Assembly: GCF_000576555.1 (NCBI RefSeq)
Contig: NZ_CP007145.1
Coordinates: 3,742,501-3,806,500, forward strand
Direction: 5' to 3'
Origin: Hymenobacter swuensis DY53
GTDB lineage: Bacteria > Bacteroidota > Bacteroidia > Cytophagales > Hymenobacteraceae
Length of the DNA: 64,000 nucleotides
This document shows positions 1 through 64,000 of this stretch, one piece after another (the stretch's first letter is position 1; every line of letters starts with the position of its first letter). A model generated the notes under the pieces. The model saw nothing but the letters and a program-made list of their open reading frames with translations. It ran no database searches and had not been told where the DNA came from. Made by a program: the position numbers and the translations under genes.

Positions 1-139
1 TATTGATGTTGCCATCCACCACCAGAAAATGGGCATTGTCGGCATCAACTTTCGGCTCGAACGGCTCAACGCAGGCCGTAAGCCCCAGCGCCATAACTCC
101 AAGACCCACATATGCCCAAAATTGTCTTGCGTATCGCAT
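1..139 (-). CDS. DUF4249-type lipoprotein, N-terminal fragment cut by window edge
   Basis: Only the first 46 codons lie in the window; the rest runs off the left edge. The protein starts with a short lipoprotein signal peptide ending in LGLTAC, so the Cys at about residue 23 should be lipidated. It continues VEPFEPKVDADNAHFLVVDG, which is the same opening as the neighbour at 218-1396 (IEPFEPEVEV, FLVVDG). The two are therefore paralogues in tandem on the same strand, 78 bp apart, probably one operon. DUF4249 proteins are Bacteroidota outer-membrane-associated lipoproteins, usually next to TonB-dependent receptors; their biochemical role is not known. The family call rests on the shared N-terminal motif. 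Confidence 0.8.
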   Translation of the reverse strand, partial: MRYARQFWAYVGLGVMALGLTACVEPFEPKVDADNAHFLVVDGNIN

Positions 140-217
140 CACCTTACTGAACTATAGAGAAACCCCACGGGCCGGGGATTCAAAATATATATCAATTCGA
201 TTATTAGATTCTTTGCA

Positions 218-1396
218 CTACCAGAAGCTGGGCTTCACGTTGGTACCCCGGCGGCGGCAGTCCACACAGTCGGCGGTGGAATACAGATAGAAATTGCGCG
301 GGCTGGTTGCAAAATGTAGAACATCAATAGGAAAAGGCAACCCACTATCAAAATAATCTAGCGCCTGGGCCTCGGTTGGAGGAGGAGGGGGCGGAGGTAA
401 TGGCGGGTTGGGCCGGGGAATAGTATCGGTCATACAGGTTTCGTAGCCCGTATCAAACACCCACGTCTGGGGTAGCTGCCGAGTACCTATGAAAATACGT
501 TTCTCCGTTACCGACTGTGCCCCTATAAACCCAATTACCTGCTCGCCGGCATCGACTACAGCGTGTACGTTGCCGGTAAGCTGCGTAGGCAGCGGGTCGA
601 ATAAGTTGCCCTGCGTTTCCGTGTTCTTGCGTAGCGCCTCCCAGTAGCTGTACTCTGAGCTGCTGAGCGCATACTGCCGCACCAGAATACTGTACCTGTA
701 GCGCAGCTTCACCGAAGTGGGAGGCAGTAGCGTGAGCGGTTGCTCCGATACTACGTCCTGCCCCAGCTTGCTGGTTGTTCCGAGCTTGATTGCCGTAGCC
801 TCCTCCGTTCCCCAGCAGTTATAGATATTTTCAGCCCTTGGGTAAAAGGCTCGGTTACGGTACTCTACAACCGATTTATAGGCGGAAGTAAATTCCCAGG
901 TTTCCGTATAATCCCAGCGGTAGAAACGGCTCTGCTGCGTGTCATCGTGCGCGTTTACGGCAATCTGTACCCCCCGGCTCCCCGCTTTCCAGGTCACCGA
1001 ATCAATGGGTGGTGTAGCTTTTAGCTCCGTGTAATCCGATACGTATTCCCGCTGTCCGGCAGTAGTAAAGTGCAGGCGTACGCGCGTGCCAGGCGGCAAT
1101 GCTACAGCCGCCGACACATAGGTTCCGGCTACTGTTTCCGGCAGCAAATACTGCTGGCCGCCTTCTTCCTCCATATACACGCGGGCCTTGCTCTCCACCT
1201 GCGCTTTTGCGCTGCTGCGCAAGGCCGTCGTGCGCGAAAGGCGAATAGTACTGCGTCCTGCGCCGTTGAGGCTGCCATCTACCACCAGAAAGCCTGCTTT
1301 ACTCACTTCCACTTCTGGCTCAAACGGCTCAATACAGCCGCTTAATACTAACAAAGCACCGAATACAAGCTTTAGTAATACTCCTTTTCTCAGCAT
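218..1396 (-). CDS. DUF4249 domain lipoprotein
   Basis: A 392-residue envelope lipoprotein. The N-terminus is MLRKGVLLKLVFGALLVLSGC, a signal peptide with lipobox LSGC. An in-frame TTG at 1411 exists, but AAGGAG lies 9 bp before the ATG at 1396, which makes that ATG the likely start. The body is beta-rich with the FLVVDG and RVYMEEEGG patterns typical of DUF4249. A run of seven prolines at about residues 335-345 precedes a C-terminal piece containing CVDC. The family is restricted to Bacteroidota and is thought to work with surface nutrient uptake complexes; no receptor gene is visible here. It lies upstream of a paralogue at the window edge. Confidence 0.85.
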   Translation of the reverse strand: MLRKGVLLKLVFGALLVLSGCIEPFEPEVEVSKAGFLVVDGSLNGAGRSTIRLSRTTALRSSAKAQVESKARVYMEEEGGQQYLLPETVAGTYVSAAVALPPGTRVRLHFTTAGQREYVSDYTELKATPPIDSVTWKAGSRGVQIAVNAHDDTQQSRFYRWDYTETWEFTSAYKSVVEYRNRAFYPRAENIYNCWGTEEATAIKLGTTSKLGQDVVSEQPLTLLPPTSVKLRYRYSILVRQYALSSSEYSYWEALRKNTETQGNLFDPLPTQLTGNVHAVVDAGEQVIGFIGAQSVTEKRIFIGTRQLPQTWVFDTGYETCMTDTIPRPNPPLPPPPPPPTEAQALDYFDSGLPFPIDVLHFATSPRNFYLYSTADCVDCRRRGTNVKPSFW

Positions 1397-1647
1397 AAAG
1401 AACTCCTTCAAACCAGCTTAGAAGATGGGAAGATAAGACCGCAGAAACAGAATTCCGTGAAAACCGCCGCCTTTGTTCAATGGGCTCTACACTGGCCTCT
1501 TATAGCTGCTACTTGCGGCCTGGCGTCTTGGGCCCCATGTAAGAAACTAGTACGCCAAAATCCGTTGCCGCGCAACCTTTCCCGGCCGCTGATTCGTGGG
1601 TAACTTTACTGTACGCTTCGCGCCCTAACGGCCGGAGTTGCTTGCCC

Positions 1648-4600
1648 ATGCCCGTTTTCTCGCACCTTCACTCGCACACCCAATATTCCCTGCTCGATGG
1701 TCAGGCCAGCATTTCGGCCCTGATGAAGAAAGCCCAGGCCGACGGTATGCCGGCCGTGGCCCTCACCGACCACGGCAACATGTTCGGGGCTTTCAACTTC
1801 GTGGCCGAGGCCAACAAGTACAACGTGAAGCCAATTGTGGGCTGCGAGTTCTACATGGTGGAGGACCGCCACAAGAAGGCCTTCAGCCGCGAAAAGGGCG
1901 AGCGGGACAAGCGCTACCACCAGCTGCTGCTGGCCAAAGACCAGGCCGGCTACCACAACTTGAGCAAGCTCTGCTCCATGAGCTTCATCGAAGGCGTGTA
2001 CAGCAAGTTTCCGCGCATCGACAAGGAGCTGCTGCTCAAGTACCACGAGGGCCTGATTGCTACCAGTTGCTGCATCGGCGCGGAGATTCCGCAGGCCATT
2101 CTGTTCCAGAGCGAGGCCAAAGCTGAGGAGCTGCTCAAGTGGTGGCTCGACGTGTTCGAGGACGACTATTACATCGAGATTCAGCGCCACGGCCTGATGA
2201 ACTTCGACGGCACCGGCAAAAGCCAGGAAGACGTGAACCAGGTGCTGTTGGGCCTGGCGAAGAAGTACAACGTCAAGGTTATCTGCACCAACGACTCGCA
2301 CTATGTGGAGCAGACCGACTTTGCGCCCCACGATATTCTGCTGTGCGTGAATACCGGCGAGGAGCACAGCATCCCCGTTGGCGACTTCCAGACCCAGTAT
2401 TTCCGCCTGATTTCCCAGGACAACAAAGTTCACTACGACCACCTCGACAACTTGCGCCACCTTTCCGGGCAAGATGCCACCATACGCCGCCAGCTCCAGC
2501 GGATTGATGAGGAAGCACAGAGCCCCAAGCCCCGGGCGCGGTTCGGTTTCGCCAACGACCAGTTCTATTTCAAGAACCAGGCGGAGATGAACGCGCTGTT
2601 CAGTGACGTGCCGGAAAGTGTGGATAACACCAACGAAATCGTGGATAAAATCACGCCGCCCGTGCTGCAGCGTGACATTCTGCTCCCCAATTTCCCGCTG
2701 CCCCCCGAGCACCCCACCGCCGACGCCTTCCTGCGTCACCTCACCTACAAAGGCGCGTTCGAAGGCCCCAAACGCCGCTACTCTGAGCGCACCCCCGAGA
2801 TTGAGGAGCGCCTCGACTACGAGCTGCGCGTGATTGAGACGATGGGCTTTGCCGGCTACTTCCTCATCACCCAGGACTTCATCAACCACGGCCGCAACAA
2901 TGGCGTGGCCATTGGGCCGGGCCGGGGCTCGGCGGCGGGCTCGGCGGTGGCCTACTGCGTCGGCATCACCAACATCGACCCAATCAAGTACTCGCTGCTG
3001 TTCGAGCGGTTCCTGAACCCGGAGCGCGTGTCCATGCCCGATATTGACATCGACTTCGACGACGTGAACCGCCAGCGCGTGATTGACTACGTGGTGGACA
3101 AGTACGGCAAAACCCAGGTGGCCCAGATCATTACCTTCGGTACGATGGCCGCTAAATCGTCGATTAAGGACGTTTCGCGGGCTATGGAGCTGCCGCTGCC
3201 GGTGGCTAATGACTTAGTGAAGATGGTGCCCGACCAAGTGGGCACCACGCTGGCCAAGGCCTTTGCCGAAAATCCTGAGCTGGACTACATCCTACGCGAC
3301 GAGGCGCCTGACAACTTGCGCGGCCAGATTCTGCGCCTGGCCCACAAGCTGGAAGGCTCGGTGCGCAACACCGGCATCCACGCCGCCGGCGTCATCATTG
3401 CCCCCGACGACATCACAAAGTACATTCCCGTCTCCACGTCCAAGGACTCGGACCTGCTCATCACGCAGTTCGACGGCAAGGTGATTGAGAGTGCCGGGAT
3501 GCTGAAGATGGACTTTCTGGGCCTCAAAACCCTGACCATCATCGTCGATGCCATCAACCTGATTGAGCGCAACCACGGCGTCAAAATCGACATCGACGAA
3601 ATCCCGATTGACGACCAGAAGACCTACGAGCTCTACCAGCGCGGCGACACCATCGGCACGTTCCAGTTCGAGTCCGAAGGCATGCGCATGTACCTCAAGG
3701 ACCTCAAGCCCACCAACATCGAGGACCTGATTGCCATGAATGCCCTGTACCGGCCCGGCCCGATGCAGTTCATCCCGAACTTCATCAACCGCAAGCACGG
3801 CCGCGAGACGGTGGACTACCCGCACGAGTTGCTGGAGCCCATTCTAAACTACTCCCAGGGCATTATGGTGTACCAGGAGCAAATCATGCAGACGGCCCAG
3901 ATTCTGGCCGGCTACTCCCTCGGCGGCGCCGACTTGCTGCGCCGCGCCATGGGTAAGAAGGACATGAAGAAGATGGCCCTGGAGCGGGAAAAGTTCTGCG
4001 CGGGCGCCGAGAAGCTGCACGGCATCAAGGCCAAGAAGGCCAACGAGGTGTTTGACGTGATGGAGAAGTTTGCGGCCTACGGCTTCAACCGCTCCCACTC
4101 CGCGGCCTACTCGGTGGTGGCCTACCAGACCGGCTACCTCAAGGCCCACTACCCCGCCGAGTACATGGCCGCCGTGCTCACCAACAACATGGGCGACATC
4201 AAGAAGGTGACCTTCTTCATCGAGGAAGCCCGCAAGCAGGGCGTGGCCGTGCTCGGCCCCGACGTGAACGAATCCATCCTGAAGTTCAACGTAAACGCCC
4301 AGGGCCAGATCCGCTTCGGCATGGCCGCCATGAAGGGCTCGGGCGAGGCCGCCGTGGAGGAAATCGTGCAGGAGCGCGACAAAAACGGCCATTATGCCGA
4401 CATCTTCGACTTTGCGCGCCGCGTAAACCTGCGGGCCGTGAACAAGAAAACCTTCGAGAGCATGGCCCAGGCCGGCGCCTTCGACTCGTTTGACCGCTAC
4501 CACCGCCGTCAGTTCCTAGAAGCCCCCACCGGCGACCAGAACCTCATCGAGAAGGCCATGAAAGTCGGTCAGCAGCACCAGGCGGCCAAGGAATCAGCCC

Positions 4601-5331
4601 AGCAAAGCCTGTTTGGCGGCGGGGGCGGCGAAATGGCCATCCCGATGCCCAAAATCCAGGACCTGGAGCCCTGGAGTCCCACCGAGAAGCTGCGCCGCGA
4701 AAAGGAAATCGTGGGCTTCTACCTCTCGGGTCACCCCTTGGACGACTTCAAGCTCGAAATCGACTCCTACTGCACCTGCGGCCTCGACAAGATTGAGAGC
4801 TACAAAAACCGCGACGTGACGGTGGCTGGCCTGATTTCCAACGTGCAGTTCAAGACCACCAAAACCGGCCAGCCTTTCGTGAGCTTCAACGTGGAGGACT
4901 ACGAAAGCAGCCTCAACCTAGCCCTGTTCCGCGACGACTACTCCAAGTTCTCGGCCCTTATCAACCCGCGCAACTACGACAAGGAGCAGGTGCCGCCCAT
5001 GTTCATCCGCGGCAAATACGCCCAGCGCTTCCGCGACTCCGACCAGTTCGAGTTCAAGATCATGACCATGGAGCCGCTGTTCAACGTGGCTGAGAAGCTC
5101 GCCAACGGCGTGCGCGTGCAGTTGGATCTGCGCACCATCACCGAGCCCTTCATGGACCGCTTCATGGAAGCCGTGGAAGGCTGTTCAGGTTCCAAAAAGC
5201 TCGAAATCAAGTTCGCCGAGCCCCACGAGCACCTGGCCGTCGACACCTATTCCCGCCGCTACCGCATCGAGCCCAAAGAGTTCATCCGCAAAATGCGCGA
5301 AATGGAAATCGACGCCTGCCAGCTGATTTAG
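1648..5331 (+). CDS. dnaE: DNA polymerase III alpha subunit
   Basis: The catalytic subunit of the replicative DNA polymerase, about 1227 residues, normal for Bacteroidota DnaE. An N-terminal PHP domain begins FSHLHSHTQYSLLDG, with its metal-binding histidines intact. The polymerase palm has the PDIDIDF signature near residue 464, supplying catalytic aspartates, and the fingers follow. QQSLFG near residue 984 fits a beta-clamp binding motif. An OB fold (VTVAGLISNVQFKTTKTGQP) leads to the C-terminal domain. A TTG at 1642 is in frame, but the ATG at 1648 gives the conserved start. The last 37 codons occur again, diverged, at 7013-7125. Confidence 0.98.
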   Translation: MPVFSHLHSHTQYSLLDGQASISALMKKAQADGMPAVALTDHGNMFGAFNFVAEANKYNVKPIVGCEFYMVEDRHKKAFSREKGERDKRYHQLLLAKDQAGYHNLSKLCSMSFIEGVYSKFPRIDKELLLKYHEGLIATSCCIGAEIPQAILFQSEAKAEELLKWWLDVFEDDYYIEIQRHGLMNFDGTGKSQEDVNQVLLGLAKKYNVKVICTNDSHYVEQTDFAPHDILLCVNTGEEHSIPVGDFQTQYFRLISQDNKVHYDHLDNLRHLSGQDATIRRQLQRIDEEAQSPKPRARFGFANDQFYFKNQAEMNALFSDVPESVDNTNEIVDKITPPVLQRDILLPNFPLPPEHPTADAFLRHLTYKGAFEGPKRRYSERTPEIEERLDYELRVIETMGFAGYFLITQDFINHGRNNGVAIGPGRGSAAGSAVAYCVGITNIDPIKYSLLFERFLNPERVSMPDIDIDFDDVNRQRVIDYVVDKYGKTQVAQIITFGTMAAKSSIKDVSRAMELPLPVANDLVKMVPDQVGTTLAKAFAENPELDYILRDEAPDNLRGQILRLAHKLEGSVRNTGIHAAGVIIAPDDITKYIPVSTSKDSDLLITQFDGKVIESAGMLKMDFLGLKTLTIIVDAINLIERNHGVKIDIDEIPIDDQKTYELYQRGDTIGTFQFESEGMRMYLKDLKPTNIEDLIAMNALYRPGPMQFIPNFINRKHGRETVDYPHELLEPILNYSQGIMVYQEQIMQTAQILAGYSLGGADLLRRAMGKKDMKKMALEREKFCAGAEKLHGIKAKKANEVFDVMEKFAAYGFNRSHSAAYSVVAYQTGYLKAHYPAEYMAAVLTNNMGDIKKVTFFIEEARKQGVAVLGPDVNESILKFNVNAQGQIRFGMAAMKGSGEAAVEEIVQERDKNGHYADIFDFARRVNLRAVNKKTFESMAQAGAFDSFDRYHRRQFLEAPTGDQNLIEKAMKVGQQHQAAKESAQQSLFGGGGGEMAIPMPKIQDLEPWSPTEKLRREKEIVGFYLSGHPLDDFKLEIDSYCTCGLDKIESYKNRDVTVAGLISNVQFKTTKTGQPFVSFNVEDYESSLNLALFRDDYSKFSALINPRNYDKEQVPPMFIRGKYAQRFRDSDQFEFKIMTMEPLFNVAEKLANGVRVQLDLRTITEPFMDRFMEAVEGCSGSKKLEIKFAEPHEHLAVDTYSRRYRIEPKEFIRKMREMEIDACQLI

Positions 5332-5362
5332 GCTGCTTCTTCGCTGATTAATTCGACTTTTA

Positions 5363-5397
5363 CCGCCGCCGCGCCTTTCCCGGGTCGCGGCGGTTTT
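5363..5397 (+). terminator. Rho-independent terminator after dnaE
   Basis: CCGCCGCG (5366-5373) pairs with CGCGGCGG (5386-5393) and is followed by TTTTA. It lies 35 bp past the dnaE stop, so it should end dnaE transcription before the next gene. Confidence 0.75.
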
Positions 5398-5423
5398 ATG
5401 AACTCTCTAGTAGGTGTGTTGAA

Positions 5424-6905
5424 ATGTTGTTATCCGTGAGCCGTAGCCTTATTCTACTAAGTCTCCTGTTAGGCTTGCTGTCCTTGTCCCGGGTCCAAGC
5501 ACAGCAGTACTACCTCGACCTGAGCCACCAGTCGCTCAGCCTGCCTTCCCGAACTGTATCCGTGACGCAGGTGGTAGATGGGCGGCCGGGTAAACCCGTC
5601 ATTGGGCTGGTGTATCGGGGCCTCGCTAACCAGCAGGCAGCCGTGCTTTTCCGACGGGGCCTGGAAGCGGAGCTAACTGATTTTCTGCGCCAGCAACTGC
5701 CCGCCCGGCCCGAAGACCATACCGTGGTACTGTGCCTGCGCCAGCTCCGGGTGGGCGAGCAGATGGCCGGCATCACGGAAAAAGCCAGCGCCGACCTGGC
5801 CGCCGACGTGTACGAACAACTACCCGACGGCTACCACTTCGTGCGCAGCGTGGCCGCCCATACCTCGACCCGCGCCCTCGAAACCACCTACCTGCACGCT
5901 GAGCACGTGGCCCAACTGCTGCAAAAGTGCCTAGAGCAACTCACTACTTATCACTGGCCCACTACGCCCGCCAGCCCCGCCCGTACCCTGGCCCAGATGC
6001 TCACCGATTCCCCCATGGCCATTCCTGCCGCCAACGCCGCCGCCGGGGTTACCCAAGCGGCCCGGCCGGCCATTCTGCAGGAAGCACCCCGGCCGGGCGT
6101 GTACTACTCGTTCGGGCAGTTTCTGGCCAACACTCCCGCGTCCGGTCTGCGGGCCATGGCCGACACCGTTTCCTTCGGCTTCGGAGCCCCGCTGGCCCGG
6201 CGGCTCTGGCGCGGGGTGCCTCGGCTGCGGGTGCGTATCCTAAATGAAAAAAACCAGTTCCAATCGGCCAAGGAAGTCTGGGGTTTCTCGAATGGTCGCC
6301 AGCTATTCGTGCAGCACGAGAAAGAGTTTTTTCTCCTGCACCGCTACCACGACTTTTTCACCTTCGTGGGTGAAACTCCGCCCGATGTTGCCTACATGCA
6401 GTCCCGGGCCCAGAGCAGCGCGGCTGTGATGGGTGGCGTAATGGGCGCCATGATTGCCAACAACGCCAATAATGCCAACGACCATACGGCCGAGCCGATG
6501 GGCTACTCCGTTGATATGCACACGGGCCAGGCTGGGCAGTTCCCAAACCCACTGCTACTGCCCCCGATCCGCAACGACACCGCTTACATCTACCTTTACC
6601 GTTACGCCGATACCGCTGCTACCCCCGTCTCGTTCTCCCTCGATGACCAACCTGCCGGCCAGCTAAAGCTTCGGGAGTACCTGGAAATTCCCTGGCCTTA
6701 TCCCGGCCGGATGCTGCGCCTGTGCCTGGATCTGCCTGGACTGCCCTGCCAGCTCATCATTCCCAATCCCGCTGGCCTCAACTACCTGCGTGTAACTACC
6801 CCCAGTTCCCCAACCGCACGGCCCATCTGCGAGTGGGTAAGCACTGCCCAGGGTGAGGCCGACCTCGATGAAATTGACCGCCAACGCGCCCAGGCGCCGC
6901 GCTAG
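5424..6905 (+). CDS. Secreted protein of unknown function
   Basis: A 493-residue protein I do not recognise. It starts with a clear signal peptide (hydrophobic LILLSLLLGLLSLSRVQAQ, cleavage after AQA), so it is exported. The middle contains a short Gly/Met/Ala-rich segment near residues 335-355 (VMGGVMGAMIANNANNAND). No enzyme motif is apparent. Its position is odd: it sits exactly between intact dnaE and a second copy of the dnaE 3' end at 7013-7125, so the gene may have arrived, or been bracketed, by a recombination event at the dnaE tail. Codon use is G+C-rich like its neighbours. Confidence 0.7.
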   Translation: MLLSVSRSLILLSLLLGLLSLSRVQAQQYYLDLSHQSLSLPSRTVSVTQVVDGRPGKPVIGLVYRGLANQQAAVLFRRGLEAELTDFLRQQLPARPEDHTVVLCLRQLRVGEQMAGITEKASADLAADVYEQLPDGYHFVRSVAAHTSTRALETTYLHAEHVAQLLQKCLEQLTTYHWPTTPASPARTLAQMLTDSPMAIPAANAAAGVTQAARPAILQEAPRPGVYYSFGQFLANTPASGLRAMADTVSFGFGAPLARRLWRGVPRLRVRILNEKNQFQSAKEVWGFSNGRQLFVQHEKEFFLLHRYHDFFTFVGETPPDVAYMQSRAQSSAAVMGGVMGAMIANNANNANDHTAEPMGYSVDMHTGQAGQFPNPLLLPPIRNDTAYIYLYRYADTAATPVSFSLDDQPAGQLKLREYLEIPWPYPGRMLRLCLDLPGLPCQLIIPNPAGLNYLRVTTPSSPTARPICEWVSTAQGEADLDEIDRQRAQAPR

Positions 6906-7012
6906 ACTATTCGTTTCGTTTCTGACCGGATTGTGATTTATGAGCAACTCCAGCAGCTCTGCTTGGCCTACGCATCAGAAACTGCCGTTCGACCCGTTAT
7001 GTGGCTTCCCTC

Positions 7013-7125
7013 GCGCCCACGAGCACCTGGCCGTGGACACCTACTCGCGCCGCTACCGCATCCAACCCCAGAAGTTCATCCGCAAGATGCGCGAAATGGA
7101 AATCGACGCCTGCCAGCTAATTTGA
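7013..7125 (+). pseudogene. Duplicated 3' end of dnaE (fragment)
   Basis: Codons 7015-7125 encode AHEHLAVDTYSRRYRI and then FIRKMREMEIDACQLI, matching the DnaE C-terminus encoded at 5221-5331. Over 36 aligned sense codons I count about five synonymous changes (GTC/GTG, TAT/TAC, TCC/TCG, AAA/AAG, CTG/CTA) and four replacements; the stop is TGA instead of TAG. Upstream of 7013 the homology ends abruptly, so this is a remnant and not a gene. The largely silent divergence suggests the copy diverged while part of a functional dnaE, not as a recent tandem duplication. Confidence 0.85.
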
Positions 7126-7142
7126 TTGATCCATACCACCAG

Positions 7143-7183
7143 CACGTCATTCTGAGCAGAGCGAGAAATCTCGCGTGCTGACG
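7143..7183 (+). repeat. Interspersed repeat, left copy
   Basis: The stretch contains CACGTCATTCTGAGCAGAGC followed by GAGAAATCTCGCGTGCTGACG. An inverted relative lies at 7778-7806 (CAAGCTCAGCATGACGTTC, complementary to the first half). Short elements of the form GTCATKCTGAGC are, to my knowledge, common between genes in Hymenobacter-like genomes. The pair flanks the gene at 7262-7765. Confidence 0.55.
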
Positions 7184-7261
7184 TTGTGATGGTAAGATTT
7201 GCTCTTGAGTCTTCGGATCAAGATCTGAGTAACATGCCCTATTATTATGGATATCTTAAAT

Positions 7262-7765
7262 ATGAAGAGGATTTTTGCTCTACTGTTTTGCTGTGCGTTG
7301 ACAAGTCACCTTTACGCACAGACATATCTAGCGAAAAACGCTATGCGTGCTCGAGAGATACCTGTGCCGAAGAATGTGGTCAAGAAATTCAAACGAACGT
7401 ATCCGAACGCTCACATTGATTCGTGTTATGTCTATGGCAATGTAGAAGCAAAAGAAGAAGATTACATGTTCTATTCTAGGCAACAGAACCGGGTACTTAA
7501 TGTGGCTTTTGACAGGCATTGCGCATTTACTGAATCTAAAACCGAAATCTCTATAGAAGAGCTTCCCATAGCATTGCAAAAAACAATTAGCCAAAACTCT
7601 TTCCACGCGGAAAGCATAGGTAAGGTCTTTAAGCTGGTTGGGAGCCGAAGAAAAAATGAAGTTGAATATTTGGTAGAATGCTTTACCAACTATCAGGGCA
7701 GTCAACTGAAGATACTTATGTATTTCAATGCAGCAGGTTTCGGAGCCAATCCAGGTTTCAGGTAG
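7262..7765 (+). CDS. Small secreted protein, PepSY-like
   Basis: A 167-residue exported protein beginning MKRIFALLFCCALTSHLYAQ; an ATG five codons earlier (7247) is less likely because it would lengthen the signal peptide. The mature part has the pattern VPKNVVKKFKRTYPNA, then about 55 residues later ELPIALQKTISQNSF, and EVEYLVECF near the end. This resembles the PepSY-like (DUF2874-type) secreted proteins of Bacteroidota, in which 'P..v...f...yP.a' repeats occur; the assignment is tentative. The gene is AT-richer than its surroundings and is flanked by an inverted pair of interspersed repeats, so it may be a recent arrival. Confidence 0.6.
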   Translation: MKRIFALLFCCALTSHLYAQTYLAKNAMRAREIPVPKNVVKKFKRTYPNAHIDSCYVYGNVEAKEEDYMFYSRQQNRVLNVAFDRHCAFTESKTEISIEELPIALQKTISQNSFHAESIGKVFKLVGSRRKNEVEYLVECFTNYQGSQLKILMYFNAAGFGANPGFR

Positions 7766-7777
7766 GCACTTGTGCGG

Positions 7778-7806
7778 TAGAGCTGCTTCGGCAAGCTCAG
7801 CATGAC
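7778..7806 (-). repeat. Interspersed repeat, right copy (inverted)
   Basis: The sequence TTCGGCAAGCTCAGCATGAC is the reverse complement of a GTCATGCTGAGCTTGCCGAA element and belongs to the same family as 7143-7183, in opposite orientation. It lies 12 bp past the stop of the 7262-7765 gene. Confidence 0.5.
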
Positions 7807-7840
7807 GTTCTTTTTTAGGGCGAATCAGTACCTCAAAAAT

Positions 7841-7866
7841 AAACTTTCAATTTTTATTGAAAGTTT
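7841..7866. promoter_or_regulatory. Palindromic operator before the GbsR-type gene
   Basis: AAACTTTCAAT-TTTT-ATTGAAAGTTT is a perfect inverted repeat with 11-bp arms, ending 24 bp before the regulator start. A -7-like box TACATTTG (7879-7886) follows, with TTG at 7858-7860 inside the right arm as a possible -33 element, so a bound repressor would cover the promoter. A close relative lies at 8443-8465, before the epimerase gene. Confidence 0.75.
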
Positions 7867-7890
7867 AAAATACTCCGTTACATTTGAACC

Positions 7891-8412
7891 ATGCAACTCG
7901 ACGAAGCCAAGCGCAGATTCATTGAAGGCTGGGGCACCCTGGGCTCGGCCTGGGGCGTGAGCCGCACAATGGCGCAGGTGCACGCGCTGCTGCTGGTGTC
8001 GCCGGGGGCGCTGAGCACCGAGGACATCATGGAGCAACTGCAGATTTCGCGGGGCAACGTGAACCTGAACGTGCGCGCCCTCATGGACTGGGGCATCGTG
8101 CGCAAGGAGCTGCGGCCCGGCGAGCGGCGCGAGTTCTTCTCGGGCGAAAAGGACATTCACCGTGTGGCTACCCTGATTCTGCAGGAGCGCCGCAAACGCG
8201 AGTTGCAGCCCATCATGCGTGTATTAGGCGAAATCAGCGAAGTAGAGCCATCCCCCACTGCCACGCCCGAAGAAACCGCCGCCTTCACCCAGATGATTGG
8301 CAGCATCCAGAGCTTCGCTTCCTTTGCTGACCGCGCCGCCTCCACGCTCATCAAAGCCGATGAGAACTGGTTTCTGAGCACGTTTATGAAGCTGATGCGG
8401 CCTGGGCCTTAG
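7891..8412 (+). CDS. GbsR/MarR-type transcriptional regulator
   Basis: A 173-residue winged-helix regulator. The N-terminus (EAKRRFIEGWGTLGSAWGV, then SRTMAQVHALLLVSPGALS) is the hallmark of the GbsR branch of the MarR superfamily. The recognition region is EDIMEQLQISRGNVNLNVRA, followed by the wing VRKELRPGERREFFSG. It is first in a likely operon with a TIGR01777 epimerase and a small membrane protein. A perfect palindrome overlaps its promoter and a near copy precedes the epimerase, so it probably represses itself and the operon. The -7 box ends 4 bp before the ATG, so the main transcript could be leaderless. The ligand is unknown. Confidence 0.9.
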   Translation: MQLDEAKRRFIEGWGTLGSAWGVSRTMAQVHALLLVSPGALSTEDIMEQLQISRGNVNLNVRALMDWGIVRKELRPGERREFFSGEKDIHRVATLILQERRKRELQPIMRVLGEISEVEPSPTATPEETAAFTQMIGSIQSFASFADRAASTLIKADENWFLSTFMKLMRPGP

Positions 8413-8442
8413 CACCTCGACAGGCCTTTTTTTGCCTTGCAT

Positions 8443-8465
8443 ATTTCAATAATTACTGAAAGTTT
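8443..8465. promoter_or_regulatory. Second operator, before the epimerase gene
   Basis: ATTTCAATAATTACTGAAAGTTT has the core TTTCAAT-AATT-ACTGAAA with one mismatch between the arms. It matches the 7841-7866 palindrome, including the trailing GTTTA-AATAC. It lies about 65 bp before the epimerase start, giving the regulator a second point of control. Confidence 0.65.
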
Positions 8466-8528
8466 AGAATACACAATTTCTTATTCACAGGCGAAGTCCC
8501 TCTCTTCTTCCCTCTTTCACCATATTGT

Positions 8529-9449
8529 ATGGAACCCCCACTTCTAATTCTGGCCGGCGGCACGGGCTTTCTGGGCCAGCACCTGCGGCGCTACTTCGCG
8601 CGGGCCGGCTACCGGGTCCGGACGCTTAGCCGTCGCGCCTCCGGCCCCGATGAGCTGGCCTGGGACGGCCGTACCCTCGGGCCGTGGGTTGCTGCTCTGG
8701 AAGGTGCTGCCGTGCTGCTCAACCTAGCCGGCCGCTCCGTCGACTGCCGCTACCACGCCGTCAACCGCTACGCCATCGTGCGCAGCCGCACCGACAGCAC
8801 CCGGGTGCTGGGCGACGCCATAGCGTCTTGTCGCAACCCACCGGCTCTGTGGCTGAACTCCTCTACGGCTACCATTTATGAGGATACGGCTGGCCGGGCT
8901 CCGGCCAATACGGAAGCCGCCGGCCGGATCGGGCGCGGGTTCTCGGAGATGGTGGCCCAGCAGTGGGAAGCCGAGTTCAACCTGGCTGCCCTGCCCCATA
9001 CCCGCCGCGTGGCCCTGCGCACGGCCATTGTGCTGGGAGCCGATGGGGGCGCGCTGCCCACGCTGGCCCGGCTGGCGCGCCGGGGCCTCAGCACACCCCA
9101 CGGCCACGGCCGGCAGTGGGTCAGCTGGCTGCACATCGAGGATTTCTGCCGGGCCGTGGAATTTCTGGTGGCGCATCCGGTGCTGGAAGGTTCGCTCAAC
9201 CTATGCGCTCCGGAGCCGCTGCCCAACGCCGCCCTGATGCAGTTGCTTGATACCTACTACCGCCCGCGCTGGCATCTGCCACAACCGCGCTGGCTGCTCG
9301 AAATTGGAGCGTTTCTGCTGCGCACCGAAACCGAGCTGATTCTGAAAAGCCGTAAGGTGGCGCCGCAGCGGCTACTGGAAGCCGGCTTTCACTTTCAGTT
9401 TCCCTCCTGCCGAGCGGCTCTCGCCGACTTATTACCTCAGCTATCCTAG
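8529..9449 (+). CDS. TIGR01777 family NAD(P)-dependent epimerase/oxidoreductase
   Basis: A 306-residue extended short-chain dehydrogenase-type protein. The Rossmann nucleotide-binding motif GGTGFLGQHL is at about residues 10-19; NLAGRSVDCRY, SSTATIYED and the TRVLGDAI region are typical of the YfcH/TIGR01777 group. The C-terminal DUF1731-like part ends KSRKVAPQRLLEAGFHFQFP. The substrate for this group is not established. It follows the GbsR-type regulator by 116 bp, with its own copy of the operator in the gap, and precedes a small membrane protein, so it is probably co-regulated by that protein. Confidence 0.9.
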   Translation: MEPPLLILAGGTGFLGQHLRRYFARAGYRVRTLSRRASGPDELAWDGRTLGPWVAALEGAAVLLNLAGRSVDCRYHAVNRYAIVRSRTDSTRVLGDAIASCRNPPALWLNSSTATIYEDTAGRAPANTEAAGRIGRGFSEMVAQQWEAEFNLAALPHTRRVALRTAIVLGADGGALPTLARLARRGLSTPHGHGRQWVSWLHIEDFCRAVEFLVAHPVLEGSLNLCAPEPLPNAALMQLLDTYYRPRWHLPQPRWLLEIGAFLLRTETELILKSRKVAPQRLLEAGFHFQFPSCRAALADLLPQLS

Positions 9450-9514
9450 CCTGCTTCCTTATCCTATTCCGGTTCCGCGCTCTTTTCTTCTTTTCACCCC
9501 CAATTTTCTCTGCC

Positions 9515-9883
9515 ATGAACTTTCACCTCCTGGTGTACGGCGTTTACCTGCCCGTTACGGTACTACTGACAGTGTGGGTTGCCCGCACGCTTTTCAACAA
9601 CGGTCGCCTGTTTCTCGTCGATATTTTTCACGGGAATGAGCAACTGGCCGACTCCGTGAACAAGCTTTTGCTCATGGGATTTTACCTTATCAACATCGGC
9701 TACGCCATGCTCACGCTGCAGAGCGGCGACCCAATTATCAGCTACCAGCAGAGTGTGGAAACGCTCAGCATTAAGATCGGGACGATTATTCTGATTCTGG
9801 GTGGCATGCACTTCTTCAATCTGTACGTGTTTTATAAGCTTCGGCACAAGGCGCAGGAATATGCCCGCGCGTATCATTCGTAG
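9515..9883 (+). CDS. Small integral membrane protein
   Basis: A 122-residue protein with three probable membrane segments: LLVYGVYLPVTVLLTVWVA near the N-terminus, LLLMGFYLINIGYAMLTL in the middle and IGTIILILGGMHFFNLYVFY near the end. The segment TLFNNGRLFLVDIF lies on one side of the membrane. I know no function for it. It is the third gene after the GbsR-type regulator and the epimerase, 65 bp after the latter, and is probably transcribed with them. Confidence 0.7.
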   Translation: MNFHLLVYGVYLPVTVLLTVWVARTLFNNGRLFLVDIFHGNEQLADSVNKLLLMGFYLINIGYAMLTLQSGDPIISYQQSVETLSIKIGTIILILGGMHFFNLYVFYKLRHKAQEYARAYHS

Positions 9884-10098
9884 TCGATTAGGTTAGCCCT
9901 ATGCTATATCCGGCTCCGGAGGCCTTGGCTAAGCGCGGCCGGGTCGCCGGGGCCTTGGGCTGGTTGAGCGGCAGAACCCCTACGCTGACCGAGTGAACTT
10001 TCCCGGCGGCTGCTTGTTGAATCGCAATCTGCTACCTTGCGGCCCGCTTGACCGTACACTAGCACTGAAAACCCTTTCAACAAAAAAAAACGACTGTT

Positions 10099-10428
10099 AT
10101 GGGACATAAAGCCATCGAGATTACCGATGCTAACTTCGACCAGATCATCAACTCCGACAAGCCTGTGCTTGTGGACTTCTGGGCCGAGTGGTGTGGCCCC
10201 TGCCGTATGGTAGGCCCGGTAGTGGAAGAACTGGCCGGCGAATACGAAGGCAAAGCCGTTATCGGCAAGGTTGACGTCGACTCGAATCCCCAGACCTCTG
10301 CCAAGTTCGGTATCCGCAGCATTCCTACGCTGCTGGTATTTAAGAACGGCCAGGTAGTTGACAAACAAGTTGGTGCCGTTCCGAAGCACGTACTGGCTCA
10401 AAAGCTGGACGCTCAGGTAACTGCCTAG
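10099..10428 (+). CDS. trxA: Thioredoxin
   Basis: A 109-residue cytoplasmic thioredoxin. The active site WCGPC is at residues 30-34, and the cis-proline loop [12 protein letters not shown] is at about residues 74-85. Length and motif order match classical Trx[13 protein letters not shown], then [16 protein letters not shown]. It is a general disulfide reductase that supplies electrons to ribonucleotide reductase, peroxiredoxins and, in cells with DsbD, to the periplasm; a DsbD homologue lies at 14407-16608. There is no signal peptide. It stands alone, ended by a strong terminator. Confidence 0.97.
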
Positions 10429-10432
10429 TTTT

Positions 10433-10484
10433 AGAAGCCCAAAAAGCCCCGCTCTTCATAAAGAGCGGGGCTTTTTGGGCTTCT
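10433..10484 (+). terminator. Strong hairpin terminator after thioredoxin
   Basis: 24-bp perfectly paired arms (10433-10456 and 10461-10484) around a CATA loop, with AAAAAGCCCCGCTCTT in the left arm. The A/T tracts in both arms suit termination from both sides; it also lies downstream of the minus-strand gene at 10502-10810. Confidence 0.9.
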
Positions 10485-10501
10485 GGGGGTACCGGGGGCC
10501 G

Positions 10502-10810
10502 TTAGCGTACAACGCGGGTTTGGCCATCGTGCTTCTGCCGGTAGAGCACCCGGTCGGCCTGACGTTCTTCATGGCGCACCGTTTGCCGTTCAGCGGGCGT
10601 CACTACCCCATCGGCACGGGCCGCCTGGCGAGCCTGGCGGGTATCTGCCTGCTGACCTTGCGCGCGGGCAGCCTCAACCCGGGTCAGCTGGCCCGATCGT
10701 ACTCCCTGACGGATACGGGCTTGGTCATTGGCGCGGGGTGCTACCTGCGCGGAGGCGGTTGCAACGGCAAAAAGGCAAAGGGCGGCGGCAGCAAAAAAGG
10801 AACGTCTCAT
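10502..10810 (-). CDS. Small secreted Arg/Gln/Ala-rich protein
   Basis: A 102-residue exported protein starting MRRSFFAAAALCLFAVATASAQ; the ATG at 10810 is chosen because it begins directly at the signal peptide. The mature part is rich in Arg, Gln and Ala: QARIRQGVRSGQLTRVEAAR, then ARADGVVTPAERQTVRHEER. Similar small periplasmic proteins with 'I..G..sG.LT..Ea..l' and 'aDG.vt..Er' patterns occur in several Bacteroidota; their function is unknown. It is probably largely helical. It is convergent with trxA and ends near the same terminator. Confidence 0.65.
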   Translation of the reverse strand: MRRSFFAAAALCLFAVATASAQVAPRANDQARIRQGVRSGQLTRVEAARAQGQQADTRQARQAARADGVVTPAERQTVRHEERQADRVLYRQKHDGQTRVVR

Positions 10811-10912
10811 ATGCGTAGCAAGTAGGAGGTGGTATGTGTAGCTAAGATGGCTAGCCAGCACGCAGGTTTAATTCACCTGTCTGATTTCTGACGGTTCATA
10901 CTACTACCACGC

Positions 10913-10950
10913 AAAAAAGCCTTGCCTATACACATATAGACAAGGCTTTT
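10913..10950 (-). terminator. Terminator after the MORN/TonB gene
   Basis: AAAAGCCTTG pairs with CAAGGCTTTT, with TATA/TATA also pairing within the stem. On the minus strand the stem is followed by a T run (GGCTTTTTTGC). It lies 15 bp past the stop at 10965. Confidence 0.8.
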
Positions 10951-10964
10951 CGTTTGCTGCTGTT

Positions 10965-11930
10965 TTATTCCTCACCATCGGGGGCGGCGGCACGGGCTTC
11001 CGAAGGCGGCACCTGCGGAGGTCGCAGCCCGGAGGCCAGTGAGAAGTTGGGCGCGAAATAGATGGGAATGGTGAACGTCATGGCGGTGGGTAGATTATAC
11101 TCCCGACCCGGCTCGAACGGTGGCAGATTGGCCACTACCCGCCGCGCCTCCAGATCAGCCTCGGGAGCCAGGCCCTGCACTACCCGCACCTGTCCCACAC
11201 GGCCGTCCTCACCCACCGTATAGCTCACGTACACATTGCCGGTAATACCCTTGCGTCGGATGTTGCGCGGGTAGTTGGTTGTGCGGGCCACGTAGCTCAA
11301 GAGCGCCCCTTCGCCGCCCGGGAATCGGGGCATTTCGCGGGTGCGCACCCGGCCCATATACGGTGAGCCATCTTTGTTGAAAAAGGCCAAAGCCAATGGT
11401 TTACCCTGGCGGTCGGGCATTTCAATGGCGCTCAATTCCCCGGAATCATAGTAGTAACGCCACTCGCCCACGGCGCGGCCGTTGTTATAGCGGCCTTCGG
11501 AGCGTTTCTGGCCATTGCGGTGCACTGAAATCCAGCGCCCTACCCGCTGCCCGTCGGAGTAGTCGCCGCGCAGGTTCACCCGGCCATCTTCGTACCAGCC
11601 CAGATACAGGCCATCCGCTTCGTCGTTACGGTAATGCACCTGAGCGGCCTTGCTGCCATCGGGATGGTACCAGGTAAGCAGGCCGTTACGCACCGGCGGA
11701 TCAATGGAGGATAGCGTGCCTTTCAGCAGCAGCGTACCTGACAGGGCGTACTCCCGCATGGCATAAGTACCCAGCAACTCATTTTTGCGGTCCACGATGC
11801 GGTAGTGCGTGGCACTGTCGGGGATAGTGGCCTCATCCCGGTTGTTGAGATACACGGCAGGTAAACTCTGGCCGTGGCCCGCCTGGGTCAGGAACGCGAA
11901 AGACAGGAGAAAAACGTAGTGAATCCTCAT
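10965..11930 (-). CDS. MORN-repeat protein with TonB C-terminal domain
   Basis: A 321-residue exported protein; the ATG at 11930 is preferred over an in-frame TTG at 11936. After the signal peptide (MRIHYVFLLSFAFLTQAGHG) come several MORN-type repeats: GLLTWYHPDGSKAAQVHYRN, ADGLYLGWYEDGRVNLRGDY, GRWISVHRNGQKRSEGRYNN and GEWRYYYDSGELSA. The C-terminal third is a TonB-like energy transducer domain (FPGGEGALLSYVARTTNYP, ITGNVYVSYTVGEDGRV, LPPFEPGREY). Such proteins are common in Bacteroidota; unlike classical TonB they are secreted and lack an inner-membrane anchor beyond the signal. The exact role is unknown. Confidence 0.85.
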   Translation of the reverse strand: MRIHYVFLLSFAFLTQAGHGQSLPAVYLNNRDEATIPDSATHYRIVDRKNELLGTYAMREYALSGTLLLKGTLSSIDPPVRNGLLTWYHPDGSKAAQVHYRNDEADGLYLGWYEDGRVNLRGDYSDGQRVGRWISVHRNGQKRSEGRYNNGRAVGEWRYYYDSGELSAIEMPDRQGKPLALAFFNKDGSPYMGRVRTREMPRFPGGEGALLSYVARTTNYPRNIRRKGITGNVYVSYTVGEDGRVGQVRVVQGLAPEADLEARRVVANLPPFEPGREYNLPTAMTFTIPIYFAPNFSLASGLRPPQVPPSEARAAAPDGEE

Positions 11931-12092
11931 GAGCAACCTGATTAAGACGCCAGCATGGTTTTACGAAATATAACCAACAGAACATCAGGGCCCAAGCGCC
12001 CATTGAACTTCACTCAAAAAGTACCATTTCAGCTGGCTGCCAGCCAATTCAGGGCCACCGGTTTACTGCAGGCTTTTTCTTTAAACACAATA

Positions 12093-12122
12093 GCCGCTAC
12101 TCCACCTATAGGGAGTAGCGGC
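12093..12122 (-). terminator. Hairpin downstream of the Lrp-type gene
   Basis: GCCGCTACTCC (12093-12103) pairs with GGAGTAGCGGC (12112-12122) around an 8-base loop. It lies 37 bp past the Lrp-type stop at 12159; the U-tract on that strand is weak. Confidence 0.6.
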
Positions 12123-12158
12123 ATCATATAGGAACTCTTATGCAGGACTACGGCCGCC

Positions 12159-12644
12159 TTAGCCTACGTCCTCGCTTACTTCCTGCAACTGAATGGGGCG
12201 GTTAAAAGCTTCTTCGAGCGAAATCAGCGTTTCAGTTCGCTCAATGCCTTCGATTAGCTGAATCTGCTCGTGCAGCACTTCGCGCAGGTGGTTCGTGTCA
12301 CGGCAGATGAGGCGAGCAAAGATACCGTACGCGCCGGTTGTGAAGTCGATGCTTACTACTTCCGGAATCTGGCGCAGGGCGGCTACTACGCTTTCGTACA
12401 CGGAGCTTTTCTGCAGATAGATTCCCAGAAAAGCCCGCACGCCGTAGCCGAGCTTTTGATAATCAATCTTGAGGGTAGCTCCCTGGACAATGCCCAGTTC
12501 TTCCAAACGAGCCATTCGGACGTGTACCGTACCACCCGAAACATGCACCTTTCGGGCAATTTCGGTGTAAGGCATCTTCGCATCATCAATCAACAGGGCC
12601 AGAATTCTCCGGTCGGTGTCGTCAAGTTCGTAATTACGCGCCAT
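12159..12644 (-). CDS. Lrp/AsnC family transcriptional regulator
   Basis: A 161-residue regulator. The N-terminal helix-turn-helix region is LDDTDRRILALLIDDAKMPY, then TEIARKVHVSGGTVHVRMAR; a C-terminal RAM (ligand-binding) domain follows, with LGYGVRAFLGIYLQ and FTTGAYGIFARLICRDTNHL. The family responds to amino acids and forms octamers that bend DNA; the effector here cannot be told from sequence. An AT-rich promoter region lies upstream (12645-12750), and a possible promoter in the opposite direction leads into a tRNA-like RNA at 12800. Confidence 0.92.
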   Translation of the reverse strand: MARNYELDDTDRRILALLIDDAKMPYTEIARKVHVSGGTVHVRMARLEELGIVQGATLKIDYQKLGYGVRAFLGIYLQKSSVYESVVAALRQIPEVVSIDFTTGAYGIFARLICRDTNHLREVLHEQIQLIEGIERTETLISLEEAFNRPIQLQEVSEDVG

Positions 12645-12753
12645 TTTTCAGGGTGTTGATTATCTATATTCCAATGAAAGAACCTCTTTTTTAAAAAGTA
12701 TGTAATTTTTTTTACAAATGTCTGAAATTATTTTATAACATCAACCAACCTAG

Positions 12754-12761
12754 TACATTTG
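12754..12761 (+). promoter_or_regulatory. -7 box upstream of the tRNA-like RNA
   Basis: TACATTTG matches the Bacteroidota -7 consensus TAnnTTTG. No good TTG is seen at -33. It is placed to start a transcript about 35 bases before the tRNA-like cloverleaf at 12800. Confidence 0.4.
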
Positions 12762-12799
12762 TCATAATCCAACGCAAGCGGTAGCGGATTGTTTTACAC

Positions 12800-12916
12800 T
12801 GTAGAATGATGAAACTGGCAGACATGCCCTCCTCTCTCGGGGGTGGAGATTCGGGAAAAACTGGTCCGGCGGCCGGCTAACCACTCCGTGGAGGTTCGAA
12901 TCCTTCTTCTACAGCA
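12800..12916 (+). ncRNA. tRNA-like cloverleaf with oversized variable arm
   Basis: A class II-like cloverleaf can be drawn. The acceptor TGTAGAA (12800-12806) pairs perfectly with TTCTACA (12907-12913). The D arm is ATG-AAACTGGCAGA-CAT, as in tRNA-Leu. The anticodon arm CCCTC/GGGGG has loop CTCTCTC (triplet CTC). The T arm is GGAGG-TTCGAAT-CCTTC. Between anticodon and T stems lie 46 bases, far more than the usual long variable arm. They fold as TGGAG/CTCCG enclosing TGGTCCGG-CGG-CCGG-CTA-ACCA. The discriminator is G, CCA is not encoded, and position 37 would be a pyrimidine. It may be a tRNA-derived regulatory RNA, a degenerate tRNA or an unusual isoacceptor; a normal decoding tRNA is unlikely. 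Confidence 0.55.
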
Positions 12917-12954
12917 GCAAAAAAATTGGGTGGATAATGTGAGGAGGGAAAACG

Positions 12955-13022
12955 GGACGTATCTGGGTGGGTACGTTCTGAATCGAGAGGCGGCATCTGG
13001 GTGGGTGCCGCCTTTTCTTTTT
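12955..13022 (+). ncRNA. Two tandem hairpins with identical loops; second is a terminator
   Basis: Hairpin 1 is GGACGTA (12955-12961), loop TCTGGGTGGG, TACGTTC (12972-12978). Hairpin 2 is GGCGGCA (12989-12995), the same loop TCTGGGTGGG (12996-13005), TGCCGCC (13006-13012), followed by TTTTCTTTTT. The two stems differ in sequence while the ten-base loops are identical. Hairpin 2 should end transcripts that come from the tRNA-like element upstream. Confidence 0.65.
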
Positions 13023-13126
13023 CTATCCGGTCCACCATCATTTTTGCAGCTTTCACACCGGCATTTTGCAATCAGGCCGCAAAGTTCACCTTTTCCCGTC
13101 GGAAAAACACTGATAAAGACAAAAAA

Positions 13127-13161
13127 GGCTCCGGGCAGTTGCCCGGAGCCTTTTCTTTTTT
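13127..13161. terminator. Bidirectional terminator after the isoaspartyl peptidase gene
   Basis: GGCTCCGGGC-AGTT-GCCCGGAGCC (13127-13150) is flanked by six A on the left and TTTTCTTTTTT on the right, so it can act in both directions. It lies 30 bp past the minus-strand stop at 13191. Confidence 0.88.
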
Positions 13162-13190
13162 GCAGAACCTGACACTGGAGTTACCAGAGC

Positions 13191-14315
13191 CTATTTATAA
13201 ATCTGCACCTGCCGCTCACCGTTGGCCTTTACATAAGCCCGGTACATGCCGGCTGAGTTGAAGGGCAGCGCAATATTGCCCTGCCGGTCCAGGGCAATCA
13301 GCCCGCCATCACCACCCATTTTTCCCACTTTATCCATGGTAGCCTGGGCGGCCTCTGCTACCGGCTGGTGCAGCAACTCCACCCGGGCCGCCACATCCCG
13401 GGCCACAGTAGCCCGAATAAAGTATTCACCCCAGCCGGTACACGATACGGCACAGGACTGGTTATCGGCGTAGGTACCGCAGCCGATGATGGGCGCGTCG
13501 CCGACGCGGCCGTAGCGCTTATTGGTCATCCCCCCGGTGCTGGTGGCGGCAGCTAGATTCCCGAACTGGTCGAGGGCGACAGCGCCAACGGTGCCGTACT
13601 TCTTTCCTTCGGTGAAGATCTGGCTTTCGGGCAGGGCTGTGCTCTGGGGCTTGCCGCCTTTCAGCTTCACTTTACTCTTTTCAGACGGGGAAGTAGGTGC
13701 GTTCAGCTGATCGGGGCTACCGGGCTTGCGCTCCTCTGCCAAGGCTTGCTGGAGCTGCTGATACCGAGCTTCTGTGTAAAAATAGCTGGGTGGCACTATG
13801 GCTAGGCCTTTTTCGCGGGCAAACTGCTCGGCTCCGGAACCGGTCAGCAACACATGCTCTGACTTCTCCATGACAGCCCGGGCCGCCCGGATAGGGTTGC
13901 GCACCACCGTAACGCCGGCCACGGAGCCGGCGGCCAGGTTACGGCCGTCCATAATGGCAGCATCCATTTCGTTGCGGCCATCGTGGGTGAATACGGCTCC
14001 TTTGCCAGCATTGAACAGGGGCGAATCTTCCATGAACCGCACGGAGGCCTCCACGGCGTCGAGGGCAGTACCACCTTTCTTGAGCACGGCATACCCGGCG
14101 TCCAATGCCTGATTCAGCGCGTCCTGGTAGGCTTTTTCCTTCTCAGGCGTCATCAGAGCCCGGGTGATGGTACCGGCGCCACCGTGAATCACCAACGTGA
14201 TACGGGACGCATCGGGGGCGGCAGTAGACGGGGTAGCCGACTGCGCCTGCAGCAGCGCGGGGGAGGTAAGCAGAGCAGCCAGAAGGGTGGCACGAAAGAA
14301 ACGACTGAACAACAT
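13191..14315 (-). CDS. iaaA: Isoaspartyl peptidase / L-asparaginase (Ntn hydrolase)
   Basis: A 374-residue exported member of the plant-type asparaginase family. The signal peptide ends near LLQAQS. The alpha-subunit part has VIHGGAGTI and FNAGKGAVFTHDGRNEMDA. The autocleavage and nucleophile site is GTVGAVALD, with Thr242 becoming the new N-terminal nucleophile of the beta subunit. TSTGGMTNKRYGRVGDAPIIG forms the substrate pocket. The enzyme matures by self-cleavage and removes beta-aspartyl residues from dipeptides and asparagine. A charged insert (about residues 195-230, KSKVKLKGGK) sits just before the cleavage site, in the linker that is normally variable. Confidence 0.92.
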   Translation of the reverse strand: MLFSRFFRATLLAALLTSPALLQAQSATPSTAAPDASRITLVIHGGAGTITRALMTPEKEKAYQDALNQALDAGYAVLKKGGTALDAVEASVRFMEDSPLFNAGKGAVFTHDGRNEMDAAIMDGRNLAAGSVAGVTVVRNPIRAARAVMEKSEHVLLTGSGAEQFAREKGLAIVPPSYFYTEARYQQLQQALAEERKPGSPDQLNAPTSPSEKSKVKLKGGKPQSTALPESQIFTEGKKYGTVGAVALDQFGNLAAATSTGGMTNKRYGRVGDAPIIGCGTYADNQSCAVSCTGWGEYFIRATVARDVAARVELLHQPVAEAAQATMDKVGKMGGDGGLIALDRQGNIALPFNSAGMYRAYVKANGERQVQIYK

Positions 14316-14351
14316 GGCAGTGTGCGTAAAAAACGGATGGTCCGGAAAGAT

Positions 14352-14391
14352 AAAAACCCCGCTCCGGACTATGCTCGGAAGCGGGGTTTTT
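14352..14391 (-). terminator. Terminator after the dsbD gene
   Basis: AAAAACCCCGCT (14352-14363) pairs with AGCGGGGTTTTT (14380-14391), with TCCG/CGGA pairing inside. It lies 15 bp past the dsbD stop and also follows the start region of the next minus-strand gene. Confidence 0.85.
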
Positions 14392-14406
14392 ATTAGCCGT
14401 TTGGCT

Positions 14407-16608
14407 TTAGCGGGTGGCTACCTGCTGGCGGTAACGGGCCAGCCCGGCGTCTAAAAACTTGACGAACCCCGCTACATCGGGTTCGTAGGCAATGGGTGGC
14501 GTGAGCGTATGAGCTAAATCGGCGGGGGCGTTGGGGTCAAGCAGTACGTAATAAGGCTGGGCATTCACGTTGAAGCCGGTCAGCTGTAAATCGGCGTTTT
14601 TCTTACCGAGCGTGGTTTTTTCCTTTTGGTCGTGGGCGGAGGTGTACCACTCGTTGCGGGGCAGAGGGGCTTTGTCATCCACATACAGGGCTACCACCAC
14701 AAAGTCGTTGCGCAGGCGGCGTAATACTTCCGGATCCTTCCAGACGGTAGCTTCCATCTTGCGGCAATTGACGCAGGCATGGCCGGTGAAATCGATAAAA
14801 ATAGGTTTGTTGCGGGCCTTGGCGCAGCGCTTGGCCTGTTCCAGATCGAAGAAGCCCTGCAACCCGTGCGGCAATTCCAGAAACTCGGCATAGCGCGGCG
14901 CTTCGCACTGCGCGTCGGGCGTGGTGCCGGTGGATACGGCCGGAGCTTCAGAAGAAGCGGCCAGGGAGAAGTCGTTACGGCTCTGGGGGGGCAGATAGCC
15001 GGCCAGCAGCGGCAGCGGGGCCCCAAATAGGCCCGGCACCAGATACGTCATGAAGCTGAACGCCAGCACGGCCATCAGCAGGCGACCCACGCTCAAGTGT
15101 GAGAGGTCGGAGTCATGGGATAGTTTGAAACGCCCCAACAAATACAGCCCCAGCAAACCTGATAGCGCAATCCAGAGGACCAGATAAATGTCGCGTGGAA
15201 GCAGATTCCAGTGATAAGCCAGGTCGGCCATGCTCAGGAATTTGAGGGCCAGCATCAGCTCCACGAATCCCAGCGTGACTTTTACGGTGTTGAGCCAGCC
15301 GCCGGAGCTGGGCAGACTTTTCAGCCAGGTGGGAAACAACGCGAATAACATGAAAGGCAAGGCAAAGGCCAGCGAAAAGCCCAGCATCCCAACAACCGGC
15401 TGGATTCTTTCGCCCTGCGCGGCCATCGTCAGAATAGATGCCACGATGGGGCCGGTGCAGCTAAAGGAAACGACCACCAGCGTGAGGGCCATAAAAAATA
15501 CCCCCGCCCAGCCGCCTTTATCGGCCTGCTCGTCAATCTTATTGACCATGCCATGTGGCAGCGTGATTTCAAACAGACCCAAAAAGGAGAGGCCGAACAC
15601 CACAAAAACTGCGAAGAAAATCAGATTAGGCAGCCAGTGGGTGCTGATGAGGTTGAGGCCGTCGGCCCCGAGCAGTATGGTAGTCAGCAACCCAACCACC
15701 ACATAAATAAAGATGATAGACAACCCGTACACCAACGCCTTCAAAATACCTTGCCGGCGGTTGGCGGAGCCTTTCGTAAAAATAGAAACCGTCATGGGAA
15801 TGAGCGGAAACACACACGGCGTGAGCAGTGCCCCCAGCCCCGACAGAAACGCCAGCAGCGCGAACCCCCACAAACTGTTTTCACTTAGGGCGGCAGTGGC
15901 CCCTGAAGCAGCTCCCATCGCACCAGCAACTTCGGCAACAGCGGGCGCGGCGGTAACGACTGGGGTAGTATCGGCGGTGGCCTGGGCTGCTGGTGCTACC
16001 GCCACGGCAGTAGCAGCCGTGTCAGCTGAAGCGGTAGTCACACTAGCGGCGGGCGTGGCAACCGGCGCAACGGCACCGGTAGTGCCTTTGGTGGCAGCCG
16101 GGGTAGCCGGCGCAACAGCGGAGCCAGTTACCTCAATTAGGCCGAAGTTCAGGCTTTCCTCGCCGGGAATGCAACGGCCATCTACATCAGTACAGCTCTG
16201 AAACTCGGTTTCGGCCTTGATGGTGAGCGGGCCGGGCTGCAACAGCCGGATGCGCTGGGTAATGCGGCCGGTTTTTTCGAAATACGTGACGTTGCCCTTG
16301 AACACGTCATCATAATGCTTGGTGGCCCCGATGGATTTGGGCGCGCCCACTAGCTCGTAGGCCGGGCTTTTGGCGAAGGTGAAGGTAAACACCGTCGGAC
16401 CAAGATCGGGGTCGAAGTCGGTAGCGTAGAGGTGCCACTTGTCGTCGATGCGGGCCGTCACGATGAGGTCCAGTTCCTCGCCTACCCTAGCGGTGGGCTT
16501 GCTGAGAGCCGTGGAAAGCTTGGTGGGCTGCAGAATTTGGCCGGCAGCACTGCCGGCCATGCTCAACACGAGCAGCAGCGGCAGCAGAAAATAATATCGG
16601 AAGAACAT
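14407..16608 (-). CDS. dsbD: Thiol:disulfide interchange protein DsbD
   Basis: About 733 residues, the full three-part layout of DsbD. It carries electrons from cytoplasmic thioredoxin across the inner membrane to periplasmic disulfide partners. An N-terminal signal is followed by the nDsbD-like domain with the Cys pair in SCTDVDGRCIP. An Ala/Thr/Val-rich linker of about 80 residues is unusually long and repetitive. The membrane part holds LLTPCVFPLIPMTVSIF and SFSCTGPIVASILTMAAQG, each with its conserved Cys. The C-terminal thioredoxin-like domain has FIDFTGHACVNCRKME (CVNC active site). The ATG at 16608 is preferred over a TTG six bases upstream. Confidence 0.94.
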   Translation of the reverse strand: MFFRYYFLLPLLLVLSMAGSAAGQILQPTKLSTALSKPTARVGEELDLIVTARIDDKWHLYATDFDPDLGPTVFTFTFAKSPAYELVGAPKSIGATKHYDDVFKGNVTYFEKTGRITQRIRLLQPGPLTIKAETEFQSCTDVDGRCIPGEESLNFGLIEVTGSAVAPATPAATKGTTGAVAPVATPAASVTTASADTAATAVAVAPAAQATADTTPVVTAAPAVAEVAGAMGAASGATAALSENSLWGFALLAFLSGLGALLTPCVFPLIPMTVSIFTKGSANRRQGILKALVYGLSIIFIYVVVGLLTTILLGADGLNLISTHWLPNLIFFAVFVVFGLSFLGLFEITLPHGMVNKIDEQADKGGWAGVFFMALTLVVVSFSCTGPIVASILTMAAQGERIQPVVGMLGFSLAFALPFMLFALFPTWLKSLPSSGGWLNTVKVTLGFVELMLALKFLSMADLAYHWNLLPRDIYLVLWIALSGLLGLYLLGRFKLSHDSDLSHLSVGRLLMAVLAFSFMTYLVPGLFGAPLPLLAGYLPPQSRNDFSLAASSEAPAVSTGTTPDAQCEAPRYAEFLELPHGLQGFFDLEQAKRCAKARNKPIFIDFTGHACVNCRKMEATVWKDPEVLRRLRNDFVVVALYVDDKAPLPRNEWYTSAHDQKEKTTLGKKNADLQLTGFNVNAQPYYVLLDPNAPADLAHTLTPPIAYEPDVAGFVKFLDAGLARYRQQVATR

Positions 16609-16756
16609 CAGCAAAATGAAAAACAGCGGAAATGCAGACCGGCAAAGGTCGGTAGAAACCCTAACAGCCGGACGAGTTTATCGGTTTTTTAGTGCACCGC
16701 TACCACCGAATTCGGGTAAAGCCTGATGGCGCGCCAACTGCTTGCCCGGAATCACG

Positions 16757-16764
16757 TACTTTTG
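16757..16764 (+). promoter_or_regulatory. -7 box before the CNNM transporter
   Basis: TACTTTTG fits the TAnnTTTG consensus, 45 bp before the ATG at 16810. A convincing TTG at -33 with the usual spacing was not found. Confidence 0.4.
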
Positions 16765-16809
16765 TTTCATAAAGGCAACTGGGCCGCGTGAGCCCGAGTT
16801 GCCGTACCT

Positions 16810-18114
16810 ATGATCTTAAATATCGTTTTCACTGTTCTGCTGGTACTGCTGAACGGTTTTTTTGTGGCAGCAGAGTTTGCTTTCGTTAAAGTTCGCCCGT
16901 CGCAGATAGACATCAAGGCGCAGAGCGGAAACCGGCTGGCCAAACTCGTGCAGAGTATGCTGCACGACCTCAACTACTACCTATCGGCTACGCAGCTGGG
17001 CATTACGGTGGCGTCGTTGGCACTGGGTTGGGTGGGTGAAAGCGTGGTGGCAGCCGTGGTGCTGGCCATCATTGACCGGCTGGGTCTGACGCTCACGCCT
17101 ACTGTGGTTCACCAGATTGCCATTGCCACGTCGTTTACGCTCATCACCATTATGCACATCGTGCTGGGGGAGCAGGCCCCCAAGGTGCTGGCCATTCAGA
17201 AGCCCGAAACTACTTCCATGGCTATTGCCATTCCACTACGGGCCTTTGCTTTCATTACGTTTCCGCTGATTTGGGTGCTCGACCGGCTGTCGAATATGGT
17301 GGCCGGCCTGTTTGGCGGCAATGCTACTCACGGCTCCGAAGTACACACGTCGGAAGAGCTACGCCTGCTGCTGGATCAGAGCAAGCAGAGCGGTGAAATT
17401 CAGGAGTCGGAGCACGAGCTGCTGGAAAACGTGTTTGAGTTCAACGACCGGATGGTGAAGCAGATTATGGTGCCCCGCACTAAGCTGGCCGCCATTGATG
17501 TGAACACGCCCCAGGATGGCATCCTGGAAATGGTGTATAACGAGGGCTACTCGCGCATTCCGGTGTTCGAGGGCAACATCGACAACATCGTGGGGGTGCT
17601 CTACGTGAAGGATCTGCTCCAGATTATCCGGCGCAACGAAGCTATTGAGCTGCCCAAAATCATGCGGCCGGCTTACTTCGTACCCGAAACCAAAAAGATT
17701 AACCGCCTGCTACGCCAGTTTCAGCGCAAGCACATGCACATGGCCATCGTCAGCGACGAATTCGGCGGCGTCTCGGGTATCGTAACCATTGAGGACATCA
17801 TGGAGGAACTGGTAGGGGAAATTCAGGATGAGTACGACAACGAGGTGCCGGTAGTAGAAAAGGTGTCGGAAACCGATTACCGCGTGAATACGGCCACCCC
17901 CATTTCCGACGCCAACGAGTACCTGCCGCATCCGTTGCCCGAGGGCGACGACTATGAAACGGTAGGTGGCCTGCTCAATGTGCTTTACGGCAACATTCCG
18001 GAAGTAGGCGACGTGGCCGTGCTTGACAACTACGAGTTCCGGGTACTGAAACGCTCCCGCCGCTCCGTAGCTATCTGTACGCCGGGGTGCCGGCCCGCAA
18101 AATCAAGCCCGTAA
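16810..18114 (+). CDS. CNNM/CorC-type transporter with inverted, foreign C-terminal tail
   Basis: A 434-residue membrane protein of the hemolysin C/CNNM family, linked to Mg2+ (or Co2+) transport. The DUF21 membrane domain (residues 1-190) starts MILNIVFTVLLVLLNGFFVA. Two CBS domains follow (MVPRTKLAAIDVN; FGGVSGIVTIEDIMEELVGE), then a CorC_HlyC domain. The protein runs normally to VLKRSRRSV at 18069 and then reads 15 unrelated residues (AICTPGCRP). The expected tail (ELVQLRVTTAEERLEDNGET then LVL-stop) lies on the opposite strand at 18272-18343. Re-inverting 18070-18343 restores it in frame, so this gene is truncated by an inversion or an assembly error. Confidence 0.9.
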   Translation: MILNIVFTVLLVLLNGFFVAAEFAFVKVRPSQIDIKAQSGNRLAKLVQSMLHDLNYYLSATQLGITVASLALGWVGESVVAAVVLAIIDRLGLTLTPTVVHQIAIATSFTLITIMHIVLGEQAPKVLAIQKPETTSMAIAIPLRAFAFITFPLIWVLDRLSNMVAGLFGGNATHGSEVHTSEELRLLLDQSKQSGEIQESEHELLENVFEFNDRMVKQIMVPRTKLAAIDVNTPQDGILEMVYNEGYSRIPVFEGNIDNIVGVLYVKDLLQIIRRNEAIELPKIMRPAYFVPETKKINRLLRQFQRKHMHMAIVSDEFGGVSGIVTIEDIMEELVGEIQDEYDNEVPVVEKVSETDYRVNTATPISDANEYLPHPLPEGDDYETVGGLLNVLYGNIPEVGDVAVLDNYEFRVLKRSRRSVAICTPGCRPAKSSP

Positions 18115-18343
18115 GTGAAGTTCAGCGCGCTGGCATGCAGCAAACGGCCGCCAATTATATCATGTACGCCGGCTGGTTTCGGTCGGAGTCTCAATAGTCC
18201 TGCCGCTACCATTACACACAAAAAAGCCTCCGTACGGAGGCTTTTTTGTGTGTAATGGTAGCGGGCCGGCATTAGAGTACCAGCGTTTCACCATTGTCTT
18301 CTAGGCGCTCCTCCGCTGTTGTTACGCGTAGCTGCACGAGCTC
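18070..18343. other. 274-bp inverted segment that swaps the tails of two convergent genes
   Basis: On the plus strand 18070-18195 encodes YLYAGVPARKIKPVSEVQ... NYIMYAGWFRSESQ-stop, a gamma-carbonic anhydrase tail. It is attached to the CNNM gene. On the minus strand 18343-18272 encodes ELVQLRVTTAEERLEDNGET LVL-stop, a CNNM tail, attached to the carbonic anhydrase gene. Inverting exactly 18070-18343 gives RSRRSV-ELVQLRV and CEPG-YLYAGVPARK, both in frame with no indel. Only AGCT microhomology is seen at the ends. A 62-bp perfect palindrome lies inside. Confidence 0.85.
18203..18264. terminator. 62-bp perfect palindrome, bidirectional terminator
   Basis: Bases 18203-18233 and 18234-18264 are exact reverse complements with no spacer (centre CCGTACGG). 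The core AAAAAAGCCTCCGTACGGAG is followed by a T6 run on each strand, as expected of a shared terminator for convergent genes. Confidence 0.85.
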
Positions 18344-18740
18344 CCGGTTCGCACTGCGTGTTTTCCAGCACCACGGCCCCGGCCGCAATAATGCACCCCG
18401 CTCCCACTACGGCCTGGTCCATCACAACGGCCCCCATCCCGATAAGAACGTCGTCTTCCACGGTGCAGCCGTGCACAATGGCTTTGTGGCCGATGCTGAC
18501 GCGGGAACCGATGACGGTAGCAGCCTTCTGGTAGGTGCAGTGAATCACAGCACCGTCCTGAATATTGGTCTGGTCGCCGACGCGGATGCTGTTCACATCA
18601 CCGCGCACCACGGCATTGAACCACACGGTACAGTCGCGCCCCAGCGTCACGTCGCCCACGATAGTGGCATTTTCGGCCAGGTAGCAGTCAGGGCCAATTT
18701 CGGGGTATTTCCCTTGAACGGGTAGGATGAGAGCAGGCAT
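18288..18740 (-). CDS. Gamma-class carbonic anhydrase-like protein, tail replaced by inversion
   Basis: The protein starts MPALILPVQGKYPEIGPDCY and shows left-handed beta-helix hexapeptide repeats: ATIVGDVTLGRDCTVWFNAV, VRGDVNSIRVGDQTNIQDGA. The three metal-ligand histidines of gamma-carbonic anhydrases are present in VIHCTYQ and SIGHKAIVHGC. The family sequence continues to ENTQCEPG and then breaks into RAATRNNSGGAPRRQW-stop. The expected tail (YAGVPARKIKPV... NYIMYAGWF) is on the other strand at 18075-18195. As written the protein is about 150 residues and lacks its C-terminal helix. Distant family members are also acyltransferases; the histidine set favours carbonic anhydrase or the Paa-type relatives. 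Confidence 0.88.
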   Translation of the reverse strand: MPALILPVQGKYPEIGPDCYLAENATIVGDVTLGRDCTVWFNAVVRGDVNSIRVGDQTNIQDGAVIHCTYQKAATVIGSRVSIGHKAIVHGCTVEDDVLIGMGAVVMDQAVVGAGCIIAAGAVVLENTQCEPGARAATRNNSGGAPRRQW

Positions 18741-18841
18741 TCAGATGGAGTTGGGGAGTTATGAGACTCTGGAAGTGAGCAGTTATGAGAGCTAGCCTGG
18801 GCTGCTTGCGCGGACGAAATGGCAGGTTCGCCATTGCCCCG

Positions 18842-19825
18842 CTACCGCGTCAGCATGCGTTTCCAGGTGCTTTTTTCCCAGTTGTACTTGAGGGTACTGG
18901 GCAGGGCTTGCCAGAAATACTTACTGGTTTCAACGGCAAAGCTGGGCTGCATGTAGCAGTTGATGGTGCAGCCTTCGCACTGCGGCAGCCGGCCTTCCAG
19001 CGCGGCCAGCCGCTGCACTTCAGCCGAATTATATAGCGTGTGCAGGCCACCTTCGATAGGGAATTTCTGCTCCCCCAGGTGGTAGCAGGGCAGAACCAGT
19101 TCGTTGCTGGGGGAGATGACCAGCGTGGTGCTGGCGGCCCGGCACACCGGTGCCGCTACGTGGTTGCCTCCGTCGCGGCGAAGCTGAATAAATGCTTCGT
19201 TGAGGTACACCCCGGGCCGCTTGCCGAAGGCCGAGAGGTAATCCAACTCCTCAGCGGTCAGTTGCTCCCCAGCGGCCACGGCATTGTACTCAAAAGCCGG
19301 GTTGAGGATCAGGACCAGCTTGTTGGGTCGGGTGATTTCGTCGTATACCCGCTCCAGATCCTTAAGATTCTCGCGGAATACCGTGAACAGCACATCGGGC
19401 CGCTCACCCAGCTCCCGTGCCACCCGAATGCTTTCCAATACGAAATCAAAGCACGCTACGCCCCGCCCCTTGTCGTGCACTTCTTTCTCCGAGGAATCGA
19501 GCGAGAAGTGTAGCATATCCACCTTACCACGCAGCCGCTCGGCGTACTTCGGGTATAGCAGGCAGTTGGTGGTAAGCGTCGTGATAAAGCCCATATCATG
19601 CGCCAACCCTACAAACTCATGAATCTGGCGGTGCAGCAGTGGCTCGCCGCCCGTAAAGTCCACTACCGATACGCCCAGCCGCTTCAGGTCCCGCAGGTTC
19701 TGCTCCACATCGGCCAGGGTGATATACGGCGAGGGTTTCTCCCAGATGTCACAGAAGGAGCACTTGGCATTACACCGGTAGGTAACGTAGTAATTGCACA
19801 GAACCGGATGACGAACAAGACGCAT
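18842..19825 (-). CDS. Radical SAM protein with C-terminal cysteine cluster
   Basis: A 327-residue enzyme. The radical SAM motif CNAKCSFC supplies Cys18, Cys22 and Cys25 for the [4Fe-4S] cluster, counting from the ATG at 19825, which is preferred to the GTG/ATG-like starts upstream because the family starts just before this motif. VVDFTGGEPLLH is the SAM-contacting GGEP loop. The C-terminal part has CRAA, LPCYH and QCEGCTINCYM, a SPASM/twitch-like cysteine set for a second cluster. The overall shape resembles HpnH-like radical SAM proteins. The substrate is unknown. The next minus-strand gene upstream is the endonuclease III relative. Confidence 0.88.
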   Translation of the reverse strand: MRLVRHPVLCNYYVTYRCNAKCSFCDIWEKPSPYITLADVEQNLRDLKRLGVSVVDFTGGEPLLHRQIHEFVGLAHDMGFITTLTTNCLLYPKYAERLRGKVDMLHFSLDSSEKEVHDKGRGVACFDFVLESIRVARELGERPDVLFTVFRENLKDLERVYDEITRPNKLVLILNPAFEYNAVAAGEQLTAEELDYLSAFGKRPGVYLNEAFIQLRRDGGNHVAAPVCRAASTTLVISPSNELVLPCYHLGEQKFPIEGGLHTLYNSAEVQRLAALEGRLPQCEGCTINCYMQPSFAVETSKYFWQALPSTLKYNWEKSTWKRMLTR

Positions 19826-19923
19826 AGTTTTTGACTGTTGGCGGATAGCAGCTGCACGCCGCGCCAAAGCTAATAGCTAAAACGCCAGAGCCGGCCGCTT
19901 GTTCAGGCTGCGCGACAGAAAGC

Positions 19924-20685
19924 CTAGTGCGGCAACGTCCCCCAAGCGGTATCCCAGTGCGCAGGCGTAGCCGCCAGGGCCTCCGGAGTAGCCGGGCCAT
20001 AGTGCTCCAAGTAGTAATTGCAGAAGCCTTTGAGCGGACATCGGGCACAGTCGGGCTTGGCAAAAAAGCAGATTTTCTGGCCGTGCCAATAGTTGTGTTT
20101 ATGGAAGTTGAGCAGCACCAGAGGGTCTTTAGGTAGCTGTTCCAGCAGCACTTGGTGGGCTTTATCGGCAGAGGCTTTGGGGCCAATCATGCCTACGCGC
20201 TGGGCAATCCGGTGAACATGCGTATCCACCGGCAGCACTGGCTTTTGAAAGTTGAACAGCAGCACCAGAGAAGCCGTTTTCAGCCCGATGCCCGGCATAT
20301 CATTCAGCCATGCCATACCTTTTTCGGTAGGCCAGTCGGCCAGAAAATCCAGCGCAAACTCTCCCCGCTCTGCCTGAATACGGCGCAGTATCTCCTGAAT
20401 GCGCGGGGCCTGTGTATCGGGCCAGCGGGTGGTCCGGATGGCATGGGCCAGCGCAGCAGTAGGCGCGGCCAGCACTCGGGCCCAGTCGCCGAAAGCCTCC
20501 AGCATTCGGTCGTAGGCCAGTTCCTCATCGGCATGCGTAGTGCGGTGCGAGAGAACCGTGGAAATCAGTTCCCGCATAGGCGACCTACGCGGGTTATCCA
20601 GGGTGAGCGGTGGGTAAAACTGGTTCAGCAGAACATGATCCTGCCAGGTTTTCTCGGCGGCTGGTGAGTTGTAGGTAATGGACAT
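19924..20685 (-). CDS. Endonuclease III-like DNA glycosylase
   Basis: A 253-residue HhH-GPD base-excision repair protein. The helix-hairpin-helix reads LNDMPGIGLKTASLVLL, with Lys136 in the catalytic-lysine position; LPVDTHVHRIAQRVG supplies the catalytic Asp154. A C-terminal [4Fe-4S] cluster has Cys206, 213, 216 and 222 with the classic C-x6-C-x2-C-x5-C spacing. The N-terminus is longer than Nth of E. coli and lacks its usual start, so this is a member of the broader Nth-like group. It should remove oxidised pyrimidines and cut at abasic sites; this is family knowledge, not shown here. Confidence 0.9.
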   Translation of the reverse strand: MSITYNSPAAEKTWQDHVLLNQFYPPLTLDNPRRSPMRELISTVLSHRTTHADEELAYDRMLEAFGDWARVLAAPTAALAHAIRTTRWPDTQAPRIQEILRRIQAERGEFALDFLADWPTEKGMAWLNDMPGIGLKTASLVLLFNFQKPVLPVDTHVHRIAQRVGMIGPKASADKAHQVLLEQLPKDPLVLLNFHKHNYWHGQKICFFAKPDCARCPLKGFCNYYLEHYGPATPEALAATPAHWDTAWGTLPH

Positions 20686-20717
20686 AGAGGTTATGCAACG
20701 GAAGGCACTGGAAACAG

Positions 20718-20753
20718 TACGGCCCCGCCACCAGACTGGTGACGGGGCCGTCC
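20718..20753 (-). terminator. Hairpin after the first OmpA gene
   Basis: ACGGCCCCG pairs with CGGGGCCGT, with CACCAG/GGTG pairing inside. It lies just past the minus-strand stop at 20776; the following tract on that strand is only weakly T-rich. Confidence 0.6.
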
Positions 20754-20775
20754 AAAAATCCTTACTTCCGAAAGA

Positions 20776-21480
20776 TTAGATGGTGCCTTTTTCAGCGGCT
20801 TTCTTCAGTTTTTCGTTGGCGAAGATGGCAATTTCTACCCGGCGGTTGGCAACGCGGCCAGCTTCCGTGGAGTTGTCAGCTACGGGCTGCTTCGAGCCGT
20901 AGCCGGTTACCGTGAAGCGCGAAGCATCTACGCCCTGCTGCTGGGTATAATTGGCAACTGCCTGCGCCCGACGCTGCGAAAGCGGGTCATTGATAGCATC
21001 GGAACCGCTGGTGTCGGTGTGGCCTTCTACGATGACGTTCGTGTCGCCGTATTTGATGAGGGTTTTAGCCAGATCCTGGATGTTTGCTTGAGCAGAAGAC
21101 GTGAGCGACGAAGAGTTTTTAGCAAACAGCAGGCCCGAGTCGAAAGTAATTTTGATGCCTTCTCCCACGCGCTCTACTTTGGCGCCCGACATTTCTTTCT
21201 GCAACTCAGCAGCCTGCTTATCCATGCGGCGGCCGATCAGCGCGCCACCGGCACCACCCACGGCAGCCCCGATAATGGCCCCCTTAGCCGTACCGGATTT
21301 GCCCCCTATTACGCGGCCTAGGACTGCGCCACCGGCTGCCCCGCCCAGACCACCTATAACAGCACCTTTAGCGGTTTTGCTCCAGGGTTTCTTGGTAGTA
21401 GTCGTTTGGGCTTCAGCATAGTTACTGCCCAGCAGCAGCACCGCCAGCAGCAATGCATACAACGAACGAAGATTTTTCAT
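20776..21480 (-). CDS. OmpA family protein with glycine-zipper segment
   Basis: A 234-residue envelope protein with a signal peptide (LRSLYALLLAVLLLGSNYAE). Next is a Gly-rich zipper region (AVIGGLGGAAGGAVLGRVIG, GAIIGAAVGGAGGALIGRRM) at about residues 38-85, typical of small membrane-inserting segments. The C-terminal OmpA domain (about residues 110-225) binds peptidoglycan; VIVEGHTDTSG and NRRVEIAIFAN are its conserved motifs. It is a close paralogue of the lipoprotein at 21844-22581, differing mainly in lacking the lipobox. The two lie in tandem, 363 bp apart. Confidence 0.9.
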   Translation of the reverse strand: MKNLRSLYALLLAVLLLGSNYAEAQTTTTKKPWSKTAKGAVIGGLGGAAGGAVLGRVIGGKSGTAKGAIIGAAVGGAGGALIGRRMDKQAAELQKEMSGAKVERVGEGIKITFDSGLLFAKNSSSLTSSAQANIQDLAKTLIKYGDTNVIVEGHTDTSGSDAINDPLSQRRAQAVANYTQQQGVDASRFTVTGYGSKQPVADNSTEAGRVANRRVEIAIFANEKLKKAAEKGTI

Positions 21481-21795
21481 GGGTTTGGGGAGGGTTAGAG
21501 TGTGTTGGTGTGAAGTAAGCAGAAAATGAGGAGTTCAACGGCTCCGGTACAAAACAAGCCTGAAAGATTCGGCTCCGAGCAGCAATTTGCAACCACCTTG
21601 CCAAAAACGAAAAAGCAGCCATAAATATTATTAAAAACCTCTTCCCTCTATTTAGAGCAGCATTTTCAGCCTTCCGAAAAGCAGAACAAAATATGTATAA
21701 ACCAGGCATTTTCTATTGCACCACAGAATAACCGGCGCGTAAAAATCCTGTTTCCGGTGTTGAGTTTGGTTGGCTCGGTCAAGTACCGAAACAAA
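21481..21795. other. Gene-free stretch between the OmpA paralogues
   Basis: No coding potential is convincing here. It is AT-richer than its neighbours, particularly 21600-21730, and should hold the promoter for the minus-strand OmpA gene at 20776-21480. No repeat or RNA fold stood out. Confidence 0.5.
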
Positions 21796-21826
21796 AAAAG
21801 CCACCCCGTTTGGGGTGGCTTTCTTG
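21796..21826 (-). terminator. Terminator after the OmpA lipoprotein gene
   Basis: AAAAAGCCACCCC pairs with GGGGTGGCTTT around GTTT; on the minus strand the stem is followed by a T run. It lies just past the stop at 21844. Confidence 0.8.
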
Positions 21827-21843
21827 TAGCGCAGCCAGTTGGC

Positions 21844-22581
21844 TTACAGCGTGCCTTTTTCGGCAGCCTTCTTCATCTTCTCGTTGGCGAAAATGGCAAC
21901 TTCTACCCGGCGGTTAGCCTGCTTGCCTTCCACCGTGGTGTTGTCGCCGATGGGCTGGCTGGAGCCGTAGCCCTGCGTCGATACGCGGGCAGCGTCAACC
22001 CCTTGCGAGGTGGTGTAGTTAGCCACGGCCTGGGCCCGCCGCTCCGATAGGGGCTGGTTGATGGCGTCCGAGCCGCTGGCATCAGTGTGGCCTTCAATCA
22101 GTACGTTGGTATCGGGGTATTTCTTCAGGACTTCGGCCATTTTCTGGATTTCCGTCATGGAAGCAGCCCGCAGGTCGCTTTTGTTGGTATCGAAGAGGAT
22201 ACCCGAGTCGAAGGTGATTTTAATGCCCTCTCCTACGCGCTCCACTTTGGCGTTCTGCATATCACGCTGCAGTTCTTCGGCCTGCTTGTCCATTTTGCGG
22301 CCGATGAGTGCCCCACCGGTACCACCCACGGCAGCACCGATGATAGCGCCGGCAGCCGTGCCGTTTTTGCCGCCGATTACGCGTCCTAGTACGCCACCAA
22401 CTACGGCTCCGCCACCAGCACCGAGCAGACCGCCTTTAGCCGTTTTGCTCATGCCGGTTTTGCGAGGACCCGTACCGTTGGTATCGGCTTCCGGAATGTT
22501 GGGGTTGCGGGTGGTGGCGCAGGAGCTCACGAAGAGCACGAAGGCCATGAGCAAGGTCAGAAGCGAATTGCGAGATGTCAT
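21844..22581 (-). CDS. OmpA family lipoprotein with glycine-zipper segment
   Basis: A 245-residue lipoprotein: signal peptide with FVLFVSSC, Cys20 being the likely lipid site. A glycine-zipper stretch (GGLLGAGGGAVVGGVLGRVI) is followed by IIGAAVGGTGGALIGRKMDK. The C-terminal OmpA peptidoglycan-binding domain has VLIEGHTDASGSDAINQPLS and NRRVEVAIFANEKM. It is closely similar to its downstream neighbour, so the two arose by tandem duplication. The likely role is to tie the outer membrane to peptidoglycan. Confidence 0.92.
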   Translation of the reverse strand: MTSRNSLLTLLMAFVLFVSSCATTRNPNIPEADTNGTGPRKTGMSKTAKGGLLGAGGGAVVGGVLGRVIGGKNGTAAGAIIGAAVGGTGGALIGRKMDKQAEELQRDMQNAKVERVGEGIKITFDSGILFDTNKSDLRAASMTEIQKMAEVLKKYPDTNVLIEGHTDASGSDAINQPLSERRAQAVANYTTSQGVDAARVSTQGYGSSQPIGDNTTVEGKQANRRVEVAIFANEKMKKAAEKGTL

Positions 22582-22728
22582 GGTAGTAAAGCTTGGGTGA
22601 GAGAGAAGAACCGGATTGATCGGTTTCCGGGGTACTTACTGTGGTTTGGTTAAAAATGTTCGGCAAATATAAGCTCAACGCTATACCAGCCGATATTCAG
22701 GCAGCAGCCTTTCGGTAGGCCATACCGA

Positions 22729-22769
22729 AAAGCCCGTTAAACTCGCCAAATGCGCGTTTAACGGGCTTT
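22729..22769 (-). terminator. Terminator after accD
   Basis: AAAGCCCGTTAAAC (22729-22742) pairs with GTTTAACGGGCTTT (22756-22769). It is placed downstream of accD on the minus strand and upstream of the OmpA lipoprotein. Confidence 0.85.
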
Positions 22770-22812
22770 GCCAAAAAGCTTGCCGAAAATTACGAACGTA
22801 TTCGCCGGCACT

Positions 22813-23700
22813 CTACCGAACAGAGGTAGCAGCCTCAGGAACAGCAACTTCGACGGGTTTCAGCATAGTCAGCAATTCCGTAAGTTTCTGCTTCAACTCC
22901 TTGCGGTCCACAATGAAATCGAGGAAGCCGTGTTCCAACACAAATTCGGCACTCTGGAAGCCCTTGGGTAAATCTTTGCCGATGGTTTCTTTGATAACGC
23001 GCGGCCCAGCAAAGCCGATAAGTGCGCCGGGCTCAGCAATGTTGAAGTCGCCGAGCATGGCAAAGGAAGCCGTTACGCCGCCCGTGGTGGGGTCCGTCAG
23101 CAGAGAAATATAGGGTAAGCCGGCTTCGGACAGCAGCGCCAGCTTGGCCGAGGTTTTGGCCATCTGCATAAGGGAGAAGCCAGCTTCCATCATGCGGGCC
23201 CCACCGGAGCGGGAAATCATGAGAAAGGGCAGGCGGTTCTGCCGGGCATAGTCGATGGCGCGGGCAATCTTCTCCCCCACCACCGAGCCCATCGAGCCCC
23301 CGATAAACTTGAAATCCATGGCTGCTACCACCAAGCCCAGGCCATTCAGCTGGCCGTGGGCCGAGCGCACCGCATCTTTCAGGCCGGTACTTTTTTCAGT
23401 AGCGGCTACGCGCTGCGGGTAGGCCTTGGTATCCACAAAGCCCAATGGGTCGGCCGAATGCATATCGGCATCCAGTTCCTGGTACTGGTGATTATCGAAG
23501 AGAAAATCGAAGTAGTCGGCGGCATCAATCCGGTCGTGGTGGCCGCAGTTGCCACAGGTAGCTAGCAGGCGCTTATGCTCAGCCATCGTGGCCACGGTTT
23601 TGCACTCGGGGCACTTGTACCACAGGCCGTCGGGCGTCTCTTTTTTCTGCTCCGTCGGCGTGACGATACCTTTTTCTTTACGCTTGAACCAGGATGACAT
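22813..23700 (-). CDS. accD: Acetyl-CoA carboxylase carboxyltransferase subunit beta
   Basis: A 295-residue cytoplasmic enzyme subunit. It pairs with AccA to move the carboxyl group from biotin to acetyl-CoA, the first step of fatty-acid synthesis. The N-terminal zinc ribbon has Cys30, Cys33, Cys49 and Cys52 (CPEC, CGNC). The crotonase-like body has [37 protein letters not shown] and [11 protein letters not shown], all characteristic of AccD. The length is normal. It stands alone between terminators, as in many Bacteroidota. Confidence 0.97.
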
Positions 23701-23961
23701 ATTTCAGATGGGATGCTTAGGTCAGTGAGAGAGGAAAAGGCCGGCGACGGTTGCCCCTGCGGCCCCGGCTGCCAAGGTGCAAGTTACGGCAGAATCCAAA
23801 AGCACGAAACGAGAATCAAGGTAAGACAAAGATTGAGGATGTGGTAGCCCAACCAGAGCAGCGGCCGGTAGTACATCCGGCAGGCACGGCTTACCTTGCC
23901 GTTCAATACATCTGCGCCTGATGCCGCAGTCCTGAAGTTGTACGCTCAATCTTTTCTCTCC

Positions 23962-24969
23962 GTGAAAAACCTGCCTGCTTTTGTTTTCGGTGCGCTGCTG
24001 GCGGCTACGGCTCTGCCGGGCTGCGTGGCCTCCAAAAAATATGACGACCTAAAAGCCCGTCAGACGGCTACTGAACAAGCCAAAACCGACCTGGAACGCC
24101 AGCAGCGCCAAGCCGTGACGGAGCTTAAAAAGGCCTCCGATGAGCTGGCGCAGCTGCGGGTGGAAACCCGCCGTTTGGTAGATGACTCCACCGAAACCGG
24201 CCGTAACCTGCGCCGTACCCGCCAGCTCAACACCCAGCTCACCGACAGCTACGACAAGCTGCTGAAGAACTCCGACCGGGCCATGGCCGATAAATCGGCG
24301 GATTACAACAAGGTAGCCAAGGACTTGGCCCGCCGCGAAGCCGAGCTGGGCGAGTTGGATACCAACCTGCGCAAGAGCCGCGCCGATATCGACAAGCTCA
24401 CGGCTGACCTCACGGCCCGCGAGGCGCGCCTGGCCGAACTGCAGAAAGCCCTGGCCGAGAAGGACAAGGCCGTGGACGCCCTCAAAGCCAGCGTGAGCAA
24501 CGCCTTGCGCGGCTTCCAGGGCACTGATCTGCAGGTGAAGATGAAAGACGGCAAGGTATACGTTTCGCTTTCTGAGCAGCTCCTGTTCAAATCGGGCTCC
24601 ACTAAAGTAGACCCCAAAGGCCAAGAGGCATTGAAGCAACTGGCCACGGTGCTCCAGCAGCAGCCCGACGTGAACGTAGTGGTGGAAGGCCACACCGATA
24701 ACGTACCCTTCAGCCGCCCGGCCGGTGCGATGCAGGACAACTGGGACCTGAGCGTGCTGCGCGCCACCGAAATTGCGCGGCTGCTTACCGCCGGCGGCGT
24801 GCAGCCGGACCGCGTAACGGCCTCGGGCCGCAGCCAGTACGTGCCCGTAGCTGCCAACGACTCGCCCCAGAACAAGGCGCTCAACCGCCGCACCGAAATT
24901 ATCCTGACGCCTAAGCTCAACGAGCTGCTCAAGATTCTGGACAGCAACTCCACGGCGGGGGGGAAATAG
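23962..24969 (+). CDS. OmpA family lipoprotein with long coiled coil
   Basis: About 335 residues. The GTG at 23962 is chosen because it begins directly at a lipoprotein signal (VKNLPAFVFGALLAATALPG then C, lipobox LPGC). An ATG at 23896 would place 22 extra residues before it. Residues 25-200 form a heptad-rich coiled coil (LDTNLRKSRADIDKLTADLT, LAELQKALAEKDKAVDALKA). The C-terminal OmpA domain has VVVEGHTDNVPF and NRRTEIILTP. It probably spans periplasm to cell wall as an outer-membrane anchor. It is unrelated in its N-terminal part to the glycine-zipper OmpA pair nearby. Confidence 0.9.
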   Translation: MKNLPAFVFGALLAATALPGCVASKKYDDLKARQTATEQAKTDLERQQRQAVTELKKASDELAQLRVETRRLVDDSTETGRNLRRTRQLNTQLTDSYDKLLKNSDRAMADKSADYNKVAKDLARREAELGELDTNLRKSRADIDKLTADLTAREARLAELQKALAEKDKAVDALKASVSNALRGFQGTDLQVKMKDGKVYVSLSEQLLFKSGSTKVDPKGQEALKQLATVLQQQPDVNVVVEGHTDNVPFSRPAGAMQDNWDLSVLRATEIARLLTAGGVQPDRVTASGRSQYVPVAANDSPQNKALNRRTEIILTPKLNELLKILDSNSTAGGK

Positions 24970-25021
24970 GATTTTGGTATCTTACTTATTCTTCCCGGAT
25001 TACCTCTAAATGACTTATTCG

Positions 25022-26473
25022 ATGAAAACTACTTACCCCATGTTTCGGCTGCTCGTTGTTGCCGGGCTGCTGTGTGCCAGCTTTGCTGCGCATGCTACCC
25101 ACTACTTGGCTGGCAACATTACGTACCGTCGTTACCTGCAGACCAATCAGTATGAAGTCCAGGTTATTCTGTATACAGATGCCGGTCCTAATGCCGTTGA
25201 TGAACCTGCAACAGAGCTGCATTGCTTGCCCAATCTGGAAGCCGGGTGCGCTGCCGCTTTACAGAATGATATCAGTATGCAGCTACTGCGGCAACGTTTC
25301 GAACTGATCAACCCAGCCCAGTGTGGCGCCTCCAACGTCAAGAAAAATTTCTACACCGGTTTGGTTACCCTCCCGCCGAACCGCTGGACGCTCCTGGTTG
25401 ATAACGTCAATCGAAGGGCAGGAATTATCAACATCAACAATTCGGTAAATACCAGCGGCACCATTTCCGCAACTTTGGATAACTCAACCGGGCTGTTCAA
25501 TAACTCTCCAGAATTCGTTTCCACCGAAATACTGAGCCTGAACGGCAACCAATACCATCGGTTTACGGCAAAGGCTGCTGAGGTTGATGGCGACTCAGTA
25601 GCATACGAATTTGTTGCTCCCCAGCAAGGCTTCAAGGCTCAAGGCTGCCCTCAACCTGCAGGTGGCTTCTACCAGCCGCCCCATTTCCGGCTTGATGCCG
25701 TTACGGGCGTATTGGAAACGGTACCCTTCACACTCGTTCAGGGCGACTATGTTATTGCCATCCAGGCAAATGAATTCCGTCGACTGAACGGTAGGTGGAC
25801 CAAAATCGGCAGCGTGCAGCGCGACATGCTGTATACGGTGCGGGCTGCTTCTGCAACCAATACCAATCCTCGTTTCAGTGTGCTACAGCGCGGTAGCGCA
25901 ACCTTAGATTTCATGCAAGCTATTCCCGTAAATCCTGGGCAAACGGTTGACCTGACGTTAACTGCCGCCGACCCTGATGCCGGCCAGCAGCTTGCTTTTA
26001 GCAGCTTCACGCCCACGATATACAGTGCGCTGTACCCATTCGCCAGCTTTCCGGCCGTACAGAAACTATCGGCCACCCAGGGCCGCCTGACCTGGCAGGT
26101 ACCCGCTTCCCTGCCTTTGGGCCTTTACCAGTTCGGCCTGACAGTTACGGACGACTTTTGCCCGCAGAGTGGTCGGGAAATCCGGTCTATTGCCTTTGAG
26201 GTAACAAACCGGGTTCTTACAGCCTCGACAAAAGCAATAGGCAACGTTATAACAGCGTATCCCATGCCTTTTCATGACCAAGTTCAGTTTCAGTTGCCCC
26301 GCAGCCGGAGCCAGCAGATACTTATCACAGATGAAGTAGGACGCACTGTAGCCCAGCTCACCAGCCGGGCCGATGGTACGGTGGTATGGCAGCCAGCCGG
26401 TTCCGTCAAGCCAGGAACCTATCTGGCCCGAACTACAGAAGGCTCTTATTCGGTGCGCCTAGTTCATTACTAG
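25022..26473 (+). CDS. Secreted protein with type IX sorting (Por) domain
   Basis: About 483 residues; the ATG at 25022 gives the cleanest signal peptide (MKTTYPMFRLLVVAGLLCAS), with another ATG at 25010. The body opens HYLAGNITYRRY and has repeated beta-sandwich features (TAADPDAGQQL, QFGLTVTDDFCP), similar to large adhesin-like or cell-surface proteins of Bacteroidota. The last about 75 residues form a type A T9SS C-terminal sorting domain: ITAYPMPFHDQVQFQLP, then ILITDEVGRTVAQL and ending YSVRLVHY. The protein should be exported by Sec, moved across the outer membrane by T9SS and anchored or released. Confidence 0.85.
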   Translation: MKTTYPMFRLLVVAGLLCASFAAHATHYLAGNITYRRYLQTNQYEVQVILYTDAGPNAVDEPATELHCLPNLEAGCAAALQNDISMQLLRQRFELINPAQCGASNVKKNFYTGLVTLPPNRWTLLVDNVNRRAGIININNSVNTSGTISATLDNSTGLFNNSPEFVSTEILSLNGNQYHRFTAKAAEVDGDSVAYEFVAPQQGFKAQGCPQPAGGFYQPPHFRLDAVTGVLETVPFTLVQGDYVIAIQANEFRRLNGRWTKIGSVQRDMLYTVRAASATNTNPRFSVLQRGSATLDFMQAIPVNPGQTVDLTLTAADPDAGQQLAFSSFTPTIYSALYPFASFPAVQKLSATQGRLTWQVPASLPLGLYQFGLTVTDDFCPQSGREIRSIAFEVTNRVLTASTKAIGNVITAYPMPFHDQVQFQLPRSRSQQILITDEVGRTVAQLTSRADGTVVWQPAGSVKPGTYLARTTEGSYSVRLVHY

Positions 26474-26498
26474 TAGTGCTTCCCTGAGTTTACAGTGC

Positions 26499-26530
26499 AA
26501 TGGTCAGCTTCCGACGGGAGCTGACCATTC
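26499..26530 (+). terminator. Terminator after the T9SS protein gene
   Basis: ATGGTCAGCT and AGCTGACCAT pair around TCCGACGGG, with TTCTT following. It separates this gene from the convergent GDSL hydrolase gene. Confidence 0.8.
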
Positions 26531-26554
26531 TTATATCCACCCGAAGCAATGGCC

Positions 26555-27262
26555 CTACTGCACTAAAGCGCGCACAACCGGCAATGCCCGGCCGGCCCAC
26601 TGGCGCATGTGCAGGCCAGAGTAGTGCAGGCCATCGGGCGCAAACTGGGCCGCCTCATAGTTGGTGGCACGGGTCAGGTCAGTGATGTTGATAAACTCAA
26701 CCGTCACGGTTGCGCACTCCTCGCGGGCCACGGCGTTAAACTGGTCGATTTCCTGACTGATGCGGGCCTGCGGATACCCCCGGCCAGCGGGAGTTTGACC
26801 CCAGTCCGGGATGGATAGCACGAACACGCGGCGGGGGCGTCCTCCGGCGAATCGGATGGCCATTTGCAGCAGCTGGCGAAATTCTACGCGGTAGGTATCC
26901 AGCGGCAGCCCCCGAAACTGGTTGTTCACCCCAATCATCAACGACACCAGCTCGTAGGTTTTGGAGTTATTGGCCGTTGCAATGCCCTGCTGCAGCTCAC
27001 TGGTGGTCCAGCCGGTCCGGGCAATAATATCGGGCGACTGTATGCCCTCGGCCTGAGCCAGACCGGCCAGCTGCACGCCCCACCGGTCCTCAGCCGGTAC
27101 GCTCTGCCCAATGGTGTACGAGTCACCAAGTGCCAGAAAGCTAACGGCCTGAACGGGAGCCTCGGGTGGCGTAACAGGAGGCGCGGGCACTGGGTCGTTT
27201 TTCTGTGAACTACAGCCTAATACCCACACCCAAACCAGGAAAGCAAGCAGAATACGCACCAT
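26555..27262 (-). CDS. SGNH/GDSL hydrolase lipoprotein
   Basis: A 235-residue lipoprotein esterase/lipase-like enzyme. The ATG at 27262 gives signal LLAFLVWVWVLGC with Cys17 lipidated. Catalytic blocks: block I ALGDSYTIGQS (nucleophile Ser), block III MIGVNNQFRG (GxN), and block V DGLHYSGL (Asp and His). These give the full Ser-Asp-His set of the SGNH fold. A proline-rich linker (PVPAPPVTPPEAP) separates anchor from enzyme. The natural substrate, an ester on a lipid or polysaccharide, cannot be told from sequence. Confidence 0.9.
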   Translation of the reverse strand: MVRILLAFLVWVWVLGCSSQKNDPVPAPPVTPPEAPVQAVSFLALGDSYTIGQSVPAEDRWGVQLAGLAQAEGIQSPDIIARTGWTTSELQQGIATANNSKTYELVSLMIGVNNQFRGLPLDTYRVEFRQLLQMAIRFAGGRPRRVFVLSIPDWGQTPAGRGYPQARISQEIDQFNAVAREECATVTVEFINITDLTRATNYEAAQFAPDGLHYSGLHMRQWAGRALPVVRALVQ

Positions 27263-27337
27263 ACAAAACACTATTGAGTGCAGACGTACGAACCCCCAGT
27301 CCCCGCCAGATTGCCCCCTTTCGCCGCTAACCAGAAA

Positions 27338-27364
27338 CGCCGCCCGACTACCTGTCGGGCGGCG
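27338..27364 (-). terminator. Terminator after the cystathionine gamma-synthase gene
   Basis: CGCCGCCCGAC-TACCT-GTCGGGCGGCG is an 11-bp perfect stem located just past the minus-strand stop at 27398. Confidence 0.8.
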
Positions 27365-27397
27365 CTTTTAGTTATAGATGATACCCTCGGTGGAAGC

Positions 27398-28537
27398 TTA
27401 GCCGATGGCCTGCTGCAAATCGTCAATCAGGTCCTCTACATCCTCAATGCCCACGCTCAGACGGATCAGCGAGTCGGATAAACCGGCTTTGCGGCGCTCC
27501 TCGGCCGGGATGCTGGCGTGCGTCATGGTGGCGGGGTGGCCCGAGAGGCTTTCCACGCCGCCCAGGCTTTCAGCCAGGGAGAACAGCTGGAATTTCTCGA
27601 GGCAGGCAATGGCATCCTTCTTCCGGTCACCTTTCAACACGAAGGAAATCATGCCGCCGAAGTCGCGCATCTGCTGAGCGGCCACGGCGTGGTTGGGGTG
27701 GTCCTCGAAACCGGGCCAATACACTTTCTCCACTTTGGGATGCGCCTTGAGGTACTCGGCCACTTTGCGGCCGTTTTCGCAGTGGCGCTGCATACGCACG
27801 TGCAGTGTTTTAAGGCCACGCAGCACCAGAAAGCAGTCCTGGGGGCCAGGGGTGCCACCGCAGGCGTTCTGGTAGAAGCTCAGACGCTGGTGCAATTCGT
27901 CGTCATTCACCACCACGGCACCCATTACCGTATCGGAGTGGCCAGCCATGTATTTGGTCAGCGAGTACATCACCATATCGGCGCCCAGCTCCAATGGAGT
28001 TTGCAGGTAGGGCGTGCTGAACGTGTTATCCACCACCAGTAGGGCCCCGGCCTTCTTGGCCACGGCCGAGGCGGCGGCAATGTCAATGATGTTGAGCAGC
28101 GGGTTGGTGGGCGTTTCCACCCAAATCAGCTTGGTACGCTCGGTCACGGCCGCTTCCACCGCCGTCATGTCGTGCATGGGCACGAAGTGGAATTTGATGC
28201 CGTAGGTGGCGTACACCTTGGTAAAGAGCCGGTAAGAGCCGCCGTACAGGTCGTTAGTGCTGATAACCTCGTCGCCGGGCTGCAGCAACTTCACGATGCA
28301 GTCGATGGCCGCCATGCCCGAGGCAAATGCCAGGCCGTGCTTGCCTCCGTCGAGAGCTGCCAACGCATCCTGCAGCTGGGTGCGGGTGGGGTTGTGTGTG
28401 CGCGAGTACTCGAAGCCTTTATGGTCGCCGGGGGAGCGTTGCACATAGGTTGAGGTCTGGTAGATGGGCGTCATGATGGCCCCGGTTTCGGGGTCGGGAT
28501 GCACACCGGCGTGGATGGCTTTGGTTCCGAATTTCAT
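27398..28537 (-). CDS. Cystathionine gamma-synthase / beta-lyase family (PLP)
   Basis: A 379-residue Cys/Met-metabolism PLP enzyme. The ATG at 28537 gives the conserved start MKFGTKAIHAG; the upstream extension is not conserved. The Schiff-base Lys195 sits in MYSLTKYMAGHSD. PTNPLLNIIDI and VVDNTFSTPYLQ are typical. Members interconvert homoserine esters, cystathionine and cysteine, and the sequence alone does not separate synthase from lyase; the full length and EYSRTHNPTRTQLQ fit a gamma-synthase (MetB-like). It is the only sulfur-metabolism gene here; no riboswitch was recognised in its leader. Confidence 0.92.
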   Translation of the reverse strand: MKFGTKAIHAGVHPDPETGAIMTPIYQTSTYVQRSPGDHKGFEYSRTHNPTRTQLQDALAALDGGKHGLAFASGMAAIDCIVKLLQPGDEVISTNDLYGGSYRLFTKVYATYGIKFHFVPMHDMTAVEAAVTERTKLIWVETPTNPLLNIIDIAAASAVAKKAGALLVVDNTFSTPYLQTPLELGADMVMYSLTKYMAGHSDTVMGAVVVNDDELHQRLSFYQNACGGTPGPQDCFLVLRGLKTLHVRMQRHCENGRKVAEYLKAHPKVEKVYWPGFEDHPNHAVAAQQMRDFGGMISFVLKGDRKKDAIACLEKFQLFSLAESLGGVESLSGHPATMTHASIPAEERRKAGLSDSLIRLSVGIEDVEDLIDDLQQAIG

Positions 28538-28747
28538 ATCGTAGAACGTTGAGAACAGGCAGGATGGGAGCCCGGCCGACAAAGGTAGGGTGCTTTCCCG
28601 AGAGCCGCACGCCCGAACCTACATCTGGTATCCACAAAGGAAGTAACTATATTTTTCCACTAAATACACGCACCGGATTAGGAGGAGTGAAAGCCCGGCA
28701 AGTATCTTTCGCTGTACCATTTATCCACCTTTTTTATCCGTAGCAGC

Positions 28748-29683
28748 TTGAAAAAACTACTACTCTTAGCCGCCTTGCTGGTGGCCCACCTCGGCTCCAA
28801 TGCCGCCCCTACCCTGCCCACCGCCGCCGACTCGGCCGCTCGGCAGAAAGTCGTTCTGGATTCCATCAATGGCACTTTCCATTACCAGACCGGTTTGGTA
28901 AAACTACCCGAAAGCCTGGGCGACCTGACCGTGCCCAAAGGCTTCCGTTACCTCGATGCTGACCAGAGCAAGCGCCTGCTGACCCAAATCTGGGGCAACC
29001 CCGGCGGCGAGTCGCTGGGCATGCTGTTCCCGGCCGACCGGGGTCCCGTGAGCGAGAACAACTGGGCTTTCGTTTTGCAGTATGAGGGGATGGGCTATGT
29101 GAAAGACGATGACGCGGCCGATATCAACTACGACGACCTGCTGAAGGACATGCAGGAAGATACGGAGGAAGGCAATAAGGAGCGGGTGGAAGCCGGCTAC
29201 GAGCCCGTGACACTGGTCGGCTGGGCTGCCAAACCCTACTACGATAAGGGGCTGAACGTGCTGCACTGGGCCAAAGAGCTGCGGTTCGGCCGGGAAGAGG
29301 CCAATACCCTTAACTACAACGTACGGCTGCTGGGCCGCAAGGGGGTGCTCAACCTCAACGCGGTGGGCACCCCGGGTCAGCTGCCGGAAATCAAGGGGGC
29401 CATTCCGGCCGTGATTCAGAGTGTGGCCTTTGCTAAAGGTCTGCGGTACGCCGATTTTAATCCCGACCTCGACGAAGTGGCCGCCTACGGTATCGGCGGC
29501 TTGATAGCAGGCAAGGTACTGGCGAAAGTGGGCTTCTTTGCCCTCATCCTGAAATTCTGGAAAGTGGCGCTGGCCTTGGTAGCTGGTGCCTGGACGGCCA
29601 TCAGGCGCTTTTTTGGTGGCCGCACACAGGACGAAGAACCCCAGCCAGCACTGGAAGGCCCCGCCTCCGAGCCGGAAGCGTAG
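28748..29683 (+). CDS. DUF2167 membrane protein
   Basis: About 311 residues, starting at TTG 28748, which begins the signal peptide MKKLLLLAALLVAHLGSNAA directly; no closer ATG exists. The DUF2167 core has GTFHYQTGLVKLP, WGNPGGESLGMLFPADRGPV and VGWAAKPYYDKGLNVLHWAK. A C-terminal hydrophobic stretch (KVGFFALILKFWKVALALVA) and a charged tail suggest an inner-membrane protein with a large periplasmic domain. The function of the family is unknown. Confidence 0.88.
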   Translation: MKKLLLLAALLVAHLGSNAAPTLPTAADSAARQKVVLDSINGTFHYQTGLVKLPESLGDLTVPKGFRYLDADQSKRLLTQIWGNPGGESLGMLFPADRGPVSENNWAFVLQYEGMGYVKDDDAADINYDDLLKDMQEDTEEGNKERVEAGYEPVTLVGWAAKPYYDKGLNVLHWAKELRFGREEANTLNYNVRLLGRKGVLNLNAVGTPGQLPEIKGAIPAVIQSVAFAKGLRYADFNPDLDEVAAYGIGGLIAGKVLAKVGFFALILKFWKVALALVAGAWTAIRRFFGGRTQDEEPQPALEGPASEPEA

Positions 29684-29754
29684 CCTTCCGCACCGTTCTT
29701 ACGTTGTTACCTTCGGGCCGGCCTTCCAACGCCGGCCCGTTTGCATAGTTACCT

Positions 29755-30480
29755 ATGGCATTTTTCAAAGAGCTGTTTCAGCAGAATACCTCCACCCTTG
29801 TTTCTCTGGTGCTGCTTACGCTACTCCCTCTGGCCGGCGACAGTGTGCTGGCCTGGAGTCTGCACGAAAATCAAACCTGGCTGGCCCAGCCCACGGCTTG
29901 GCAAATGTTGCTGTACTTTATAGTAGTAGCGGCTACCATGACGCTTTCCCTCACGCATACCACGGTAGTTGTGCTGGTAACGGCCTTCTTCTTCGGGTGG
30001 CAGGGATTTGCTGGTATGTTGCTCACATACATGCTGGCCGCTTATGGCGGCTACCTCATTGCCCACTCCCTCGACCAGGGCAAACTTATTCAGCTGCTCG
30101 AAAGATTTCCCAAAGCCCACGCTGTGATGCATGAACTGCGCCGCGACAGTTGGCGGCTGGTGTTGCTGACGCGCCTCTCGCCGGTGCTGCCATTTGCCCT
30201 TATCACATTTATTCTGGCCGTAGTAGGCGTGCCCCGGCGGCAGTTCCTCACGGCCTCCGTAATTGGAATGCTGCCCCGTACGCTGTTCTTCTACTGGCTC
30301 GGCACCAAAGCGCAGGATGTACTGCTGCTCATCCAAGACCCCGACACGGGTACTGCGGGCAAGGTGCTGGTGGTAGTGCTGATGGCGGTGTCACTGTTTG
30401 GGCTGTATTTTCTCTTCACCCGGGCTTTGAAGCGTGTGTTGGCACAAAGCGCAGAAAAAGATCAAAGAAATTCTGACTGA
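29755..30480 (+). CDS. VTT (DedA/TVP38-like) membrane protein
   Basis: A 241-residue inner-membrane protein with several hydrophobic segments. The VTT domain signatures are FFFGWQGFAGMLLTYMLAAY and, in the second half, VLLTRLSPVLPFALITFIL followed by GVPRRQFLTASVIGMLPRTL. DedA/TVP38-type proteins help keep membrane lipids and proton balance, and some flip phospholipids. The charged C-terminal tail is cytoplasmic. It lies just upstream of tRNA-Arg and is the last host protein gene before the prophage. Confidence 0.88.
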   Translation: MAFFKELFQQNTSTLVSLVLLTLLPLAGDSVLAWSLHENQTWLAQPTAWQMLLYFIVVAATMTLSLTHTTVVVLVTAFFFGWQGFAGMLLTYMLAAYGGYLIAHSLDQGKLIQLLERFPKAHAVMHELRRDSWRLVLLTRLSPVLPFALITFILAVVGVPRRQFLTASVIGMLPRTLFFYWLGTKAQDVLLLIQDPDTGTAGKVLVVVLMAVSLFGLYFLFTRALKRVLAQSAEKDQRNSD

Positions 30481-30537
30481 AATTCAGCACATTGCAGTCT
30501 TCGCCCTACTTTTCCGGTGGTTTTTTTGGCTGTTAGC

Positions 30538-30569
30538 TTGCACACCCCGCTTTTTCCCTGCTATCTTTG
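30538..30569 (+). promoter_or_regulatory. Promoter for tRNA-Arg
   Basis: TTG at 30538-30540 and TATCTTTG at 30562-30569 are 21 bp apart, matching the Bacteroidota -33/-7 pattern. Transcription would begin about 40 bases before the tRNA. Confidence 0.65.
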
Positions 30570-30611
30570 CACAACCAAAACGGAGAAACGCTCCTGCAAT
30601 GGTAACAAATT

Positions 30612-30685
30612 GGTTGTGTAGCTCAATTGGATAGAGCATCTGACTACGAATCAGAAGGTTTAAGGTTCGACTCCTTACACGACCA
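30612..30685 (+). tRNA. tRNA-Arg (anticodon ACG)
   Basis: Acceptor GGTTGTG pairs with CACGACC. D arm GCTC-AATTGGATA-GAGC, anticodon stem TCTGA/TCAGA with loop CTACGAA (anticodon ACG), T arm TAAGG-TTCGACT-CCTTA; discriminator A. CCA is not encoded. The prophage begins within a few hundred bases of its 3' end, so it may be an integration site. Confidence 0.96.
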
Positions 30686-30698
30686 CTTGCACACCTAG

Positions 30699-30729
30699 AA
30701 ACCCCGATTCTGCCTCAGAATCGGGGTTT
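30699..30729 (+). terminator. Terminator after tRNA-Arg
   Basis: AAACCCCGATTCT-GCCTC-AGAATCGGGGTTT, then TGTTTTT. It ends the tRNA transcript and marks the last clear host signal. Confidence 0.85.
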
Positions 30730-30951
30730 TGTGTTTTTGGTGTGCGACGCAGTGTGCGACCTTCTTCGGTATAGCGTCCCTCCTATCCCTTGCAGAGGCC
30801 CACAGGTGAGCCATCGGCAGCCTTCTAGGCTGATCATTTCCTTCATCGCTTGCTGCTCCTGAAGACAACAGAGAAACATGCATGCCGTAGGGGAAATACG
30901 TCACCTACGTAGGTACAGCCCTGCTTATTCCTCCTTACTTAGTAGCTCGCT

Positions 30952-31518
30952 ATGGCCAAACAAGCCCCCGCCACAAAAGCCGACAAGCTCAACAGCCTCT
31001 ACAAAGAGTGCGGCCTTATTAAGGAAGATGTATTTCAGCACCAACACTACACTATCCTGACCCGCTCGGGCATTGAGAAGGTACAGGCCCACTACGGCAT
31101 TCAGGTGAGCTACAAAGCCCTCAAGCTCGAACCCAAATACGCCGTCATTAAGGCGGTGGCGAAGATGGACGAGGCCACGGTAGAGACGTACGGTAGCGCC
31201 GTTCCGGAGAACTGCAAGAACAGCTACTTTGCGGAAACGGCCGAGAAGCGGGCCCTGAGCCGGGCGGTGCTCAAGCTGACGGGCCTCTATCAGCACGGGT
31301 TCTTTGGTGAGGAGGAATCAGAACAATTGACAGCAGACGCGAAGGCCACTCCGCAGAAGCCGACGGAAGCCACGCTGCTCACCGACGCGCTCAACCGGTT
31401 GCGCAATGGGGATGCCCCAGGCACTGTCTGGAAAGCCAGCCCGGAACTTCACGGCAACGAGGAATTCAAAGCAGCTGTTAAAGCAGAATCCGAGCGCCGC
31501 AAAGCAGCGGCGGCTTAG
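30952..31518 (+). CDS. Phage early protein, possible ssDNA-annealing or replication helper
   Basis: A 188-residue protein. The middle has ENCKNSYFAETAEKRALSRA followed by VLKLTGLYQHGFFGEEES, a pattern 'AEKRA..R.vLKL.Gl' seen in short phage proteins linked to single-strand annealing and recombination. This is pattern memory, not a search result. The C-terminus is Ala/Lys-rich. It lies alone on the plus strand at the left end of the prophage, away from the replication genes at 58-64 kb, and has no visible operon partner. Confidence 0.45.
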   Translation: MAKQAPATKADKLNSLYKECGLIKEDVFQHQHYTILTRSGIEKVQAHYGIQVSYKALKLEPKYAVIKAVAKMDEATVETYGSAVPENCKNSYFAETAEKRALSRAVLKLTGLYQHGFFGEEESEQLTADAKATPQKPTEATLLTDALNRLRNGDAPGTVWKASPELHGNEEFKAAVKAESERRKAAAA

Positions 31519-31542
31519 GGAGAGCGAAAGTGAACGTGCGTT

Positions 31543-31797
31543 CTATAACTCGGGCAACTTAATTGCATCGGCGTAGGCCTCCAGCTGCGAGGCGCTGACG
31601 AAGGAGCGGCAGTTGTGGAGCACGTTCATCTCGGCATCGTAGTGCAGCTCTGCAAAGAAGCTGCCCATGTGATAGAGGTTGATGTAGTCTCCCTCCTCCC
31701 CTAGCCGGTTGGCCAGAAACGTACCCTCGAATACAACTAGCCCGATCTGGGCATTTAGGGGCAGCAGGCCGAAGTTGTAGAAGTTTGGAATAGGCAT
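31543..31797 (-). CDS. Small phage-region protein, unknown
   Basis: An 84-residue cytoplasmic-looking protein (MPIPNFYNFGLLPLNAQIGL start). No signal peptide or motif is apparent. It starts two bases after the stop of a small membrane protein (31799-31951), so they are likely co-transcribed. The function is unknown. Confidence 0.5.
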   Translation of the reverse strand: MPIPNFYNFGLLPLNAQIGLVVFEGTFLANRLGEEGDYINLYHMGSFFAELHYDAEMNVLHNCRSFVSASQLEAYADAIKLPEL

Positions 31798-31798
31798 A

Positions 31799-31951
31799 CT
31801 ACGGATGCGTTTCCAGCCACCGGCCGGCGGCCCACTCGGCTATTGGGTAGATAATAGCGGCCAGGATGCAGAAGATAGCCAGTACGCGTAAGCCCTGGCT
31901 CATGCCGTCCTCAGCTTCCTCTTCGTCGGATTCGTAGTCGTCGAACATCAT
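31799..31951 (-). CDS. Small membrane protein of 50 residues
   Basis: The gene begins at the first of two consecutive ATG codons and ends at TAG 31799. An acidic N-terminus (FDDYESDEEEAEDG) is followed by one membrane helix (VLAIFCILAAIIYPIAEWAA). Its stop is directly followed by the start of the 84-residue gene at 31797, a close spacing that suggests translational coupling. No function is known. Confidence 0.5.
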   Translation of the reverse strand: MMFDDYESDEEEAEDGMSQGLRVLAIFCILAAIIYPIAEWAAGRWLETHP

Positions 31952-32141
31952 GCGGTGAAGAAACAAAAAAGCCCCGACTGCTGCCGAGGATTTTAATTGA
32001 AAGTGTACTCCTCACATCATTGCCCATGTCCCTTCACCCACCACGGCTTGGGGCCTGGGTCATCGTAGTTATTGTAGATGGAGTAGCGTGACATTAGAGT
32101 TTAATTTGCTTCTTCGAAAGAGCACTACACTAATACTATAA

Positions 32142-33239
32142 ATGAAGAGTCCTCAAGAAGTGCTATTAAAGCAAATAAGTATAAGTTCTATAGGGTTTGA
32201 GTATGTCTTTGAGCCAGATGAATACTCAAAGGGAAATGCAACACGTGAACCTGCCGATTTAGTCTGGGCATGTAATAATTGTGTTATTTTAATGTATATG
32301 GCTCAGCGCAAGCATAAAAAGCGAAAGCCAGAAGCCCATGCTAAAATTAGAGAGGAGATGATCAAGCATAACCTCTCCCAGGCCAAGGGATGGTTAGGCG
32401 AATGGCGTGATAATGGCAGACATTTAACCGGTCGTAATGCGTACCAATCTTTTGACCTTGCATATGGTGACTATAAGAATACAATAGTCTTATCTCTTTT
32501 AGATTGCGGAGATGAGGAAGCCAACTTCCATGCTGATTTCTGTACACGTACAGGTGTCACTTTGTGTGCAACTTTACCGCACAGTGCGCTAGTGGAGACT
32601 GCTCGAGCTGGAGGTGGTATTATAGAAGTACTGAAAATACTTGGGACTGTAGCAAGTCTTCAAAAAAACAATCTTTTAAAAGGTTACAACATACTAGAAT
32701 TAGTAGAAGACTTTCGCCTAGATGCCTTACGAAGAGCTGACCCTGAGAAGAAATGGCTTTACAGTGACACCGACAATATGATGTCGCGGATCAGGAATCT
32801 CCTAAAGAACGTAAAGGCACCGTCATTAGACCTTTTAACGTCAACTCTAGACAGTGATAATAAAAAGTGGGAGATAGGTGCGATTTTGAACGATCTTGAT
32901 TTGCACAGTCTATATACTATCTTATATATACTACGCGAGGCAATTCATAGTGCAGGAGCAGAGCATACGTATACTTGGCACCTTGGCAGTATTTTGCAGG
33001 AGTCGTATTATGTCATTGTATCAGCGACTACTGTCACTGCGAATAACTTCTTAGAACTTAATCGACCGAGCATTGATTTTCTTGCCAGTGCACCTGATAC
33101 TGCAAAAGGAAGTTTATCAATTACGTGGGATACATATTTTGACCAACCACTTTTCTTTACCACAGTTTTAAACCCTGTTCCTAGTTTGACAGAAGAATTC
33201 ATTGAGCGGGTTCTGTCATTGATGAACGAAGAGATTTAA
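32142..33239 (+). CDS. AT-rich orphan protein (cargo gene)
   Basis: A 365-residue protein in DNA visibly AT-richer than all nearby phage genes, with different codon use, between an early gene and the tail-fibre gene. I do not recognise it. The N-terminal region has EPADLVWACNNCVILMYMAQ followed by a Lys-rich stretch and HNLSQAKGWLGEW. The pattern 'EP.D....n..il' recalls the beta-strand core of PD-(D/E)XK or NERD-type nucleases, but the second acidic residue is missing, so this is weak. It has no signal peptide. As a lone plus-strand gene between minus-strand genes, it looks like recently acquired cargo. Confidence 0.75.
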   Translation: MKSPQEVLLKQISISSIGFEYVFEPDEYSKGNATREPADLVWACNNCVILMYMAQRKHKKRKPEAHAKIREEMIKHNLSQAKGWLGEWRDNGRHLTGRNAYQSFDLAYGDYKNTIVLSLLDCGDEEANFHADFCTRTGVTLCATLPHSALVETARAGGGIIEVLKILGTVASLQKNNLLKGYNILELVEDFRLDALRRADPEKKWLYSDTDNMMSRIRNLLKNVKAPSLDLLTSTLDSDNKKWEIGAILNDLDLHSLYTILYILREAIHSAGAEHTYTWHLGSILQESYYVIVSATTVTANNFLELNRPSIDFLASAPDTAKGSLSITWDTYFDQPLFFTTVLNPVPSLTEEFIERVLSLMNEEI

Positions 33240-33272
33240 GAGCACAGAGTGTTTTGCAGCTCAGATAGTTTA

Positions 33273-34151
33273 CTATAACCCAATCCACTGCCGGGCAGCC
33301 AGCACATAAAACGGCGGCCGGTTTTCATGCGGTGCTCCACCGCCTGACTCGGCAATGTACAGCCGGCCGCCGCCCCAACTACCTAACCCACCCGGCATGG
33401 GATTATTACTACGGTTGCCTTGATTGAACATGAGTACGCTGTTCTGCAGAGGCGTGAACGGAGCCACGTTGATGTCGTGGCTGTGAGGGGCATTCTGGTC
33501 AGCGGTGAGAGAAACCTTATCAGCACCGCCGGTTTTTCCGGGGGCAGCATAGTCGGTCTGGGCCGGGTCGAAGCCAGCCACGAAACGGCCCCGCAAGTCG
33601 GCCGTGCCGTTCTGTCCGTTGCACAGAGCCCACCCGCGCGTTGTCAGGTCAGCGTAGCCCTTGCCAGTGCTGTCGTACTGGCTGGTACTGATATTGGCCA
33701 GCCACTGCACCTCGCCCATTGTGCGGGTGCGCGACTCCAGCCACTTGGTATACGTCAGCTCCGGGCCAGAAACGAAAACGATTTTCGGCACTTGGTTGGC
33801 CGCGTCGTAAGCCTGCGTTTCGACCAGGCGCGCTACCATGCAGTTCTTGGTGCCGCCGGTCTGGTACGTCCGTGGGTCAGATTCCTCCAGTGTCCCGGCC
33901 ACCAGCTCAGCCGGCAGTGCCACGTCGGCCACGCCAGCGTAATCGATGATTTCCCCGGCCAGCCAGATATAGCCCGGGCCAATGCTGCCCCGGCCGCCAC
34001 CGGGCTGCACACTCACCTGGCACCCGCTGAGCACCAAGGGCGGCGCGTCCTGCAAATGGGCGTAGGCGGCGGCGAAGGTTTCGCGCTGGAGGGTTTCCAG
34101 GTCGTCGTTGGCCAGGGGCCGGCCGTCGATGTCAAAAAGGAGGCGTTGCAT
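33273..34151 (-). CDS. Tail fibre protein with tail-collar domain
   Basis: A 292-residue fibre component. The C-terminal part has TTRGWALCNGQNGTADLRGR and later DQNAPHSHDINVAPF, then RPPFYVLAARQW at the end; the pattern 'GWalCdG..gtpDLrgrF' and the 'HsH' motif are those of phage tail-collar domains. The N-terminus (MQRLLFDIDGRPLANDDLET) likely attaches to the baseplate. The protein probably binds the cell surface together with the large fibre encoded at 36951-40124. It is the last gene of the leftward late block, directly after 34152. Confidence 0.8.
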   Translation of the reverse strand: MQRLLFDIDGRPLANDDLETLQRETFAAAYAHLQDAPPLVLSGCQVSVQPGGGRGSIGPGYIWLAGEIIDYAGVADVALPAELVAGTLEESDPRTYQTGGTKNCMVARLVETQAYDAANQVPKIVFVSGPELTYTKWLESRTRTMGEVQWLANISTSQYDSTGKGYADLTTRGWALCNGQNGTADLRGRFVAGFDPAQTDYAAPGKTGGADKVSLTADQNAPHSHDINVAPFTPLQNSVLMFNQGNRSNNPMPGGLGSWGGGRLYIAESGGGAPHENRPPFYVLAARQWIGL

Positions 34152-34661
34152 TTATTGGGGAGCTGAAATGTAGAGGATCTGGTAATTCGTCATGGCCCGC
34201 TTGAGCCGGCGGATCATGGTGTGCAGAGCCACCGCCCGCCCGGCTAGGCCTGGCGCGTACACGATGAAATCTATCTGGGTATTGAATTCGATTTGGCGGT
34301 ACACGTAGAGCGGCACGTAGTCGGGCTCCTGGGTGAAATAGGCCGTGGGCATGGGCTGCTGCTCCCGTACAAAATTGAGGTAGAGCGGGGTGATTTCGCC
34401 CACGGCATTCACAATCCGGATGCGGCGGAATGCCGGGTCAAACGTGTCGTTCAACGCCTTTTCGAGCAAAATGGTCTGCCCGTTGTAGTTGAGCTGGCGC
34501 AGCACGTCGGCCCGGTAGGTCAGCAACTGCTCGTAGAGTGACGCCACCGGATTGGTGAGGGCCTCCAACCAAGCCAGCTGCCGGGGCCGGCGCAGCAGGG
34601 CCGGTACCAGGTCACGCACCAGCGCCGGCCACTCAATGCGAAAGCGGTTATCCGTTGGCAT
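34152..34661 (-). CDS. Baseplate / tail protein (Mu gp48-like position)
   Basis: About 169 residues; the start MPTDNRFRIEWPALVRDLVP at 34661 overlaps the upstream gene by 14 bases. In Mu-like phages a gp48/tail protein I gene lies between baseplate J and the fibre, which is its place here. Sequence identity to Mu is not obvious. It likely links the baseplate wedge to tail fibres. No catalytic motif or signal peptide is present. Confidence 0.6.
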   Translation of the reverse strand: MPTDNRFRIEWPALVRDLVPALLRRPRQLAWLEALTNPVASLYEQLLTYRADVLRQLNYNGQTILLEKALNDTFDPAFRRIRIVNAVGEITPLYLNFVREQQPMPTAYFTQEPDYVPLYVYRQIEFNTQIDFIVYAPGLAGRAVALHTMIRRLKRAMTNYQILYISAPQ

Positions 34662-35472
34662 ACGGCAGGAAAGTAAGCGTGTCCGTAAAGCTCTGGCCGG
34701 GCAAATCCTCCTCGACGATATAGCCGGCGGCCGTCTCGTACACCCGGGCAAACACGACCGGGGCCACCTGGCCCACGCGGGCCGCCACCCGGCTCAGCAG
34801 CACGTCGCGTACCCCCGGTACGGCTTGGATAGCATCCTGCAGCTTGGCCACGAATACCTGGCCGTCGAACTCCAGCTGGCCCAGGTAGCCGAGCAGCGCC
34901 GTGCGCACGGCAGTCTGCACGCTGGCCACGTCGAGCAGGGCGTCGTAGTACACCTCCCCCATGAGCTGGAGCCGGTCGGCTTCGCGGCTCACTACTTCCA
35001 GGCGGGTGCCGGCGAAGCGGATCCGGTCGAAGTAGCCGCGCAGCTGCACCAGCTCGGCGTTGCTGAGCGCAGCCAGCGTGCCGGCGGTGGCCCCGTCCTT
35101 GGCGACTTTGATAAAGAGCCGGCCAGTCTGGGCGTTTTCCTTGGCCGTGGCACGGGTGACCAGCTTCGCGCCGGTAGCGGTGGCCGGGTAGCTTACCACG
35201 TTGTCAATCACCTGCAGGGTGTCGCCAGCCTGCCAGAGCAGGGCCTTGTCGGCGTACCAGTTGGGCGTGCCCACCGGGGCCCGGGCGACAAGGGTATCGA
35301 CATCGAGGCGGAACCGGTCCCAGAAGGTTTCGAGCGTCCAGCCAGCGGTGGCTGCTACGTAGGCCCACAGCCGGCTCAGGCCGGTGCTGCTGTTGCTCAG
35401 GCCGGCCAGCTCGGCACGGGTGGCGGCATCGGCCTGAATAGCCTGGAAAATTTCTTCGATTGTACGGGCCAT
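34648..35472 (-). CDS. Baseplate J-like protein
   Basis: A 274-residue wedge protein. It begins MARTIEEIFQAIQADAATRA, and the segment LAALSNAELVQLRGYFDRIR matches the baseplate J pattern. The length fits the short Bacteroidota type. In contractile tails this protein forms the wedge that links sheath contraction to fibres. A terminator (35533-35562) and an acyltransferase cargo gene lie upstream, interrupting the late operon. Confidence 0.75.
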   Translation of the reverse strand: MARTIEEIFQAIQADAATRAELAGLSNSSTGLSRLWAYVAATAGWTLETFWDRFRLDVDTLVARAPVGTPNWYADKALLWQAGDTLQVIDNVVSYPATATGAKLVTRATAKENAQTGRLFIKVAKDGATAGTLAALSNAELVQLRGYFDRIRFAGTRLEVVSREADRLQLMGEVYYDALLDVASVQTAVRTALLGYLGQLEFDGQVFVAKLQDAIQAVPGVRDVLLSRVAARVGQVAPVVFARVYETAAGYIVEEDLPGQSFTDTLTFLPYANG

Positions 35473-35532
35473 AGCGAGAGGTTTATCGAAAATTCCGACC
35501 TCTCCCGCGCGTACCCTAGGGATGGATACTTA

Positions 35533-35562
35533 AAAAAAGCCCCACCGGGTAGGGCGGGGCCG
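35533..35562. terminator. Hairpin upstream of the acyltransferase cargo gene
   Basis: GCCCCACC pairs with GGGCGGGGC around GGGTA; on the minus strand the stem is followed by TTTTTTT, so it would stop leftward tail-gene transcription unless read through. Confidence 0.7.
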
Positions 35563-35578
35563 ATATATTTGTCTGCCC

Positions 35579-36700
35579 ATGATTCTACCCTCCATACTTC
35601 GCCTGCCCGAAAGCGGTAACCGTGTCTTCGGCTTGGATGCGTTGCGCGCATTTGCTATTTGCTCAGTTGTCCTAGCCCACGGCGCAAGCTGGGTTTCGCC
35701 TAACTTTACTTTCTTCCACCGATACATTACGCGTTTCGATGGCGTTACCATTTTTTTCGTTTTATCAGGCTTCCTGATCGGAGGAATCCTGATAAAAACG
35801 ATGGAGAGCAAAGCAGCCAGTTTCCGCACCCTGTGGGACTTCTGGCTACGCCGCTGGATCAGGACGGTACCGCCCTACTACCTGGCACTGCTTATTGCCA
35901 TTCCGCTGGAAATCCGCTTTGATATTTTCCCGATTCAGAACTACCCAGCCTATTTCGTTTTTCTGCAGAATTTCAATTGGGTACACCCGCTTAATTATCG
36001 GGAAGCCTGGTCACTGGCCGTGGAGGAGTGGTTTTACCTGTTGTCGGCCCCGGCCGTTATTGGTCTCTGTGCGGTGCGGCTTTCGCCCAAATCGGCCGTT
36101 GTCGTTACGGCTATTACGATGCTGGTAGCCACTACGCTGTATCGGTACAACTACTACGCGCATTTCCACCCCGACACTATGCTAGAGTGGGAGGAACATT
36201 TTCGTAAAATCGTTTTGCTACGGTTGGATTCGCTGATGTACGGCGTGCTGGCTGCGTGGTGGGCCTATTATTACCCAGTAAGCTGGCCGAAGGCGCGGAT
36301 AGCAAAATTCGTGTTAGGCGTCGTAGTAGTGTATCTACTTAGCGGGCCGGCTTCCACTGCAGATCTTAACCTGTTTTACTGTGTCTTCTACTTCGGTTGC
36401 TACCCGCTGGCCGTCGCCCTGGTGCTTCCCCTGCTCAGCACATGGAAAAGCTACACAGGGGTGGTAGCGAATGTCACGACGCACATCAGTTTGATTTCCT
36501 ACTCGATGTACTTGCTGCATAGTTCGCTGATCCATAATCAGCTGGTTATTCCATTTGTGCAATCTTTGTCGCTGCCCGGCTCTGTGAAGGCCATTTTAGG
36601 CATGGGCCTGCTTTGGAGCCTGACGCTGTTGCTGGCCACGCTGATGTACAAATACTTCGAAGTGCCCGTGATGAACTTGCGCAAACGGCTGAATTCGTAA
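35579..36700 (+). CDS. Acyltransferase 3 family membrane protein (lysogenic conversion candidate)
   Basis: A 373-residue multi-pass protein of the OafA-type acyltransferase family. The motif FGLDALRAFAICSVVLAHG contains the His/Arg region that starts the first helix; FFVLSGFLIGGILI and WSLAVEEWFYLL are further family signatures. These enzymes add acetyl or other acyl groups to surface polysaccharides. The gene sits on the plus strand inside a minus-strand tail operon and has its own flanking hairpins, the layout of a phage moron. It probably alters the lysogen surface and thereby limits infection by related phages. Confidence 0.9.
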   Translation: MILPSILRLPESGNRVFGLDALRAFAICSVVLAHGASWVSPNFTFFHRYITRFDGVTIFFVLSGFLIGGILIKTMESKAASFRTLWDFWLRRWIRTVPPYYLALLIAIPLEIRFDIFPIQNYPAYFVFLQNFNWVHPLNYREAWSLAVEEWFYLLSAPAVIGLCAVRLSPKSAVVVTAITMLVATTLYRYNYYAHFHPDTMLEWEEHFRKIVLLRLDSLMYGVLAAWWAYYYPVSWPKARIAKFVLGVVVVYLLSGPASTADLNLFYCVFYFGCYPLAVALVLPLLSTWKSYTGVVANVTTHISLISYSMYLLHSSLIHNQLVIPFVQSLSLPGSVKAILGMGLLWSLTLLLATLMYKYFEVPVMNLRKRLNS

Positions 36701-36738
36701 CTGTTGCCTATTTTCCCGCTGGTAAATCTCGACACATT

Positions 36739-36915
36739 ATGCCCATACGCTCCAGAATTATCTTCCTGCTGGCTGTTCTCGGCTTGATTGCTGCCCTCAC
36801 GTATTTCGTGAAGACGGCTCCACAGACAACGAATCCGCAGACGCGTTCTACTTTTCCGCCTGAGTCGCTGAGCCAGCCAAAGGCAGTACCTGGTAACGAA
36901 AAAGCCCCGACGTAA
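36739..36915 (+). CDS. Small membrane-anchored protein
   Basis: A 58-residue protein: MPIRSRIIFLLAVLGLIAAL and one transmembrane helix, then a soluble Pro/Ser/Thr-rich tail (TTNPQTRSTFPPESLSQPKA). It lies 38 bp after the acyltransferase gene on the same strand and ends at a hairpin, so it is likely part of that cargo unit. Its function is unknown. Confidence 0.5.
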   Translation: MPIRSRIIFLLAVLGLIAALTYFVKTAPQTTNPQTRSTFPPESLSQPKAVPGNEKAPT

Positions 36916-36926
36916 GCCGGGGCTTT
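36901..36926. terminator. Hairpin at the end of the acyltransferase cargo unit
   Basis: AAAGCCCCG (36901-36909) pairs with CGGGGCTTT (36918-36926). On the minus strand it is followed by TTTTTCG; it can act in both directions. Confidence 0.65.
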
Positions 36927-36950
36927 ATTGTTGTTGTGTAGTAGGCCAGA

Positions 36951-39900
36951 CTAATCTGCAATAGCAGCCGCAAACTCTGCATCCGTAAGCCCCTTGTTGT
37001 AAAACGCCAGACGCTTTAAGGTGCCGGCCATTGGTACGCTGAAATCGGTGCTTGCGAATACCGAAAGCGGTAAATCACCAAACGTTACAGGCGCGCCTGT
37101 CCACGGTATTTTTGTGGCGTTGGTACCATTTATATGCATTCTTGCAGCACCTACATTATCCAAATCCAACTCGAAGCGACCTTTCAGCACTCCACCAGTA
37201 AAGGCTCCCGAGAATCCGAAATGCGTAGATACCATATCCGCGCCAGCTACCGTACGCATGAAAATAAAAATCTGGTTGCTCGGCTTTTCCCAATACATGG
37301 TGAAGGCTCCAAGTGCTCCAGCATCCTGATCAAACACACGCTGGTAGTCGCTACCGTTGTCGGTAAGGCTGCCATTGAATACAATGGTCAGCTTACGCAA
37401 CGTGGCCAGCGCCAGCGCGGCGCTGGTGGTGTAAGCCGACGCACTGTTGACCGTGGCCACGCCTCCAGTGAAGGTGGCACGCTTGGCAACATCAGCCTGC
37501 ACCAGCGAGGCACTGCTCACAGTTGAGGTCCAAGAAGAGGCATCTTCCGCCACGTTTACCGCCGACCGGAAATCGTGTACCCGGCCTGTATCGGTCCCTG
37601 GGTCAGTAGTGCCGCTGGTAGGCACAAAGCCGGAGGTGTACACACGGAAGGACTTACCGTCCACCGCATCTACGCCCGGCCACAAAGCGCCAGAGAAAGT
37701 ACCTGGGTAGGTGGCAACGGGGTGCCAGGTTGCCTCTCCGTCTTGGCTTTCTTCGACTAGTACCACCATGCCCGGGGTGCGGCGGAAGCGGTAGACCCAG
37801 CCGATTTCGATAGAGTAGTTGGTGCCGCCGGTATCAGAGCCACCATAAGCCCTGAGAGAGCCGATGTCGATGTTGTTAACCTGCATAGCATACTTCGACA
37901 CGTCCCACGGTGTTACCGCGTTGGTCGTGTTAAGCAGCAGCATACAGCCCGCCGAGGCTTTACCAGTGTATTTAAAGCTGATCCAACCGGCAGTGTTGGC
38001 TGGCAGATACTTGTTGCCCGTGCCGACGTTGACTGTGTAGCCGCCGCCGCCGCCTGTGGCCGTGATGTACTCGCCGTTCATCGCGAGCCCGCCGGTTACA
38101 GTGGCCAAGCCCATAGTGCCACCGGGCGCAGCAGGCAGTGCGTTGGTGGTTTTCTGCAGGGCCAGCCAGAAGTCTACGCCGTGCTGCACCTGGCCTCTAC
38201 CATCCATGTGCACCTTTTCGCCTGGGTCGAGGCCTGTCGTGTAGGAGTTTGGGTAGTAGGTGTAGTCCGCTGTATCCACGTAGCGGGCATTCGTATTGGC
38301 GGTGATGTACTGCTCTTGCCCGGGGCGTACACTGGTCGCGTAATTGCTGCCGGTATTCTGCTTCAGGTTCAGGAGCGTAATTACGTTCTTAGTGGTGGAA
38401 AGCATCTTGCCTTCGCTCACGTAACCCGTGAATAATTGGGTGAGGAAACCCGCGTATTCGTTGGCGGAAACGGAGTCAAAATTTCCTTCTCCCTGCACGA
38501 ATGAATTTCCGAGTCTGGTAATAGTACGCCCGGAAAGAGCAGCCATTGCAGCATTCCAGCGCGTATTTAGCTGAGGGCGGTGTATACCGTCTGTCTGCCA
38601 TTCCTGAATGCGCGTGCCCCCGATAGCGTATTTGAAGAAGTGGAACACCTGCCCCGGATATACCCGGTCTAGGTAGTTGGCCAAGCCGGCTTCCATACCG
38701 AACCCGATGTTCGCCTCATCATCAATGGTAGCCGTGTCGCCGTTGTTATTGCCACCAACTGACGCACCGCCGATTTTCAGCGGCTGCCAGGCCCCGGCCG
38801 AATGATTCCAGATTAGGAAGTTAGTGAAGGTCCGGCGCAAGTTCAGCGAGGCCAAGTACGGGTCGTTGGTCAGCTCAATCACCCGCGCCGCGCCGCTGCC
38901 GTTGCTCTGGCTGCCGAGCATGGTGATAAGATTCACCGGGGCCGGTGCGCTACTAGCCACAATAGCAGGGCTGCCAGCGGGCGTGCCTGCCTGATTGGTG
39001 CTGCTGGCCTTCACGCGGCCCTGCCACTCGCCTGCGTTGTGAGCGGCGTTGTCAGTGAGCAGGCCGGCTGTGTAGTCCTGGTAAACACCACTGCCCTGCT
39101 TATACTCCAGCGTAGCCGATTCGTAGCCCGTCGGCGCTGCCAGCGACAGGACGCGGGTCTGGCTGTTGAAGCTCCAAGTGGGTGCGGTCGGAGTGGGCAA
39201 TGTGGCGGCCGTCACCGCCACTTGACGCGAAGGTGAAATCTTCACTGCCCCGGCCGCGTCGGTCACGGTAGTGGTAATGTCGAATGTGCCGGCGGCCTGC
39301 GGTGTCCAGCTACCTGAAGCAGAGCTACCCAGGTTGATGACGCCACCCGTGGCCGTATTGGTGGCCTGGGTCAAATAGGTATAGGGAGCCGTGCCACCGG
39401 AAGCGGTGGCCGTGAACGTCACGGCCGTGCCCGTCGTAACCGAAGACGTCGAGAGGGTGAGGCCGGCCGTCAGGGTCGAGGGCACCGGTGTCACGGTAGC
39501 CGTACCCGACGAGAATTGCAGCCGCCACGCCCCACCAATGAAGGCATACCGGTCGTAGGAAGAGGCGCTTTTGGTATGGTACCACTGGTCGCCTTCCTGG
39601 TAGCCAGTATTATCCGACGTGCCCGGCGCGTAGGTCTTATCCCGGATGATGTTGCCGTCGGCCCCGTCGGTACCATCTTCTCCATCGGCTCCTCTCTGAG
39701 CAACCAGAAACGTGGCCACTGTGCCGACGTTCCCAGCCTCCAGCCACTGCTGATAGGTAGACTTGCCGGGTGGACCGGGCACCGTACTGGCGGCCCCTGG
39801 TAGTCCGCGCGGGCCTGCCACTGTGCTGGCGGCCCCCTTGATATTCCCACGCGGCTCCCACACCCCGGCCACCTTCTTATACAGGTCACCGGTGGTGCCG

Positions 39901-40124
39901 TTTAGCCAGGCGTCCTCATCCTCCCCATCGGCCGGCCCGGGGGCCCGCGTCTCCAGGCGGAACGAAGCCCCGCCCACTACGCTCTGGAACGCCCGCAGCC
40001 CATCTGCCACGATGCCGAACAAGGCCAGCAGCTCGGGCCCGTCGAGGCGGGCCGCACCGGTAGTAGGGGCGGTCGGGATGACAGCAGCGGCCTGCTGTTC
40101 TAATAAACCGGCGTAATCAGGCAT
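36951..40124 (-). CDS. Large tail fibre with collagen-like repeats and SGNH esterase domain
   Basis: A 1057-residue fibre. The N-terminus (MPDYAGLLEQQAAAVIPTAP) should dock to the baseplate. Residues 90-160 have Gly-X-Y, collagen-like repeats (GPRGLPGAASTVPGPPGKST). A beta-sandwich domain follows (TATASGGTAPYTYLTQAT). Near residues 390-670 a sialate O-acetylesterase-like SGNH domain shows LGSQSNGSG (nucleophile Ser), VQGEGNFD and VHMDGRGQVQHG, the three blocks of that fold. The C-terminus looks like a lectin fold. It probably removes acetyl groups from the host surface glycan during adsorption. Confidence 0.75.
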   Translation of the reverse strand: MPDYAGLLEQQAAAVIPTAPTTGAARLDGPELLALFGIVADGLRAFQSVVGGASFRLETRAPGPADGEDEDAWLNGTTGDLYKKVAGVWEPRGNIKGAASTVAGPRGLPGAASTVPGPPGKSTYQQWLEAGNVGTVATFLVAQRGADGEDGTDGADGNIIRDKTYAPGTSDNTGYQEGDQWYHTKSASSYDRYAFIGGAWRLQFSSGTATVTPVPSTLTAGLTLSTSSVTTGTAVTFTATASGGTAPYTYLTQATNTATGGVINLGSSASGSWTPQAAGTFDITTTVTDAAGAVKISPSRQVAVTAATLPTPTAPTWSFNSQTRVLSLAAPTGYESATLEYKQGSGVYQDYTAGLLTDNAAHNAGEWQGRVKASSTNQAGTPAGSPAIVASSAPAPVNLITMLGSQSNGSGAARVIELTNDPYLASLNLRRTFTNFLIWNHSAGAWQPLKIGGASVGGNNNGDTATIDDEANIGFGMEAGLANYLDRVYPGQVFHFFKYAIGGTRIQEWQTDGIHRPQLNTRWNAAMAALSGRTITRLGNSFVQGEGNFDSVSANEYAGFLTQLFTGYVSEGKMLSTTKNVITLLNLKQNTGSNYATSVRPGQEQYITANTNARYVDTADYTYYPNSYTTGLDPGEKVHMDGRGQVQHGVDFWLALQKTTNALPAAPGGTMGLATVTGGLAMNGEYITATGGGGGYTVNVGTGNKYLPANTAGWISFKYTGKASAGCMLLLNTTNAVTPWDVSKYAMQVNNIDIGSLRAYGGSDTGGTNYSIEIGWVYRFRRTPGMVVLVEESQDGEATWHPVATYPGTFSGALWPGVDAVDGKSFRVYTSGFVPTSGTTDPGTDTGRVHDFRSAVNVAEDASSWTSTVSSASLVQADVAKRATFTGGVATVNSASAYTTSAALALATLRKLTIVFNGSLTDNGSDYQRVFDQDAGALGAFTMYWEKPSNQIFIFMRTVAGADMVSTHFGFSGAFTGGVLKGRFELDLDNVGAARMHINGTNATKIPWTGAPVTFGDLPLSVFASTDFSVPMAGTLKRLAFYNKGLTDAEFAAAIAD

Positions 40125-40410
40125 GATACTGGGCGTTCAGATAGGTAGGATTGAAAAAAGAGGGTTCTGGCTCAGGCTCTGGAGCCCGCGTGGCCACTGT
40201 GCCGCCGGTGTTGATGCGCCGGCCAGCCAGGTAGCTTACCACCTCGGGCCGGCCCAGCACCGAGGCGGGTACCACCAGCTGCTGGCCCGGGGCCAGGGCG
40301 TCGGTCACGGCCAGGCCGTTGGCGTCGGCCAGCTCGAACAGGGCCGCCGTGCTACCCAGCTCCTGCAGGCAGACATCGAGCAGGCTTTGGCCGGAGGAGA
40401 CGAGAATCAT
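40117..40410 (-). CDS. LysM-like tail protein (gpX type)
   Basis: A 97-residue protein with one LysM-like motif (GQSLLDVCLQELGSTAALFE, then ANGLAVTDALAPGQQLVVP). Phage gpX/LysM proteins sit at the tail tip near the baseplate hub and bind peptidoglycan. The proline/glutamate stretch (APEPEPEPSFF) links to a short C-terminus. It overlaps the fibre start by 8 bases and the preceding gene by 4, a tightly packed operon. Confidence 0.7.
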   Translation of the reverse strand: MILVSSGQSLLDVCLQELGSTAALFELADANGLAVTDALAPGQQLVVPASVLGRPEVVSYLAGRRINTGGTVATRAPEPEPEPSFFNPTYLNAQYHA

Positions 40411-40712
40411 AAGCGTTCGGCGTTAATGACGGCGGCACTCAGGTCCGCCAGGTCAAGTTCTATAATGGCGTAGCCGTCGCGCTGCAATTGGATACTTAGA
40501 TTCCGCGTCAGCTCAGCGGCTTGCCCCGGGCCGTAGGGGCTCGACAGGTAGCGGGCCAGGCCTACGCCGACGAGCGGATCCTGGCGCCATTCGCCCTGGG
40601 TGGTTTGCAGCAGCAGCCCGATGTGCTGCTGGTCGCTCTCGCCCATCACCAGGTCGCCGTTCTCGATGGCCAGGTCGTAGGCGTCGTCGAGCAGGAAGTC
40701 GGTGGCCGTCAT
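40407..40712 (-). CDS. Baseplate wedge protein, gp25/W-like
   Basis: A 101-residue protein. The segment TTQGEWRQDPLVGVGLARYL (start TTQGEW) is the core of the gp25-like wedge family (GPW_gp25), where the 'GVGL..yL' motif is conserved. It should start sheath assembly and join the baseplate to the sheath. It overlaps neighbours by 4 bases on each side. Confidence 0.78.
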   Translation of the reverse strand: MTATDFLLDDAYDLAIENGDLVMGESDQQHIGLLLQTTQGEWRQDPLVGVGLARYLSSPYGPGQAAELTRNLSIQLQRDGYAIIELDLADLSAAVINAERL

Positions 40713-40903
40713 GCAATGGTGCCGGTTTGAGTGGCCGCGGTGCCCGTGGTGGTCACGGTACCGGTGCGGATGTGGGCACTAATGGCCGTGGCCAGGTCCC
40801 GGGCGAAGTCGCGGCGGGCCTGGGCGGGGTTTTCGGTGCGCTCCGACTGCTCTGTGAGTAGGTCGAAAATGTCATCTTCGAGTTTGGGCGTATTCAGGGG
40901 CAT
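40709..40903 (-). CDS. Small phage structural protein, unknown
   Basis: A 64-residue protein (MPLNTPKLEDDIFDLLTEQS start; helical front, Thr-rich tail ISAHIRTGTVTTTGTAATQT). It lies between the gp25-like and spike-like genes with 2-4 base spacing. A similar short protein often occurs at this place in Bacteroidota Mu-like phages, but I do not know its role. Confidence 0.55.
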   Translation of the reverse strand: MPLNTPKLEDDIFDLLTEQSERTENPAQARRDFARDLATAISAHIRTGTVTTTGTAATQTGTIA

Positions 40904-40905
40904 GG

Positions 40906-41328
40906 CTAAGGCAGTAGCAGGTTATCGAATCGGGCTTTGAGAGCCAGCAGGGCCGGCGCGTTGATGGGCGGGCCGCTGGGACCGGCCGGCGTGGTGACGG
41001 TGAGCTTCACCAGCTCGTCGAGTAAGTCGCGCTGCAGCGTGAGCAGGCTCTCCTGCTCGGTGGTGAAGCGGAAGTGCGTCACCTTATCGGCCGAAATCAG
41101 GAACGTATCGACGAGCCGGTTTTCCACCAGCCCAATGAGCACCTGGGCTCCCACGGCCGGGTAAATGCCGTTGAGCAGGGCCACGTCGAATACCTCCGCG
41201 TCGTCGCTGTCGGGCTGCACGTCGCACGTGTCCTCATCGGGCCGCACGGCCGTTACCACGCCACCGATGACCGATACCGGAATCTGGCCATTCATCAGCC
41301 GCTCCAGGGATTCTTTGATACCGCTCAT
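40906..41328 (-). CDS. Baseplate spike-like protein (Mu gp45 position)
   Basis: A 140-residue protein. It has PVSVIGGVVTAVRPDEDTCD at the front, a beta strand pattern typical of an OB-fold at the base of spike proteins, and ends LLALKARFDNLLLP. Its place between the hub and gp25-like genes fits gp45/V of Mu and P2. The family match is by position and shape, not by recognised identity. It probably caps the tail tube. Confidence 0.55.
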   Translation of the reverse strand: MSGIKESLERLMNGQIPVSVIGGVVTAVRPDEDTCDVQPDSDDAEVFDVALLNGIYPAVGAQVLIGLVENRLVDTFLISADKVTHFRFTTEQESLLTLQRDLLDELVKLTVTTPAGPSGPPINAPALLALKARFDNLLLP

Positions 41329-42293
41329 GCTTTCGGGCCTAAGGTGATGACGCGCCGGCTGCCGCCGGTGCCGAATGACTTGCTGACTTTATCCACTGAG
41401 AAAGCCCCTTCCCGCTCCGGGTAGTCCGGATCCTGCACCACCACCACGTCGCCGTGTTCGACGAGCGGCAGCCCGAACGTGGTGAGGCTGCCCCGGTACC
41501 CATCGAAGCGCAGGCGGGCCAATTCCTCCCGCGCCCGGGCTTCCAGCTGGGCCGCCGGCACCCCGGAGAAATTCAGGGTGCGCAGCTCGCCGTCCGGGTC
41601 GCCGAACTCCTTCACCACCCGTTTCTGGCCCTTGCGCGGGCCGGCCACGTGGCTGATGGCCCGCACCTTGATGCGGAAGTCCTGGGCGCGGGCGTAGGTC
41701 AAATCGTTGCTGATGACGTTGCGGCGGAAGGCCAGCACGTGGCGCGGGGCTTTCGCGCGGGCCTTGTAGGGGTCGCCGGCGACGAGCGTGCCCTCCCGGA
41801 AAAAGCAGCGGATGCCGTAGTCCTTGCGCAGGGCCTCCAGCACCTGGGCTCCGGTGGCCTGGTTGATGGTGAACTTGCCCAGTTCGGCCGCGCCCAGCGT
41901 CTGGATCGGAAAGCTCTGCCCGCTCTGGGCCCGCACGTACTCCAGCAAGGTTTGCAGCGACACCGACCGCCAGCTCTTGGTCATGGGCTTGCGCTTGAGC
42001 AGCCACATATCATCCTCGCAGGTGATTTCGGCCGGTGGCCCGGTTTTCACGCCCACCACGTAGCCGCTGAACTCCGTGCGCAGCGCCCCGTCGTAGCCGT
42101 AGCGTACCACCACCCGGTCGCCCACTTTCACCACGTCGGGCAGAAACCCGTCCCGGCCCAGCAGGGCAATGCGACGGGGCAGGCGGATGGCGCACGTGTC
42201 CGTGAGCTGCTGCCAGCTGCTCTCGATGCTGACCTCCGTTACGAAGTCGAGCTTGAGCGGCCCGATCTGAATGGCACATTCCAGCTTCAGCAT
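41325..42293 (-). CDS. Baseplate hub / late control D-like protein
   Basis: A 322-residue protein that resembles the gp44/GPD hub of contractile phages. Landmarks are VGDRVVVRYGYDGALRTEFS, YVVGVKTGPPAEITCEDDMW and, near the end, VDKVSKSFGTGGSRRVITLG. The hub closes the tube below the sheath. It overlaps its neighbours by one and four bases. Confidence 0.72.
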   Translation of the reverse strand: MLKLECAIQIGPLKLDFVTEVSIESSWQQLTDTCAIRLPRRIALLGRDGFLPDVVKVGDRVVVRYGYDGALRTEFSGYVVGVKTGPPAEITCEDDMWLLKRKPMTKSWRSVSLQTLLEYVRAQSGQSFPIQTLGAAELGKFTINQATGAQVLEALRKDYGIRCFFREGTLVAGDPYKARAKAPRHVLAFRRNVISNDLTYARAQDFRIKVRAISHVAGPRKGQKRVVKEFGDPDGELRTLNFSGVPAAQLEARAREELARLRFDGYRGSLTTFGLPLVEHGDVVVVQDPDYPEREGAFSVDKVSKSFGTGGSRRVITLGPKA

Positions 42294-42880
42294 CAGACCA
42301 GCAGTTCAATGGGGTCATCACTGAGGCACCGCAGCTCAAAGGCCTGCAGGTTGGTGAAGCCAGGCAGCGAGGGCCAGCTCACGCCCTTTATCACCAGGTT
42401 CTGAATGCCCAGCAGCCGGAACAGCCGCCCGGCTACCGGCAGCGCCTCCGGCACGTCCACTACCTTTTTCAGGGCCAGCACCTGGGCCTCGGGGTAGCGG
42501 CGCGACACGCGGCCGTCCATCGGGTCCGAGGCCAGGATGCCCTTAATGGTCACGGCGTAGTCGCCGTTGCTGATGTACTCCTTCACCGAGCCGTCGCGGC
42601 CCTGCACGTCGGTGGTGACAATGAGCTTATCCCGGCTCACCTCCACCAGCGGGTCGTTGAGGACGATACCTGGAAAGCCGGGCATGGGCAGAAACTCCAC
42701 CCGGGCAAACACGGGCAGGCCCAGCAGGCCGGTACCCTCCGCGTTGGGAGCCAGGGGCGTACCGTAGCGGTCGGCCTCCCGCTCCTCGGGCGTGGGCTCC
42801 TCGGGCAGCGAGTAGCGCACCAGGGGGGCGTAGCCGAAGGCCTCGGCCGCTAGGGCGCGTAAGTTGAGGTTGTACTGCAT
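42293..42880 (-). CDS. Tail protein, DUF6046-like
   Basis: A 195-residue protein found between tape measure and hub genes; the segment PGFPGIVLNDPLVEVSRDKL and VIKGVSWPSLPGFTNLQAFE fit the DUF6046-type tail protein of Bacteroidota phages as I remember it. It probably joins the tape measure to the baseplate hub. Its start overlaps the tape-measure stop by one base. Confidence 0.5.
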   Translation of the reverse strand: MQYNLNLRALAAEAFGYAPLVRYSLPEEPTPEEREADRYGTPLAPNAEGTGLLGLPVFARVEFLPMPGFPGIVLNDPLVEVSRDKLIVTTDVQGRDGSVKEYISNGDYAVTIKGILASDPMDGRVSRRYPEAQVLALKKVVDVPEALPVAGRLFRLLGIQNLVIKGVSWPSLPGFTNLQAFELRCLSDDPIELLV

Positions 42881-44661
42881 TAGGTCGTCATGGCGTTGGC
42901 GTCGTTGAGCACGCTGAGCAGGGCCGTACGCACGGCTTCCTTCTGCTCCTGCACGCCTTCGCGCACCGAACTGGTGTGAATGGTGGTCTGGCCCAGCTGC
43001 TGAATGTTGATGGTGATGTTGGTCACGCCCCGGCCGGCCCCGGTGGCCCCGCTACCCTTGCCCTTGGCTTTGCTCAGGCCCACGTCGGCCGCCCCGCCCT
43101 TCGTGCCGCCGCCGGCCAGCGCCTGGTCAGGTGTCGGGCCGCCGAAGAATTCGCCCATACTGCCGGCCAGCTTGGTGCCCACGCCCCGGTCGTAGCCCTG
43201 GCGGTACTTCTGGTTGATGCTCATGAGCTGATTCACCCCGCGCGCCAGCTGGGCCGGGTTGAGGGTGAAAGCGCCGGCAATCACGTTGCCCAGCCCCTTG
43301 AACAGCTCCATGGCTCCAAAGGCAAAGCCGTAGATAAAGCCCCGGAAGCCTTCAAACCTGTTCCAGCAGTACATCACGGCCGCACCCAGCGCCACGATGC
43401 CGGCCACGATGAGGCCGATGGGGTTGAGAATCATAGCCCCGTTGAGCAGCAGCTGGGCCGTAGTCCAGAGGCCGGTGACGATGGCCGCCGTGCGCACGTA
43501 GGCCGTGTAGGCCAGCACCGAGGCCACGATGGGCAGCAGCACCGCCCCGATGGTTTTGAAGGCCGTGGCGTGCTCCTGCACGAAGCGGGTGCCGGCGCGC
43601 ACCACTTCCATCAGGCCGCGTAGGGTCACCATGATTTCGGTGACGGCCGGCAGGGCGGCCTCGACGAGCACGGTTTTGGTTTTGAGCCACTCGTTATCGA
43701 AGCGGGCAATCTGGGCCGGCAGCGCGTTCATGGCCTGCGCCAGGCCGGGGCCAAATACCTTGCGCAGCTGGGCCGAGAACTTGGGCAGAAAGTCCTCGGA
43801 CATCAGCTTGCCGTCGTCCATCGTTTTGTTGAGCTGGGCCTGGGTCATGCCCATGGCGTCGGCCGCAATCTTGAAGGCGCCGGGAATCCGCTCCCCGATC
43901 TGGCCCCTCAATTCCTCCGCCTGCACCTTGCCTTTGCTCATGATCTGGCCCAGGGCCAGGTACACGCCCTTGGAATTTTCGCCGTCGAGGCCCATCACGT
44001 TGGTGGCCACGGCCACGTCTTCGAAGATGGTGCGGGTGCCTTCGCCCTGCAGCTTGGTACCCATCATCGAGCCCGTGAGCGTGCGGAAGCCCTCCTTCGA
44101 GGCCAGCAGGCTCACGCCCAGCCGGTCGCTGGTTTGCTCCAGAAACCGCAGGTTCTTGGCTCCCTCGGCCGCCGAGCCGCTGGCAAACTTGATGGCGTTA
44201 TCCATGCCCGTGAGTTGGGCCGTGTCGCGCACCATGTCCATGCCCCCGAAGGCCACCGCCCCGGCCAGCGCCACGCCGCCCAGCAGGCCCATCCCCATAC
44301 CACCGCCACCACCGCCCCGGCGGCCGTGGTTCTCCAGCCGCTCCAGCTTGCGCTCCGTCTCCTCGATGGCGCGGTTGGCCCGGGCAATGTCGCCCAGGTT
44401 CATGGAGATGTTGCGCTGCTGCTTGAGGCTGTTGAGCTTGATTTCGAGGCTGGTGACGGCCGTTACTGCCTGGCTGCTGCTACGAGCAATCTTGCCGTTC
44501 GCGGCGGCCACGGCGCTGCCCATGCCGCCAGCCTTGCTCTGCACGTTCTGCACGGCCCGGCTCACCCGGTTGATGGCCGACTCGCCCACCGCCCCGGCTT
44601 TGCGCAGCGGCGAGGTGAACAGGTCCTTGAGCTGAAGGGTGTAGGAGAGTAAGTTGGCCAT
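42880..44661 (-). CDS. Tail tape measure protein
   Basis: A 593-residue protein; the ATG at 44661 is preferred over a TTG two codons earlier. It has long helical parts at the front (SLKQQRNISMNLGDIARANR), then a tape-measure N-terminal domain (LGQIMSKGKVQAEELRGQIG, then IGERIPGAFKIAADAMGMTQ) and hydrophobic segments (VLLPIVASVLAYTAYVRTA; MILNPIGLIVAGIVALGAAV). It sets tail length and is ejected into the host. At about 590 residues, a tail of moderate length is expected. It lies directly after the frameshifted chaperone genes. Confidence 0.88.
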   Translation of the reverse strand: MANLLSYTLQLKDLFTSPLRKAGAVGESAINRVSRAVQNVQSKAGGMGSAVAAANGKIARSSSQAVTAVTSLEIKLNSLKQQRNISMNLGDIARANRAIEETERKLERLENHGRRGGGGGGMGMGLLGGVALAGAVAFGGMDMVRDTAQLTGMDNAIKFASGSAAEGAKNLRFLEQTSDRLGVSLLASKEGFRTLTGSMMGTKLQGEGTRTIFEDVAVATNVMGLDGENSKGVYLALGQIMSKGKVQAEELRGQIGERIPGAFKIAADAMGMTQAQLNKTMDDGKLMSEDFLPKFSAQLRKVFGPGLAQAMNALPAQIARFDNEWLKTKTVLVEAALPAVTEIMVTLRGLMEVVRAGTRFVQEHATAFKTIGAVLLPIVASVLAYTAYVRTAAIVTGLWTTAQLLLNGAMILNPIGLIVAGIVALGAAVMYCWNRFEGFRGFIYGFAFGAMELFKGLGNVIAGAFTLNPAQLARGVNQLMSINQKYRQGYDRGVGTKLAGSMGEFFGGPTPDQALAGGGTKGGAADVGLSKAKGKGSGATGAGRGVTNITINIQQLGQTTIHTSSVREGVQEQKEAVRTALLSVLNDANAMTT

Positions 44662-44710
44662 GAGCAAGAAAAGCGAAGGGGAGCCGCCGTGGCGGCCGCT
44701 CCCCTTACTG

Positions 44711-45180
44711 CTAGTGTTCTGAGAAAATCCGGTGCAGCCACTGGGCTTGGCCGGCTTTATCCTGCCACACGATTTCCGGAAGGTCCTCTGGGTGCGGAAT
44801 GTGCAGGTAGTAGCTGATCATGGCGTCGGCTTTGCGCAGGCCGTCGTAGCCGGCGCGCTCATCGACGCCGAGCGCCGTTAGTTTTTTTTAAGCTCGCCGT
44901 CGAGCAGCTCCACCAGCTGCACGGCCTGCATCGAGGCCGACATCTTGAACTTCTCGTTTTCGAGGATGGTCTGGTCACCGCCCACAAAGCAGTTTTCGAG
45001 GATGAACTCACCCGCCTCCAGCGGCTTGCTCTGGGCAATGAGCGACATAGCGCGGGCCACCACTACCCGACCGGGCTCCTTCAGGTAGGCCGTGGCCACC
45101 GTTTTGCCGGCCTTGTCCTTCAGCGTCAACGTCTGAATGTCGCCGTGCTCTTTCTTGAGGTTTTCGATGTTTACTTCCAC
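44711..45180 (-). CDS. Tail assembly chaperone, with -1 frameshifted long form
   Basis: The short form (44878-45180, GTG start, 100 residues) ends LLDGELKKN-stop. A slippery A-AAA-AAC lies directly before its stop, and the -1 frame continues from LTALGVDERAGYDGLRKADA through WLHRIFSEH to a stop at 44711, adding about 55 residues. This gene lies between tail tube and tape measure, the standard place of G/GT-type chaperones, which use exactly this mechanism to make two proteins. The chaperones coat the tape measure during tail assembly. The first 11 bases overlap the tube gene. Confidence 0.88.
44855..44887 (-). promoter_or_regulatory. -1 frameshift site of the tail chaperone
   Basis: Read on the minus strand: A AAA AAC (44887-44881), the zero-frame stop TAA at once, a 5-base spacer (TAACG), then a stem GCGCTC (44875-44870), 9-base loop, GAGCGC (44860-44855). 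Confidence 0.85.
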
Positions 45181-45605
45181 TGGATGTGCGAAATGATAAG
45201 TTCGTGTTCGACTTCGATTTTGGTATCACCTGACTTCACGTCGCGTTTGTTGCCCTTGAACTGGCAGTTCATGAGCTTGTGCGAGACGGTGCGGTTGGCC
45301 GGGTTCACGTAGGCCACCGTGATGGGGAACGGGGGAATGTCCTGCAGCCGGCCGCTGGGCACGGCCTCCACCAGGCGCTCGGACTCCTTGGCCTCGATGG
45401 TGATGCTGGCTTTGGCTTCGTACTTGCCGTAGCCGCGGCTGGTGGGCATCATACCGGCGCCATAGTTGTCCTCCATGTTCTGCGTATCCTCGTAGGAAAT
45501 CGCAGAAATGCCGTAGATAGTCTTGCCCAGAATCTGGGCCTGAATGTCAGCCCAGCTGTAGGAAACGCCGTTGATGAGCGGCTGAATGTCGTTGAGTAAA
45601 GGCAT
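45171..45605 (-). CDS. Tail tube protein
   Basis: A 144-residue protein placed between the sheath and chaperone genes. Features: MPLLNDIQPLINGVSYSWAD, EDTQNMEDNYGAGMMPTSRG and the beta-rich end VKSGDTKIEVEHELIISHIQ. Length and order fit the inner tail-tube protein of contractile phages; the sequence is not otherwise recognised. It starts 2 bases after the sheath stop and overlaps the next gene. Confidence 0.72.
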   Translation of the reverse strand: MPLLNDIQPLINGVSYSWADIQAQILGKTIYGISAISYEDTQNMEDNYGAGMMPTSRGYGKYEAKASITIEAKESERLVEAVPSGRLQDIPPFPITVAYVNPANRTVSHKLMNCQFKGNKRDVKSGDTKIEVEHELIISHIQWK

Positions 45606-45607
45606 GA

Positions 45608-46804
45608 TTAAACGCTCTTAGCAAAGCCGACCGTGGCCCGGATTTCGCGGGCCGTGCCGATGGGCACAATGGAAAAATCCGCTGTCACGATGCTGGTGGC
45701 CAGCACGTCCTGGGCGGGGTCGATGTACACATCGGAGGCCGAGATTTCGCCCGCCCGGCCCATGCTGTTGTCAAGGGCCGACTTGCCTTTGGCCTCCAGC
45801 TCACCCACGGCCGACGCGCGCAGTGTGCCGTCGGCGTTGAGCGGTAACGGGCCCTTCAGGCTCGGCAGCAGCGCCTGGCGCACCACGCGGGCGGCTTTGT
45901 TGCTGGTGCGCACGTTCTCGATGTAGGCGTAGTCGCTGGCCAAATCCGTGCAGGTGTGCGAGTCGTTCCAGAAAAAGCCGTCGAAGCCCACGTGCTGCAT
46001 GGCAAACAGGTAGCCTTTGGCGTGCAGGCCTTCCAGGTCGCCGGCCACCAGCTCACCCAGGCTCTTGCCGTTGGAGAGGCCGGCGCTCAGGAAGCGGCCG
46101 TTGCCGGCGAGAGTGAACTTGTCGAGCCAGCCGATATTCTCGTGCACCTGGGCCAGGCTCACCGTACCCAGCGCGGTACCGATGGCCGGCACGCCGGGGC
46201 GGCTCAGGTGGTCGGTACCGATAACCAGGGCCACGTACTCGGCATTCTGCTCACGCAGATCCAGCAGGCCCGCCAGCGACACGGACAGGCCGTGGCCGGC
46301 CAGCAGCACGAGCACCGGGCGGTGCTGGGCAAACTCCTCGGCCGCCAGCGCCTGGGCTTTGGGCAGGGCCGCCACCACGTCGCCGTCGAGGCCGTCCACG
46401 ACCGTAGCAGCGTAGCTGGCGGCCGAATCGAGGCAGAGGGCCAGCTGCTTGATCTTGCCGTTGGCCTCCGTGAGCAGACGCTTGGCGTAGGGCTCGGCCT
46501 TATCGGCCATTTGCGCCATGGTCACGGTGCGGGCCACTACCAGCAGGTAGAGCACGCCACCCTGGCTCAGGCGGAAGAACTCTGACACGTGGTAGTGCAG
46601 GTCGGCACTGTTGGCCGTGTCGTAGTCGGCATCGACGCCCAAGGCCTCCAGCTGGCGCAGGCTGCGCAGCTCGTACACGGTGCCCAGCTGCAGGCCGCCC
46701 ACGACGGCCACGCCCTGGGTGAGCAGGCCGGAAATACCGTCTTCGGTGGGGCGCTGCCGGCCCAGGCCACCGCGGCCTTTGATGATGGAAACGTCGGGCA
46801 ACAT
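45608..46804 (-). CDS. Tail sheath protein (DUF2586)
   Basis: A 398-residue protein matching the DUF2586 sheath family of Bacteroidota phages. Landmarks: MLPDVSIIKGRGGLGRQRPT, the central LALCLDSAASYAATVVDGLD and the C-terminal SDVYIDPAQDVLATSIVTAD. This family forms the contractile sheath, so the prophage encodes a myovirus-type particle. A small gene of 62 residues lies just upstream. Confidence 0.82.
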   Translation of the reverse strand: MLPDVSIIKGRGGLGRQRPTEDGISGLLTQGVAVVGGLQLGTVYELRSLRQLEALGVDADYDTANSADLHYHVSEFFRLSQGGVLYLLVVARTVTMAQMADKAEPYAKRLLTEANGKIKQLALCLDSAASYAATVVDGLDGDVVAALPKAQALAAEEFAQHRPVLVLLAGHGLSVSLAGLLDLREQNAEYVALVIGTDHLSRPGVPAIGTALGTVSLAQVHENIGWLDKFTLAGNGRFLSAGLSNGKSLGELVAGDLEGLHAKGYLFAMQHVGFDGFFWNDSHTCTDLASDYAYIENVRTSNKAARVVRQALLPSLKGPLPLNADGTLRASAVGELEAKGKSALDNSMGRAGEISASDVYIDPAQDVLATSIVTADFSIVPIGTAREIRATVGFAKSV

Positions 46805-46993
46805 TTACGTAAGCGGGTAAGTGAGGAGAGTGGAAGATTCGCCGCCGTTGTAGGCCAGCGCGGCGGCCTGGGTGCGGAAGTAGGCCCCGTCACCGTTGCC
46901 GTAGAGCACCGCCACACCGAGGGCCCGCATGGTCGCGCGGGCCCTGGTGAGGTCGGCCTTACTCGGCCGGGGCGTTGTCGGCTTCCGTGGCAT
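46805..46993 (-). CDS. Small phage protein, unknown
   Basis: 62 residues from ATG 46993 (MPRKPTTPRPSKADLTRARA), with basic front and a GNGDGAYFRTQAAALAYNGG centre. A TTG five codons earlier is possible. It overlaps the next upstream gene by 35 bases and abuts the sheath start. Nothing is known of its function; it is probably a head-tail or tail accessory part. Confidence 0.5.
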   Translation of the reverse strand: MPRKPTTPRPSKADLTRARATMRALGVAVLYGNGDGAYFRTQAAALAYNGGESSTLLTYPLT

Positions 46994-47189
46994 CGGCGTC
47001 GCGCTCAACGGTGGTGAGGGCCTTGTCGTCGAGAAACTTGGCGTGCGACTTGGCGAAATCTTCGCGCAGAAACACCTGCTCGTCGCTGGTCACAAACACC
47101 TTATCGGCTTTAGGATTGGCTTCGAACACGCCGGCCGTGTTGGCCTTAGCGGGCGTCTTGGGGTCGGGCTTCTTGGCTGCTGGAGGCAT
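46959..47189 (-). CDS. Small Ala/Lys-rich phage protein
   Basis: 76 residues from ATG 47189 (MPPAAKKPDPKTPAKANTAG) with a Pro/Lys/Ala-rich front and an acidic end (TTVERDADATEADNAPAE). A segment FVTSDEQVFLREDFAKSHAK is conserved-looking. The function is unknown; it lies between lysis and sheath genes and overlaps both neighbours. Confidence 0.5.
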   Translation of the reverse strand: MPPAAKKPDPKTPAKANTAGVFEANPKADKVFVTSDEQVFLREDFAKSHAKFLDDKALTTVERDADATEADNAPAE

Positions 47190-47391
47190 CGTTACAGGTG
47201 AATTGCGCCGTGGCGGCGATGGTGGTGAAAAAGACAAAGGCGTATTTGAGGTAGTCCTGCAGGCCGTCCGGAATGAGTTCCGGCTCCAGCTTGAGGGCCG
47301 CAATCAGCGCCAGCCCGAACAGGGCCAGCTTCTGGGCGCGGCGCCAGAACGTGGGCATTTCAGCCCGAAAGCGGAGTAGCAGCGTTTTCAT
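47146..47391 (-). CDS. Holin-like small membrane protein
   Basis: 81 residues from ATG 47391: a basic front (MKTLLLRFRAEMPTFWRRAQ) and two hydrophobic stretches (KLALFGLALIAALKLEPELI; YLKYAFVFFTTIAATAQFTC). Its size, two helices and place in the lysis cassette fit a holin that opens the inner membrane at lysis. Its ATG overlaps the stop of the spanin-like gene (ATGA). Confidence 0.6.
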   Translation of the reverse strand: MKTLLLRFRAEMPTFWRRAQKLALFGLALIAALKLEPELIPDGLQDYLKYAFVFFTTIAATAQFTCNDASSSQEARPQDAR

Positions 47392-47987
47392 CGAGCAGTA
47401 GTAAGGGCGGCGCGAAACAGGCCGTAGCTCAGGCTCACGCCACCGGCAAAGCCGACCGCCACCAGCAGCCACCAGGCCCAACCACGCGGATCGTACAAAG
47501 GATAAAAGGGAGCCGGCGGGCAGGGCGTGAGCTTGGTGACCACGATTTCCACCGGCTTGGAGGCCGTCATCTGCTTGCGCTGCACCCAGAGCCGGTAGGC
47601 CTGGCCGTCGCGCCACACCCGGCCCTGCACGCCCAGCGTGTCGAAACACAGCGTGTCGTAGAGCACGGGCCGCTCCTGAGCCCACTGGTAGATGCCGTCC
47701 CGGGTGGCCACGTACTGGGCACTGTCGAGAGTAGCCTCCACCCGGGCCAGCAGCGAGTCGATACTGGCGCGGTCGGCCTGCAGGCGGGCCGTATCGGACA
47801 CCGGTACGAATACCTTGCGGAACTCGATGCTTGGAATTTCCACTACTACCGTGTCGCGCACGGTGTCCGCTACAACTAGCTGCGGGTACCGCTCGACGAG
47901 CGTGGCCAGCTTCTGCTCGGGCGTGGGCCGGAGGGCGGCGCAGCTGCTCAGCAGCAGAGCACAGGAGGCGAGTAACAGCGTTTTCAT
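47388..47987 (-). CDS. Candidate unimolecular spanin (lipoprotein with C-terminal membrane helix)
   Basis: A 199-residue protein with two anchors. The N-terminus is a lipoprotein signal (MKTLLLASCALLLSSCAALR, lipobox LLSSC). The C-terminus is a membrane helix (WAWWLLVAVGFAGGVSLSYG). Between lies a region with a predicted-looking helical segment (LQADRASIDSLLARVEATLD). This layout, outer-membrane lipid anchor plus inner-membrane helix, is that of u-spanins such as T1 gp11, which fuse the two membranes at lysis. It lies between holin-like and endolysin-like genes. Confidence 0.55.
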   Translation of the reverse strand: MKTLLLASCALLLSSCAALRPTPEQKLATLVERYPQLVVADTVRDTVVVEIPSIEFRKVFVPVSDTARLQADRASIDSLLARVEATLDSAQYVATRDGIYQWAQERPVLYDTLCFDTLGVQGRVWRDGQAYRLWVQRKQMTASKPVEIVVTKLTPCPPAPFYPLYDPRGWAWWLLVAVGFAGGVSLSYGLFRAALTTAR

Positions 47988-48298
47988 CGACGAGCAGCTT
48001 TAGGAATGTTGAGGGCCCCACGAATGGCGGCCACGTCTTCTTTGACTTCGCCCAGCTTCTCCAGCACCTGCTGGTTGCCGGCCTCTACCGTCTTCAGACG
48101 GCCGTACACGTCGGCTTTCACCTCCTTGGAGTCCACGATGTGCTTATCCAGGTCGATGCGCACGGCGGAGGCGTCCTTTTCTACCGTGGTCATGCGGTTT
48201 TCCTGCCGCAGGCTGGAGCCAAAGGCACCGCCACCGAGAACTATGGCGATGCCCACGCCCCACTTTACCCACTCACTGGTAGTTGATTGTGCACTCAC
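47984..48298 (-). CDS. Small membrane protein with coiled coil, lysis cassette
   Basis: 104 residues, starting at GTG 48298, which overlaps the preceding stop in GTGA. One hydrophobic helix (WVKWGVGIAIVLGGGAFGSS) is followed by a long helical region (VEKDASAVRIDLDKHIVDSK, LKTVEAGNQQVLEKLGEVKE). It may be a second holin or antiholin (XhlA-like layout) or a membrane-anchored regulator of lysis. Confidence 0.55.
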   Translation of the reverse strand: MSAQSTTSEWVKWGVGIAIVLGGGAFGSSLRQENRMTTVEKDASAVRIDLDKHIVDSKEVKADVYGRLKTVEAGNQQVLEKLGEVKEDVAAIRGALNIPKAARR

Positions 48299-48699
48299 GA
48301 TATGGTGATAGTGACCCCGTCGCCAGCGTCGATAGATGTTTTCAGTTTGTTGTACAGCACCGCGTAGGCGGCTCGGCTGTTGCCCACAAAGTCTTTTGCC
48401 TGGCTGGTACCGACGAGCAGGCAACCTTCGGTGTCGGCTGCGGTATTGCCACTGTGGATCCGGATACCTTCGAAGCCTTTCACGCCGCTGAGCAGTGGCA
48501 TCAACCGGCGGAAGCGGTTGGAGTAGGTGATAGTTACCGGGTAAGTGCCAGCCGGAATAGCGGTCTTGCCCCACACTTTGCCAGCTCCTGGCTTGCGTAC
48601 CACATCCTCCAGGACGTAGCACTCAAACTTGCCTTCTATCGACAGCTTGCCGATAGTGCTTTCGGTCGTGAACGTGGTGCGTTTAAGCGTGAGGTGCAT
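48295..48699 (-). CDS. DUF5675-like protein, candidate cell-wall enzyme
   Basis: 134 residues from ATG 48699 (MHLTLKRTTFTTESTIGKLS). The core has KTAIPAGTYPVTITYSNRFR, then GIRIHSGNTAADTEGCLLVG. The HSGN...TEGC pattern resembles the His/Ser-Gly-Cys active site of L,D-transpeptidase-like folds (HG..S.GC). No other endolysin is visible in the prophage part seen here, and it leads the lysis cassette, so it is the best endolysin candidate. Activity is inferred only. Confidence 0.6.
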   Translation of the reverse strand: MHLTLKRTTFTTESTIGKLSIEGKFECYVLEDVVRKPGAGKVWGKTAIPAGTYPVTITYSNRFRRLMPLLSGVKGFEGIRIHSGNTAADTEGCLLVGTSQAKDFVGNSRAAYAVLYNKLKTSIDAGDGVTITIS

Positions 48700-48721
48700 A
48701 GAAAAGGCTTTTGCCACCACA

Positions 48722-48747
48722 AGCGGCCACCCCGAAGAGTGGCCGCT
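48722..48747 (-). other. Hairpin between capsid and lysis genes
   Basis: AGCGGCCAC (48722-48730) pairs with GTGGCCGCT (48739-48747). On the minus strand no good T run follows, so it may be a weak terminator or an mRNA-stabilising hairpin that adjusts capsid against lysis gene expression. Confidence 0.5.
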
Positions 48748-48777
48748 GGTAGCGGTTAGGCAGATAGGCAGGGAAGC

Positions 48778-49863
48778 TTAGCCGGCAGCCTGGCGGATGG
48801 CCACCACGCCGGCTTTGTCAGTGCGCATGAGCTTCATGCCGAAGCGCACGGCGTTGTTCATCAGCGCGCCCAGGTACTGAGCCTGGCCCTCGTTGATGTA
48901 CACTTTCGGCGCACCTTCCACGCGGCCGATGGCATCCTCCACCCACAGCAGCATGGCCTCATTATCATCAGCGGCGGCGGCAGCCTGCACAGCCTTAGGA
49001 GCGCCGGCACCGGTGAATAGGGCGGCCGTGCTGCGCTTGTACCACACCACGCCCATCAGTTCACCAATGGCACCCGTGAGCAACGCCGACTTGTTGCCGG
49101 TTTTGTTATAGTCCACGAAGTGCTCGATGCCGAGCAGCTCGGCGTACTGGGTGGCACCTACTAGGCCGTAGCGTTGGCCGGGAATGTTCATCCGGTCCAG
49201 AATGGTGGAGCCCTTGATGATGTCGTCTTTGGTGATGGCCTTGCGGGTACCGGTGAGGCCGGGCAGTGCAGCAGCAACGGCGGCACCGCTGGTGGTGATG
49301 ATGGCGCTGCTGGACACCTGCGACATGCGGTTGAGCGAGACATCAGCAGCCATCTGATCCAGCACGCTGCTGTGCAGGGCCAGCGTCGAGGCGCGCTTGT
49401 CATAGCTCACTTCTAACAGCTCCTTATCACCGAGGCGGGTAGGATTCGTGGCCAGCAGGCTGAGCGTCACGATTTCGTTACCACCCTCGATTTCTTCTAC
49501 CGGCAACGGGAAGACAGCGGGGTCGATGATACCGGTGGGCTGCTGCATTTCCTGCGGAATCTGGTAGGAAGCGGCAGCAAAACCGGGCGCGTCGGCGGCG
49601 GTGTTGAGCTTCTTGGTGCGCTTGTAGAAGCTGTTATCCGGGAACAGAATCTTCTGCAGGTCCCGGGTAAAGAGCGACGTCAGCACGTCGTCGAACGCCA
49701 GGCCGGGCATGGCCACGGGGCGCACGCAGGCGCGGGCCACTTGGGCGGCGAACAGAATGCCGCCGATGATGGGGGCCGGCGCGCCCAATACGGGGCCCAG
49801 GATGGCCCCTACGAACTGAGCCAGTAGGAAACCGACGGCGAGCTTGAGAAACAGCGTTTTCAT
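48778..49863 (-). CDS. Major capsid protein
   Basis: 361 residues from ATG 49863. Its front (MKTLFLKLAVGFLLAQFVGA, then GPVLGAPAPIIGGILFAAQV) is unusually hydrophobic. The rest has the feel of a phage coat protein: SLNRMSQVSSSAIITTSGAA, KDDIIKGSTILDRMNIPGQR, YGLVGATQYAELLGIEHFVD and MKLMRTDKAGVVAIRQAAG at the end. It follows the protease/scaffold gene by 34 bp. The front could be a cleaved or membrane-associated piece. The identity is by gene order and pattern. Confidence 0.75.
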   Translation of the reverse strand: MKTLFLKLAVGFLLAQFVGAILGPVLGAPAPIIGGILFAAQVARACVRPVAMPGLAFDDVLTSLFTRDLQKILFPDNSFYKRTKKLNTAADAPGFAAASYQIPQEMQQPTGIIDPAVFPLPVEEIEGGNEIVTLSLLATNPTRLGDKELLEVSYDKRASTLALHSSVLDQMAADVSLNRMSQVSSSAIITTSGAAVAAALPGLTGTRKAITKDDIIKGSTILDRMNIPGQRYGLVGATQYAELLGIEHFVDYNKTGNKSALLTGAIGELMGVVWYKRSTAALFTGAGAPKAVQAAAAADDNEAMLLWVEDAIGRVEGAPKVYINEGQAQYLGALMNNAVRFGMKLMRTDKAGVVAIRQAAG

Positions 49864-49897
49864 GAAATGAGGAAAAAGGTAGTCTGAGGGGAAAGGC

Positions 49898-51007
49898 TTA
49901 CAGGATGCCGTCGAGCAGGTTCTGGTACTTGTCGGGGTCGTTGCGCTTGATGTCGAGCAGGCCGCGCTCGTCTTCCTTGCTCCACTTCTCGAAATCCCAG
50001 TCGTTGCGGGAATCGGCACCGGAGGCCTTGCCGCCGGCACTGGCTGCCAGGTTGGTGCGGCTGGCCACCGACACGCGGGCCGGCAACTCCCCCAGCAGCT
50101 TGGCCGTGTTGGTGTAATCGGACTTAGCCAGCGAAGTGTAGAGGTCTTTCTGGGCGGCCGTGATGCGGCCCGAGCTGATAGCCGAGTTCACCACGTCCTC
50201 AATGCGCTGGGTCTGGCCCGTCACCTTATCGTCTTCCAGCTGCTTGATGCGCTTGAGGGCCTTCTCCAGTTCCGTTTCACCTTGCTCCGCTTTGGGCGTC
50301 ACCTCGGGGGCAACTACCTGGTTCTGGAGTTTGGCAATGGCAGCCAGGGCGTCGGCCTCGGTGGCATTTTCGGGGAGCGTCACGCCGGCGGTACGCAGGG
50401 CGTTTTTTACTTCGTCGAGCTTCATCTCGGGTGCTGAATTAGGAATAAGTGACATGTAGTAAGTGTGCAGCTCGGCCACCTGCATGGTGGCGTCGGGAGC
50501 TACCATACCGGCCCGGGCGGGTAGGCATTGCGTGCAGAAGCCGATGGTTTTGGCTTGCTCAGCGGTGAGCCAGGTTTCCTCCTCCATCATCCTCTCCCAC
50601 TCATCAGCGGACTTGCTGGAAACGGCTTCGTACATCTCGGCCGTGGAGCGGTTAAGGGCTTCCTGGCCGGCAATGGCTTTTTTGAGCTCCTTCACTTGGC
50701 CTTCCACCGCGCTGCTCACCTGGTGCATCATGAACTTGGCGTGGGGCTGGCACTGGCGCACCTTGCCGGCCGAGTAGGGCAGCGTGGCAGCCGAGCCCAC
50801 CAGGCCCTCGTTGATGCAGGTAATGGTGAGTTTCGAGTTGAGCAGGCGGGTGCGCATCTTCTGGCCGGCCAGCCAGGAGCCGCCGGGCGTGTTGATGCGG
50901 ATAGTGGCCGTGCGCACCCCTGCCGCCTCCAGTTCGGAGAGGAAGGTGTCGAGGTGGGCGGCGTGCCACATCTCGATTTGCTCAAACAGTCGGTATTCGC
51001 GCTCCAT
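49898..51007 (-). CDS. Head maturation protease fused to scaffold-like region
   Basis: About 369 residues from ATG 51007; an upstream GTG is in frame but lies in a palindrome. The front is ClpP-like: TIRINTPGGSWLAG, NEGLVGSAATLPYSAGKVR (Ser in GSAA as nucleophile) and PHAKFMMHQVSS (His). The second half (from about residue 200) is helical and charged (LDEVKNALRTAGVTL, LEKALKRIKQLEDDKVTG), as in scaffolds. Fused protease-scaffold proteins are known from several phages. The protease would process the head before DNA packaging. Confidence 0.8.
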   Translation of the reverse strand: MEREYRLFEQIEMWHAAHLDTFLSELEAAGVRTATIRINTPGGSWLAGQKMRTRLLNSKLTITCINEGLVGSAATLPYSAGKVRQCQPHAKFMMHQVSSAVEGQVKELKKAIAGQEALNRSTAEMYEAVSSKSADEWERMMEEETWLTAEQAKTIGFCTQCLPARAGMVAPDATMQVAELHTYYMSLIPNSAPEMKLDEVKNALRTAGVTLPENATEADALAAIAKLQNQVVAPEVTPKAEQGETELEKALKRIKQLEDDKVTGQTQRIEDVVNSAISSGRITAAQKDLYTSLAKSDYTNTAKLLGELPARVSVASRTNLAASAGGKASGADSRNDWDFEKWSKEDERGLLDIKRNDPDKYQNLLDGIL

Positions 51008-51020
51008 TGTGCCCCAAAAC

Positions 51021-51045
51021 TTGCCCCCTGCCACGCAGGGGGCAA
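51021..51045. promoter_or_regulatory. Palindrome before the protease start
   Basis: TTGCCCCCTGC-CAC-GCAGGGGGCAA, 11-bp perfect arms, begins 13 bp before the ATG at 51007. In the mRNA it would be a stable hairpin around the ribosome-binding region, or it may be a DNA-binding site of the late control region. Confidence 0.6.
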
Positions 51046-51057
51046 ATTGGCGGCGGC

Positions 51058-51106
51058 AGTCACGGCAGCGGTTTGCCGTAAGTCACGGTAAGATTGTGCC
51101 GTGAGT
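51058..51106. promoter_or_regulatory. Tandem pair of 26-bp inverted repeats between divergent late operons
   Basis: AGTCACGGCA-N6-TGCCGTAAGT (51058-51083) and AGTCACGGTA-N6-TGCCGTGAGT (51081-51106) are two copies of one palindrome offset by 23 bp, sharing three bases. They lie midway between the late operons running left from 51007 and right from 51159, so they are a candidate operator for a shared late regulator. Confidence 0.65.
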
Positions 51107-51158
51107 GCGAAGGCCGAATAGCGCAATAGGGCCCTCAGGGGCCACATTTGGGGCACTT

Positions 51159-51644
51159 ATGCCCTCCAACCCAAACGAAGAACGTCAAGACAGCCAGCGC
51201 AACCGGGCCAAGATCCAGAAGGAGATTCTGCGCATCGTGAAACGGGAGCTACGCAAACCCACCGTGCAGGAGCTGGTGGAGGCTACTGGCCTGTCCGACA
51301 AAACGGTAAAGGCCCACCTCAAGCACGTGAAGCTGGGCGACGGCAAGCCCAACCCCTTCCAGGTGCTGACGCCTAACGTCATCCTGAGCCTCTACAAAAA
51401 GGCCGTGGGGTACTCGCAGCCCGCCGTCAAGATTCTCACTGTGTCGAATGGTGCGGGGGCGGGCTCCAGTGTCGAGGAGGTGGACTACACCGAAATCTTC
51501 GGCCCTGACGTGGCCGCCGCCAAGCTGTGGATGCAGCTGGTGGAAGGCTTCACGGAGAAGTCAGAAACCGAGCACAAGGTGCCGCCGGGTGGCTTTACCT
51601 TCAACTATGTAGTACCCAAAGACCCGGAAGCCGATGGCCAATAA
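51159..51644 (+). CDS. Terminase small subunit-like DNA-binding protein
   Basis: 161 residues from ATG 51159 (MPSNPNEERQDSQRNRAKIQ). The helix-turn-helix is VQELVEATGLSDKTVKAHLK. A conserved-looking part (LTVSNGAGAGSSVEEVDYTE) follows. It lies directly before the large terminase and overlaps it by 11 bases, the usual place for TerS, which recognises phage DNA for packaging. It is distant from known TerS sequences. Confidence 0.65.
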   Translation: MPSNPNEERQDSQRNRAKIQKEILRIVKRELRKPTVQELVEATGLSDKTVKAHLKHVKLGDGKPNPFQVLTPNVILSLYKKAVGYSQPAVKILTVSNGAGAGSSVEEVDYTEIFGPDVAAAKLWMQLVEGFTEKSETEHKVPPGGFTFNYVVPKDPEADGQ

Positions 51645-53124
51645 AGCGAAGGTTGCCGCGAAGCAGAAGGCGAAAGCCGATGCGGAATTTTTCGAGGCCG
51701 CCGGCATCAGCTTTCGGCCCAGCTGGAAACAGCATTTAGCCTGGCAGGCCCTCGAAGACGACACCACCGAGGAGGTGATGTACGGCGGGGCCGCCGGCGG
51801 CGGAAAGTCGTTTCTGGGTTGCTCGTGGAAAGTGTACCGGCGGCTGCGCTACCCCGACAGCCGCGGCGTTACCGCGCGTACCCGCCTCATCGACATCAAG
51901 GAGTCCACTGTTATCACCTATTTCAAGGTGCTGGCTGCCTGGGGCCTGGTCATGGGCAAGGACTACCGGTACGTGACCCGCTCCGGAGCGCCCGAGGCCC
52001 TGGTGTTCAACAACGGCAGCCGGGAGATTTTCAAGGAGCTGTCCTACTCGCCGGCCGATGAGGACTACCAGCGCCTGGGCTCCCTGGAAATCACGGATTG
52101 CTGGATTGAGGAGGCCAACGACGGCGTGCCGGAGAAAGGGGCCGACATCATCAAAAGCCGCATCCGGTGGAAGCTGGCCGAGTTCGGGTTGATTCCCAAA
52201 ATCCTCATCACCTGCAACCCCGGCTACACCTGGGTGCGGCTGAAGTACGTGTACGACGTGGAAAACAACCCCGTCCTGCTCAAGCCCTACCAGAAAGTAA
52301 TTCAGGCCCTGGTGACCGATAATCCGGACCGGGAATTTGTGCGCATCTACAAAAAGAGCCTGGAGCAGCTGCGTGACTACGACCGACAACGCCTGCTGGA
52401 GGGCGACTGGAACGCCGTGGAGAAGACCGGTGGCGAGATGTATCCCAGCTTCGATACGCAACTGCACGTGGGCGACTATGCCGGCACCTACGACCCGGAA
52501 TTACCGCTGCACATTACTCTGGACTTTAACCTGACGCCAGGCGTGACGCTGAACGTGTGGCAGGTCCGGGGTAAGGAGGCGACGCAGCTTGACGAGTTCA
52601 CCCAGGACAGCAAAACGAAACTGGCCTGCCAGCGCTTCATGCGCAAGTATGGCCAGCACCGGGCGGAAGTATTCGTGTACGGCGACCCGGCCGGTAAGCA
52701 CGGCGACACCCGCACGGAGCAGGGTAGCAACGATTTTACCATCGTGATAAAGGAGTTGCGCGGGCTGCCCAAAGTAACCCAGCGTATCGAAGCCTCGGCC
52801 CCATCGGTGAGCATGCGCGCACTGTGGATTGATGAGATACTGGAGCATGAGCAGGACGGCATCCGGATCCGGCTTGACCGCAAGTGCAATACCACCAGCA
52901 CCGACTACCAGAAGGTGAAGAAGGCCAGCGACGGTACCAAGGAAAAGAAGAAGGTCACCGACCCCAAAACCAAGGTCAGCTACGAGCCCTACGGTCACGC
53001 GACCGACGCTAACGACTACTTCCTGTGCCGGTGCTTTCAAAGTGAATGGAGAGCCTACCAACGCCAGGGCAACAATAAACCCGCCGTGGGCAACCGCTCC
53101 GACGTTCACCAACGCGCTTTTTAA
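51634..53124 (+). CDS. Terminase large subunit
   Basis: 496 residues, the DNA-packaging motor. The ATPase Walker A is YGGAAGGGKS at about residues 50-59, Walker B ITDCWIEEAND. The C-terminal nuclease part has ITLDFNLTPG and VFVYGDPAGKHGDT. Length and motif order are those of the Mu/P22-like TerL found in Bacteroidota phages. It overlaps the small subunit gene and precedes a gp36-like gene by 3 bases. Confidence 0.92.
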   Translation: MANKAKVAAKQKAKADAEFFEAAGISFRPSWKQHLAWQALEDDTTEEVMYGGAAGGGKSFLGCSWKVYRRLRYPDSRGVTARTRLIDIKESTVITYFKVLAAWGLVMGKDYRYVTRSGAPEALVFNNGSREIFKELSYSPADEDYQRLGSLEITDCWIEEANDGVPEKGADIIKSRIRWKLAEFGLIPKILITCNPGYTWVRLKYVYDVENNPVLLKPYQKVIQALVTDNPDREFVRIYKKSLEQLRDYDRQRLLEGDWNAVEKTGGEMYPSFDTQLHVGDYAGTYDPELPLHITLDFNLTPGVTLNVWQVRGKEATQLDEFTQDSKTKLACQRFMRKYGQHRAEVFVYGDPAGKHGDTRTEQGSNDFTIVIKELRGLPKVTQRIEASAPSVSMRALWIDEILEHEQDGIRIRLDRKCNTTSTDYQKVKKASDGTKEKKKVTDPKTKVSYEPYGHATDANDYFLCRCFQSEWRAYQRQGNNKPAVGNRSDVHQRAF

Positions 53125-53127
53125 CTT

Positions 53128-53541
53128 ATGCCTTTTCTCACTCCCGACGATTACGGCGCCCAGATTCGCCAAGACCAGCTCGACGTGGTGCTGCAGGGCA
53201 ACGCCACGGCTCTCTCCAGCGCCGAGCTGTTTGCCCAGCAGTTTATCGAGAGCTACCTGCGCAGCCGCTACGATGTGGCCACCATCTTCGGCGCTACTGG
53301 GGCGGCCCGCTCGCAGCTCATCATCACTTACCAGGTAGATATTGCCCTGTACACCGTGCACAGTCGCCACGGCCGCGTGCAGATGCCCGAGAAGCGCATC
53401 GACCGCTACGACCAGGCCGTGGAGTGGCTGAAGATGGTGGCCGCCGGCAAGATTTCCGCCGACCTGCCCTTGCTGCCCGTCGATGAGCGCACCGGCGGCT
53501 TTAAATGGGGCTCCGCTCCGCAACAAACCCTCAGCTGGTAA
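53128..53541 (+). CDS. Mu gp36-like protein (DUF1320)
   Basis: 137 residues: MPFLTPDDYGAQIRQDQLDV, SYLRSRYDVATIF and KRIDRYDQAVEWLKMVAAGK fit the DUF1320 head-tail connector family. It has no signal peptide and is 2 bases from the portal. In Mu the gp36 gene follows the major capsid gene; here it precedes the portal, showing rearranged gene order. Confidence 0.8.
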   Translation: MPFLTPDDYGAQIRQDQLDVVLQGNATALSSAELFAQQFIESYLRSRYDVATIFGATGAARSQLIITYQVDIALYTVHSRHGRVQMPEKRIDRYDQAVEWLKMVAAGKISADLPLLPVDERTGGFKWGSAPQQTLSW

Positions 53542-53543
53542 CT

Positions 53544-54797
53544 ATGAACCTGCACGAACGACTCCGCGCCCAAGTAACTGGCACACCCACCACGACGGTA
53601 CACGCCAAAGCTGGCCGCCGCTCCGTGAGCAGCCGGATCCAGGAACACCAGACCGCCCGCCTCCGGGCCGACCTGGGCCACTGGCGCATGGCCCTGTCCA
53701 ATGCCGAGAACAAAGCCTACCCGGACCGCACCGAGCTGTATCGTCTCTACCGGGAGGCCATCATCGACGCGCACCTGACCAGCGTGCTGGAGACGCGCAC
53801 GCTCAACATTCTGTGTCAGCCCTTCAAGGTGGTGAGCATCAAAGGCCAGGTAGAAGACGAGAAACTGACGCGCCAGTTGATGACGCCGTGGTTCTTCGCC
53901 ATCCTGAAAGAAGCCATGGAGGCCATCTACTGGGGCGCGAAAGTCGTCGAGCTGGGCGTGCCCGTGGATGGAGAATTTTCCAGCGTGGAGGCCATCCAAC
54001 CCGAAATGGTCGTGCCCGAGTGGGGCCTGATCCGCAGCGCCCCCGGCAGCACCGGCGGCATCCTGTACCGCGAAGGAGCCGAGGCCCAGTGGTTGGTGCA
54101 GCTGGGCGACCCGAAGGAGCTGGGCCTGCTGCACAAGGCCATTCCCCACGTCATCTGGAAGAAGAACAGCATGCAGGCCTGGGCCGAGTATTGCGACCGG
54201 TTTGCCTTGCCCGTGCGCACGGTGGAAATGGATCTGGGCGACGAGGACCGCGTGGAGGTGGAAAACATGCTCCGCAACATGGGCCGGGCCGCCTACGCCA
54301 TCCTGCCCCCGGGCGCCAGCAACTTCACCTACCACACACCGCAGAACTTTCAGCAGGGCGTGTTTTCAGGCATGATTGACTACCCCAACGCCGAGCTGAG
54401 TAAGCTGGTGCTGGGCCAGACCATGACCACCGACAACGGCAGCAGCCGCAGCCAGGCCGAGGTACACGAGCGGGTGAGCGAGAAGTACACCAAGGCCGAC
54501 AAGATGTACCTGCGCAACCTGGTGATGTGGGAGCTCTGGGACCGGCTGCTGCTGCACGGCTACCCCGTGGCGGGCTTCGAGTTCAAGTGGGACGAGAGCG
54601 AGAACCTGGGCAAGAAAGAGCAGTGGGACATCGTGCAGGGTATCATGCAGCACTCGGGCTACCGGGTGCCAGCTAAGTACATCCTTGACACGTTCGGCGT
54701 GGAGGTGGAAGAAAAGCCCGAGCCGGAAGTGGTACCAACTCCGGGGGCCATCGGTACCAACCCAGCTGCGAAGCCAGCCCCCGCGCCGGGAAAGTAA
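53544..54797 (+). CDS. Portal protein, Mu gp29-like (DUF935)
   Basis: 417 residues from ATG 53544 (MNLHERLRAQVTGTPTTTVH). The DUF935 core has SVLETRTLNILCQPFKVVSI, FFAILKEAMEAIYWGAKVVE and LSKLVLGQTMTTDNGSSRSQ. The C-terminal tail is Pro/Ala-rich (EPEVVPTPGAIGTNPAAKPA) and ends GK-stop on a slippery GGGAAAG. Portal dodecamers form the DNA entry pore. The next gene (MuF) has no good start of its own in the same frame and lies in the -1 frame, so part of the portal is probably made as a long fusion. Confidence 0.9.
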   Translation: MNLHERLRAQVTGTPTTTVHAKAGRRSVSSRIQEHQTARLRADLGHWRMALSNAENKAYPDRTELYRLYREAIIDAHLTSVLETRTLNILCQPFKVVSIKGQVEDEKLTRQLMTPWFFAILKEAMEAIYWGAKVVELGVPVDGEFSSVEAIQPEMVVPEWGLIRSAPGSTGGILYREGAEAQWLVQLGDPKELGLLHKAIPHVIWKKNSMQAWAEYCDRFALPVRTVEMDLGDEDRVEVENMLRNMGRAAYAILPPGASNFTYHTPQNFQQGVFSGMIDYPNAELSKLVLGQTMTTDNGSSRSQAEVHERVSEKYTKADKMYLRNLVMWELWDRLLLHGYPVAGFEFKWDESENLGKKEQWDIVQGIMQHSGYRVPAKYILDTFGVEVEEKPEPEVVPTPGAIGTNPAAKPAPAPGK

Positions 54798-54832
54798 TCG
54801 GCGCGGGCGTCTCTGCGCTGTACGCCCGCGCC
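54788..54832 (+). promoter_or_regulatory. Predicted -1 frameshift signal at the portal stop
   Basis: Slippery G GGA AAG (54788-54794), zero-frame stop TAA next, 5-base spacer, then a perfect 10-bp stem GGCGCGGGCG (54800-54809), 13-base loop, CGCCCGCGCC (54823-54832). GGGAAAG is the slippery sequence of lambda G-T. The -1 frame leads directly into the MuF-like gene. Confidence 0.8.
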
Positions 54833-55615
54833 TGCTGTGCTGAGCACGGCCCCGTTACCGATGCGCGCAACGCCACCCCCGACGAGGAGGCCACCCGCCG
54901 GCTACTTGCCGAGTTCCTGACCCTGGCCCGCCAGGTGCATCAGGCCCAGGCCGCCGGCGGCGTGCAGCTGGGCCTGTTCACGGCTACCAGCAACCGCCTG
55001 CTACGCGCCGTGGAGGTAGGCTACGGGCGAAGCGACGAGAAGCTGCTGCGCTACATGCGCGAAAACATCAGCTTCTTTTCCGCTGCCAAAACCCAGCACC
55101 AGGCCGTGGAGCTGAGCGGGCTGCTGCTCGATGAGCAGGGCCAGCGAAAGCCCTGGCGGGCGTTCCGTAACGACGCCCTGCAGGTGCATGAGCTCTACAA
55201 TGTGCGCTGGCTCAAAACCGAGTACGAGCACGCCGTGGCCAGCGCCCAGATGGCGGCCAAGTGGGAAGAGTTCGAGGAGTCGCCTTTCCTGCTCCAGTAC
55301 GAGACGGTAGGCGACAGCCGGGTGCGGCCGGAGCACCGCGCCTGGGACGGTATCACGTTGCCAGCCGACCATCCGTGGTGGCAGACGCACTACCCGCCCA
55401 ACGACTGGTTATGCCGATGCACTGCCATCGGGGCAGCGCCAGACGCCCGGCCCACACCTGCTAGCATCCTGCCGGCGCTGCCGGAGCCCGATGCCGGCTT
55501 CAGCGGCAACGTGGGCCAAACCGGTGTCATTTTCCCCTTAGCACACCCCTACTTTCTTAGTCTTACTGCCAGTGAGCAAAATGCACTGCAAACGCTTGCT
55601 AATACGACTTCATAA
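54794..55615 (+). CDS. MuF-like head morphogenesis protein, read in -1 frame after the portal
   Basis: Open from the frameshift site: VIGAGVSALYARACCAEHGP, then TRRLLAEFLTLARQVHQAQA. The C-terminus has the MuF pattern: GDSRVRPEHRAWDGITLPAD, HPWW...PPNDWLCRCTAIG. No ATG, GTG or TTG lies in frame before GTG 54935, which would cut off the conserved front. So it is probably translated as a 690-residue portal-MuF fusion by -1 frameshift; a CTG start at 54818 is an alternative. MuF proteins are minor head proteins, ejected or bound to the portal. Confidence 0.82.
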   Translation, partial: VIGAGVSALYARACCAEHGPVTDARNATPDEEATRRLLAEFLTLARQVHQAQAAGGVQLGLFTATSNRLLRAVEVGYGRSDEKLLRYMRENISFFSAAKTQHQAVELSGLLLDEQGQRKPWRAFRNDALQVHELYNVRWLKTEYEHAVASAQMAAKWEEFEESPFLLQYETVGDSRVRPEHRAWDGITLPADHPWWQTHYPPNDWLCRCTAIGAAPDARPTPASILPALPEPDAGFSGNVGQTGVIFPLAHPYFLSLTASEQNALQTLANTTS

Positions 55616-55784
55616 TAGAAATAAGAAAGTAAGTACCTGTACGGAGGAAGCATCAGTGTTAGTACGCATAGATAACATTCACTATATTTTATATAATTGC
55701 CCTGAAACAAACATCCAGCCGTGAGGCCTTTTGGGAAACTGCATAATACAAAGTCCCTTCTTTTATACAAATAACCCAACGTTC

Positions 55785-56588
55785 ATGAAAAAGCTCTTAC
55801 TAACTGGCTTCTTAATCTGCATTGCCTACGCGCATGCCTCTGCTCAAACTATTCACCAGTTGAATAACAGATTTGACAACACAGTATTTGACAAATTGCA
55901 TAAAAAAGGCAGTGATGGTAAATACCCTAGCTCCTATAAAACCATTGCCACCTCTTTAAAAGGGTATGTGACAAAATTATCAGATGATAAGGACACCCTA
56001 TTCATCAAGTTGTGGAATATAACATCCCCTGAGCACAAAGGAAGTGATGCTATAATTAATCAGGATGACAACGGGGCCACATTTGCGTACAAGATCAAGT
56101 GGCAGCAAGGAACCTACTTGGATATCCCTTTCTCTGCCAAAGCATTTGTAGCTACAAGCATTCCGTTTAGATACCGTCTCAAGAAAAACTCGGATTTAGA
56201 GGCCGATTTTCTCAATGTAGGGGTTAGCTATTTCAACTTAGCCGGAAAAACCAGATTCTATAAGCACGAGCAGATTGATACTCGGCAACGTTATGTAGGA
56301 TGGGGACCTTTCGTTGCTTTTGGTCAGCAGAAAATTGATAGTACCAATACCGATGGCCGAGTAAAGAGCGAGAAGCAAGTAGCCGTATTGAGTTACGGAA
56401 TCAATGGTGTGGCATCAATAAATAACTTTAGCCTCATCCTTGCTTTAGGCTTCGACAACGCAATAGGAAGCAACGCCAAATATTGGGAAGAGAATAATTT
56501 CAGAGGTGGCATTAAGCCTTGGATAGGCTTTGGTTTTGGGCTCAAACTTGTTGACTTAGAGATTAAGGATACGAATGATGGCAAATAA
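55785..56588 (+). CDS. AT-rich secreted protein (cargo)
   Basis: 267 residues from ATG 55785, which begins the signal peptide MKKLLLTGFLICIAYAHASA. The DNA is visibly AT-richer than the phage genes on both sides. The protein may be an outer-membrane beta-barrel: alternating strands (FLNVGVSYFNLAGKTRFY, NNFSLILALGFDNAIGS) and a Gly/aromatic end (IKPWIGFGFGLKLVDLEI). I know no family. It interrupts the MuF/virion morphogenesis gene pair and is likely expressed from its own promoter in the AT-rich 55616-55784 gap, which fits a lysogenic-conversion gene. Confidence 0.7.
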   Translation: MKKLLLTGFLICIAYAHASAQTIHQLNNRFDNTVFDKLHKKGSDGKYPSSYKTIATSLKGYVTKLSDDKDTLFIKLWNITSPEHKGSDAIINQDDNGATFAYKIKWQQGTYLDIPFSAKAFVATSIPFRYRLKKNSDLEADFLNVGVSYFNLAGKTRFYKHEQIDTRQRYVGWGPFVAFGQQKIDSTNTDGRVKSEKQVAVLSYGINGVASINNFSLILALGFDNAIGSNAKYWEENNFRGGIKPWIGFGFGLKLVDLEIKDTNDGK

Positions 56589-56607
56589 GTCGTCTTAATT
56601 CTAGCAA

Positions 56608-57084
56608 ATGAAACTGGACAAACTGCGCCAGGATGCGGCTCGCATTGAAGCCTTCCTGCGCAAAGCCCCACGGGCCGTGGGTCAGCTGGCCGTGCGCGAA
56701 TTTGTGGGCAACTTCAAACGGCAGTCGTTCCAGGATGAGGCCGGCCTAGAGCACGCTTGGCCCAGCCGCAAGGTGCGGCGGTACCGGCGCAAGTCGGGCA
56801 AGAGCAAGAGCAGCCGCCTGGTGCTCACCAAGGCCGGCAAGGGCGACCGGGGCCGGGCGCTGCTGGTGAGCACAGGCCAGCTGCGCCGCTCCATCACGGT
56901 GGGCAGCCTCGATTCGGATAGCGTGACCATTAGCACCGACAGCGCGTACGCGCAGGCCCACAACGAAGGGGCCCCGGGCCGGACGCTGCCGCAGCGCCAG
57001 TTTATGGGCGCCAGTCGTCGATTGAATACCGAAGTGATTACCTACCTCAAATCCGGCGTTGACGCCATCCTGGGCCAGAAATAA
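56608..57084 (+). CDS. Phage virion morphogenesis protein (Mu gp31 / GpG-like)
   Basis: 158 residues: MKLDKLRQDAARIEAFLRKA, AVREFVGNFKRQSFQDEAG and VLTKAGKGDRGRALLVSTG, then AHNEGAPGRTLPQRQFMGAS. These are the marks of the phage virion morphogenesis family (PF05069, tail completion). It overlaps the next gene by one base. Confidence 0.85.
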   Translation: MKLDKLRQDAARIEAFLRKAPRAVGQLAVREFVGNFKRQSFQDEAGLEHAWPSRKVRRYRRKSGKSKSSRLVLTKAGKGDRGRALLVSTGQLRRSITVGSLDSDSVTISTDSAYAQAHNEGAPGRTLPQRQFMGASRRLNTEVITYLKSGVDAILGQK

Positions 57085-57620
57085 TGCTGCACACCCTCTT
57101 TCCTCAACTCGCCGACCACCTGCGCCAGGCCGTGCCAACATTGGGCACCATCGACCTCGATATGGGCCAGCTCGACTACCAGAGCCAGGAGCCCATTGCC
57201 TACCCGGCCGTGTACCTGGATCTGGAGGATATTCCGTGGCGCGACCTGGGCGGCGGTATTCAGACCGGTAAGGCTCTGCTGCGCTTCACGGTGGCCGTGG
57301 AGGTGAGCGAGGAAACCTACCAGGGCAGTGGCCAGCGCAACCCGGCGATGGAGCGACTGCTCGTGGTACAGCAGGTGCATGAGACCCTGCAGCACCACCA
57401 GGGCAACGGCTTCGGGCCGATGGTGCGGGTGAGCTATCGGCGGGATCGACCGCAGCACCCAGAGGCTTGGTGCTTGGCCATGGGTTATGTAACCGAGGTG
57501 ACAGATGCTGATGGGCAAGATAAGACCGAAGAGGTGAATGGGGTGGCCTTCAATTCAGCGCCTGGGTGCCGGCCGGTACCGGTGATAGATGAGGGCGGGT
57601 ATGTATTGCCTACTGAATAA
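57084..57620 (+). CDS. Mu gp37-like / tail terminator protein
   Basis: 178 residues: MLHTLFPQLADHLRQAVPTL, LDYQSQEPIAYPAVYLDLED, VAVEVSEETYQGSGQRNPAM, LQHHQGNGFGPMVRVSYRRD. Place and shape match the short tail-terminator or gp37-type proteins that follow gp31-like genes. The identity is from order and general pattern. It is the last gene of the rightward late block except for a possible small ORF. Confidence 0.6.
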   Translation: MLHTLFPQLADHLRQAVPTLGTIDLDMGQLDYQSQEPIAYPAVYLDLEDIPWRDLGGGIQTGKALLRFTVAVEVSEETYQGSGQRNPAMERLLVVQQVHETLQHHQGNGFGPMVRVSYRRDRPQHPEAWCLAMGYVTEVTDADGQDKTEEVNGVAFNSAPGCRPVPVIDEGGYVLPTE

Positions 57621-57783
57621 GTCAGACAAATCCATACAGAACATGTTGGTACTTGCCAATATGTTCATCGATCAACTTTCCAACGATCTGAACTCTATTG
57701 CTTCGATAGTGAATGCCATAGAGTTCCTGGGTAAAACTCTTTACGCAATTATAGAGATGATCAAAAAGCGCAAGGGCGATTAA
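57589..57783 (+). CDS. Small helical protein, uncertain
   Basis: Up to 64 residues overlapping the previous gene; a likelier start is ATG 57643 (47 residues, MLVLANMFIDQLSNDLNSIA). It is AT-rich with one amphipathic helix and a KKRKGD end. It ends at a terminator. It may be a real small gene or noise. Confidence 0.35.
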   Translation: MRAGMYCLLNKSDKSIQNMLVLANMFIDQLSNDLNSIASIVNAIEFLGKTLYAIIEMIKKRKGD

Positions 57784-57789
57784 ATAAGG

Positions 57790-57820
57790 AAGGCCCCACA
57801 TTAACCTGTAGGGCCTTTCT
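57790..57820. terminator. Terminator between convergent late and early blocks
   Basis: AAGGCCC (57790-57796) pairs with GGGCCTT (57811-57817), then TCTTA. It ends the rightward late block; the leftward early block meets it from the other side. Confidence 0.7.
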
Positions 57821-57827
57821 TAACCTG

Positions 57828-58052
57828 CTAAGGTAATTTAGGAAGGGGCATCCAGTGGGTTGTAGTGGACCCATTAGAATTAATCCACTGCCTACCTTCT
57901 CCTGCTTGATACCGAATATAGTAGAAAGTGGTTTGTTCAAGTTCCCCAATGTAGATGCGGCGGTGCCCTTCAAACTCTACACAAAGAAGTACTTCTTGTC
58001 CGAATGGTGGCTCTTGCACACTGCAGGGAGTCCAAAAGAGAGATGTTTCCAT
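57828..58052 (-). CDS. DUF551-like small protein
   Basis: 74 residues: PPFGQEVLLCVEFEGHRRIY then a WINSNGSTTTHWMPLPKLP end. The closing 'W.PLP' is the mark of DUF551, small phage proteins of unknown role. It ends a few bases past the terminator of the convergent block. Confidence 0.6.
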   Translation of the reverse strand: METSLFWTPCSVQEPPFGQEVLLCVEFEGHRRIYIGELEQTTFYYIRYQAGEGRQWINSNGSTTTHWMPLPKLP

Positions 58053-58066
58053 ACCGAAACATAACG

Positions 58067-58103
58067 AAAAGCCCCAGGAGCTCTACGCTCCTGGGGCTTT
58101 TTC
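58067..58103. terminator. Terminator after the 63-residue gene
   Basis: AAAAGCCCCAGGAG (58067-58080) pairs with CTCCTGGGGCTTTT (58088-58101); T-rich on both sides. Confidence 0.8.
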
Positions 58104-58295
58104 TTAACCGCAATATTCTCTAGTTCCTAGTGCTACCCATCGGCCGTCACGGCATCTATGGTCCCTGTCATTGATACAGGTTGTTTCTCCATCATTAAAT
58201 GTGCTGCCGCTGTACGTACACTGGGCGCCTGCCTCAGTACTTGCCTCCGCCTGCTGGCCATACTCTTCCTCTGTGATAATTGGGCTGTTTTCCAT
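58104..58295 (-). CDS. Small cysteine-containing protein, unknown
   Basis: 63 residues with an acidic front (MENSPIITEEEYGQQAEAST) and a Cys/Gly-rich rear (CTYSGSTFNDGETTCINDRD, then HRCRDGRWV...REYC). Four cysteines lie in the last 40 residues, and the pattern 'C.Y.G..f..G......C...G.W' resembles DUF1496-type small proteins. It sits behind an AT-rich leader of 140 bases (58296-58433) and in front of a terminator, so it can be a single-gene transcript. Secretion is not obvious. Confidence 0.5.
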   Translation of the reverse strand: MENSPIITEEEYGQQAEASTEAGAQCTYSGSTFNDGETTCINDRDHRCRDGRWVALGTREYCG

Positions 58296-58433
58296 TGTGT
58301 GTTAATTAGGTTAATTGTCCGTCTAATGTATTGATAGTAAAATCATATAAAAAAATTTATATATAAAATTCTTTCAGTTTTTTCCAGTGTAAAACACACA
58401 GATCATTCTACCTCTGTCCTTGTGAGCCTTAGG
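58296..58433. other. AT-rich leader region
   Basis: A strongly AT-rich stretch (for example ATATAAAAAAATTTATATAT near 58348-58367) upstream of the minus-strand gene at 58104-58295. It is the best promoter candidate in this part; no exact -33/-7 pair could be fixed. Confidence 0.45.
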
Positions 58434-58640
58434 CTACTCTGAAGCGTTTCTGCTTTTGTAGATGATGTCCTCGACGGTGTGCATCGAGAGGCAGAATTCC
58501 TCCGCCAGCTGCGAGATGACATACTCGCGGGAATACATGCGCGGCCTTGGCTGGTCGGTGTACCGCTTTCGGAATTGTGCCCGGATTCGGTTGTCGCGCT
58601 TCTCTTTGTTAGTTTGGCGGGTCTTCGCGCGGGGACTCAT
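58434..58640 (-). CDS. Small helix-turn-helix protein
   Basis: 68 residues from ATG 58640 (MSPRAKTRQTNKEKRDNRIR). A basic front, then SREYVISQLAEEFCLSMHTV, an HTH-like pair ending VEDIIYKSRN. Its start overlaps the membrane-protein gene stop (58637). It may be a phage transcription regulator. Confidence 0.6.
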   Translation of the reverse strand: MSPRAKTRQTNKEKRDNRIRAQFRKRYTDQPRPRMYSREYVISQLAEEFCLSMHTVEDIIYKSRNASE

Positions 58641-59113
58641 AGGATCAGGTATAGGACGAGTAGGAGTAGCACCCCCACCACCGCCAGCCACGTGCGCTGA
58701 GTGCCATTGAAGTCGTTGCGGGCGGTGGTAGTGGGCGACTGGTAGCCGTAGCGGTACTGGATCCAGGCGGCCCGCCACGCGGCCCGGTCGGGACACAGAG
58801 AGCCGGGAATGGTGGCCATGCTCACATACCGCTCAGCGTGGGTGAGCCAGAGCCGGGTGTAGTTGTAGGCCTCGTCGTGAAACAGCGGAAACACCAGCGC
58901 CGCCGGCACCAGCTCCGCCACCACCAGCCACAGGGAGTGCTGCCAGATGTAGAGCACCGCCCCGGCCGGGGCCAGCAGCGCGGCGGCAATGCGCTGCAAC
59001 GTCATGTCGATATGCTCGTTACGCTGGAAGGCCTCGGCTCCGCGTCGGGCGTAGAGCACCGCCTCGATGACGCCGCACAGGATGGCAAACAGAGAGTAGA
59101 GCAGCGTAATCAT
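58637..59113 (-). CDS. Integral membrane protein, unknown
   Basis: 158 residues from ATG 59113 (MITLLYSLFAILCGVIEAVL). At least three hydrophobic segments: the first about 18 residues, APAGAVLYIWQHSLWLVVAEL, and WLAVVGVLLLLVLYLIL at the C-terminus, with a charged loop between. It starts in a 4-base overlap with the next upstream gene. Together with the 74-residue protein upstream it forms a two-gene membrane pair. No function is known; superinfection exclusion would be a guess only. Confidence 0.6.
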   Translation of the reverse strand: MITLLYSLFAILCGVIEAVLYARRGAEAFQRNEHIDMTLQRIAAALLAPAGAVLYIWQHSLWLVVAELVPAALVFPLFHDEAYNYTRLWLTHAERYVSMATIPGSLCPDRAAWRAAWIQYRYGYQSPTTTARNDFNGTQRTWLAVVGVLLLLVLYLIL

Positions 59114-59334
59114 GCCTTCTCTTCCAGCTGCTTGCCGAGTACCAGCACCAGCAAGGCGCCCACCACTAGGCCAACGGCCGCACCAATGGCCACTTTGCCG
59201 AAGCTGTACGATGCGGGAGCACCATAGAGCAGCCACCACCAGAGCGTTGCGCCCACCAGGGCGTGGTAGCCGGCAGCGAAAGGATACGGGACGGGATAAA
59301 CGGCGAGAGCGAGGTAACGAAAGAGGCGTTTCAT
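59110..59334 (-). CDS. Small membrane protein, unknown
   Basis: 74 residues with two membrane helices (YLALAVYPVPYPFAAGYHAL; FGKVAIGAAVGLVVGALLVL). It overlaps the next gene by four bases (ATGA), so the two are coupled. Its function is unknown. Confidence 0.55.
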   Translation of the reverse strand: MKRLFRYLALAVYPVPYPFAAGYHALVGATLWWWLLYGAPASYSFGKVAIGAAVGLVVGALLVLVLGKQLEEKA

Positions 59335-59411
59335 AATTCCGATGTGATGGGAGAATGAGAAGGCCGAAGCTCCTCAACATCAGGCACCGGGGCTAGGATT
59401 GGATAGTTAAA

Positions 59412-59446
59412 GTAAAAAGCCCCGTTACTATGACGGGGCTTTTTAC
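59412..59446. terminator. Terminator in the early block
   Basis: GTAAAAAGCCCCGT (59412-59425) pairs with ACGGGGCTTTTTAC (59433-59446): 14-bp perfect arms. It separates the 59471-60316 genes from the membrane pair, acting from either direction. Confidence 0.88.
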
Positions 59447-59470
59447 GCTATTGACTTGAGTACTTATGCC

Positions 59471-59731
59471 TTACACCTGCTTAAGAACTTTGATTTCGTC
59501 CCAGTCTCCTAGAAAATCAGTTATGTTTTCGTACTCTTTAGCGCCTTGATTCGATCTTTGAATTCTGTTCTCCAGCTTTGCAAAATCATCGGCTGTAGCC
59601 TTATCATCCATTTCCACAGTTGATATTTTGATCATACTGCTCCTTCCCTCAAGTCGGAGAGTATACACTGTTCCAGGTGTGTATATTCCTGATTGCTTGC
59701 CTGTATAAGTGGCTTTGACAAGTGTATTCAT
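59471..59731 (-). CDS. Small protein, unknown
   Basis: 86 residues (MNTLVKATYTGKQSGIYTPG start). A front beta part (YTLRLEGRSSMIKISTVEMD) and a charged rear. It is AT-richer than nearby phage genes. No family is recognised. It is the last gene before the terminator at 59412-59446. Confidence 0.5.
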   Translation of the reverse strand: MNTLVKATYTGKQSGIYTPGTVYTLRLEGRSSMIKISTVEMDDKATADDFAKLENRIQRSNQGAKEYENITDFLGDWDEIKVLKQV

Positions 59732-59755
59732 AGTCGAAAATTATAATTGTACGAG

Positions 59756-60022
59756 TCATACCCTTCCACGTTTTCGTAACTCCGGATTCGCCCGAATAAA
59801 CCCTTTTAGGCTTCCCAGCGTCCGCCCCAGTTGCCGGGCCAGCTGTGGGCCGGTGCCATCGGTATAGTGCTGGACCAGGTAGCGGTAATCGGCCCGGGTA
59901 TAGGCTCGACGAGTGCGCCGGGGCGACTCGCCAGAGGGGGAAGTTTCTCGGAGTTTCTGGGCCGTCGAGGTGGCCGTGGTAAAGAGGCAGAGTTGGAGCG
60001 CGGTGGTCGTCGTGGTGGGCAT
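59756..60022 (-). CDS. Small DNA-binding protein with Myb/GcrA-like HTH
   Basis: 88 residues. The rear half (YTRADYRYLVQHYTDGTGPQ, then LARQLGRTLGSLKGFIRANP) has the three-helix shape 'y...l...Y..g....A..LGR....v', the same module that occurs twice or more in the protein at 63374-64000. It probably binds DNA or helps phage replication. It follows the nuclease-like gene closely. Confidence 0.6.
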   Translation of the reverse strand: MPTTTTTALQLCLFTTATSTAQKLRETSPSGESPRRTRRAYTRADYRYLVQHYTDGTGPQLARQLGRTLGSLKGFIRANPELRKRGRV

Positions 60023-60025
60023 AAA

Positions 60026-60316
60026 TCAGGGAGTGGTAACGATTCGGATAGCGTCGTCGGGGGTGAGCACCACGTGGTAAGGGGAACCGCGCCAGGTGCA
60101 CCGAAATTCCTCCTCCCCCGGTGTGAGCTGGCGTTTGCTCAGGGGCTGGGCCGGGTCCTTTATTTCCATCAGGAAGGTGCGCCCCCGGTAGCCGACGAGG
60201 ATATCAAAGCAGTTTTTGAGCTGATGGGTATAAAGGACAGAGCAGCCAATAGCCCGCAGGGCGCTAACCACTGCGGGCTGGTTGCCGTCCACGCGGGAGG
60301 CAGTGCGAAGGGGCAT
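60026..60316 (-). CDS. VRR-NUC-type nuclease-like protein
   Basis: 96 residues. The order NQPAVVSALRAIGCSVLYTH, FDILVGYRGRTFLMEIKDPA and LTPGEEEFRCTWRGSPYHVV matches the VRR-NUC family of phage nucleases, with the acidic Asp of FDILVG and Glu/Lys in EIKD forming the PD-(D/E)XK site. It likely cuts branched or damaged DNA during phage replication. It overlaps the next gene by one base. Confidence 0.78.
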   Translation of the reverse strand: MPLRTASRVDGNQPAVVSALRAIGCSVLYTHQLKNCFDILVGYRGRTFLMEIKDPAQPLSKRQLTPGEEEFRCTWRGSPYHVVLTPDDAIRIVTTP

Positions 60317-60585
60317 TAGTTTGACTCAGGAGAGAAGAAAGCCAGTGTAAGCGCCTGCTTTAGCTGAGTCGCTTTCTCGTTATCACATTCAAAGCAGTAG
60401 GTGGTACTACCGTCATCGTGGCTAAACCAGAAGCCTCGCAGTATTTCGACTTCGAAGGCGGCCCGGAACACCTCACCGAAAGCACCCGGCTGATTGGCCA
60501 CCGCCGTCAACGTCATTTCCACCGCCGTCAACCCATCCGGCTGGAGTTGCTTATCGAGAGGAGTGGTAATGCAAAACTTATTCAT
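60316..60585 (-). CDS. Small phage protein, unknown
   Basis: 89 residues (MNKFCITTPLDKQLQPDGLT front; GEVFRAAFEVEILRGFWFSH, HDDGSTTYCFECDNEKATQL). No family is recognised. The first ATG overlaps the stop of the upstream CxxC protein (ATGA), so it is translationally coupled. Confidence 0.55.
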   Translation of the reverse strand: MNKFCITTPLDKQLQPDGLTAVEMTLTAVANQPGAFGEVFRAAFEVEILRGFWFSHDDGSTTYCFECDNEKATQLKQALTLAFFSPESN

Positions 60586-60737
60586 TTGGCATCCCCTCCT
60601 TTCTGACGCTTATTTTGACAATCCGGGCAGCCCTGGCAGTCCCGAAAGCCGGCCTGTACATTGCCCCATTGATCCGCATACCAGTACGTCTGGCGCATGG
60701 TGCCGTAGCACCCGTAGGGTTCCTTCTGCTTGCTCAT
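60582..60737 (-). CDS. 51-residue CxxC protein
   Basis: A short protein with MSKQKEPYGCYGTMRQTYWY and FRDCQGCPDCQNKRQKGGDA. The CxxCxxC cluster may bind zinc. Its start and stop each overlap a neighbour in ATGA, so the three genes 60316-61621 are translationally coupled. Confidence 0.55.
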   Translation of the reverse strand: MSKQKEPYGCYGTMRQTYWYADQWGNVQAGFRDCQGCPDCQNKRQKGGDAK

Positions 60738-61621
60738 GAGGCAAAACCGTTATCCGCCGCCGCCTCATTCTGGCCGAGGGCGTTGGGTTGACCGTAGGGC
60801 ACTTCCTGCTCCGCCCGCTCCCTCTCCCGCTGGGCCACCCATCCGGCCCGGAAGCGCTTGTACTCTTCCTCACTGGCCTCCACGGCACCGGTACCGGATT
60901 CATTCACCACCAGTACCCGGCGCAGCAGCTCCAGCTTGGCCCGGTTCACCAGCACCGATGTGGCCAGCTCAATGCGCAGGGCAGCGTGGGGCTCCATCGG
61001 CCGGGCCTCGTACCAGGCAATGCCCGCCTGCAGCTGCGCATCGGTGAGCGTTTCCAAGTGCCGGATGTACGCCTGCTCATCGGCCGCCCGGGCCGGGCCC
61101 TGGGCCTGCTCAGCCAGCCGGCGGGCTTTGTGCTCCTCTGCCGCTACCTGCTCCACCACGGCGTCGCGCACCTCGGCGTAGGCCCGGCACCAAGTGTGCA
61201 CGGTGTTGGCGTCGATAGTCGAGTAGTTACACCCCCACCGGCCGGCAATGGCTTCGCGGCACAGGTACACGAACTCATCAAAGCGCCAGTGCCAGTACCG
61301 CTCCAACAGGTCCTCAGATAGCAAGGCCACCTGCACGTCGGTGATGTTGCGGGGCACGTTGAACTGGTGGGCGGCGAAGATGAGCAGGTTGCCCAAGGCC
61401 TCGGCCGTGTCGCCGGGAGCCAGGCGGTTGAGTACCGAGAGTTGGGGCGAGGCCAGGGCCTTAGCCGGCGTCAGGCCCCGTTGCCGGTCCGTGATGGCCA
61501 GCGCCAACTCCGTGCTGCCCCGCTCGGCGCTCAGCAAGGGCGCGAGCGAGTTGGCTGCCAGAGCTGGTAGGTTTGGCGCCACTGACAGGGCGCTGTGGGA
61601 ACGTTGAACGCTGAGCTGCAT
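60734..61621 (-). CDS. Replication-region protein, unknown
   Basis: 295 residues from ATG 61621 (MQLSVQRSHSALSVAPNLPA). The centre has RYWHWRFDEFVYLCREAIAG and WGCNYSTIDANTVHTWCRAY; the rear is helical and charged (LVVNESGTGAVEASEEEYKR). Its first 161 bases overlap the end of the initiator gene in another frame, an unusually long overlap. It may be a helicase loader or other replication partner; this is from position only. Confidence 0.6.
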   Translation of the reverse strand: MQLSVQRSHSALSVAPNLPALAANSLAPLLSAERGSTELALAITDRQRGLTPAKALASPQLSVLNRLAPGDTAEALGNLLIFAAHQFNVPRNITDVQVALLSEDLLERYWHWRFDEFVYLCREAIAGRWGCNYSTIDANTVHTWCRAYAEVRDAVVEQVAAEEHKARRLAEQAQGPARAADEQAYIRHLETLTDAQLQAGIAWYEARPMEPHAALRIELATSVLVNRAKLELLRRVLVVNESGTGAVEASEEEYKRFRAGWVAQRERERAEQEVPYGQPNALGQNEAAADNGFAS

Positions 61622-62663
61622 GAGCGGAATCGTTGGGAGGAGTGGTGATGAGGCCCCGGTCGGGGTCGTTGGCATCGATGGAGAGGAAGCGCTGCACGAA
61701 GTTTTGCCAGCCCTTCTCGTCGCGGGTTTCAGTGCCAGCCTTGACGCCGATGTGGGCCAGGTAGTGCGGGGCGTAGGCCACCGCGTAGCCGAGGGCCGTG
61801 GCCAGCTTGGCGAAACCTTCCGGCGTGGCGTACTGGCTCTGAGCGAAGGAAATCTTGGGGCCGACCGCCGCGCCCCCCCTGGTGTGCGAAGCCGACGCGC
61901 CAGAACTGGCAGGGCGAACAGCAGCCAGCGAGTTGCGTAGCTGGTTTCGCTGGTAGGTCATGTCCTCCAGCTTGGCAGCCAGCTGCTGGTTTTCAGTTTC
62001 CAGCTCCCCTATTTTTTTTTGGTCGGCGGCGGCGGCGGAGCGCAGCGCCTCCACCTCCACCATTAACTGTTCATATTGGTCGTCTCTATATACGCGCGAC
62101 CCATTCTGTCTAGGTTGGTGACCGAAAGTGTCTAGGTTGGGGTACCCATTCTGTCTAGGTTGGTCGGGGGCAACCTCGCCATTTTGTCTAGGTTGAGAGC
62201 GCGTTTTGTCTAGGTTGATGTCTAGGTTGGGGGCCGTTTTGTCTAGGTTCCTGTCTAGGTTGGCGACGGCAGCCAGCGCCCGGATGGCCTGCTCCTGCTG
62301 GCCTTCGTCGGCCGTCAGGTAGCAGGCCCGTAGCGCCTCCACCGGCCACATGCGGCGGGCTTTGCCCTGACCCTCGATGCGCAGCAGGCCGCGGGCTTCC
62401 AAGTCGGTGAGGGTGCGCGAAATGGTACGCTCCGACGCCGGGCGCAATCGGGCGGCCAGGTACGGGTTGGTGGCGTCACACTGTTTGCGCTGGCCGTTCT
62501 CTGCCAGCCCGCACACCTGGTTGAGTACCGCCTTTTGGGTGCGGGACAGGCCGGGCATACGGTCGAGAACTTGGGCAATGGGCAACATACGGCGGGAAGG
62601 AGCGGAAGCGGAAAGAGCAAGGGAGTCGCCGGCGTGGGCGACCATCATGGGGGCGGCACTCAT
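61461..62663 (-). CDS. Replication initiator with internal iterons (lambda O-like layout)
   Basis: A 400-residue protein. The front is a winged-helix region: MLPIAQVLDRMPGLSRTQKA, RPASERTISRTLTDLEARGL, RIEGQGKARRMWPVEALRAC. A central linker (residues 135-190, DRNLDKTAPNLDINLDK, QPRQNG repeated) is encoded by eight iterons. Next is a coiled coil (KIGELETENQQLAAKLEDMT) and a rear domain (AKLATALGYAVAYAPHYLAH). The layout, DNA-binding front, repeat-bearing middle and partner-binding rear, is that of lambda O, which starts replication at iterons inside its own gene. The similarity is in layout, not in recognised sequence identity. Confidence 0.75.
   Translation of the reverse strand: MSAAPMMVAHAGDSLALSASAPSRRMLPIAQVLDRMPGLSRTQKAVLNQVCGLAENGQRKQCDATNPYLAARLRPASERTISRTLTDLEARGLLRIEGQGKARRMWPVEALRACYLTADEGQQEQAIRALAAVANLDRNLDKTAPNLDINLDKTRSQPRQNGEVAPDQPRQNGYPNLDTFGHQPRQNGSRVYRDDQYEQLMVEVEALRSAAAADQKKIGELETENQQLAAKLEDMTYQRNQLRNSLAAVRPASSGASASHTRGGAAVGPKISFAQSQYATPEGFAKLATALGYAVAYAPHYLAHIGVKAGTETRDEKGWQNFVQRFLSIDANDPDRGLITTPPNDSAHAAQRSTFPQRPVSGAKPTSSGSQLARALAERRAGQHGVGAGHHGPATGPDAG
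62107..62261. repeat. Eight iterons, candidate phage replication origin
   Basis: Eight exact copies of TGTCTAGGTT begin at 62107, 62129, 62152, 62185, 62207, 62219, 62240 and 62252. Start-to-start distances are 22, 23, 33, 22, 12, 21 and 12, close to whole turns of the helix (about 11 bp). All face the same way. The copies fall in different reading frames of the gene (giving NLD- and QPRQ-type residues), so the DNA repeat and not the protein is conserved. Confidence 0.85.
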
Positions 62664-62687
62664 AGCAGCAGGCTTGTTTGGATGGGC

Positions 62688-63371
62688 TTAGGCATCCTCG
62701 TCGAGCAGCTGGCCGTTGATGGAGCGCGGGGCAAGCGTGACGCTACGGCCACCGCCCGAAATCGTGAGGCTGCTCAGCCCGCTGCTCTGGTGCATCTCGT
62801 CCACGATATCCTGCAGGCCGCCGCCGAAGCTGAGGGCCAGCTGCTCTACCTTCGGCGGCTCGTCAGCAAACTTGCCATTCAGGTACAGGCTCGTTTCCTT
62901 CGACAACGTGCGGATAGCTTCGCGCAGCAATCCCAAAAACTCGTAGTCGTCGTTCTCCTCGTCGATGAAGGGCGTGTTGAAGTTCACGGCCTTGCCGGAA
63001 CGCAGCCAGCGCCGGCCCGACAGGGTGAAGCCGTTGCCCTTTGCCCCCCACGAGAGGCCCCGGCAGGCAAAGCCCGCCAGGCCCGCGCACTCCAGCGCCT
63101 CGTCGTCGCGTATCAGCTCCTCCAGCGCCTCATCGGTTTCCACGCCGAAATCGGCATGGTTCAGCGACTCGGTCACTAGGCAGAAATGCACGGTGAGCCG
63201 ATGAAAGGCCCGCAGCAAATCCTCGTGGGGGAGTTTGTCCACGTGGGTGCTGGTGATTTCGTGTACCTCCGCCTCCCCCCGGCGCACCCGGGCGGAGGCT
63301 TCGTACTCGACGAAATCATGCTTGGCCAGCTTGATCTTGGTAAAGAAAAACGTGTTGGTGGGCGTCTCCAT
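62688..63371 (-). CDS. Phage replication-region protein, unknown
   Basis: 227 residues from ATG 63371 (METPTNTFFFTKIKLAKHDF). It has STHVDKLPHEDLLRAFHRLT, GFACRGLSWGAKGNGFTLSG and VNFNTPFIDEENDDYEFLGL. No family is recognised. It lies immediately upstream of the initiator gene (24 bp) and likely in the same operon, so a role in replication or recombination is plausible but unproven. Confidence 0.55.
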   Translation of the reverse strand: METPTNTFFFTKIKLAKHDFVEYEASARVRRGEAEVHEITSTHVDKLPHEDLLRAFHRLTVHFCLVTESLNHADFGVETDEALEELIRDDEALECAGLAGFACRGLSWGAKGNGFTLSGRRWLRSGKAVNFNTPFIDEENDDYEFLGLLREAIRTLSKETSLYLNGKFADEPPKVEQLALSFGGGLQDIVDEMHQSSGLSSLTISGGGRSVTLAPRSINGQLLDEDA

Positions 63372-63373
63372 AG

Positions 63374-64000
63374 TTAGGCAGCTTTGCGCCACACGATTGC
63401 CGTGCGGCCGTTTTCATCGAGTATGGTAGTAGCTTTCTTACCGGCGGTGGTAGAGGCCAGCCAGGCGTTGTACTCGGGGCTGTGCATGGGATACTGCCAG
63501 CCCTTTTTTGGCGGCTCCGGCTTGGCCTTCTTCTCCTTTTTAGCCTGAGCCTTTTGCCGTACCAGCTTTTTCAGGGCCTTCTCCTCCTCACTCAGCACCG
63601 GCTTTTTGGGTGCTGGCGCGGGCTTCGCTTTGGCTACTGGAGCCGGCTTGGGGGCCGGGACGGGCTCGGGCACCTTTACTTTGGGCGGCTTGGGAACCAC
63701 CACTCGGGGCGGGCGCTTCAGGCCCAGCGTTCTGGCCATGGCATGAATAGTATCCGCCTTGCGGCCGAGTAGCTCTACCAGTTGCGCCGTAGGGAGGCCA
63801 GCCGGGTAGTGCTCCATGAGCAGGCCCAAGTGCTCCGTACTCCAGCGGGGCCGACCAGCGGGCCGGCGGCGGCACCGGATGCCGAGCCGCTTGGCCATTG
63901 TCACAACGGAAGGCTGGTTACGGCCTACCTGCTGGGCTACATGCTCCGGGCCGTGAATAGGATACTCCTCCCGCAGAATGGTGAGATGCTGTTCACTCCA
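63374..64000 (-). CDS. Modular HTH protein with Pro/Lys linker, partial at window edge
   Basis: The reading frame is open to the window edge. Two copies of a helix-turn-helix-type module are visible: WSEQHLTILREEYPIHGPEH then VAQQVGRNQPSVVTMAKRLG, and WSTEHLGLLMEHYPAGLPTA then QLVELLGRKADTIHAMARTL. A Pro/Lys/Ala linker follows (PKPPKVKVPEPVPAPKPAPV) and then a conserved-looking end (NAWLASTTAGKKATTILDEN). The apparent ATG at 63898 lies inside the first module, so the true start is outside the window. It is related to 59756-60022 and probably binds DNA. Confidence 0.65.
   Translation of the reverse strand, partial: WSEQHLTILREEYPIHGPEHVAQQVGRNQPSVVTMAKRLGIRCRRRPAGRPRWSTEHLGLLMEHYPAGLPTAQLVELLGRKADTIHAMARTLGLKRPPRVVVPKPPKVKVPEPVPAPKPAPVAKAKPAPAPKKPVLSEEEKALKKLVRQKAQAKKEKKAKPEPPKKGWQYPMHSPEYNAWLASTTAGKKATTILDENGRTAIVWRKAA

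Follow-up and report, generated by a model that had tools for sequence, protein, structure and literature searches.

A predicted -1 ribosomal frameshift signal linking portal and MuF in a Mu-like Hymenobacter prophage and its recurrence in related phages

How do ribosomes reach the MuF gene of this prophage, which lies behind the portal gene in the -1 frame and has no ATG, GTG or TTG in its conserved front? We addressed this question in a 64-kb stretch of Hymenobacter DNA (the window), where the head module is Mu-like (small and large terminase, gp36-like, portal, MuF and tail completion), a ClpP-like protease and the capsid are on the other strand, and the tail genes are those of a contractile tail (sheath, tape measure and baseplate hub). 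An earlier note on this DNA had proposed that a -1 ribosomal frameshift fuses the portal and MuF proteins. From comparisons of sequences, and with a probability of about 0.9, we interpret positions 54788-54832, where portal and MuF meet in this contractile-tailed Mu-like prophage, as a signal for programmed -1 ribosomal frameshifting at which a minority of ribosomes would slip to produce portal-MuF.

Table 1. Features discussed in the text, with their positions in the window.
Feature	Position	Strand	Basis or remark
Slippery heptamer G_GGA_AAG (GGGAAAG)	54788-54794	+	Portal frame, phase fit for a -1 slip; sequence
Portal stop TAA	54795-54797	+	Inside the 5-nt spacer TAATC, 54795-54799
Stem, 5' arm GGCGCGGGCGT	54800-54810	+	Fold, relatives
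Stem, 3' arm ACGCCCGCGCC	54822-54832	+	Fold, relatives
Portal ORF, Mu gp29-type, frame-zero product	53505-54797	+	PF06074, phrog_113, alignment
MuF region reached via the -1 shift, 273 residues beginning VIGAGVSALYAR	54794-55615	+	PF04233, pN/pS
First ATG/GTG/TTG of the MuF frame past the slip site: GTG	54935-54937	+	Downstream of the conserved ALYARAC
Second candidate -1 frameshift, ORF ending ...GELKKN	44878-45180	-	A_AAA_AAC at 44887 directly before TAA, then GGCGC..GCGCC
ORF between MuF and the tail-completion gene	55731-56588	+	Signal-peptide-like start MKKLLLTGFLICIAYAHASAQ, lower-GC stretch

The portal ORF matches the Mu-like portal family PF06074 (E 2.4e-71, 241.2 bits, profile positions 1-336 of 336), the portal family phrog_113, and one distinct sequence in the PDB (9khx, also 9knu). 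It has two candidate starts, ATG 53505 (430 aa) and ATG 53544 (417 aa), and the relatives suggest the second. Its frame ends in ...CCG GGA AAG TAA, and after a -1 slip the frame reads VIGAGVSALYARACCAEHG... as far as 55615. This second frame is open from 54689 and contains the MuF domain PF04233 (E 1.9e-15, 58 bits against a cut-off of 29.6, profile positions 35-112 of 112), so the -1 frame does lead into MuF as proposed; MuF has no match in the PDB, and its gene follows the portal gene. The claim that the conserved front of MuF lacks a start codon of its own likewise holds. The fusion of 690 residues predicted in the earlier note fits the start at ATG 53544 (417 + 273 aa) and becomes 703 residues from ATG 53505. 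For mass spectrometry the note had proposed the junction peptide APGKVIGAG, which is unsuited to trypsin digests because trypsin would cleave it at the lysine of the junction; a better target is VIGAGVSALYAR, whose first residue follows the lysine of the slip site. The ORF that follows MuF has no Pfam or PHROG match and is possibly a cargo gene.

The heptamer stands directly before the portal stop with a five-base spacer, as had been described. The stem, which had been given as a perfect 10-bp GC helix, does contain ten G-C pairs, but with a closing U-A pair its full length is 11 bp (54800-54810 with 54822-54832). The 71 nt from 54780 to 54850 have a folding energy of -40 kcal/mol, compared with -31.25 +/- 3.1 for shuffled sequences (z -2.82). 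There are 278 X_XXY_YYZ sites (Y = A/T) in the window, counting both strands and any frame, and 19 of them have a stem with a score of at least 18 placed 3-9 nt downstream; the heptamer at 54788 ranks first of all 278 by its downstream stem, with a score of 32, followed by sites with 31 and 30. The features expected of a -1 frameshift site are thus present together: an X_XXY_YYZ heptamer in the zero frame, a stem after 5 nt, an open coding -1 frame, and conservation.

Frameshifting in tailed phages is best known from the tail chaperones, and lambda G-T uses the same heptamer as the window site; this type of -1 frameshift was reportedly described by Xu, Hendrix and Duda in 2004. Phages A2 and PSA are said to have frameshifted head or structural proteins, and there too the frameshift makes a second form of a virion protein; the protein is presumably not the portal, and we take it that no second domain is added from a neighbouring MuF gene. 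The lambda G/G-T-type frameshift is cited in passages of PMC6316719, PMC7911831 and PMC3483164, among which are given the heptamers UUUUUUC for SPP1 17.5 (PMC6316719) and G GGA AAT for Hardycor1 (PMC7911831). The window site resembles these in the -1 slip on an X_XXY_YYZ heptamer of similar kind, in a phage structural gene and with a minor, C-terminally extended product, but it differs in the genes involved, which are portal and MuF of the head module. We rejected the 54788 site as a tail-chaperone site on the grounds that its genes are portal and MuF and that the tape measure gene is on the other strand (42880-44667). Just upstream of that tape measure gene, the site at 44887 has a -1 frame that continues KKLTALGVDERAGYDGLRKADA..., and it is a candidate that fits what would be expected of a tail-chaperone pair.

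Relatives were collected from viral contigs and from Hymenobacter genomes by scans with the portal protein and its alignment, one of which, over genome contigs, yielded 5 loci; several entries in the set are the same contig twice, and the portals of L002 and L012 are identical to that of the window. We aligned the window with 9 close relatives whose portals are 68-87% identical to it, leaving out L011, which has the same values as L006. All nine have the same portal/MuF -1 arrangement. The heptamer region CCGGGAAAG is invariant in 10/10 sequences, and 95.5% of the stem cells are paired, compared with 28-60% when the stem is slid by 1-3 columns, so that the conservation of heptamer and stem for which the earlier note had suggested a check is seen in these relatives. 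The pair columns 38/56 are unpaired in four of the ten sequences and columns 31/63 in one. The portal stop directly follows the heptamer in 4/10 sequences and lies 15 nt further on in 6/10; since the stop occupies two places while the heptamer is fixed, heptamer and stem appear to be kept independently of the stop. In the MuF ORFs of L006, L007 and L010 the C-terminus is about 220 residues longer than in the window, and in the two examined (L006 and L010) this extension has no Pfam match.

All internal gaps in the alignment are multiples of three, and between the stem and GTG 54935 pN/pS is 0.63 in the MuF frame, compared with 1.01 and 1.24 in the other two. The value of 0.63 represents only moderate constraint; judged from these substitution patterns, the -1 frame is coding and under protein constraint ahead of any start codon. 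The stem arms encode the conserved residues GA..YARAC, and part of the stem conservation is therefore at the protein level. None of the 11 stem pairs has a change on both sides among these ten close sequences, and seven are invariant; the structural argument hence rests on the stems of distant relatives and on nearly frozen synonymous sites, as the stem codons GCG, TAC, GCC, CGC and GCC scarcely vary at synonymous positions in the 10 sequences while the loop leucine codon takes four forms.

To place the site in a wider family, we sought the Mu portal domain in genome samples of the host family (20 of 200 genomes matched), order (31 of 390) and phylum (44 of 395) and of three further families (25 of 195, 4 of 150 and 7 of 86), all of these being overlapping sets, and the window MuF in 120 genomes of the host genus (18 matched). 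The locus set comprises part of the matched places, some taken by coordinates, together with 13 named or faecal phage records. It contains 186 portal ORFs, reduced to 137 at 95% identity of the portal domain. MuF overlaps the portal ORF in the -1 frame in 56 of the 137, is fused to it as a single ORF in 26, overlaps in +1 in 7 and follows after a gap in 7; the remaining 41 have no detected MuF.

Of the 56 -1 overlaps, 49 contain an in-frame heptamer past the portal domain, compared with 8.4 expected from codon shuffling and 2.0 from same-length stretches of the same portal ORFs. In the seven overlaps that lack one, a start codon lies no more than 7 nt from the stop, as is usual where genes simply overlap. 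Where a locus has several heptamers the one with the best stem was taken, a choice that favours the stem; on this basis the 49 loci carry TTTTTTC (21), GGGAAAG (12), AAAAAAA (4), AAATTTT (4), AAAAAAG (3), TTTAAAA (3), AAAAAAT (1) and CCCTTTT (1), and stems are significant at p 0.05 in 39/49 against shuffles and in 39/49 against neighbouring positions. The stem score reaches 18, a threshold set after the stems had been seen, in 37 or 38 of the 49; the 11 or 12 loci below it include phage Peternella_1, L081 and most of the group with A runs. A table of paired positions in the T_TTT_TTC stems was not used for covariation, these stems having been picked because they pair. The 49 loci span at least seven family codes (f1, f11, f18, f24, f26, f30 and f37). 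Relatives lacking both heptamer and stem had been named in the earlier note as what would speak against a frameshift; the outcome favours one, with distant relatives keeping the design with other heptamers and unrelated stems. The fusion by frameshift is thus supported, and the signal is not peculiar to this prophage, since the design recurs across Bacteroidota phages.

All classes of locus were also scanned from the end of the portal domain onward, for an in-frame heptamer and for one with a stem score of at least 18. Heptamer and strong stem are found, respectively, in 49/49 and 38/49 of the -1 overlaps with a heptamer in the overlap (38 of all 56) and in 25/26 and 14/26 of the fused ORFs, against 3/7 and 0/7 of the other -1 overlaps, 2/7 and 0/7 of the +1 overlaps, 4/7 and 0/7 of the gap pairs, and 8/41 and 1/41 of the portals with no detected MuF. 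The one strong stem in the last class is that of L153, whose contig ends 169 nt past the portal. Of the 21 pairs counted as separate, 9 thus have a heptamer after the portal domain with a weak stem or none. At a stem score of 22 the counts are 20/49 of the heptamer -1 overlaps (20/56 overall), 8/26 of the fused ORFs, and 0 in the other classes.

The fused ORFs have in-frame heptamers in the linker between portal and MuF in 25/26 cases, where 8.3 are expected by codon shuffle, and strong in-frame elements are concentrated there: 15 in 8,580 nt of linker (14 ORFs), compared with 1 in 26,397 nt of portal and 1 in 23,817 nt of MuF sequence. A -1 slip in such a linker would end translation, and portal without MuF would therefore be released. 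In L019, L035, L036 and L037, each with an 11-12-bp stem, the slip leads to a stop after one codon (GTC TAA, TAC TAA, TAC TAA and TCC TGA). The portal domains of L035-L037 are 59-73% identical, and L036 and L037 differ on both sides in two stem pairs. Apart from the four loci with a one-codon distance, one of the 14 fused loci that carry the element has its -1 stop after 4 codons, and the remaining 9 reach theirs only at distances of at least 12 codons; those 9 do no better in this respect than random positions in the linker, where the median distance is 10 codons and 13% have a stop within one codon. This arrangement resembles the dnaX tau/gamma frameshift, in which frame zero is long and the -1 shift ends the product. 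The window is the reverse, with a short frame zero ending at TAA and a long -1 frame, and is not of the dnaX type. Both arrangements, with a short and with a long zero frame, are thus found in the sequences of one portal family.

Several of the fused ORFs fit this reversed reading less well. A strong element is absent from 12/26, and L021, L025, L029 and L097 keep GGGAAAG with weak stems (p >= 0.18); these heptamers are either relics or plain codon conservation, and they count against the reversed reading. Seven strong out-of-phase sites are present in fused linkers, six of which share an A or T run with an in-frame site. In L027, L047, L051, L116 and L119 the slippery run is longer by one or more bases, with an out-of-phase heptamer in the same run, and the fusion may have come about through one extra base or a read error. 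A further single-ORF fusion, L202, is outside the counts. In L046 portal and MuF are in the same frame with a stop between them and the first start codon 147 nt past that stop, reflecting either stop read-through or a decayed fusion.

We built a tree of the 96 portal domains from heptamer (49), fused (26) and separate (21) loci by a quick method and without inferring a root; on it, the heptamer and fused states by themselves require no fewer than 13 changes. DNA alignments of neighbours indicate that the element persists across overlapping and fused states; L022 (-1 overlap, AAAAAAG) and L027 (fused, AAAAAAA), for example, have stems of 12 and 11 bp and portal domains that are 74% identical. 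Because about half of the single-ORF relatives carry the element, where a slip would release a portal lacking MuF, the conserved trait is probably the output of two products. We consider it somewhat likelier true than false that an RNA element common to the Mu-like phages of Bacteroidota sets the proportion of portal to portal-MuF, that selection keeps the two products and not the frame, and that there have been repeated switches between a short product in frame zero with fusion by slipping and a fusion in frame zero with a short product by slipping, with heptamer and stem kept throughout.

We also looked at named phages, in 13 records and one single-ORF record, with TCUEAP3 and BS-TP1 standing outside the counts above. 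Stems with a score of at least 18 follow the heptamer in Elizabethkingia phage TCUEAP3 (TTTTTTC, 8-bp stem), in Bacteroides phage BS-TP1 (AAATTTT, 10-bp stem), and in Bacteroides phages BKO1-TP4 and jmh72 (TTTTTTC, 6-bp stem), the latter two also having an ATG near the stop. Phages fF4 and Peternella_1 have a heptamer with a weak stem or none; FPSV-S1 has no heptamer and lotta8-2 one with a weak stem, and in both MuF has its own ATG. A heptamer is absent from the last 180 nt (0/5) in Mu-like phages from other phyla (Vibrio, Alteromonadaceae, Shewanella, Ochrobactrum and Oscillospiraceae), and all five have a MuF start annotated within 6 nt of the portal stop. Annotated MuF starts lie 101, 11, 278 and 116 nt past the portal stop in L111, L190, L199 and L201, in all of which the MuF frame is already open 25-34 nt before that stop; this suggests that MuF has been annotated too short in Peternella_1 (+101), BS-TP1 (+116) and TCUEAP3 (+278 nt). 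In the single-ORF Porphyromonas phages 013a and 007a, the linker contains TTTTTTC followed by an 8-bp stem. In another Porphyromonas phage (L113, 3034-5595) a single ORF comprises portal, MuF and a PBECR2 nuclease-like domain, and its portal-MuF linker also carries TTTTTTC and an 8-bp stem.

An alternative explanation is that ribosomes reinitiate after terminating at the portal stop and translate MuF separately from an unusual start such as ATC 54797 or GTG 54935, with heptamer and stem being coincidental or aiding reinitiation. Many ordinary pairs seem to work this way, since 16 of the 21 pairs without a heptamer in an overlap have a start codon near the portal stop (ATG in 15), and 10 of the 49 heptamer loci have one between -40 and +12 of that stop (ATG in 3, a hankyphage relative among them), so that a separate MuF could be made there as well. 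Against this, the second codon past the slip site is ATC, CCA, CGC, GTC, GCC, ATA, TAC or TTT in the 10 aligned sequences, and there is thus no conserved start at the position of ATC 54797; residues upstream of GTG 54935 are conserved; and 8 of the 49 loci have no ATG, GTG or TTG at all between slip site and MuF domain. Moreover, the heptamer stays in place when the portal stop shifts by 15 nt, and the element recurs in 14/26 single-ORF fusions. We regard a separate MuF start as the whole explanation as very unlikely. Somewhat less likely still is that stem and heptamer form a regulatory or transcription element (an attenuator or processing site) or are a by-product of GC-rich codons. The protein-level part of the stem conservation, noted above for GA..YARAC, would agree with this, but the heptamers are in the right phase in 49/56 loci, with 19 and 11 in the other two phases of the same stretches; eight different heptamers occupy the shared position, with a spacer of 5 or 6 nt in 31/49; strong in-frame elements of single ORFs are in the linker and hardly elsewhere (2 in 50,214 nt); and Rfam gave no match in the 5 loci scanned.

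For relatives with long A or T runs, it is conceivable with a similarly low probability that RNA polymerase slippage generates the second product, or that the gene only looks fused or split because a homopolymer was misread. L089, L085, L130-L133, L111 and L190 have long A runs, mostly with no strong stem, and the lengthened runs of the five fused ORFs named above point the same way. Polymerase slippage is nonetheless inapplicable to the window, with its GGGAAAG, and to other loci with AAATTTT or GGGAAAG, and the protein outcome would be the same. The least probable reading, to which we give hardly any weight, is that the locus, being in a prophage, is simply a gene broken by a frameshift mutation; one -1 locus, L026, does sit among single-ORF relatives with one base missing in the linker alignment. 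The arrangement is nevertheless common to all 9 close relatives, the MuF frame is under constraint, and the phage records TCUEAP3 and BS-TP1 have the same arrangement.

We therefore return to programmed frameshifting and how it would operate. Most ribosomes would terminate at TAA 54795 to give portal, and a fraction, held back by the stem 5 nt downstream, would slip on G_GGA_AAG to give portal-MuF (690 or 703 aa). A portal ring has 12 subunits, and the fusion would enter it as a minor subunit, so that the portal vertex would carry a few MuF domains, constant in number, within the head; being covalently attached, MuF would need no docking step to get there. With 10-20% fusion in a ring of 12, about one to two MuF domains would be placed. 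What the sequences show is the signal with its conservation, a coding -1 frame and the recurrence of the design; that ribosomes slip in vivo, how often they do so, and that the fusion joins the ring and controls MuF copy number, we infer.

Joining of the two proteins has precedent. Single-gene portal-MuF fusions are described for Microbacterium phages (PMC7302621), likewise giving one polypeptide, although the relevant passages present them as gene fusions and mention no frameshift signal at the junction. In SPP1 gp7 and other MuF proteins the gene directly follows the portal gene, but passages of the same sources describe MuF there as a separate protein bound to the portal (PMC5576092, PMC6316719). 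The authors of PRFect report VIP2 and MuF-like genes among their predicted sites, as these occur as a single fusion gene, in a passage where the word "portal" is absent (PMC10885494). Our literature search, which covered open-licence papers and is thus weak evidence of absence, found no recognisable report of a portal/MuF frameshift.

A widespread signal of this kind in portal genes would mean that the DNA-entry ring is built from two covalently different subunits in a ratio set by translation. It would account for the placing of an inner head protein, which in L113 is joined to a nuclease-like domain, at a single vertex in just a few copies. Single-ORF relatives, with their reversed arrangement, would provide a natural experiment on what selection preserves, and if it is indeed the two products that are kept, the heads of these phages would in general be built with rings that mix plain and MuF-bearing portal subunits.
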